From IMG/VR virus record IMGVR_UViG_3300035201_000186, positions 1-25,863 of that record: a stretch of DNA of 25,863 nucleotides; one strand, written 5' to 3'. The DNA is from a virus. Every line of letters begins with the position of its first letter. Position 1 is the stretch's first letter. This document shows positions 1 to 25,863 of this stretch, one piece after another. Below the pieces are notes generated by a model. It did not search any database, was not told the DNA's origin, and saw nothing but the letters and a program-made list of their open reading frames with translations. The position numbers and the translations under genes were made by a program.

Positions 1-6
1 AAACAT
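1..6 (-). CDS. Start of the next gene (two codons, continues outside window)
   Basis: ATG TTT reads off the left edge from position 6, overlapping the stop of the 27-residue frame as TAATG, the junction type used repeatedly in this operon. Nothing can be said about the product; a head gene would be plausible because no capsid gene occurs elsewhere in the window. Confidence 0.4.
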
Positions 7-89
7 TATTTACGTTTACCTTTCTTTACCTTTTTATATGGTACTTTCTTAGCTTTCCCTTTTGAAGAGCTAGTTTGATATTTAGGCAT
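6..89 (-). CDS. 27-residue Lys-rich peptide
   Basis: The ATG at 89-87 opens MPKYQTSSSKGKAKKVPYKK and the peptide ends VKKGKRK before a TAA at 8-6, giving 27 residues with a net charge of about +12. GGGAG at 99-95 lies 5 bases before the ATG, a good ribosome-binding site. The start overlaps the end of the 401-residue gene by 8 bases, and the stop overlaps another ATG (TAATG at 8-4). These junctions match those of the other genes here and argue it is translated. Such a basic peptide could neutralise DNA inside the capsid or bind an acidic partner. The function is unknown. Confidence 0.6.
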   Translation of the reverse strand: MPKYQTSSSKGKAKKVPYKKVKKGKRK

Positions 90-1287
90 TGGCACTCCCT
101 AATCCTGTTCTATTGCCAGAAAGAATGGCACCACCGCCACCTTTAAACTCTGCTGACCTACGTTCACTCCTACGTTTAAGCGTATCTGCAAGCTCTTGTC
201 CCGACATAGTGTCATAATCTACACCAAATTCTGCCGCCACACCATGAGTAGTCATGTCTAGATCCATCTCGCCTTGCTTCTCAAGGAAAAGATTCTCTTG
301 TTCTTTAATAGAACCGAACTTAGACCATATCTGAGACTGTTGAAGACCCAGTTTACCTATAGCTTGAGCTTGCGCTTCGTCGATAGGAGAATCTAAATCC
401 ATGTACATCTTAGACCAGCCACCTATCTCTGCTGTTTCAGCTTGGTTCTTTAAAGTAGTTAAGCTCTTCCAATCATTACCAAAAACTTTATCGTCTGGAT
501 CTAAGAAAGCCGCCATTAAAGCCGCATCGCCAGCAGGACCATACCATTGAGCGAAAGTATCTTGAACTTCTTTAGGTGCTTCGTATATTAAACGTGAAGC
601 TGTTTGTATTCTTTCTAATAATTCTGCGTCACCGACACTAGATATAAAAGATTCAGCTACAGCGCTATCAAGATTAACCGCGAATGCATCCAACCCGTAC
701 TGGTTGAACCATTGCTTCATCTCCCCTTCACGTTCAAGATATTCTCTAGGAGATGGGATATCTCTTCTCGTTTCATCCATGTCACGCATGTGTGAGATAC
801 CCGGAAATCTTTTCTTGAATGCTTCTTGGTCGTACATTTCTACAAGAGCTTGAGCGGCAGTAAAACTAGAATCGCTAGTGAATCTAGTTTCAGCCCATTC
901 CCATAGTTTAGTTATTGTTTCAGTGTCTAATCCTGTTTCTATTAGTGCGCCCATGAAAGCGCTTTTTAATGAAGTTAAAGAAAAATCAGAATCATCTTCG
1001 GTTTCTTCTTCTTCTCCTTCTCCTTCTTCTCCTTCTGGTATAAATGGATCACTTGCGTCACCAGTTAGCGTAGTAAGCGTCCCCCCTGTTGACCTAATTA
1101 CTTTACCTGTAGTATCAAATTTTATTTCAGAGTATTTCTCACTTGTTGGAACAAGTCTTCCATCTATCCATTCGTGGGTACCAGATGTTACAGCACCTTG
1201 CCCTGAACGACGCATTCTTAATCTAGCATCATCCATTGCTTGAAGCTCTTCTGGAGTTAAGTTACTTAAATCTTCTACAAAACTCAT
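82..1287 (-). CDS. All-alpha virion protein with FPG motif and acidic linker
   Basis: The 401-residue protein has an N-terminal domain (1-80), a strongly acidic linker (87-101, EGEGEEEETEDDSD) and a helical body. Residues 151-165 (MYDQEAFKKRFPGIS), then SPREYLEREGEMKQWFNQYG (179-198), and the segment ending AAFLDPDD (259-266) follow a repeated pattern in virion proteins of actinobacterial and uncultured phages: 'F-x-x-R-F-P-G...S-x-x-E-Y-x-x-x-E...G-L...V...E-L-x-x-R-I...Y-G...L-D-P'. The C-terminus has an exposed Arg-rich helix (KRRSERRSAEFKGGGG). GGAG lies 7 bases before the ATG at 1287. Function is not known; position suggests a virion or ejection component. Confidence 0.65.
   Translation of the reverse strand: MSFVEDLSNLTPEELQAMDDARLRMRRSGQGAVTSGTHEWIDGRLVPTSEKYSEIKFDTTGKVIRSTGGTLTTLTGDASDPFIPEGEEGEGEEEETEDDSDFSLTSLKSAFMGALIETGLDTETITKLWEWAETRFTSDSSFTAAQALVEMYDQEAFKKRFPGISHMRDMDETRRDIPSPREYLEREGEMKQWFNQYGLDAFAVNLDSAVAESFISSVGDAELLERIQTASRLIYEAPKEVQDTFAQWYGPAGDAALMAAFLDPDDKVFGNDWKSLTTLKNQAETAEIGGWSKMYMDLDSPIDEAQAQAIGKLGLQQSQIWSKFGSIKEQENLFLEKQGEMDLDMTTHGVAAEFGVDYDTMSGQELADTLKRRSERRSAEFKGGGGAILSGNRTGLGSANA
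95..99 (-). promoter_or_regulatory. Ribosome-binding site of the 27-residue peptide gene
   Basis: GGGAG on the minus strand, 5 bases before the ATG at 89-87. It is the main evidence that the very short frame is a gene. Confidence 0.6.
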
Positions 1288-2414
1288 TAGATAGCTCCGA
1301 ATGTTCTAAGAAGCTCTTGCGTAATATTACCCATTCTCATACTGTAATCCTGTGTTTGCTTATACTCTGGTTGTAACCGCGCCCAGTCTCTAGCTTCACG
1401 CGAATTCATAAACCTACGATCATCACCATCACCAGTGATAAGACTCTCTAAACCCTGACCGAACATGTTCTGCAAGTTAATCTCATCATCATCCAACTCC
1501 CAAGCATTAGCCACACTTGTAACAACAGGAGATAAATGGCTTTTCAAACTACCTAAACCACTTCTTGTGCTCGCATTAAAACTATTAATACGTTCCATTA
1601 TCGGAGAATTATGTAAGAAATCAAACTGATCCGCTACACGATTACTAATCATATTATAAGCGCCTTGCATATTCATATCTTCGCGTTTAATACGAGACAC
1701 CATATCCCACAACTCTTCATCTGGTATTGAAACATAATTATTATCAGCTAGTCTTTTTAATTCTTTATATAAATCACGTAAACTACCTTCACCTATTCTG
1801 AATTCGCCTTCTTCAGTAGCGAACCCTCGTGACGGAATCCATTCTTCTTCTATATAAGCATTAGCAAGATTCGGATCAAGCAGAGGTAACCCATATGGAC
1901 CTACCTTTGCAGTATCATAAATAAGATCTTCAATAAACTGTTCATCATATTCAACAGTTAGGTTGCCTTGCCAATCAGCGAACCCAAGATCTCTCAAATA
2001 CTGGTCAACATACTCTTTAGTGGTTTCAATAAGATTGTCCCACTCACCGCGAGGTGTGTCAGTCCCATAACGCATCTTAGTGATTGATTGCCAAGCTTTA
2101 TTCTTGTCTTGGTACCAACCTTGCCTATATAAATCCTCTTCAAATTCACGTATTAAAGCATCTTCACTAAGCCCAAACTTTTTGGGATCTGCTAGTTCAC
2201 GGAATTTTGCTTCCCATTTATCTATAAATGCTTTAACAATAGGCGCAATATGTGGATCTTCACCCTCTCCATCCCAACGCCCAAGCCAAGACCAACCTAA
2301 TATAGTACTAGCTGAAGGTGACGGTGGAACAGACGCATTAGGATTACCAGCAATTTGTTCCTCTGGTCTTCTAATATCGTCACGCCCTGTGTCGTGTCCC
2401 GGTGTGTGTGGCAT
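1287..2414 (-). CDS. All-alpha virion protein, probable ejection-module component
   Basis: The 375-residue protein has a short disordered N-terminus and is then predicted helical throughout. Residues 95-101 (LYRQGWY) followed by KAWQSITKMRYGTDTP, and the C-terminal ARLQPEYKQTQDYSMRMGNI with a final LLRTFG, resemble a pattern I recall from large virion or minor-tail-type proteins of actinobacterial and marine phages: 'L-x-x-T-x-W-Y...R...D-P' and 'P-x-W-x-x-T...L-x-x-x-F-G'. In those phages the following gene or domain resembles the next protein here, supporting a paired module. The start at 2414 follows AGGA. It ends in a TAATG overlap with the next gene. Molecular function is unknown. Confidence 0.65.
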   Translation of the reverse strand: MPHTPGHDTGRDDIRRPEEQIAGNPNASVPPSPSASTILGWSWLGRWDGEGEDPHIAPIVKAFIDKWEAKFRELADPKKFGLSEDALIREFEEDLYRQGWYQDKNKAWQSITKMRYGTDTPRGEWDNLIETTKEYVDQYLRDLGFADWQGNLTVEYDEQFIEDLIYDTAKVGPYGLPLLDPNLANAYIEEEWIPSRGFATEEGEFRIGEGSLRDLYKELKRLADNNYVSIPDEELWDMVSRIKREDMNMQGAYNMISNRVADQFDFLHNSPIMERINSFNASTRSGLGSLKSHLSPVVTSVANAWELDDDEINLQNMFGQGLESLITGDGDDRRFMNSREARDWARLQPEYKQTQDYSMRMGNITQELLRTFGAI

Positions 2415-2443
2415 CCTATTATCCTACTTCTTTCCTTGTCTTA

Positions 2444-5400
2444 TTAGTAGTCACGAGTTGTCGTATCTATTATTTCAATTAGCTCTTCTAATATTTCAAT
2501 TAGCTCTTCTTCAAACATTTTTGCAATGTTGCTTTGTCCTTTTTTATGGAATCTTGGTCCAGCTATATTCAATGTTTGAATATTATTATCTTTCATCCAT
2601 TCTATTAGTTCATCTTTAGTGGGGTTAACTAAAAAAGGCTTGTTATGATCCATTGCAAAGCCAACTGTTCGCATACTTCCGCTTTTTAATCCCCATTTCT
2701 TTTCAATATCGCGAAGTTGTTGGGGATTGTCTTGGCTGGGATTAGGATTTGGTTTAGCTGTAGGATCGTAAATTAAAGTACCATCAGCGTCTATAACATT
2801 CTGCTCAGTGCGTGGCAACCAGCCAGTCTTCGTATGTTCTGTCAACCCAAACTCAGTTGCTACTTCAGGATCAGATCTTTTACCTCTAGTTTTTGGATCA
2901 TAAACCAGTTGTCCTTTTGGCATTAAACCACCAGTTTCTAAACCAACAGCCTTAGCCGCACGTAATCCTGCTTGATCTATACCCATTTGACCACCAGAAA
3001 TAATTTTTGTTAACCCGCCTGCTTCTTCCCATTCTTCTCTATTAGCAAGTCTTATCTGTCTATCAGTGCGTAATGGTTCTTTTGCCTTAACCTCAACAAT
3101 TTTCTTACCTGTAATTGGATCTCTTTCAGGTATTTTATTATCAACAATCTTTTCAGTAGTTGTTTTATTATCAACAATCTTTTCAGTTCTATTTTGTTGT
3201 CTTGCTTTCCACCGTTCATACTCTGCTCTGTTCTTCATAGGTGGACTCATTTTTCCTCTAGGAGATCCTTCACCTAACTCTCTTGCAGATTGATCTTCAA
3301 GTTTTTTCGCTTCGTTCTTATTTTTAATTTTTTTAGGTTTACCCTGCCTGAACCCTATGTCTACTTTCTTAGGATTAGGATTTAAAAACTTAGGATCTAT
3401 ATTAAGTCTTCTTAAAGCTAACGCATTAGCTTCTATCTCATTCGCGACTGATACTTTACCAGTGGATTTATGTGTGTGACCTAAAGTAATATGCGCTCTT
3501 TCATGCTCCCAAACCAATGCGGCAAGACCATCTTCATTACGTAATGGCTGTTTTGGTTGAAGAGGATCTGGTTCTCTTGTTGTGATACCTAATTCTCTAG
3601 ACTCTTTTGCTTTATTAGTGTTATGCTTTAGATGCAATTTTTGGAACTGTTCAAAGTCAGTTAAATCTTCAAGTTTTATAAGTAGTTTTCCGTCACGAAT
3701 ATTTTGAAGAAGGAAACTATAATCAACACCAAGTTCAGCCATAATTTCAGTTTGTGCTTTACTGCCAGTCATTACAGGCTTAGGCTCAGGTCCATCAGGG
3801 AAACTTGTTGATTTATCCCATTCGCTTCTAACATTATCAAAATCCATTTCAACAATCTGTCTACCATCAGTCATTCTTGCCTGCCCCGGAGGACGAATAA
3901 CCCCACCTGTCGGTCCCTCTTTAACAAGTTTCTTTGTGCCTGCTTCAACTGGTTGTGATGTGCCTCTGACATCCATTAAAATCTCAGGGAAAGTTTCAGC
4001 CCAAAAAGAATCTCCAACATCGTGTGTGATTACTCCACTTGTTTCATCTAATGCTGTTCTAAAAGAATCAAGCTGTTTGTATTTCTCTTTAATTATGGCT
4101 CTCATCACAGCTTTATTTTCACCACGAGCAGGTTCCAGATTCATCTTTCTTGCTCTGTCTCTTGCTTGTTTACCTGTCAATCTTTGGAAACCATTGACAT
4201 ACTTTCCTGTCTTATGCGCTTGGTAAGCTCCTTCTGCTGTTAGATACTCTCGTCCTCCGAACGTAAATGTTTCTTCATGGAAGTTGCTTAGTACTGTGTT
4301 TTGTCCTTTTCCGTAATGGACATTAGTGATCTTTGGCGTTACAAGTTCAACAGCATTTTGATTTAAAACAATAACCTGATCGCCACCTGCCGCTTGAAAG
4401 AACTTTCTGCCAAGGGCGTTCCTCCCGTCAGCTAATTCATCAACATTACGAATCTCAATAATGTCGTATTTTTTTGACAGTGCATCCCAACCACTTTTAG
4501 CAAGTGTGTCATTTGCTTCAGGATTTAACCAAAGATTCTGATTTTTTCCGAGTGAACGAGCTTCTCTAAGTGCCGCTTCATATGACTCGCCTGAATCTAT
4601 AACAAGTTTTCGCGCTGTTGGCTTTATAGTGTACTCCACCGATTCGAGAGCCACTTCATCAAAACCTGTGACTTGGAACATCCACTCTTGCTTCTCATAA
4701 TCATAGACAGGAACAGCCCAATCTGGAGCTTCGTCTCTAGATACAAATGTTGGCACCTCATCGTTAGGTATTGTAGTTGGCCCTCCCCATCTTGTGTCAT
4801 CTAATGAAAGGTATAAACGATTCCCTGCAAATTTTCCTTTACCCGTCCCAGCAGCAACATTCTTGCCACCAGTTCCATACAAGGGAGGGCGCGCCGGGTC
4901 ATGGCCAGTTGCAAGAATACCTGCTCTCCCCTCGGCAGTAGTGAAATGTTTAAGCGGTTTGTCGCCCACTTTTTCTGAACGACGAATCTCTTGTTCTATT
5001 CTAAGTTCTTGTTGCTCAGTAAGTGGTTGTACGGGTTGATCTGGAGCAGGTGGTAGATCGTCTACAAATCCTACTCCTTCTGGGTTTTCACCCTGATAAG
5101 CATAATCGTACATTGCATCTTCATACTCTTCAAAAGTCTGATAATCTCTAGGATTAGGTTCTCTTCCTGCTTTCCGATTAGCTTCTGCCCTTTCAGCCAT
5201 TTCACGGTTTAACCTGTTGCCCGGTTCCATTGCGTCGATGTCAGCTTCAACAGCGTCAAGGAATTCATCTTCATTTGCGAATTGGAATAGCTCCCCTTGC
5301 TGTGGCGCATACTCATCAGGTAAAACAAAATCTGTTCTCCGCATAGACAAACCATCAGCTTTAGCAATTAGATATTCAGGAATGTTTAAAGTACCAAATA

Positions 5401-6880
5401 ATGTATTCAACTCTTCTGTTGTGAAAGCATCTGTATTAGGTATAACATCATCAAATTTTTCTGCAAGTAAATCAGAAATTTCTTGATGCCCTTCTGGTCT
5501 TCCAGCACCACCCTCTATAGCATCTAGATGCGTTTCAGGTTTCCTAATCCAACCACTTTGATTTGGTCTACCAAAACCGTCAAACGGAAACCATTCAGTT
5601 TTACCAGAATTTTGACTTGTTGATCTGTACCAAGGTTCTAAAGTTCCATCTGCTTTTTGAACTAAAACAAAAGATCTTTCTGCACCTATAGTCCGGCCTG
5701 CAAGTTCAGCTACACTCTCAGTTAACTCTAGCTCTACTCTTGTTAAGCCCGGATGACTACTTGTTGGTGTCACAGTTATAGGATGCGTAGTTTTTATACC
5801 ATTACCTAAATCAATATCAGGAGCCATCTCATAGACAGGTTCACCATGTTTTGGCACTTGTGTTTTAGGAACTTCAGGTTCTATCTTTGGCCCAATATCT
5901 CCCTTATAATTCGGTGCCTCTATAGGTATAGTCCCTCCAGAGGTAGGCATGTCCTCAAACGGTATATCAGGTCGTGTAGTACCATACTGTCCCCCTTCTT
6001 TTATTACAGGCACACCCGCTTCGTCGGGAAGTGCAATAGGTCGTGCCTCCTCTACTAGGTCATCTCCTCTTGCAACAGGATCAGCTAAATCTTTTTTTAT
6101 AAAATCACGTTCTGATAGACTGTAAGCTAATTTATATTCCCCTTGTTTCACAGCGGATCTATGCAAAGCGGCTTTAATGCTAGCAGTTAACGGTCTAGCA
6201 CCGGCAACTGTAACAATGTCAAACAAATCAAGAGCCATCCATAAAGCGTCTTGCCAATCATCTACAGCAACCCACTCATCAAACCAATTATCATGCTTGT
6301 AGGGGTTAGGTGCATACCCCATCGCTCGTTGTTCCCACCAGTTGTCTAAATTTCCCCATGCTTTCCCTGCGTAATCAGAAAAATCTGACTCGCCGAAACC
6401 TAGATCCTCATAAATTTCACCCCACATACCTGTGCTTAAATCCCATGCCCCTTTACCTATATCAAAAGCCATATTCACTGGATTTAATGATGCCGCTTGC
6501 TTCAGAAGGCTCCCACCAAAAGGGTTGAAACCGTCAGTTAGTTGTTGTGTCGGCGCACCAGTTTGATCCCACGCCCACTGAACCCCATCATGCGCGCCGA
6601 CTTCTTCCATCAAAGCAGTAAGATGTTCATAAGATATGAAGTTACGTTCATCCAACCAATTATTCGCACCAGCTATTACCTGATCTTCTGGTGAAGCAAA
6701 TGGTCCTTCTACAGAATAATCAGCAGTTTTACCCGCTTGCAAAGCGTTAGAAAGCATATTACTTAAAAATTCTTTATGATACAGGAGATTATCTATAGTA
6801 GGTTGAAACTGAGTATCTCTCCATGATTCTGGATTTAGATCGTCTGTAACCTCATTCGCTGTGAGCGTCATGAGTTCCAT
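2444..6880 (-). CDS. Multidomain polyvalent-type protein: ART-like, NADAR, HExxH and molybdenum-carrier/SLOG domains
   Basis: Numbered from the ATG at 6880, the product has about 1478 residues. Residues 1-250 are Trp-rich and helical, then come Pro/Glu-rich linkers. Residues 640-849 look like an ADP-ribosyltransferase fold: HFTT at 645, RLYLS at 688-692, and a final strand QVIVLNQNAVEL. Residues 851-979 are a clear NADAR (YbiA-like) domain: LSNFHEETFTF, YLTAEGAYQAHK, GDSFWAE. An HERAH motif (1126-1130) with a following EIEANALAL resembles ImmA/IrrE-type metallopeptidases. Residues 1292-1457 match the putative molybdenum-carrier/SLOG family: SGGQMGIDQAGLRAA, PRTEQNV, DADGTLIY, LNIAGPR. The frame extends to a TTG at 6898, but GAGGAA before the ATG at 6880 favours the latter; an ATG at 6871 is also possible. 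Its neighbours are virion-interior genes, so packaging and ejection are inferred. Confidence 0.85.
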   Translation of the reverse strand: MELMTLTANEVTDDLNPESWRDTQFQPTIDNLLYHKEFLSNMLSNALQAGKTADYSVEGPFASPEDQVIAGANNWLDERNFISYEHLTALMEEVGAHDGVQWAWDQTGAPTQQLTDGFNPFGGSLLKQAASLNPVNMAFDIGKGAWDLSTGMWGEIYEDLGFGESDFSDYAGKAWGNLDNWWEQRAMGYAPNPYKHDNWFDEWVAVDDWQDALWMALDLFDIVTVAGARPLTASIKAALHRSAVKQGEYKLAYSLSERDFIKKDLADPVARGDDLVEEARPIALPDEAGVPVIKEGGQYGTTRPDIPFEDMPTSGGTIPIEAPNYKGDIGPKIEPEVPKTQVPKHGEPVYEMAPDIDLGNGIKTTHPITVTPTSSHPGLTRVELELTESVAELAGRTIGAERSFVLVQKADGTLEPWYRSTSQNSGKTEWFPFDGFGRPNQSGWIRKPETHLDAIEGGAGRPEGHQEISDLLAEKFDDVIPNTDAFTTEELNTLFGTLNIPEYLIAKADGLSMRRTDFVLPDEYAPQQGELFQFANEDEFLDAVEADIDAMEPGNRLNREMAERAEANRKAGREPNPRDYQTFEEYEDAMYDYAYQGENPEGVGFVDDLPPAPDQPVQPLTEQQELRIEQEIRRSEKVGDKPLKHFTTAEGRAGILATGHDPARPPLYGTGGKNVAAGTGKGKFAGNRLYLSLDDTRWGGPTTIPNDEVPTFVSRDEAPDWAVPVYDYEKQEWMFQVTGFDEVALESVEYTIKPTARKLVIDSGESYEAALREARSLGKNQNLWLNPEANDTLAKSGWDALSKKYDIIEIRNVDELADGRNALGRKFFQAAGGDQVIVLNQNAVELVTPKITNVHYGKGQNTVLSNFHEETFTFGGREYLTAEGAYQAHKTGKYVNGFQRLTGKQARDRARKMNLEPARGENKAVMRAIIKEKYKQLDSFRTALDETSGVITHDVGDSFWAETFPEILMDVRGTSQPVEAGTKKLVKEGPTGGVIRPPGQARMTDGRQIVEMDFDNVRSEWDKSTSFPDGPEPKPVMTGSKAQTEIMAELGVDYSFLLQNIRDGKLLIKLEDLTDFEQFQKLHLKHNTNKAKESRELGITTREPDPLQPKQPLRNEDGLAALVWEHERAHITLGHTHKSTGKVSVANEIEANALALRRLNIDPKFLNPNPKKVDIGFRQGKPKKIKNKNEAKKLEDQSARELGEGSPRGKMSPPMKNRAEYERWKARQQNRTEKIVDNKTTTEKIVDNKIPERDPITGKKIVEVKAKEPLRTDRQIRLANREEWEEAGGLTKIISGGQMGIDQAGLRAAKAVGLETGGLMPKGQLVYDPKTRGKRSDPEVATEFGLTEHTKTGWLPRTEQNVIDADGTLIYDPTAKPNPNPSQDNPQQLRDIEKKWGLKSGSMRTVGFAMDHNKPFLVNPTKDELIEWMKDNNIQTLNIAGPRFHKKGQSNIAKMFEEELIEILEELIEIIDTTTRDY
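2471..2510 (-). repeat. Two exact 19-bp direct repeats at the 3' end of the multidomain gene
   Basis: TATTTCAATTAGCTCTTCT occurs at 2471-2489 and 2492-2510, a 21-bp period equal to 7 codons. It encodes a doubled EELIEI(L/I) helix just after the SLOG domain, extending the C-terminal amphipathic helix. Confidence 0.85.
2510..3007 (-). other. Putative molybdenum-carrier (SLOG superfamily) domain
   Basis: Residues about 1292-1457. IISGGQMGIDQAGLRAAKAV and GGLMPKG form the glycine-rich nucleotide-binding start. LPRTEQNVIDADGTLIY and TLNIAGPRFHKKGQSNI are the other signature blocks of the PF12694-type family, a branch of the DprA/LOG (SLOG) Rossmann-like fold. SLOG domains generally bind nucleotides or nucleotide-derived ligands. 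Confidence 0.85.
3133..3187 (-). repeat. Two exact 25-bp direct repeats in the linker before the SLOG domain
   Basis: TTTTATTATCAACAATCTTT plus TCAGT occurs at 3133-3157 and again at 3163-3187, a 30-bp period equal to 10 codons. It encodes TEKIVDNK twice. It looks like a recent tandem duplication in a linker. Confidence 0.85.
3404..3541 (-). other. HExxH metallopeptidase-like segment
   Basis: Residues about 1114-1159. ALVWEHERAHITLGHTH has H1126-E1127-x-x-H1130. Downstream ANEIEANALALRRL supplies candidate Glu ligands at 1148 or 1150, the arrangement of ImmA/IrrE-like and other polyvalent metallopeptidases. The core is short, so a full active domain is uncertain. Confidence 0.5.
3944..4330 (-). 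other. NADAR (YbiA-like) domain
   Basis: Residues about 851-979. LSNFHEETFTFGGREYLTAE followed by GAYQAHKTGKY is the hallmark N-terminal motif of the NADAR family. ITHDVGDSFWAE and ILMDVRGTSQ match the C-terminal motif. The family acts on ADP-ribose-related N-glycosides; members have been reported to remove ADP-ribose from guanine bases in nucleic acid. Confidence 0.88.
4334..4963 (-). other. ADP-ribosyltransferase-like region
   Basis: Residues about 640-849 of the multidomain protein. The candidate ART hallmarks are KHFTTAEGRAGIL (motif I with H645), NRLYLSLDD (motif II aromatic-x-S) and GDQVIVLNQNAVEL (final strand, where other ARTs place E or Q). Spacing is longer than in compact toxins. 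If real, it may be active or a degenerate NAD+-binding fold. The assignment is by pattern only. Confidence 0.45.
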
Positions 6881-7838
6881 CTCCAAGTTCCTCAACAAAC
6901 CAATTACCTATACCGTTAATTAAACCGCGAGCATGTTTATAAAGCTGACCCCTAATATCACCATTGAGATCAAACGGTTTAGCAGATATAGGAGTTACAA
7001 TAAAAGGAAATTTAGAATCAATTTCTAAACCTGCTCTAGCCCACACAGCTTTAGGCACATTACGTATATATTCTGGTGGCAACAAAGCAACTAAACCCTT
7101 ACCAAACATTTCAATAATCTCTTCTGGCATGTCAAGATTAGCCATCGTTCTTCTAACAAGACTCATTTCGCCACGCCCGATAGTTCCGGGTCCAATAGGT
7201 ATTTCTGTACCGACAACACTACGCACAGCTTCTTCCATGCCGGGAGCAAATTTTCTTTTAGGTGTTGGCGCTACATTAGATTGTGCTGTTAATGAACTTG
7301 CGTAAGCTTGTCCAAATTCTCTGGCTTCATCTAAAAACAAACCGAAGTCTTGGTTGCCCCTACCGTAAAAAGTTGTTGGAGGGAAAGTATCCCAATCAAT
7401 TTCTTTATCGCTAACTATAAGAGAATTAGTTTCCCAGTCCCAGCTATCTAAACCACCACCAGCATGATCGTTGTTTCTTGCTATAGCTTTAGCCGCCAAA
7501 GCATTTATTTTAGGATCAAGTAGTTCTTGTTGCGCCGCTTCGTGAGAACTAACGATACCTAAATCAACAAGATCATGTTGGTACTTGTCATCTTTTTTTA
7601 TGTACTTAGGGCTAGTGGGATCAAAATGCATTGGATGTATTTGCCACAACCCAGTGTCACCACCCCTATTTGTTAATGTCTTAATGCCAGTTACTTCATC
7701 TGTCTCATAAGTAGGTTCAGCTATATCAGTTTCATCACCACCTGACTCACCCATAGCCATAGCAGTAAACTGTGCTATGTCTTCAGGATCAGACCAAATC
7801 GTAGAAGCTAACTTATAAATATCTTCTGGGCTATACAT
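6852..7838 (-). CDS. Lysozyme-like / lytic transglycosylase-type muralytic virion protein
   Basis: The 328-residue protein has an N-terminal lysozyme-like fold signature. FTAMAMGESGGDETD places a likely catalytic Glu at position 31, and RGGDTGLWQIHPMHF (residues 58-72) carries the GLWQI motif of soluble lytic transglycosylase and goose-lysozyme-like domains. LLDPKINALAAKAIARNN (107-123) is the usual following helix. It would cleave glycan strands of peptidoglycan. The second half (about 190-328) is an unassigned helical region. Location among virion genes rather than beside a holin suggests local wall degradation during DNA entry, although a role in lysis cannot be excluded. It overlaps the gene before it by 8 bases and the gene after it by about 29. 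Confidence 0.82.
   Translation of the reverse strand: MYSPEDIYKLASTIWSDPEDIAQFTAMAMGESGGDETDIAEPTYETDEVTGIKTLTNRGGDTGLWQIHPMHFDPTSPKYIKKDDKYQHDLVDLGIVSSHEAAQQELLDPKINALAAKAIARNNDHAGGGLDSWDWETNSLIVSDKEIDWDTFPPTTFYGRGNQDFGLFLDEAREFGQAYASSLTAQSNVAPTPKRKFAPGMEEAVRSVVGTEIPIGPGTIGRGEMSLVRRTMANLDMPEEIIEMFGKGLVALLPPEYIRNVPKAVWARAGLEIDSKFPFIVTPISAKPFDLNGDIRGQLYKHARGLINGIGNWFVEELGDGTHDAHSE
6888..6893 (-). promoter_or_regulatory. Ribosome-binding site deciding the start of the multidomain gene
   Basis: GAGGAA on the minus strand, 7 bases before the ATG at 6880 and inside the 3' end of the lysozyme-like gene. It supports this ATG over the in-frame TTG at 6898. A weaker GGAG precedes the alternative ATG at 6871. 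Confidence 0.55.
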
Positions 7839-10263
7839 TTCTTGTTACCAATCCTTGAGGTCCGGGAGTTATCGAATCCAAACTATTAACAAGTTGCCTG
7901 TATTGGTACCCAGCAACGCCACCTTCTAAGCCGAGTTCACCTATTCCTGCTTCTGTTGCGGCACCTACTATTCCAATATTGTTATCAAAAGTCATAGCCT
8001 TTAACTTGTCTTTAACCCTTGAGGCCATCATTAAAGTATCTTGTGATGATAAAGGATTGTCTCTGTAACGTGAAGCTCCTGCTGTATGCATGTAAGTATC
8101 AATAGCTGAAGCTATAGCTTGTATAGAAGCATTTTGTAATGACCCTCCGGGTACTCCGTTTTGTTGCAAGTACCCTAAGAAAGTAGCAACTGCTACATCT
8201 TTTTCTTTTTCAAAATCATTCTCTCCATGCATACGTCTATAATCTTGTGGATTTATTTGTTGGTGTTCCAACTCAAGCATTTCTTGTGGTGACAAAGCAC
8301 CGCTTTTTAATGCGTAATTAAAATAATCTTTATCGTTATCATTATTTCCAAACTTGAGATAAGAACCCCAATCTTCTGAACCATAATAATCTTTAAAGAA
8401 AGCTTCAGCTAAAGCTCGTTCAGCTTGATTCCCTCCTTGCCCAACTGCTCCTTCAAGCATCGAAGGGTTCATATCATTTAAAACTTTTTGAATACCTTTT
8501 TCAATTATGTGTCGTGACCCTTCAGGAATCACTCGTCCTGTGTTAGTCAAATATTGTTGTATACGGCTAAAAGCATTATCTGTTATATCTCGTCGCATTA
8601 TAGATTCTGGTGTACCAGCCGCTCTCATGCCTTGAAGACGGGCTTTAATTGCATTGTTTTGAACTGCATCTGCAAGAGGACTGCCATCAGGTGATATTTG
8701 TTGTCCGCTCTCAGCCAACACCAAGCCTTCATTAAATACTTCTACATGCCATTTGTTAATAGCGGTTGCTGTTGCTTGATCTGATACACCCCATACAGCA
8801 GGTGGTCTTTCTAAATACCCCCAAGCAAACAACTGTTGTTGCCATAACTCTATTTGTTCTGGTGTGGTAGTTCCGTTATCAAGAATACGAGCTAGATTAA
8901 AACTACCTAGTTTACCTCCAGACATTAAATCATTTAAAGAAACAACATCGCCTAACGGTGTCCCATCAAAAGATGCTGTAATAACTATTTGTTCAGTTCC
9001 ATCTAAAGTTTCATTATCTCGCGTTACTATAAAGTGAGAGCTTCTTCTCGCCATATTATCTATGTAATAATCAATGGCTTGTTCTGGTGTCGCACCACCA
9101 CCAGAAAACTGCCCTTCGATTTGTTGTTTAAGATCAGGAATCTGTCGCCAATTTTGCATTAAGTAATTGTGAATTACATGTCTACCTTGCGGTGATCCTG
9201 TTTTTAAAATATTTATCTCTCCTAAAACATCACGATGGTCCCAAAGCGCATTGATTAATGGTTGCCCGTCAGCAACTAAAGTAGTGTCAACACTGGCGTT
9301 ATTAACCCAATTTGTTAATTTGTCGAAAGCTTGTTGTTCATTAAGAGTCCCAAAATAAATATCTTTAACAATAGCTTTAGGTCGATCATTGTTTTCTAAA
9401 AATAGATTTTCGTAAACGCTAGTAGTGTCATCACCAGCACCAAGCGGTTCTGTATTATCAGGTTCATAAGGCCCTGTTAAAACTTCTTCAATGCCCTCAC
9501 CGATACTAGGTATAAGCCCTGTCGCTTCTGCACCTATAACTGCCGCCGCCGTACCCCCCATTCCGGGCATCTGCCCAGTTTCGGGAACTGGTTGTCCGGG
9601 TACTGGTCCACCTTCAGGAACTTCTACGTGTGGTTTATCGCCTTGAATGTAATCGTAATCGTCGCCAACTCGTGCTACATCTATAACCTCGCCTGTAATT
9701 GGATCTCTTTTTAAAGGGGTATCTATATCAAATTCTGGTGCTTCACCCATAACAGCTTCATCTGCTGGTACTTTAGGTACACCGGCTTCATCTACAATTA
9801 CAAAATCTTCGCCTGCAAAACCCCACTCAGAAGGATTTTCACCCATTTCAACTAACATGTCATATGTCTCTTTATCGACTTGAGAAAGAGAATCATAATC
9901 AAATGGTTTGTTGCCTGTTATAGCCTCTTGCTCATCTGTTCTTCTAAAGAAATCAAAGACATCATCTACAAAACCTTTACCTGCTTTAATAGCTTTTTTA
10001 GCGAACCCCATAAAACCAAGAACATTTGCACCATCTACTACCGCCATAGTGTATATGCCTGTGCCTACACCTTCCGAGCCATGCAAAATAGTAATTGCTT
10101 GAACAACAGAATTTAATTCTTCACGGTCAACACCATCTGGCGGGTTCTCAAAGAAAGATTTAATTTCTTCAGGAGACATTTCGTCAAGTTCTACATGTAT
10201 CCCAACAGATTTAAGATAAGTATCTACTGCTGAACTTAACTCATTCCAATATTGTTCTTCCAT
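7831..10263 (-). CDS. Large virion-interior protein with peptidoglycan-binding-like segment
   Basis: The 810-residue protein begins with an acidic alpha-helical region. It then has a hydrophobic stretch (VVDGANVLGFMGFAKKAIKAGKGF, residues about 75-98) and a long acidic, Pro-rich linker (about 155-280, containing GGPVPGQPVPETGQMPGMGG). Helical domains fill the rest. Residues about 468-508 (TPEQIELWQQQLFAWGYLER, then VWGVSDQATATAINKW) follow the pattern of PG_binding_1-like domains: paired Q-x-x-L, GY, WG, D-x-x-T-x-x-A-I. It abuts the giant gene (TAAATG) and overlaps the lysozyme-like gene by 8 bases, consistent with a shared role in crossing the cell wall during DNA ejection. I do not recognise the whole family. 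The peptidoglycan-binding call is tentative. Confidence 0.65.
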   Translation of the reverse strand: MEEQYWNELSSAVDTYLKSVGIHVELDEMSPEEIKSFFENPPDGVDREELNSVVQAITILHGSEGVGTGIYTMAVVDGANVLGFMGFAKKAIKAGKGFVDDVFDFFRRTDEQEAITGNKPFDYDSLSQVDKETYDMLVEMGENPSEWGFAGEDFVIVDEAGVPKVPADEAVMGEAPEFDIDTPLKRDPITGEVIDVARVGDDYDYIQGDKPHVEVPEGGPVPGQPVPETGQMPGMGGTAAAVIGAEATGLIPSIGEGIEEVLTGPYEPDNTEPLGAGDDTTSVYENLFLENNDRPKAIVKDIYFGTLNEQQAFDKLTNWVNNASVDTTLVADGQPLINALWDHRDVLGEINILKTGSPQGRHVIHNYLMQNWRQIPDLKQQIEGQFSGGGATPEQAIDYYIDNMARRSSHFIVTRDNETLDGTEQIVITASFDGTPLGDVVSLNDLMSGGKLGSFNLARILDNGTTTPEQIELWQQQLFAWGYLERPPAVWGVSDQATATAINKWHVEVFNEGLVLAESGQQISPDGSPLADAVQNNAIKARLQGMRAAGTPESIMRRDITDNAFSRIQQYLTNTGRVIPEGSRHIIEKGIQKVLNDMNPSMLEGAVGQGGNQAERALAEAFFKDYYGSEDWGSYLKFGNNDNDKDYFNYALKSGALSPQEMLELEHQQINPQDYRRMHGENDFEKEKDVAVATFLGYLQQNGVPGGSLQNASIQAIASAIDTYMHTAGASRYRDNPLSSQDTLMMASRVKDKLKAMTFDNNIGIVGAATEAGIGELGLEGGVAGYQYRQLVNSLDSITPGPQGLVTRNV

Positions 10264-13200
10264 TTATACCGCCAAAGCTAACGGACTAATCTCAACTAGC
10301 CCTGCATCGTATTTAGCCATCCAACTATCAGTTAACATTGGTAAAAACACACTGTAATACAACTCATTTAACCAAGGTTTTCCTTTAATTTCTCTTTCTA
10401 AATAATTCCAATACTGTAACTTTAGTGCATTTCTACGGTCAGTTGCAGTAGTACCCTGTCTCCCACTTAAACTTTCTAACTTGTCATTAAATTCTACTAT
10501 TGTGACCATTGTGTTAAGAATGTCAGCTTTGTAAGGATTATCAGGAACCATACTAGTGTTACTAGCAAGAAGTCTAAACTCTTGGATTGTCGCTTTTTGT
10601 CTATCTCTAGCTGTACTTGTTTGCAACGACCTAGCTAATACTGGATGTTGATCTTGGAAGCTTTGATACCAAGCATCCCAACGTAAATCCATTACAGTTG
10701 TATCAATACCGAGTGCTTTAGCCGCATACTTTTTAGACTTATAATCAACTGATGCTGTGTGATAAGTATGATAAGCCGCATTTTTATAAAGCTCTGTTAA
10801 AAACTCTTCAGATGTTCTTAAACTAGAAAGACCCATATTGATTTGTCTTTGTTTAGCTTCTTGCACATACTCACTGTCTTCACTATCAAACTTTCGAGGC
10901 ATGAAGAAAGCCGCAGAAGATTTAAACCCTCGTACAAAGTCTTCGTTTTCTGTTAACCAAACATTAGCGTCTTGTGTGCTTTCAAGAACAGCGAAAGGAA
11001 TCTTTGTTGAAGTCCCTGTTTTAAATGGAGAGTGTGCCATAGGATCAAACTCGCCTTCTCTAGCTACAATATTTTTAACCCACAAATTGTATGCTTCTTC
11101 ATAAGGCACACCGCCTTCTAATAAATCATGGAACTCTTCATTCCATTCAAAATTTGGATGTGTTGTTAAATCAGCAAAAGAAGCAGTAACAGGACCAACA
11201 AACCATGAGAGGCTTTGTAAAGCCTGATACTGCATAGCCATCATATTCACCCTGTCCATGAATTGTTCATTAAACAAATCAGGATTTTCTAACGAAGCTA
11301 TATCTCTTTCATCAGGAAGCATGTCGTTCATAGCAAGAACTTTAATTACGTCGATTGTAGCTTTAGTTCTACCTGCCCCACCATCCCAACCAAGCATAGA
11401 TATTGGTCTAGCTATAACTGCTGGTACGATAGAAGACCACATTGTTTGAGCAACTAAAGCTAACTGATCTGGACTGTTGTCCGCTAAAGCACTCGCCTGC
11501 TGGTATCGTCCCCCAACCATATGCTTTTCAAAATGTTGTCTAATTGAAGGATCACGATGAGCCGCGATATTAATAGGTATAGCGGCTAAAGGTCCGAATC
11601 CCATTTGCCCCATCTGCTCAAGATCATAACCCGGAATGATATTGATATTCATTGAAACACCTTTGCTTAAAGTGTTTCTAGCTACAGCACCTATCGCTCC
11701 CCCTGCAATTCTGTTCACTATCGGGAAGTTGTTTGCTATTTCCATTAAATAGTTAGTACCCACTTCGCTTCCCGGAATTACTAAACGCTTCTCGCCAAAT
11801 TGGTCTTCTTGTATCAGCCCACCGTAAACACCTGCATTCATTGTCAAGTGAAGATTTCTTAGCATCATAGGGTTATGATTAATACTTCTACCTAATCTTC
11901 TTAGGAACTGATCTTCAGCAAACCAGAATGGGATCATTGTTCCAACCATCTCTTGGAATTGTGATCGTACTCTATGATCGTCAATAAATGCGCCTGTCAA
12001 TGTCAATGCTCGTTTCAATGCGACATCTCTGTGACTATCGAACATACGTTTGTAACGTAAAGAGAAATCAAAAAATTCTTCAATAGCTGTCTTGTCTTTA
12101 AACCCTGCTATCTCTTTAAGGCGTTTTAAAGCTGTTTTAGTTTCAGGAGGGATGTCTGCTGTTTTTAATACATCAGTTAAATTATTTTTAAACTGGTTAA
12201 TGTTTCCGTTTTCTATAGCAAAAAATACTTTAGAGAGAGGTTCTTGTGGATCCATTGTGGCTCCAGCCCATTCAATCTCAAAGAAATCTTTTAATCCTTC
12301 AATAGTGAATTGTCCTTCATCATTGAAAGAACCAAGCTTGTCAAGGCGTACAGCTAAGTTATCGTATCTTCCTGCTTTGTGATGGTAGATTTTTCTAACA
12401 CCTGCTGTTTGAGAAAACCCTTTTATTAAATAATGTTGGAACAACGGTTCTCTTACCATCGCACCGATAGCTGGATTAACTACACCATCAAACCAATTTC
12501 TTAAAAGAGTATTCCAAGCTTTACTTATAACCTCCCCTTTGCTACTGATTTGATCTGTAACAGGCAGTAAAGTAAGCACACTCTTTGGAGCTTTATCCCA
12601 CCAACTAGCACGAACAGCATTATCATTTAATCTAACTTGACTTATTTCCCCACCTTTAGAAGCCTTATCCACTTCTCTTATCCAAGGATGAAACACTTCT
12701 ACTGATTGTCCGGGCAAAGTTCTATTACCAGATGTAATCATGTCTTCTATCTCAACAATATTTATTAAAGCAAGTTCATCTGCGGCGTTTCTTAAATCAT
12801 TATTAGTGACTATTTGTTCATCAATAACTTCCCATTCAGCTTCGTTATACCATTCGTATCTATTAATATCATCAGAGTTTCTGAATACTGCCGTTCTTCC
12901 ATCTTCTTTATGTCTATAAATTTTTACCTTATGTGTAACTGGTGTGTTATCAATCATTTGGACAGGGCGAACATTGTCGTGTTTAGATAACAACATATGC
13001 AATGGAGCGCCTATTACAGTTTCGTCACGTAAACCTCTTGCTCCAAAATCTACTGCTGGTATAGCACCATAGTTGTTTTCTCCAATTTGCCCCCATCCAT
13101 AAAACTGGTTTTGTAAATCTATATTGCCCGGATAGCCGAGATTAGCGTGAACGCTTTCATGTGTCACACCACCATGAGTGTAAGAAAAACTAGGTACGTT

Positions 13201-16200
13201 TAATCTTTCTCTACCTTTAACAGCGGCTCCTGCTTCATTGAATAGTTCTTCGCTATTAACATCAATGCTTCCTATCCTGCCTCTTATAGAACTGCGTGTT
13301 GCATCTACTGGAATTAAAGGATTTAACATGTCATCCATTACTTTTGATATAGCATGAGCAACCTGATCGTTGGAACTAACTGTAAGTAAAGGCATCCAAT
13401 TATTTTCATGTGCAACATACGATTGAGCTAAAGCTAAATACGAGTTTGGTGTATGATGCATAGTTTCAGGGTGCATACTAGGTTGAAGCATCCGCACAGT
13501 TTTCGTTGCTTCTCCAGCAGGTATACCCAGTGAAACAAATTCTGATTCTAACTTACGAACAAACTCATCAAACCAAATAGAAGCCCCTAAGTCTCCTGCA
13601 CTAAGCACACCAGATAAAGCATTTGCTTGATCTGTTGACATTAACGGAACAAATAGTCTTGTATAACCCGGAGGTAATGGACTGCTTATAACGCCACCAA
13701 GTTTGTCGAAACCCATGTTCGATCTGTGTGTACTGTATAAAAGTTGTTGTCCTTCTGGAGTCATCAAAGCATTAGCAAAAGCTTGTTTCGCTCTTTCTCT
13801 AGCAATAGTCCAATCAGTTGTTATTTTTGTTGCATCAATACTGTCGTTTAATAAGAAAGCAACTGGGTTAGGGCTTTGTCCTGTACCTGTTGTTGGCTCT
13901 AACCATTTCCTAATTATTGGGGCTACGTCTTCTGGCATTGCTTCAATGAACTGATCTATAGCAGTTGTTTTTGAAACAAAACCGTCAACATCTTCTACGG
14001 TTTTAAGACTATTAACTGGCGCTATATCAAATGCCACACCTAAATCATTTAATTCATTTGGAAAGTTTTCATTAAACCATTTATAAGCTACTGCCGAATG
14101 AGTACCTTCATTAGAAATTAAACCTAATGCTTCATTTAATTCTGCAAACGTAGCTTCTTGTATAGGTGAAGCATAAAGAGATATTTCTCCAAGAGCGGCT
14201 ACGTGAGATGGATCATCTGCATAATAACTTAATTGTTGTGCTACACCCAGACTCTTATCAGTATTAAGTTCATTACCTGAAATATTAGATAAACGTTTTA
14301 ATTCTGTCTGCCCATAATTTATAGGAAGATGAATGTTTTGCCCTGTACCAAATCCTCCTTGCCTTAACAATGTGTCCATGTTTACTTTGTCAGCCGCTAC
14401 ATAGCTATCAAATGTGCCAAGGATATCTCTCATGTGGTGATCCATAATTGTTGGATTAGTCATAGAGATTCTTGTCATACGAACACGAGCTTCATACTCA
14501 GGGTCAATAGACTTACCTATCCATTTAGCAATATTTTGTTTTGTAGGTATACCTAAACCTTTAGCAGAGTAATGCAACATGGCACTAAATTTTTGTGCGC
14601 CTGCTTCAGCTATATCAAATGATGCTCTAGCAAACCCACTTAGCCCTGCATCTGCTTGAGTTAATAATGCATCCCGTGTTACATTGAAAGCCGCTTCGCG
14701 TTGAGCATCTGTATAGAATTTCCAATTAGGGTTTTCTTTAATAGACTGCACTAAAGCTTTACGAGTTATTGCATAATCGCCAATACCAGCAACTTCGTTA
14801 AATGATCTCCATACCCTTGAAAATGGTCGCCAAACTAAAGCTGTTTGTTCTTCTGGTTTGATTTGTTTAAATATTTTTCTTCCATACTCATCCCACACAA
14901 CATGCTTATTCAATGATCCTTTTGCGGCTTTTGCAGAGAACCAATGCCGTGGGCCTTCACGCCACATCCAAGATGCAAGTTCTTCACCACCGTTACGGGC
15001 AACGTAACCTAATCGTAATAGAACTGCCGGTCGCCATGCCCTTGACATAAATTTATCTATAGTCGGTAGATGCAAACCCCAACCAGCCATTCTATAAAAC
15101 GCCGTGTACCTAGAAACTGCCGCGAGTTCACGGTAATTAGGTATGACATTTGCTACAGATAAATGCCCTTGATGCGCTTTACCCGGAATGATAGCTCGTT
15201 GTACATTTTGCATTCCTAAAGGTGAGTCAGCTAAGTTAGCGTATCTTTGATGCCCGTGTCTAATAAACCGTTGTATAAATTCTTGGACATCTCGACCTCC
15301 GTGTAGGAGAGCGCCACTTCTACCAATAAAGTCCATGAAGAATTCGTTTTGTACCAGCCATCTTTCAGATTCGCCACCTATCATAAAAGTTCTTAGGTAC
15401 TGATCTATTTGTGTGCGTGACATTCCCGAAAGAATACCCATATCAATTAAATTTTTAAATTCGCTAATAGCTGTGTCAGCGTCAGTGACATCAAGAAAAG
15501 TATTCCTTGGTGTGTACGTAGTTAGTTTTTCTGCTAAACGTGCAGGATAATATGCGAGTCTTGTAAGTTCTCCTTTTGCTAAAAGCCAACCTGATGCTTG
15601 CAAACTTTGAAGATCAGCGTTGTTAGATCCCGGAGGGTGTAACCGTTTGTTTATGTAATTATCTCTTGCTCGTTGCGCCCCAGAGAAGGGTGTGAAATCT
15701 GCTTTTAGAACAAGTTGTCCATCTATTACTTCATATCCATTGCCTTGATACCAGTTAAGTAGTTCGTCTAGTTGACCATCTTCAAGTATTATCTGTGACG
15801 CATTTTTTGAGTAAGTATCATATGACCTTTCTATATTTATAAGGTCACTATCTGTTAATCCGAATTCAGCTATTTTATCAACAGTAGGATCATCAAGAAT
15901 ACGTCGTAATACATCTTCATCTACTAAGTCTTTATTAGATAATTTCAATGCATTAGTTTGTATGTCATCCCATATCTGTCCATGTATCCAATCAGCTTGT
16001 TTACCTAAGAATTGTGCTGTCATACGTGCAAGATCAGCGCGCCCAGCTTCAGGGAATTTATCAAAATCTACAACACCTCTAACCCATGCTTTTCTTTTTA
16101 TCCACTGAGAACCAAAGGCACCTATCTTCGGAAGCCACATAGCATCAGGATCGGCACCGCCAAGTTTTGATGCAAGAGCATTCCATCCTTCTTGGCTACC

Positions 16201-17865
16201 TAAAAAATCCCAATACCCTTCCCAGTGGCTTAAAGTATTAGCGTGTTGTACTGTGTCTTCTCCGATTTTAAGTATTGTCTCATTGTCTTGTATGCCTTTA
16301 GTGTGAGGTGTGCGACGGATCAACTCTCCAGTATCATCAACCATTACAATGTATTCATCTCTACGGAATCTATGCCATTTAATCATGTCGTCCCATATGG
16401 TGCCGATAGCAGGGACATCTCTAAGTAAAGTGTCTGCTTTAGATACTCTTCCAAATTGTTCTATAACTGCTTGGTTAATTTCATACGCAGTCAACTGAGG
16501 AGATTCTTTTACTAAGGCTTGTTTAAATAAATCAATTTGATCTACTTCTTTAAACACTTCATTAACACGATAAACCATTCTATTGATTGCTCTTGCGTTA
16601 CCTCTAGTAGAAAGTTTTGTACCTGCCCAAACCCTGAATCCTTCTTTGCTATACCAGTCAGCAACCTCTTTCATTTGTTCTTTCATCTTTACAGATTTAG
16701 ATGCAAAGAAAGCTTCGGCTCCTGTTTTACCTGCACTGTCTGCTTTTTCCGTCATACAGATACGTCGCCATAAATCAATCGTTGAATTGGTTTGGCTTGC
16801 ACGAACAGCAGGACGTAAAGCTTTTATTCCTTTAGTCCAGAAACCTCCAGCCCAAGTCATAGGATCTAAAAGAATCTCAACAGCCAATGAACCAACTAAC
16901 CCAATAGCTGTCGCTGGTGCTGTACCCGGACGCACATCAGGAAGAACAGGCGATTTGTTCCATGCTCTAACAGAAGCATCAGCTACAGATAACCTCCCGC
17001 TTTCAAGAACTTGTTTAGCCTCAACCATGTCCTCGTTGGCTAAATTGTCATACCACTGTGCATAAGCATCTGTTAATTGTTCTGTAGTCCAATTCTGTTC
17101 TTGACCTATTTCTTCAAGAAAATCATAAACACCTTGCAACCCGTCACGTAAAAAGATTTTTAATAAATTAGTTTCATGCTCACCAACAATATCTATAGAA
17201 GCTTTTGTTGCAGTTCTGTAATAAGACCCGTCATCCAACTCGGCGTTATCCCACGCTTCTTTCCACTTTGTGGGATTTTTAAAACCTGCTGAACCTTGTT
17301 CAGCCATATAAGCTAATGACCTACCTGTTCTCGTAGCAAAACGAGATGGTTTCATTACAACATTTTCCCAAACAGCGCTAGTTGCTGTACCTAAACCAAA
17401 ACCTATTGCACGTATAGGAGAAAGTCCTATCTTAACTGCTGTACCAAAATGTTCTTCTGGTAACAAGGGGATATCCCATGTAAAAATTCTTTTAAGTAAC
17501 CCATCCTGTTCACGCTCAGACGGCAGAGAATAACCTGAACCTCTCAAATGTTTCTGTGTGATCGGAGGTAAAGCAAGAAACTCTCCTTCTTGCAACTGTT
17601 CAGGTAAAGCCTCAAACCGTGTTTTCATTTCATTAAACTTGACTTGATCTATAGCCCCAATAAATTGGTTAACCATATCTTCATCAGAAGCACCAGACAT
17701 CGCGGCAGTTACTAAAGAATTAGGATCAACATCAAGATAGCGTGAACCTCCTGCCTGTAAAAGAAGTTGCATACGCTTACCATAAACATGGTTATTAAAA
17801 GCATCCCCAACTTCGCCAGTTCCACCCATTCTTGCTTCAGAAAGCTTCGACGGATTAATAGTCAT
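10264..17865 (-). CDS. Giant virion-interior protein, 2533 residues
   Basis: This one gene is almost 30% of the window. The product is mostly alpha-helical with repeated Gly/Ala-rich amphipathic segments, notably residues 141-172 (VKIGLSPIRAIGFGLG) and 313-345 (IGLVGSLAVEILLDPMTW). The 'A-x-E-I-x-x-D-P-x-T' type segment recurs in large phage internal proteins. Residues about 1945-2170 (DVALKRALTLTGAFIDDHRV, IPFWFAEDQFLRRLGRSI, PIVNRIAGGAIGAVARN) resemble large polyvalent-protein-associated domains such as LPD38, by memory only. An HExxH sequence sits at H1569-H1573. It lies after portal and before a muralytic gene, as internal core or ejection proteins do. I infer that it is packaged and may form the DNA-ejection channel. 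It lacks coiled-coil repeats of a tape measure and shows no RNA polymerase motifs I could find. Confidence 0.75.
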   Translation of the reverse strand: MTINPSKLSEARMGGTGEVGDAFNNHVYGKRMQLLLQAGGSRYLDVDPNSLVTAAMSGASDEDMVNQFIGAIDQVKFNEMKTRFEALPEQLQEGEFLALPPITQKHLRGSGYSLPSEREQDGLLKRIFTWDIPLLPEEHFGTAVKIGLSPIRAIGFGLGTATSAVWENVVMKPSRFATRTGRSLAYMAEQGSAGFKNPTKWKEAWDNAELDDGSYYRTATKASIDIVGEHETNLLKIFLRDGLQGVYDFLEEIGQEQNWTTEQLTDAYAQWYDNLANEDMVEAKQVLESGRLSVADASVRAWNKSPVLPDVRPGTAPATAIGLVGSLAVEILLDPMTWAGGFWTKGIKALRPAVRASQTNSTIDLWRRICMTEKADSAGKTGAEAFFASKSVKMKEQMKEVADWYSKEGFRVWAGTKLSTRGNARAINRMVYRVNEVFKEVDQIDLFKQALVKESPQLTAYEINQAVIEQFGRVSKADTLLRDVPAIGTIWDDMIKWHRFRRDEYIVMVDDTGELIRRTPHTKGIQDNETILKIGEDTVQHANTLSHWEGYWDFLGSQEGWNALASKLGGADPDAMWLPKIGAFGSQWIKRKAWVRGVVDFDKFPEAGRADLARMTAQFLGKQADWIHGQIWDDIQTNALKLSNKDLVDEDVLRRILDDPTVDKIAEFGLTDSDLINIERSYDTYSKNASQIILEDGQLDELLNWYQGNGYEVIDGQLVLKADFTPFSGAQRARDNYINKRLHPPGSNNADLQSLQASGWLLAKGELTRLAYYPARLAEKLTTYTPRNTFLDVTDADTAISEFKNLIDMGILSGMSRTQIDQYLRTFMIGGESERWLVQNEFFMDFIGRSGALLHGGRDVQEFIQRFIRHGHQRYANLADSPLGMQNVQRAIIPGKAHQGHLSVANVIPNYRELAAVSRYTAFYRMAGWGLHLPTIDKFMSRAWRPAVLLRLGYVARNGGEELASWMWREGPRHWFSAKAAKGSLNKHVVWDEYGRKIFKQIKPEEQTALVWRPFSRVWRSFNEVAGIGDYAITRKALVQSIKENPNWKFYTDAQREAAFNVTRDALLTQADAGLSGFARASFDIAEAGAQKFSAMLHYSAKGLGIPTKQNIAKWIGKSIDPEYEARVRMTRISMTNPTIMDHHMRDILGTFDSYVAADKVNMDTLLRQGGFGTGQNIHLPINYGQTELKRLSNISGNELNTDKSLGVAQQLSYYADDPSHVAALGEISLYASPIQEATFAELNEALGLISNEGTHSAVAYKWFNENFPNELNDLGVAFDIAPVNSLKTVEDVDGFVSKTTAIDQFIEAMPEDVAPIIRKWLEPTTGTGQSPNPVAFLLNDSIDATKITTDWTIARERAKQAFANALMTPEGQQLLYSTHRSNMGFDKLGGVISSPLPPGYTRLFVPLMSTDQANALSGVLSAGDLGASIWFDEFVRKLESEFVSLGIPAGEATKTVRMLQPSMHPETMHHTPNSYLALAQSYVAHENNWMPLLTVSSNDQVAHAISKVMDDMLNPLIPVDATRSSIRGRIGSIDVNSEELFNEAGAAVKGRERLNVPSFSYTHGGVTHESVHANLGYPGNIDLQNQFYGWGQIGENNYGAIPAVDFGARGLRDETVIGAPLHMLLSKHDNVRPVQMIDNTPVTHKVKIYRHKEDGRTAVFRNSDDINRYEWYNEAEWEVIDEQIVTNNDLRNAADELALINIVEIEDMITSGNRTLPGQSVEVFHPWIREVDKASKGGEISQVRLNDNAVRASWWDKAPKSVLTLLPVTDQISSKGEVISKAWNTLLRNWFDGVVNPAIGAMVREPLFQHYLIKGFSQTAGVRKIYHHKAGRYDNLAVRLDKLGSFNDEGQFTIEGLKDFFEIEWAGATMDPQEPLSKVFFAIENGNINQFKNNLTDVLKTADIPPETKTALKRLKEIAGFKDKTAIEEFFDFSLRYKRMFDSHRDVALKRALTLTGAFIDDHRVRSQFQEMVGTMIPFWFAEDQFLRRLGRSINHNPMMLRNLHLTMNAGVYGGLIQEDQFGEKRLVIPGSEVGTNYLMEIANNFPIVNRIAGGAIGAVARNTLSKGVSMNINIIPGYDLEQMGQMGFGPLAAIPINIAAHRDPSIRQHFEKHMVGGRYQQASALADNSPDQLALVAQTMWSSIVPAVIARPISMLGWDGGAGRTKATIDVIKVLAMNDMLPDERDIASLENPDLFNEQFMDRVNMMAMQYQALQSLSWFVGPVTASFADLTTHPNFEWNEEFHDLLEGGVPYEEAYNLWVKNIVAREGEFDPMAHSPFKTGTSTKIPFAVLESTQDANVWLTENEDFVRGFKSSAAFFMPRKFDSEDSEYVQEAKQRQINMGLSSLRTSEEFLTELYKNAAYHTYHTASVDYKSKKYAAKALGIDTTVMDLRWDAWYQSFQDQHPVLARSLQTSTARDRQKATIQEFRLLASNTSMVPDNPYKADILNTMVTIVEFNDKLESLSGRQGTTATDRRNALKLQYWNYLEREIKGKPWLNELYYSVFLPMLTDSWMAKYDAGLVEISPLALAV
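11356..12033 (-). other. LPD38-like region of the giant protein
   Basis: Residues about 1945-2170 of the 2533-residue protein. The order DSHRDVALKRALTL, then MIPFWFAEDQFLRRLGRSINHNP, then Gly-rich hydrophobic helices (RIAGGAIGAVARN, GFGPLAAIPINIAA) and VPAVIARPISMLGWDGG matches my recollection of large polyvalent-protein-associated domains found near the C-terminus of huge phage proteins. The domain name is tentative. Confidence 0.4.
13147..13161 (-). other. HExxH motif in the giant protein
   Basis: Codons for H1569-E-S-V-H1573 within GGVTHESVHANLGYPGN. HExxH is the zinc-binding signature of zincin metallopeptidases. A third ligand cannot be assigned confidently, and the motif may be coincidental. 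Confidence 0.35.
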
Positions 17866-18215
17866 TGTTGCGCCAATAGTTGCATAGCCGCTTGTGCTAT
17901 TAAAGGATCTCCTGTCGCATCAGCCCAACTTTGTAACAACTCCCCTGATTTCTGTTTAGGTGTAGGCGCTATCATTTGAGGCGAACCAATCCCTCCAGCA
18001 CCCGGAGCTAACAAAGGTGTTATCTCAGGTGTGAATGCTTGAGCGGCTTCTACAGGTAAAGGGGCTGGAGTAGCTGGCGCTTGATTAACAGGCGCAGGAA
18101 GATTATTTGTTTGAGGCAAAGGAATGGCTTCTTGTGCTTGTATGTTTTGTTGCACCTCACCATAAGCCGATCCAGCTTCTAACCCCGGAGATTGTGGTTT
18201 CTGTTTACGTGGCAT
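17862..18215 (-). CDS. Small Pro/Ala/Gln-rich protein between portal and giant protein
   Basis: The 117-residue protein begins with a basic tip (MPRKQKPQ), has SAYGEVQQNIQAQEAIPLPQ, then a long disordered-looking Pro/Ala segment (about residues 35-75, for example NQAPATPAPLPVEAAQAF). It ends in a short predicted helix, GELLQSWADATGDPLIAQAAMQLLAQ. Small proteins with a GxxYGE...Q start and Pro-rich body often follow the portal gene in actinobacterial-type phages. Their function is not established; an adaptor or scaffold role is possible. The stop overlaps the giant gene's start as ATGA and its own start overlaps the portal stop as TAATG, so translation is coupled on both sides. Confidence 0.7.
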   Translation of the reverse strand: MPRKQKPQSPGLEAGSAYGEVQQNIQAQEAIPLPQTNNLPAPVNQAPATPAPLPVEAAQAFTPEITPLLAPGAGGIGSPQMIAPTPKQKSGELLQSWADATGDPLIAQAAMQLLAQQ

Positions 18216-20002
18216 TACCCTGCCCTTAATGCACCAATAAGTTGTGCCGCTGACTCAGGGTTAAGTTCAGGTGGGGCTTGCGCTCCTTGTGGAGCCATGC
18301 CTTCTGGTCCAGCCGCTAACCCTAATGCTTGTTCTTCTGGACTTGGCGCTACAGCCGCTTGCTCTTCACGAATCTCAGTATCGGCTTTTTCGATCGCCTC
18401 AAAAATGTCGAGTCCCTTCCTGCGATGTTTCTCAATCTTAGAGACATACACCACTGGCAACTGTCCTGACAATGCTTGTTGCTGTATCGCCGCCATAACT
18501 GCTTCTTCCAGTTGTTCTTCATCTACCCTACGCCCTTCAGCTTCAGCATCCTCAATGAACGGATGCTTAGTACGGAAAGTACGTAAGCTTATACCTTTCA
18601 TCGAAAGTAACTGACCTAATTGTATCGTAGTGCCTTGAACATCTGCGCCGGGAATTGAATACGAAACGACATTATCGTTTGTTTCAAAATGCTCATTTGG
18701 AGTGAACTCTACTTGTCCAAAATCTCCAGCATAGCCAGTGAACATAGAGAACTGTTTAGCCCCAAAGTAACCTTTATAAGTAGCGAACAGGCATTCGTTT
18801 AGATGAGGAAGATGAGCCTCCATAATCTCTTGCATCTCTTGGATGCGCGGATCAAGCGCCGCGCCCATAAGGGAATCGATTCCTCTACCGGTACGGAGCG
18901 CTCCGTAAGTTTCTCCACCAATCTGGGGTACGGTTCCTGTTGAAATACGAGCATTTCTTTCCAATCTGTCGATGGCAATGTTTGTGCTCGGATCAGGAGT
19001 TGATCTTAATTCGCCAATAGCTTCAGCATCAAGGAGTACATTTACTTCCCCTTCACGACCGTCTTTCCATTCACCTCCGACGATCATGGGTACCTGACCC
19101 GATCGTCCTATTATATACCTATCAGGAAAGATTGCTTTTTCTTGTGCAAGTATTTCCAATGCCATCATTTTTGACATAAGATCCACAATTCCTACAACAT
19201 TAGAAACAGAGGAAGCTATCTTGTCCAACGAAACACGACCCGGAGTTATAACACAAGGCATACCAGATTTGTTAGGCGCACGAGATAGTTCTATTTGCGT
19301 ACTATGATATGGGTAGGTTTGATTATAATGATTATAACGTGGTCCCATTATTCCAATAACAATGTGTTCTTCATCCACCCATTCGCACACATCCCACAAT
19401 TCTTGACGGGCGTTCTTATCTGAAGCTACAGGCCCACCATTCTCTTGCCTAGCGGCAGGATAATGAGCGCGTAGCCAGTCGCCTGACTTACCGTAAATGA
19501 AACCACAGTTACGTGGAACTTCTACATCTTCATATGCTTTAGGTTCTGGATACACACCAAGAGGGTCACGAACATCAATACGTGGTACCCCCTTGTCAAA
19601 ATCAGGAGTAACTACTAGACATGATGTGGCGTATCCAGCTAGATGACGGTATGCCCTACGCATCTTTAGTTTATACTTTGATGAATACCACGTAGCGGCA
19701 AGTGCGCGTCTACGAATATCAGCATACTCACGGGAACGAACACCTCGTTCTTTCGATTGATCTATAGCAGGGCATCCAATGAAAGGCATAACTGATGAGG
19801 CTCGTTGAGCTACAGCATCAATGTTCTCTGCTATAAGAGCAGGAGTTAATGGAGGTAAAACAGGTTCATTCTCCATTGAAGGAAGAGGAATTACATATTC
19901 TCCGTTATATCTTTCTTTAACTTCAAGCATTCTTTCCAATAAAGGACTTTGTATATCCTGCCTTTGTCTTATAATTCCTACTATTTCATCAAAGGTATAC
20001 AT
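18215..20002 (-). CDS. Portal protein
   Basis: The 595-residue product forms the dodecameric ring through which DNA is packaged and ejected. Support is its position directly after the terminase (TAATG overlap), its size, and its internal layout. An alpha-helical N-terminal segment (IRQRQDIQSPLLERMLEVKERYNGEY) precedes a region with IDVRDPLGVYPEPK (about residues 142-155), a typical portal wing motif followed by GDWLRAHYPAA-like helices. Next come the segments SNVVGIVDLMSKMMALEILA and ALDPRIQEMQEIMEAHLPHL, compatible with stem and crown helices. The C-terminal 60 residues are rich in Pro, Ala, Gln and Glu (GMAPQGAQAPPELNPE), probably a flexible tail. The sequence looks like the head-tail connector type portals of actinobacterial and marine phages rather than lambda gpB, but I cannot assign a family with certainty. 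Confidence 0.87.
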   Translation of the reverse strand: MYTFDEIVGIIRQRQDIQSPLLERMLEVKERYNGEYVIPLPSMENEPVLPPLTPALIAENIDAVAQRASSVMPFIGCPAIDQSKERGVRSREYADIRRRALAATWYSSKYKLKMRRAYRHLAGYATSCLVVTPDFDKGVPRIDVRDPLGVYPEPKAYEDVEVPRNCGFIYGKSGDWLRAHYPAARQENGGPVASDKNARQELWDVCEWVDEEHIVIGIMGPRYNHYNQTYPYHSTQIELSRAPNKSGMPCVITPGRVSLDKIASSVSNVVGIVDLMSKMMALEILAQEKAIFPDRYIIGRSGQVPMIVGGEWKDGREGEVNVLLDAEAIGELRSTPDPSTNIAIDRLERNARISTGTVPQIGGETYGALRTGRGIDSLMGAALDPRIQEMQEIMEAHLPHLNECLFATYKGYFGAKQFSMFTGYAGDFGQVEFTPNEHFETNDNVVSYSIPGADVQGTTIQLGQLLSMKGISLRTFRTKHPFIEDAEAEGRRVDEEQLEEAVMAAIQQQALSGQLPVVYVSKIEKHRRKGLDIFEAIEKADTEIREEQAAVAPSPEEQALGLAAGPEGMAPQGAQAPPELNPESAAQLIGALRAG

Positions 20003-21720
20003 TAAAAAACCCTACTATTAGACACACTTGTCTTCCAAGGTAGTCCTTTAAAGCTGAATTGTGAAGAGTCAACACTATATGATTGTTTCCTTTGCCGCCA
20101 GAGTATCCAAATGAACCATAATGCCATAACTTGATCCTGTCTTAGTTTAGTACCACGTTTTAATGGCCGCCATGCTTTCAACTGTCTTATTAGTTCATCA
20201 GCTTGATGGCGTGTGGACGGATCATCTGCATAAGGAATATCAATTTCACCACGCATAAACGATAAAGCCATAGAAGGAACTCCAATAGTTTCATCATACT
20301 TATTCACACCAGTTAAATGTTCCCTCACACGAAACCCATATCGCTCGGTCATCTCTACAAGACGCTCATCACGAGATAAACCTTTCTGGAATACCATCGC
20401 TTCAATAACAACATCCGATACAGTCGCACCATTCTGCCCGCATCTAAGTATCGCTTCTTCAACAATACCAAGTATCTGCTCATTACGGGTAAGCCCCACA
20501 TCTTCTCTAACGAAAAGAATCTTTAACTTATCCTCATGTGGAGTAGCCGCTATAACACAGTTGTTAGAACCCAACGCAGGATCCAATCCAATGTAAACAG
20601 TGCAGTCCTTTGGTGGATGATGATTCACCGAACGTAAAGGATTCAAACATTTCTGTATAGATTCCTCATCGAACGTAGCCTCAGCAGAAGAACTTGGCTG
20701 TTGCATATAGTTACGTGACCATGCCTCTTCACCAACCTTACGACGAATCCTGTCAAGCGCATCCATAGAAAACATTTCAGGCCACAACGGTTCAGGTTCA
20801 CCATCATCGTTAGTAATAATCGCAGGGAATCTAATCACAGAAAGAATATCTGGATCTATCTCATTCATTACACGTTCATAAAAATCGCCTTCACCCACAC
20901 GAGTACCATTAATACTCGTTCGACCATTCTCACCCGGACGGGTTAACCAGTCCTGACGGAAAATCTCGAACATCTGTTCGGTAAGGTTCAACGAAACACG
21001 AGATTGAATATCATCAATATGCAAATGATCGGTACGTGTACCAGCGATCTTCGATCTCCAACCTAAAGAAACCATCGAATAGTCACGCTCATCGTGACTA
21101 GCCTTCTTAAATACGTTAAAATAATCAGCACCCCACGATTGAGCAGTTTTACGACCACTCTGATTTTGAGGTACGAAAGGCCCATATTTAGCTACATATT
21201 TAGGGAAAGGTCCATGAGGTTCCATCCTAGAACGTATACGCCCAAGAATTTTGCGAGCCATGTCTTGTCCCTCAGATCCGACGGTGATCCTGAATTCGGG
21301 GTTGGTCGCCAGTTTGTAGCAGAAGTAGTCCTCGGCAAGCGTTGTTTTGCCGTGTTCTGGAGGCCAAAGGATGAGGGTGATGTTTCCGGGTGGTGTGTTT
21401 TCATACGCTTCGATGGCTTTGATATGGAACCAAGGGGACATGTGGCCGAAATAGTGACTTCTGAAACTTTGAAACGTGCCGTCCCACTTATCCACACCGC
21501 CGTCAGCGAGAGCTTTCGCCCTGATGGAGTCAGCTTTCTCAGCGAAGTCAGGTATCCTTTGTCTCCACTTATCATAAGCGGATCGTGTGACACCAGCGAT
21601 AGCACACGCCTTAGAGATAGTTCCATGCTCCGCGAGTCCTTCAAGGAACAATTCACGAGTCTTCTGTCCCCTGACTTTGCTGACGTTGCCGCCATGTTGT
21701 TCATGCGTAGCGTTAGTCAT
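20002..21720 (-). CDS. terL: Terminase large subunit (ATPase-nuclease) with N-terminal helix-turn-helix
   Basis: This is the packaging motor that translocates and cuts phage DNA at the portal. Numbering from the ATG at 21720 (572 residues), residues about 23-67 form a helix-turn-helix-like segment (GTISKACAIAGVTRSAYDKW) of the kind normally seen in terminase small subunits. Walker A is PPEHGKTT (120-127) and Walker B is LHIDD (233-237). The nuclease domain has the acidic residues expected of the RNase H-like fold: D380 (IGLDPA), E440 (VVIEAM) and D529 (RQDQVMALW). The frame can be extended to a TTG at 21741, but the ATG is preceded by AAGGGGGG and leaves a clean gap from the previous gene. 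Its stop overlaps the portal start as TAATG. A stretch covering Walker A has unusual base composition. Confidence 0.93.
   Translation of the reverse strand: MTNATHEQHGGNVSKVRGQKTRELFLEGLAEHGTISKACAIAGVTRSAYDKWRQRIPDFAEKADSIRAKALADGGVDKWDGTFQSFRSHYFGHMSPWFHIKAIEAYENTPPGNITLILWPPEHGKTTLAEDYFCYKLATNPEFRITVGSEGQDMARKILGRIRSRMEPHGPFPKYVAKYGPFVPQNQSGRKTAQSWGADYFNVFKKASHDERDYSMVSLGWRSKIAGTRTDHLHIDDIQSRVSLNLTEQMFEIFRQDWLTRPGENGRTSINGTRVGEGDFYERVMNEIDPDILSVIRFPAIITNDDGEPEPLWPEMFSMDALDRIRRKVGEEAWSRNYMQQPSSSAEATFDEESIQKCLNPLRSVNHHPPKDCTVYIGLDPALGSNNCVIAATPHEDKLKILFVREDVGLTRNEQILGIVEEAILRCGQNGATVSDVVIEAMVFQKGLSRDERLVEMTERYGFRVREHLTGVNKYDETIGVPSMALSFMRGEIDIPYADDPSTRHQADELIRQLKAWRPLKRGTKLRQDQVMALWFIWILWRQRKQSYSVDSSQFSFKGLPWKTSVSNSRVF
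21285..21480. other. Patch of altered base composition inside the terminase gene
   Basis: By hand count, plus-strand lines 21301-21360 and 21361-21420 hold 20 G to 12 C and 21 G to 9 C, with about 50-53% GC. Line 20881-20940 in the same gene holds 8 G to 22 C, and line 21481-21540 holds 13 G to 22 C. GC skew is therefore reversed for about 200 bp over the Walker A region, and GC content is raised from about 21240 to 21720 (47-58%) compared with about 37% at 20821-20880. The reading frame is intact. Confidence 0.6.
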
Positions 21721-21722
21721 GG

Positions 21723-21730
21723 CCCCCCTT
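21723..21730 (-). promoter_or_regulatory. Ribosome-binding site deciding the terminase start
   Basis: AAGGGGGG on the minus strand just before the ATG at 21720. It supports that ATG over the in-frame TTG at 21741, which would overlap the preceding gene. Confidence 0.6.
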
Positions 21731-21733
21731 GGA

Positions 21734-22021
21734 TCAATCAAAGACAGAGTGGGCTACCTCTAAGTCTAAAATTTCCGTAGCGATAACCCCTTCTATCCCT
21801 TGGAATCTTACTGTATGTACACCTGCTTCAGCTAAAGTTAGATCAACATAATATACACCTGTTGAACTTTTTGTTGCCGAAGGAGTGGCATCTGTTCCAC
21901 CTGAAGGTTTACGCCAAGTAACTGTTACACCTGCCGCATCTCCAGTGGGGTCAGCGAGAGTTCCATCAGTTGTAAAGTTCGCTGTTACACGTACTGAGTC
22001 TCCGTTGTCATATACTGCCAT
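21734..22021 (-). CDS. Small beta-sandwich (Ig-like) phage structural protein
   Basis: The 95-residue protein reads YDNGDSVRVTANFTTDGTLADP near the N-terminus, VTVTWRKPSGG in the middle, and TGVYYVDLTLAEAGVHTVRF toward the end. The order 'Y-D-x-G-D-x-V-R-x-x-A-x-F...G-x-x-x-D-P...V-x-V-x-x-P-x-G...G-x-Y-x-x-D-x-x-L-x-x-x-G-x-x-x-x-R' is a recurrent small phage protein pattern that looks like a single Ig-type beta-sandwich. Such proteins are usually found among virion genes, often as a head-fibre, decoration or appendage-adaptor domain. A good AGGAG lies 6 bases before the ATG. Thirteen bases separate it from the terminase ATG. No catalytic residues are evident, and the exact role is unknown. 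Confidence 0.6.
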   Translation of the reverse strand: MAVYDNGDSVRVTANFTTDGTLADPTGDAAGVTVTWRKPSGGTDATPSATKSSTGVYYVDLTLAEAGVHTVRFQGIEGVIATEILDLEVAHSVFD

Positions 22022-22029
22022 TGAATCTC

Positions 22030-22659
22030 CTACCCGACACTTGCTTCTAGAGTAACATCATGGTACGTGGAAGGCGAGAGTGTTACGTTAGGTTTAGGGA
22101 ATTTTAACCGAATCACAGTAGTCACACTAGCTGTCGAAGTTAAAGCCGCCGCTATCAAAGCTTCCTCAATGATAAGAGTAGCTGTCGATAACACCGCCGA
22201 AAGAGAAGCCCCTATAGGCTGATCTCTGACAATCGCCGCTGAAACAGTCGCCGTTGCTGTGAGAGCAGACGCTATAGAAGCCTCTTCTATGATAACTGTT
22301 ACTTCTGATGCTGTCGCGCTTAAAGCAGAAGCAATGAAGTTGTTCATCTGCAAAGTTGTGCTTACAGAAGCAGAACTTGAAATAGCTGAAGCTATAGAAG
22401 CTTCCTCTACGATAACGGCTGTTATCGAAGCTGAAGAAGAAACCGCCGCGCTTAAAGCACTCGTCCAGTTAATAGATGCAGTTACAGAAGCGGAACTTGA
22501 AATCGCCGATGTAATAGGATGATTGTCGCCACCTCTATAAAGTTTTAATGTACGGCGGTAATCCCATCCGTTTCTATACGCATTACCAGCAGGATTACCG
22601 TCATAATTGTAAGAAGGTAACCTGTAGTCTGTGCTGGCTTGACGATAATCAATAGCCAT
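22030..22659 (-). CDS. Phage structural protein of seven 20-residue repeats
   Basis: The 209-residue product has an N-terminal segment rich in Tyr, Asp and Arg (residues 1-48, including DYRQASTDYRLPSYNYDG), then seven consecutive 20-residue units (residues 49-188), then a short C-terminal tail. Each unit follows roughly 'I-x-x-A-L/I-S-x-x-A-S-V-x-x-x-I' plus a variable linker such as VEEAS or RDQP. Alternating small and hydrophobic residues with a constant period suggest a beta-solenoid or other elongated trimeric shaft. I have seen similar SA-L-SA-x-A-x-V-x-A repeats in phage appendage proteins, but I cannot name a family. Three bases separate it from the chaperone-like gene. It is most likely a fibre, spike or decoration protein. 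Confidence 0.65.
   Translation of the reverse strand: MAIDYRQASTDYRLPSYNYDGNPAGNAYRNGWDYRRTLKLYRGGDNHPITSAISSSASVTASINWTSALSAAVSSSASITAVIVEEASIASAISSSASVSTTLQMNNFIASALSATASEVTVIIEEASIASALTATATVSAAIVRDQPIGASLSAVLSTATLIIEEALIAAALTSTASVTTVIRLKFPKPNVTLSPSTYHDVTLEASVG
22096..22515 (-). repeat. Seven in-frame 60-bp coding repeats (20 aa each)
   Basis: Seven units of exactly 20 codons with no insertions or deletions, beginning with ITSAISSSASVTASI, LSAAVSSSASITAVI, IASAISSSASVSTTL, IASALSATASEVTVI, IASALTATATVSAAI, IGASLSAVLSTATLI and IAAALTSTASVTTVI. Units 1-3 are most alike at their SSSAS core. Units 2, 4 and 6 share an EEA linker, hinting at growth by duplication of a two-unit block. DNA copies have drifted but keep recognisable segments such as GAAGCTTCCTC and AGCTGAAGCTATAG variants on the plus strand. 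Confidence 0.85.
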
Positions 22660-22662
22660 TAT

Positions 22663-22965
22663 TTACTCTGGTTGTGTCGGCCAATCACCGAACTCTGAAA
22701 CTTTACTTGCTGTTGAAGGGAAGTCCCGAAGTTCTTGACGATATGTAGCCCATTCAGCTTTCTTCTCATCAGTAAGAGGAGAGTCAGCTATTTGAGTCCA
22801 ATCAGATTGAATTAACAAACTGTTTCGTTCATGTCTGATAGGTGTGATATCAACATCGTGAGCGGCTCTCGTCTCTTCTAACTCTTTTACCTCGTCATCA
22901 GACATAGGCACAGTTATCCATTCACCGTTTTCGTCTTGAATCATTTTGTTCATTACTTCTGCCAT
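22663..22965 (-). CDS. Phage tail assembly chaperone-like protein
   Basis: The 100-residue acidic protein has the sequence pattern of the phage tail assembly chaperone family: RNSLLIQSDWTQIADSPL at about residues 47-64, then EWATYRQELRDFP at about 71-83, and a C-terminal DWPTQPE. The conserved core 'R-x-x-L-L-x-x-S/T-D-W-T-Q...Y-R-Q-x-L-R-D' and the terminal WP are the features used. In other phages such proteins sit next to fibre genes and assist folding or attachment of fibres, which fits the location just after three adhesin-like genes. A near-perfect Shine-Dalgarno (AGGAGG) lies 6 bases before the ATG at 22965, the strongest in the window, suggesting high translation. It may act in the infected cell rather than in the virion. 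Confidence 0.8.
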   Translation of the reverse strand: MAEVMNKMIQDENGEWITVPMSDDEVKELEETRAAHDVDITPIRHERNSLLIQSDWTQIADSPLTDEKKAEWATYRQELRDFPSTASKVSEFGDWPTQPE

Positions 22966-22971
22966 GTGTAC

Positions 22972-22977
22972 CCTCCT
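22972..22977 (-). promoter_or_regulatory. Strong Shine-Dalgarno of the chaperone-like gene
   Basis: AGGAGG read on the minus strand, 6 bases before the ATG at 22965. It is the best match to the consensus among the start sites examined here and fixes the start of the 100-residue protein. Confidence 0.8.
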
Positions 22978-22979
22978 TT

Positions 22980-23582
22980 CTAAGAGTATTTTCTTCCGTA
23001 AACCGTAACGTGAGAAGGTGATCTGAAACTTCCCGAACCAGTATAAAACCTTGCGTAGTCAAGTTTAGAATTTCTGTAACTCCAACTAGCACCCGGACCG
23101 CCTGTTCCCATAGTTACTTCACGATAATAATTACTATTCTGGTAATTAGGTGGATTGCCTGCCATCCAACTAAGATGCACACATCTGCCATTCTCGGCAT
23201 TAACATCTGCCATTTCCATAACAACAACACCCATACCGCCACTATTTGCGTTACCGTAAGGATCTTGTACAGCGTGCATTTTATCTATAATTGAAATACC
23301 CGGATTATTATTTGCATGACTTGACGCCGTAGGTTGCCAATGCGCTCCATAGAATCGGGCAGAGCAATTATAGTTTTGATTCCAACCACCACTATTATGA
23401 TAAGTCTGAAGGTATAAGGTTGTACCATCGGTATCATTACCGCTTACCCATAGTTTAGCGACAACAACCACATCTTTGTAAGCAGACAAAGCGTTACTAC
23501 CATCGTTCAAAGTGAACTGCATGTACGCAGAAGTTCCACTACCTATATAAGTTTGTGTTATATATTCTAAATCAGCGGCCAT
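22980..23582 (-). CDS. Beta-rich receptor-binding-like tail appendage protein
   Basis: This 200-residue product is third in the adhesin-like series. It opens with MAADLEYITQTYIGSGTSAY, continues with beta-strand-like stretches (AYKDVVVVAKLWVSG at about residues 34-48, GMGVVVMEMADVN at about 118-130) and ends SHVTVYGRKYS, the same 'V-x-V-Y-G' style close as its neighbours. It has few Lys or Glu residues and many Asn, Ser, Tyr and Gly. Two bases separate its ATG from the stop of the preceding gene; the ribosome-binding site is weak (GGA), so translation may be coupled. Membership in one paralogous set with the two upstream genes rests on size, composition and termini, not on alignment. Confidence 0.6.
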   Translation of the reverse strand: MAADLEYITQTYIGSGTSAYMQFTLNDGSNALSAYKDVVVVAKLWVSGNDTDGTTLYLQTYHNSGGWNQNYNCSARFYGAHWQPTASSHANNNPGISIIDKMHAVQDPYGNANSGGMGVVVMEMADVNAENGRCVHLSWMAGNPPNYQNSNYYREVTMGTGGPGASWSYRNSKLDYARFYTGSGSFRSPSHVTVYGRKYS

Positions 23583-23584
23583 AA

Positions 23585-24139
23585 TTAAAATCCATGCAAA
23601 CTGAAGGTTGTACCTTCTTTAAACTTATTGCTACTCCAATGGTAACAATAGATTCGGTTTATATGAGCGGCATCATAATACTTATGATAAAAAAAAGTTT
23701 TACCATAATATGATCCAGCATATCCAGACTGACTCCACCCTAGTATGTGTTTACCACCACCAGTATTATTATCATTTTTATTACTATTAGTATGAAGCGG
23801 CACAGCATCCCTGTAATAAGGGAAGTAAATTTTGTGAAATGACCTCGACGCATTATTAGAAGCGTTATGTATTAGCGCATTATTAGCATTTGCGTTATAC
23901 CCGCCGCCGTTATAATACATATAAGCGGTAGCACCACCAGAATTGCTTAGTATCGCAGTTGTATCATATTTGTTGGATTCATCAGAAGTACCATTAAGAC
24001 GAATATTCCAACCGCTACCATTACCACTATCAATCAGACAATCTGCTATTAACAGCAAATGAGTATACGTTGTAGGAATGCTCTGAAAATCAAATGTGGT
24101 TACTGCGCTTGACGCTCGAACTGCTGAAATTAATTCCAT
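23585..24139 (-). CDS. Beta-rich receptor-binding-like tail appendage protein
   Basis: This 184-residue protein starts MELISAVRASSAVTTFDF and continues with TTYTHLLLIADCL (about residues 23-35) and WNIRLNG (about 44-50). The order 'tF-x-x-I-P-x-x-Y-t-h-L-x-L...N-G' is a widespread signature of small phage appendage domains with a beta-sandwich fold. It ends FKEGTTFSLHGF, matching the usual 'F-x-x-G-S/T-x-F-x-L-x-G' terminus. The middle is exceptionally rich in Asn, Tyr, Gly and His (for example KNDNNTGGGKHILGW), compatible with a solvent-exposed binding tip. An AGGA sequence lies 8 bases before the ATG, and one base separates it from the preceding gene. It is probably a virion adhesin; the ligand is unknown. 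Confidence 0.65.
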   Translation of the reverse strand: MELISAVRASSAVTTFDFQSIPTTYTHLLLIADCLIDSGNGSGWNIRLNGTSDESNKYDTTAILSNSGGATAYMYYNGGGYNANANNALIHNASNNASRSFHKIYFPYYRDAVPLHTNSNKNDNNTGGGKHILGWSQSGYAGSYYGKTFFYHKYYDAAHINRIYCYHWSSNKFKEGTTFSLHGF

Positions 24140-24140
24140 A

Positions 24141-24743
24141 TTAGTATCCTAAACTCCCACCATAAACTTCAACTTTGCTATGAGCCGCAAAGTATTGACC
24201 GCCATGACTATTACCACAACCGAATTGAAGAGTGTTAGGGGATTGAGGTATAGCAGTTGAACCTAAGATCATGTAAGGCGAATTGTTACTTAAACTTGCT
24301 TCGTAAAAAGCAGTCGGATTCTCAGTGTACGACCCTACTCCATGTTGTGTCGTAAGTCCTGTTACCCAAAAATCAATAAGCCCATAAGTATAAGTATCGT
24401 CATTATTATCTGCTACACAGTAATCAATTTCACCGTAGTTTTGGGTTTGCCCCGGCTGGTTACCACCCCAACTACTACCAGCCCATTCATAGTCTTTAGT
24501 GTAAGTGTAAGAACCAGTATTGCCATCGACACGCCATGTCAATTTATTACCACTTGAAGAAGCCTGCCTTGCTTTAATACGAAACCAAAGCATGTCATAC
24601 GTATTATACGGAGCAGATTCCATATTGAATGAAATATAATATGTGTTAGTTGAAATAGCGGTTTCTGCTATACCTTCCCAAAGAGGTTTAACTCCACCAG
24701 CACTAGCCGCAGATGACCCTACAAGAGCAAGAATCTGGGACAT
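24141..24743 (-). CDS. Beta-rich receptor-binding-like tail appendage protein
   Basis: The 200-residue protein is rich in Tyr, Ser, Asn, Gly and Trp, with no long helices or charged runs. Its centre (about residues 50-90) reads like a beta-sandwich: WFRIKARQASSSGNKLTWRV and then alternating polar and aromatic residues. It closes with HSKVEVYGGSLGY, resembling the 'x-hydrophobic-Y-G' ending seen in many distal phage adhesins. It is the first of three consecutive genes of similar size and composition, suggesting a set of small receptor-binding proteins or duplicated tip domains. The start is the ATG at 24743, directly after the TAA of the fibre gene. No enzymatic motif is visible. The function is inferred from composition and neighbours. 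Confidence 0.6.
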   Translation of the reverse strand: MSQILALVGSSAASAGGVKPLWEGIAETAISTNTYYISFNMESAPYNTYDMLWFRIKARQASSSGNKLTWRVDGNTGSYTYTKDYEWAGSSWGGNQPGQTQNYGEIDYCVADNNDDTYTYGLIDFWVTGLTTQHGVGSYTENPTAFYEASLSNNSPYMILGSTAIPQSPNTLQFGCGNSHGGQYFAAHSKVEVYGGSLGY

Positions 24744-25736
24744 TTAAGCCTCTAAAGATCCGATAAGAACCCAAGTAGTAGAAGCAGTTTTTATAGCTGT
24801 AGCACTTCCATATTGTCCTGCAATCTTTTTATTACCATCTTTAGATGAAAGCGTGTCAGAAGTAATAGCTATAGTCAAAGTTCCGCTACCCAACCGAACG
24901 AAAGTCAAAGTTGTACCCACAGGGTAAGCAACCGATCCGTTCGCTGGAATAGTCAAAGTGTAATTAGAACCACTGTTCATCGTGATGCACTTCCCTGCAT
25001 CAGCTAAAACCATCGTGTAGTTACCTGTTTTGTTTTCCACACCTAACGGTGCTTCCAAACCACCTGAAACAGTGAGCTTGTCAGTAATAGTTACATTGCC
25101 GTCAGCTACCGCCAACGCTGTTTGACCATCAGTTCCAGTTATCGTTAAAGATTCCGCTGAGGAATCCCAAACCATCGAATCACCAGCAGTATCAGAGTAG
25201 AAAGTAACATCCCCACCCGAACCGTCACTACCAATAGTTAAACCTGTTAAAGCACCAACAGAAGTAATCGCTGATTGAGCGGCTCCAGTAACAGTCGCCG
25301 CTGTACCTGAACAGTTACCAGTAACATTACCAGTAAGCGCCCCAGCGAACCCTGTCGCTGTTAAAACCCCAGTACCAGCATTATATGTGGCACCACCATC
25401 AGTCTTAGGGGCAAGATCGCCTGTAGCGGATTCAAACAAAGCCACCGAACAAGAAGTGTCAGTAGTGTCAGCTACCGTAATAGCTGTAGGCGTTTGAGCA
25501 GGAATAGCTTCCCACGCTGTAGACCCATCAGCTTGCCTAGTCATCACATGACCATCAGAAGCACCCGAAGCCGCAGACGTACCTATACCAAGTTTTGTCT
25601 CCAAAGCAATAAGCGCACCAGAGTGATTCGTGTGAACCACATCATGCTCATAACCCGAAGCATCAAGATCAGTTGTTGAACCCGGAGAAGGCTGTTGAGT
25701 AGCAGTGTCTAAAGAAGTTGGATAATTAGTAGCCAT
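24744..25736 (-). CDS. Tail fibre / appendage protein with Gly-Thr-rich shaft
   Basis: The 330-residue product is low in charge and rich in Thr, Gly, Ala and Ser, typical of trimeric phage fibres. The N-terminal region has HTNHSGALIALETKLGIG (about residues 35-52), a motif recurrent near the N-terminus of phage fibre and baseplate-wedge proteins. Residues 115-225 form a shaft with GALTGNVTGNCSGTAATVTG and DGNVTITDKLTVSGG, turns characteristic of beta-helical or beta-prism fibres. Residues 238-290 (MVLADAGKCITM, TIPANGSVAYPVGTTL) match a common small C-terminal fibre domain. It probably forms a virion appendage taking part in adsorption. The TAA stop directly abuts the ATG of the next gene (TAAATG), indicating coupled translation. 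The receptor and exact position in the virion are unknown. Confidence 0.8.
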   Translation of the reverse strand: MATNYPTSLDTATQQPSPGSTTDLDASGYEHDVVHTNHSGALIALETKLGIGTSAASGASDGHVMTRQADGSTAWEAIPAQTPTAITVADTTDTSCSVALFESATGDLAPKTDGGATYNAGTGVLTATGFAGALTGNVTGNCSGTAATVTGAAQSAITSVGALTGLTIGSDGSGGDVTFYSDTAGDSMVWDSSAESLTITGTDGQTALAVADGNVTITDKLTVSGGLEAPLGVENKTGNYTMVLADAGKCITMNSGSNYTLTIPANGSVAYPVGTTLTFVRLGSGTLTIAITSDTLSSKDGNKKIAGQYGSATAIKTASTTWVLIGSLEA

Positions 25737-25740
25737 CGTA

Positions 25741-25863
25741 CTAAGCCAAAGTTATATCTAGTGAACCCGCCGCGAGGGAAATCGTATCCCCAGAGGTAAC
25801 AGTCTTAGACGCAGACACAGCACCGTGGAACAAAAGGTTCCCCGAAGAAGCCGCATCCCAAAT
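25741..25863 (-). CDS. C-terminal fragment of a phage structural/fibre protein (5' end outside window)
   Basis: An open frame enters from the right edge and ends at a TAG at 25743-25741, giving the last 40 residues of a protein. The readable end contains WDAASSGNLLFHGAV, then SKTVTSGDTISLAAGSL, and closes with DITLA. From memory, an 'aromatic-D-x-x-x-x-G-x-L-x-x-G...V-x-x-G-D-x-x-x-x-x-x-G-x-L-x-I-x-L' ending is common at the C-terminus of phage head-fibre or tail-appendage proteins, so a structural role is likely. Four bases separate it from the next gene (ATG at 25736), which places both in one transcription unit. The domain architecture upstream of the fragment cannot be seen. Confidence 0.6.
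   Translation of the reverse strand: MWDAASSGNLLFHGAVSASKTVTSGDTISLAAGSLDITLA

Follow-up and report, generated by a model that had tools for sequence, protein, structure and literature searches.

REP, a 209-residue protein of a virus fragment, is built around seven contiguous units of exactly 20 residues, and the number of these units differs widely between the homologous proteins of related viruses. On balance, REP is best regarded as a short tail-fibre or spike component of the virion, in which the number of units would set the length of a shaft. The DNA analyzed (hereafter, the window), 25,863 bases in length, is an entire virus record of IMG/VR. It is probably a fragment of a tailed-phage genome, and all of its main genes are located on the minus strand.

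Repeat array of REP

The REP gene and its parts are arranged in the window as follows.

22030..22659, minus strand: REP coding sequence (209 aa), an open reading frame with a homologous slot protein in IMG/VR relatives
22516..22659, minus strand: N-terminal Tyr/Arg-rich head (aa 1-48), with DYRQ..DYR..YNYDG.. short repeats
22456..22515, minus strand: 20-aa unit 1
22396..22455, minus strand: 20-aa unit 2, with EEA linker
22336..22395, minus strand: 20-aa unit 3
22276..22335, minus strand: 20-aa unit 4, with EEA linker
22216..22275, minus strand: 20-aa unit 5
22156..22215, minus strand: 20-aa unit 6, with EEA linker
22096..22155, minus strand: 20-aa unit 7
22033..22095, minus strand: C-terminal tail, P-x-P-x-V-T-L...D-V-T-L

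The first-pass annotation had described seven 20-residue repeats without gaps, with an EEA linker in every second unit. This description is accurate: the units occupy residues 49-188 (window 22515-22096), and the linker is present in units 2, 4 and 6. The core proposed for the unit, A-S/T-A-S-V-x-x-x-I, is imperfect in units 4 and 6. The self-similarity of the protein at an offset of 20 residues gives a mean BLOSUM62 score of 1.43, whereas the best score of the shuffled protein (n = 5000, offsets 8-44) averages 0.41 and never exceeds 0.90. The score is higher at an offset of 40 (2.07) than at an offset of 20, because every second unit has the EEA linker.

The units are 20-55% identical to one another in residues and 33-62% identical in DNA, and Tandem Repeats Finder detects no array at 22096-22515. 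These results indicate that the duplications are old, not recent tandem duplications. They also rule out a DNA-level tandem repeat with slippage in the window. When the window and three close relatives are compared in all six pairs, the dN/dS ratio of the whole gene is 0.27-0.34. The gene is real, constrained and under purifying selection.

REP matches no Pfam or PHROG family at E <= 1. PHROG family phrog_23524, which is of unknown function, is matched by eight of 39 aligned repeat proteins (best E 1.1e-5), and the Pfam matches of single relatives to LonB and MerB (best E 0.0042) are taken as chance. Viral fibres made of repeats are a familiar class, but no earlier description of this 20-residue unit was found in the literature searched at the level of abstracts.

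Gene neighbourhood of REP

The genes around REP are listed below in the order in which they follow one another on the minus strand, with REP itself between the chaperone gene and the 95-aa gene.

24744..25736, minus strand: putative tail fibre, 330 aa (phrog_8780 minor tail protein, E 1.8e-8; phrog_21510, E 1.5e-12)
24141..24743, minus strand: 200-aa gene of the variable fibre cluster
23585..24139, minus strand: 184-aa gene of the variable fibre cluster
22980..23582, minus strand: 200-aa gene of the variable fibre cluster, with a homologue in few relatives and no family match
22663..22965, minus strand: tail(-fibre) assembly chaperone, directly upstream of REP (PF16778, E 1.7e-19; several PHROG tail-fibre-assembly families)
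21734..22021, minus strand: small gene, 95 aa, directly downstream of REP, weakly Ig-like (Big_1, PF02369, E 0.0012, under the Pfam cut-off), kept between REP and TerL
20002..21741, minus strand: terminase large subunit, TerL (phrog_38, E 1.6e-48)
18215..20002, minus strand: portal protein (phrog_104, E 5.4e-7; tblastn matches to annotated Streptomyces phage portals)

The REP gene is thus located in a tail-fibre cluster that contains an assembly chaperone gene, and this location makes its identity as a fibre or spike plausible. The order of REP, the small gene, TerL and portal is preserved in relatives, while the gene set ahead of REP varies; the fibre cluster is the hypervariable part of the genome. 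TerL of the relatives is 80-99% identical to that of the window (L002-L104, without contig-end fragments), but the repeat protein only 31-92%, as would be expected of host-facing genes. In the relatives L008 and L037, the fibre cluster around the REP homologue also includes a gene of the Pfam family Podophage GP4 fiber I protein gp80 (PF23140; E 2.5e-43 and 1.2e-41). It is located just upstream of the homologue of the 330-aa gene, and the window stops before that position. The Gp80-family protein is a different protein from the repeat protein, a neighbour rather than a homologue; that of L008 matches PDB entry 8jou in sequence (E 3.3e-14).

Alternatively, REP might be a head fibre, collar or other virion decoration, with its TerL side marking a head-gene position and the Ig-like neighbour as its partner. 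The Ig-like gene and TerL do lie directly downstream of REP in nearly all relatives, and phrog_32822 ("virion structural protein, head and packaging") weakly matches the repeat protein of L133 (E 0.08). However, REP clusters with fibre genes and a fibre chaperone, and in the cultured phages described below the repeat gene lies within a cluster of the Gp80 fibre family. We consider a head decoration rather improbable.

Cultured phages share only ~21-28% identity with the window in TerL and portal, and the window therefore represents a phage group without a close cultured member in the collection searched. A scan of bacterial genomes with TerL gave 22 pattern matches, none of which was confirmed.

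Three further minus-strand genes of the window were noted. The 1484-aa protein encoded at 2444-6898 has a SLOG domain of the cpYpsA type (E 1.6e-21), and its match to NADAR (E 0.0014) stays under the threshold. The block to which it belongs probably encodes internal or ejected virion proteins, and this protein is possibly an ejected nucleotide-acting counter-defence protein. The 328-aa protein at 6852-7838, which adjoins the large proteins, is weakly lysozyme-like (SLT_3, E 6.2e-5, under the Pfam cut-off), and the 2533-aa protein at 10264-17865 matches nothing in Pfam or PHROGs at E <= 0.01. In relatives, the tail-fibre cluster contains 2OG-Fe(II) oxygenases (E 6.3e-14, 1e-9 and 1.6e-11). A tryptophan halogenase (E 8.6e-32) is encoded in the cluster of L024. 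These oxygenase and halogenase loci are L045 3076-3723 and 3708-4373, L008 4666-5328 and L024 4848-5975.

Variation of the unit number among relatives

IMG/VR was scanned with the repeat protein (28 loci) and with TerL (80 loci), and the set was later enlarged. The copy-number table contains 92 TerL rows after removal of eight duplicate-contig loci. Eighteen of these rows lack a complete slot protein and are uncounted, and arrays truncated by a contig end were excluded. The unit number of each of the remaining 74 slot proteins is defined as array length divided by 20. The commonest number is 6 (35 proteins), followed by 0 and 7 (12 each), 8 (nine), 14 (four), and 11 and 18 (one each). Two additional types with 9-10 units were found in IMG/VR. 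The repeat number thus varies, as the first-pass annotation had proposed, and nearly always in whole 20-residue steps. The unit spacing is 20 almost throughout; single steps of 21, 23 or 26 are present in some proteins, and there are longer skips at irregular units.

Parsimony on the TerL tree gives at least 24 changes of unit number, a figure that carries the uncertainty of the unit parser, which yields one to three fewer units than length/20 in irregular arrays. The parser and length/20 give 5 and 6 units respectively for some 177-aa proteins, 6 and 7 for L060 and L065, 7 and 8 for L015 and L024, 5 and 7 for L072 and L073, 4 and 7 for L089, and 6 and 8 for L102. Both counting rules agree on the 7, 8, 11, 14 and 18 units of the regular arrays.

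The number also varies between close relatives. When TerL is 97-99% identical to that of the window, the slot protein contains 0 (L035), 7 (L002), 8 (L008 and L010), 14 (L030 and L033) or 18 (L037) units. An invariant repeat number across divergent relatives, which the first-pass annotation had named as evidence against its proposal, is not observed. The close relatives L033 (14 units) and L037 (18 units) differ by one clean four-unit block. This block corresponds to L037 units 8-11. Within it, units 9 and 10 share 78% and 76% of their DNA sequence with L037 units 13 and 14, suggesting that the block was duplicated or exchanged long ago. Six units of the window protein align one-to-one to units 3-8 of the 8-unit protein of L010 with 85-100% identity; at the start, the window protein has a longer Tyr/Arg-rich head and one unit fewer.

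Twelve of the 74 slot proteins contain no recognisable array, and the shaft is therefore dispensable in some relatives, although the repeat-free proteins of the L052 type may hold one degenerate unit. The commonest number, 6 units, is rather stable, and this stability counts against a reading in which the length is tuned.

Anatomy of the unit and of the head and tail

The composition of 312 distinct units shows strictly hydrophobic residues at positions 1, 5, 11 and 15 (97, 88, 79 and 96%), Gly as the commonest residue at position 7 (37%), and charged residues gathered at positions 17 and 18 (61 and 67%). This composition, together with a predicted model of low confidence, suggests that the unit is an amphipathic two-strand element followed by an acidic linker. 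When seven 7-unit proteins are compared, identity is 0.85 between units that share a position, in contrast to 0.37 for units at other positions. The array positions are specialised, each with its own identity, and are not homogenised. Covariation between unit positions is confounded by lineage.

The alternation of even and odd units noticed in the window protein holds for its subgroup of 7-8-unit proteins, but is not family-wide. A 40-residue super-repeat is weak in four related 7-8-unit proteins (p 0.03-0.055), and the p value is 0.06-1 in the remaining 11 of the 15 proteins tested.

Head residues Y5, R6, Y12, R13, Y19 and G21 are invariant in the 39 aligned proteins. The C-terminal tail consists of short repeats of ~10 residues, VTLxxSLxxD, and the slot protein of L015 (971-1651) contains one more tail repeat copy than that of L024. 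A slot protein without a recognisable array is present at 13 loci, including L063, which is cut by a contig end. The tail pattern is common to the repeat-free proteins of L035, L048, L049, L052, L054, L059, L067 and L101, in which it reads P-x-P-x-V..V-T-L-x-V, and the Tyr motifs of the head are more numerous in several repeat-free proteins. Because these repeat-free proteins keep a similar tail, and several have extra Tyr motifs in the head, the array is an optional module in the middle of the protein, flanked by head and tail.

The same unit in cultured phages

The 20-residue unit is also present in MEP402 gp62, MEP401 gp59 and Venkman gp51, and in proteins of two Manatee Spring phages (ct2t2046 and ctXG6705). 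These proteins were found through their Gp80-family neighbour and by tblastn, in a search that was not exhaustive. When the window protein and a 10-unit protein (L136) were used as tblastn queries against cultured phages, no match was obtained, possibly because the low-complexity filter masks such sequences. Scored with the unit profile of the window family, the five proteins give 6.2 to 15.6, versus maxima of -4.4 to -12.4 for 1000 shuffles. CRP-4 gp54 scores -16.3, under its shuffle maximum of -15.0, so that five of the six named phage proteins pass. Profile-profile comparison (hhalign) gives a probability of 95.7 and a pairwise E of 1e-8; the shuffle test was added because composition bias makes this comparison one to be read with caution. 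The dominant period of all five proteins is 20 or 40.

The repeat genes of the cultured phages are located in fibre clusters that carry a gene of the "GP4 fiber I" (Gp80) family, which adjoins the repeat gene in MEP401, MEP402 and ct2t2046 and lies some genes off in the others. MEP401 and MEP402 (Zobellviridae) and Venkman are phages of OM43/Methylophilales. The five repeat proteins resemble those of the window family in period and unit profile, but differ in the N-terminal head, which is of the FRVLENGDSRITE type or different, and in the C-terminal tail, which consists of W-rich short repeats. Proteins of the MEP type are encoded at 17 further IMG/VR loci. Each distinct protein of this type has a best period of 20 or 40, although the signal is weak in those of 320 residues, and their lengths of 270-320 residues indicate less copy-number change than in the window family. 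The tail of MEP401 and MEP402 is reported to be obscure and short (PMC10580990).

The repeat proteins of the cultured phages are annotated as hypothetical, as tail protein (MEP401 gp59), as "HERC6" or as "serine-rich adhesin". The annotations "putative E3 ubiquitin-protein ligase HERC6" (L142 14723-15439, Venkman gp51) and "serine-rich adhesin" (L143 17776-18606) are probably misannotations.

Predicted fold and comparison with known repeat-built fibres

AlphaFold2 monomer models are beta-rich both for the window protein (39 alignment rows; mean pLDDT 47.1), in which each unit has two strands, and for the 14-unit protein of L033 (mean pLDDT 41.8). Both models are of low confidence, with no residue at pLDDT >= 70, and do not establish the single structural layer for each repeat that the first-pass annotation had suggested. 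At this confidence, Foldseek finds nothing at E <= 0.001 in BFVD or PDB, where the best matches have E 0.012 and E 0.97, respectively. An uncharacterised phage protein in BFVD, A0A6J5M255, is matched with TM 0.55, probability 1.00, 25% identity and E 0.043, but the model is too poor for this match to be trusted. Sequence searches of PDB with the repeat protein give no significant match either. Neither a receptor-binding nor an enzymatic domain is visible in the repeat protein, of which the C-terminus is short.

The low pLDDT values of both models and the abundance of small residues would suit a flexible tether or a mucin-like coat, rich in Ser/Thr/Ala and mostly disordered, the length of which is loosely constrained. 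Such a tether is quite improbable, given that the 20-residue spacing is strict across divergent relatives, the hydrophobic positions 1 and 15 are near-invariant, and the units are conserved position by position.

Another alternative is a monomeric beta-solenoid spike, in which a single chain would wind into a beta-helix with one coil for each 20-residue unit. The product would be a short, stiff rod, growing by ~5 Å per unit, and not an oligomeric fibre. Coils of 20 residues are common in beta-solenoids, which speaks for this fold. The weak PDB matches of the low-confidence model include many beta-solenoids (LpxD, pectate lyases, ice-binding proteins and FHA/HxuA domains; E 2-9), and the odd spacings of 21, 23 and 26 also count in its favour. 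However, none of the structural matches is significant, although a weak match does not exclude a fold, and AlphaFold2 is usually confident on true solenoids, whereas the pLDDT is only 47 and 42 here. A solenoid is unlikely, if somewhat less so than the tether.

The fold favoured here for the fibre or spike is an oligomeric one. The triple beta-spiral of adenovirus fibre and reovirus sigma1 is a viral attachment shaft made of repeats (PMC3150272). It resembles the candidate shaft of REP in its short repeats, alternating hydrophobic residues and two strands per unit. The consensus given there has 15 positions (a-o) with Gly or Pro at turn position j, in contrast to the 20 residues of the unit (PMC3150272). 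In the best registers, positions c, e, g, k and m are hydrophobic at a fraction of 0.81-0.83 when Ala is included and 0.54-0.59 when it is not. Membership in this class is rejected, as only 0.00-0.01 of the 312 distinct units have Gly or Pro at position j when either of the two best registers is used.

The delta fibre of Orsay virus, a beta-bracelet, likewise has a shaft made of repeats. Its authors consider repeat number the likely source of the length differences among three nematode viruses, which provides a published parallel for a repeat number that sets length (PMC7565637). This fibre differs in being pentameric, with much shorter repeats of five-residue strands and three-residue loops, and in belonging to an animal virus. 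No sequence relation to it is claimed.

Proposed role of the array

The candidate appendage would consist of the Tyr/Arg-rich N-terminal head, a shaft of 20-residue units and the short C-terminal tail, and would presumably be carried by the virion. Each unit, predicted to be two strands joined by a Ser/Gly/Thr turn and then an acidic/Ala linker, would serve as a fixed structural step of the shaft. Recombination within the hypervariable fibre cluster would add, remove or swap whole units or unit blocks. The unit number would then set the length of the shaft, and the length may govern the reach or presentation of the appendage, and thereby possibly host recognition.

A broader proposal, which is possible but doubtful, is that the unit represents an unnamed oligomeric beta fold without a Gly/Pro turn. 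It would act as a ruler in many uncultured and cultured tailed phages, with the reach of the spike adjusted as whole units are gained, lost and exchanged while the identity of each position is kept.

If the fibre or spike reading is correct, the relatives would provide a natural length series (6, 7, 8, ~10, 11, 14 and 18 units) of one viral shaft. Because this series occurs in relatives with TerL up to 99% identical, the relation of spike length to host surface could be tested directly. A function would also be assigned to a protein that recurs in cultured phages of ocean methylotrophs and has been called hypothetical or misnamed, for example as "HERC6 ubiquitin ligase".
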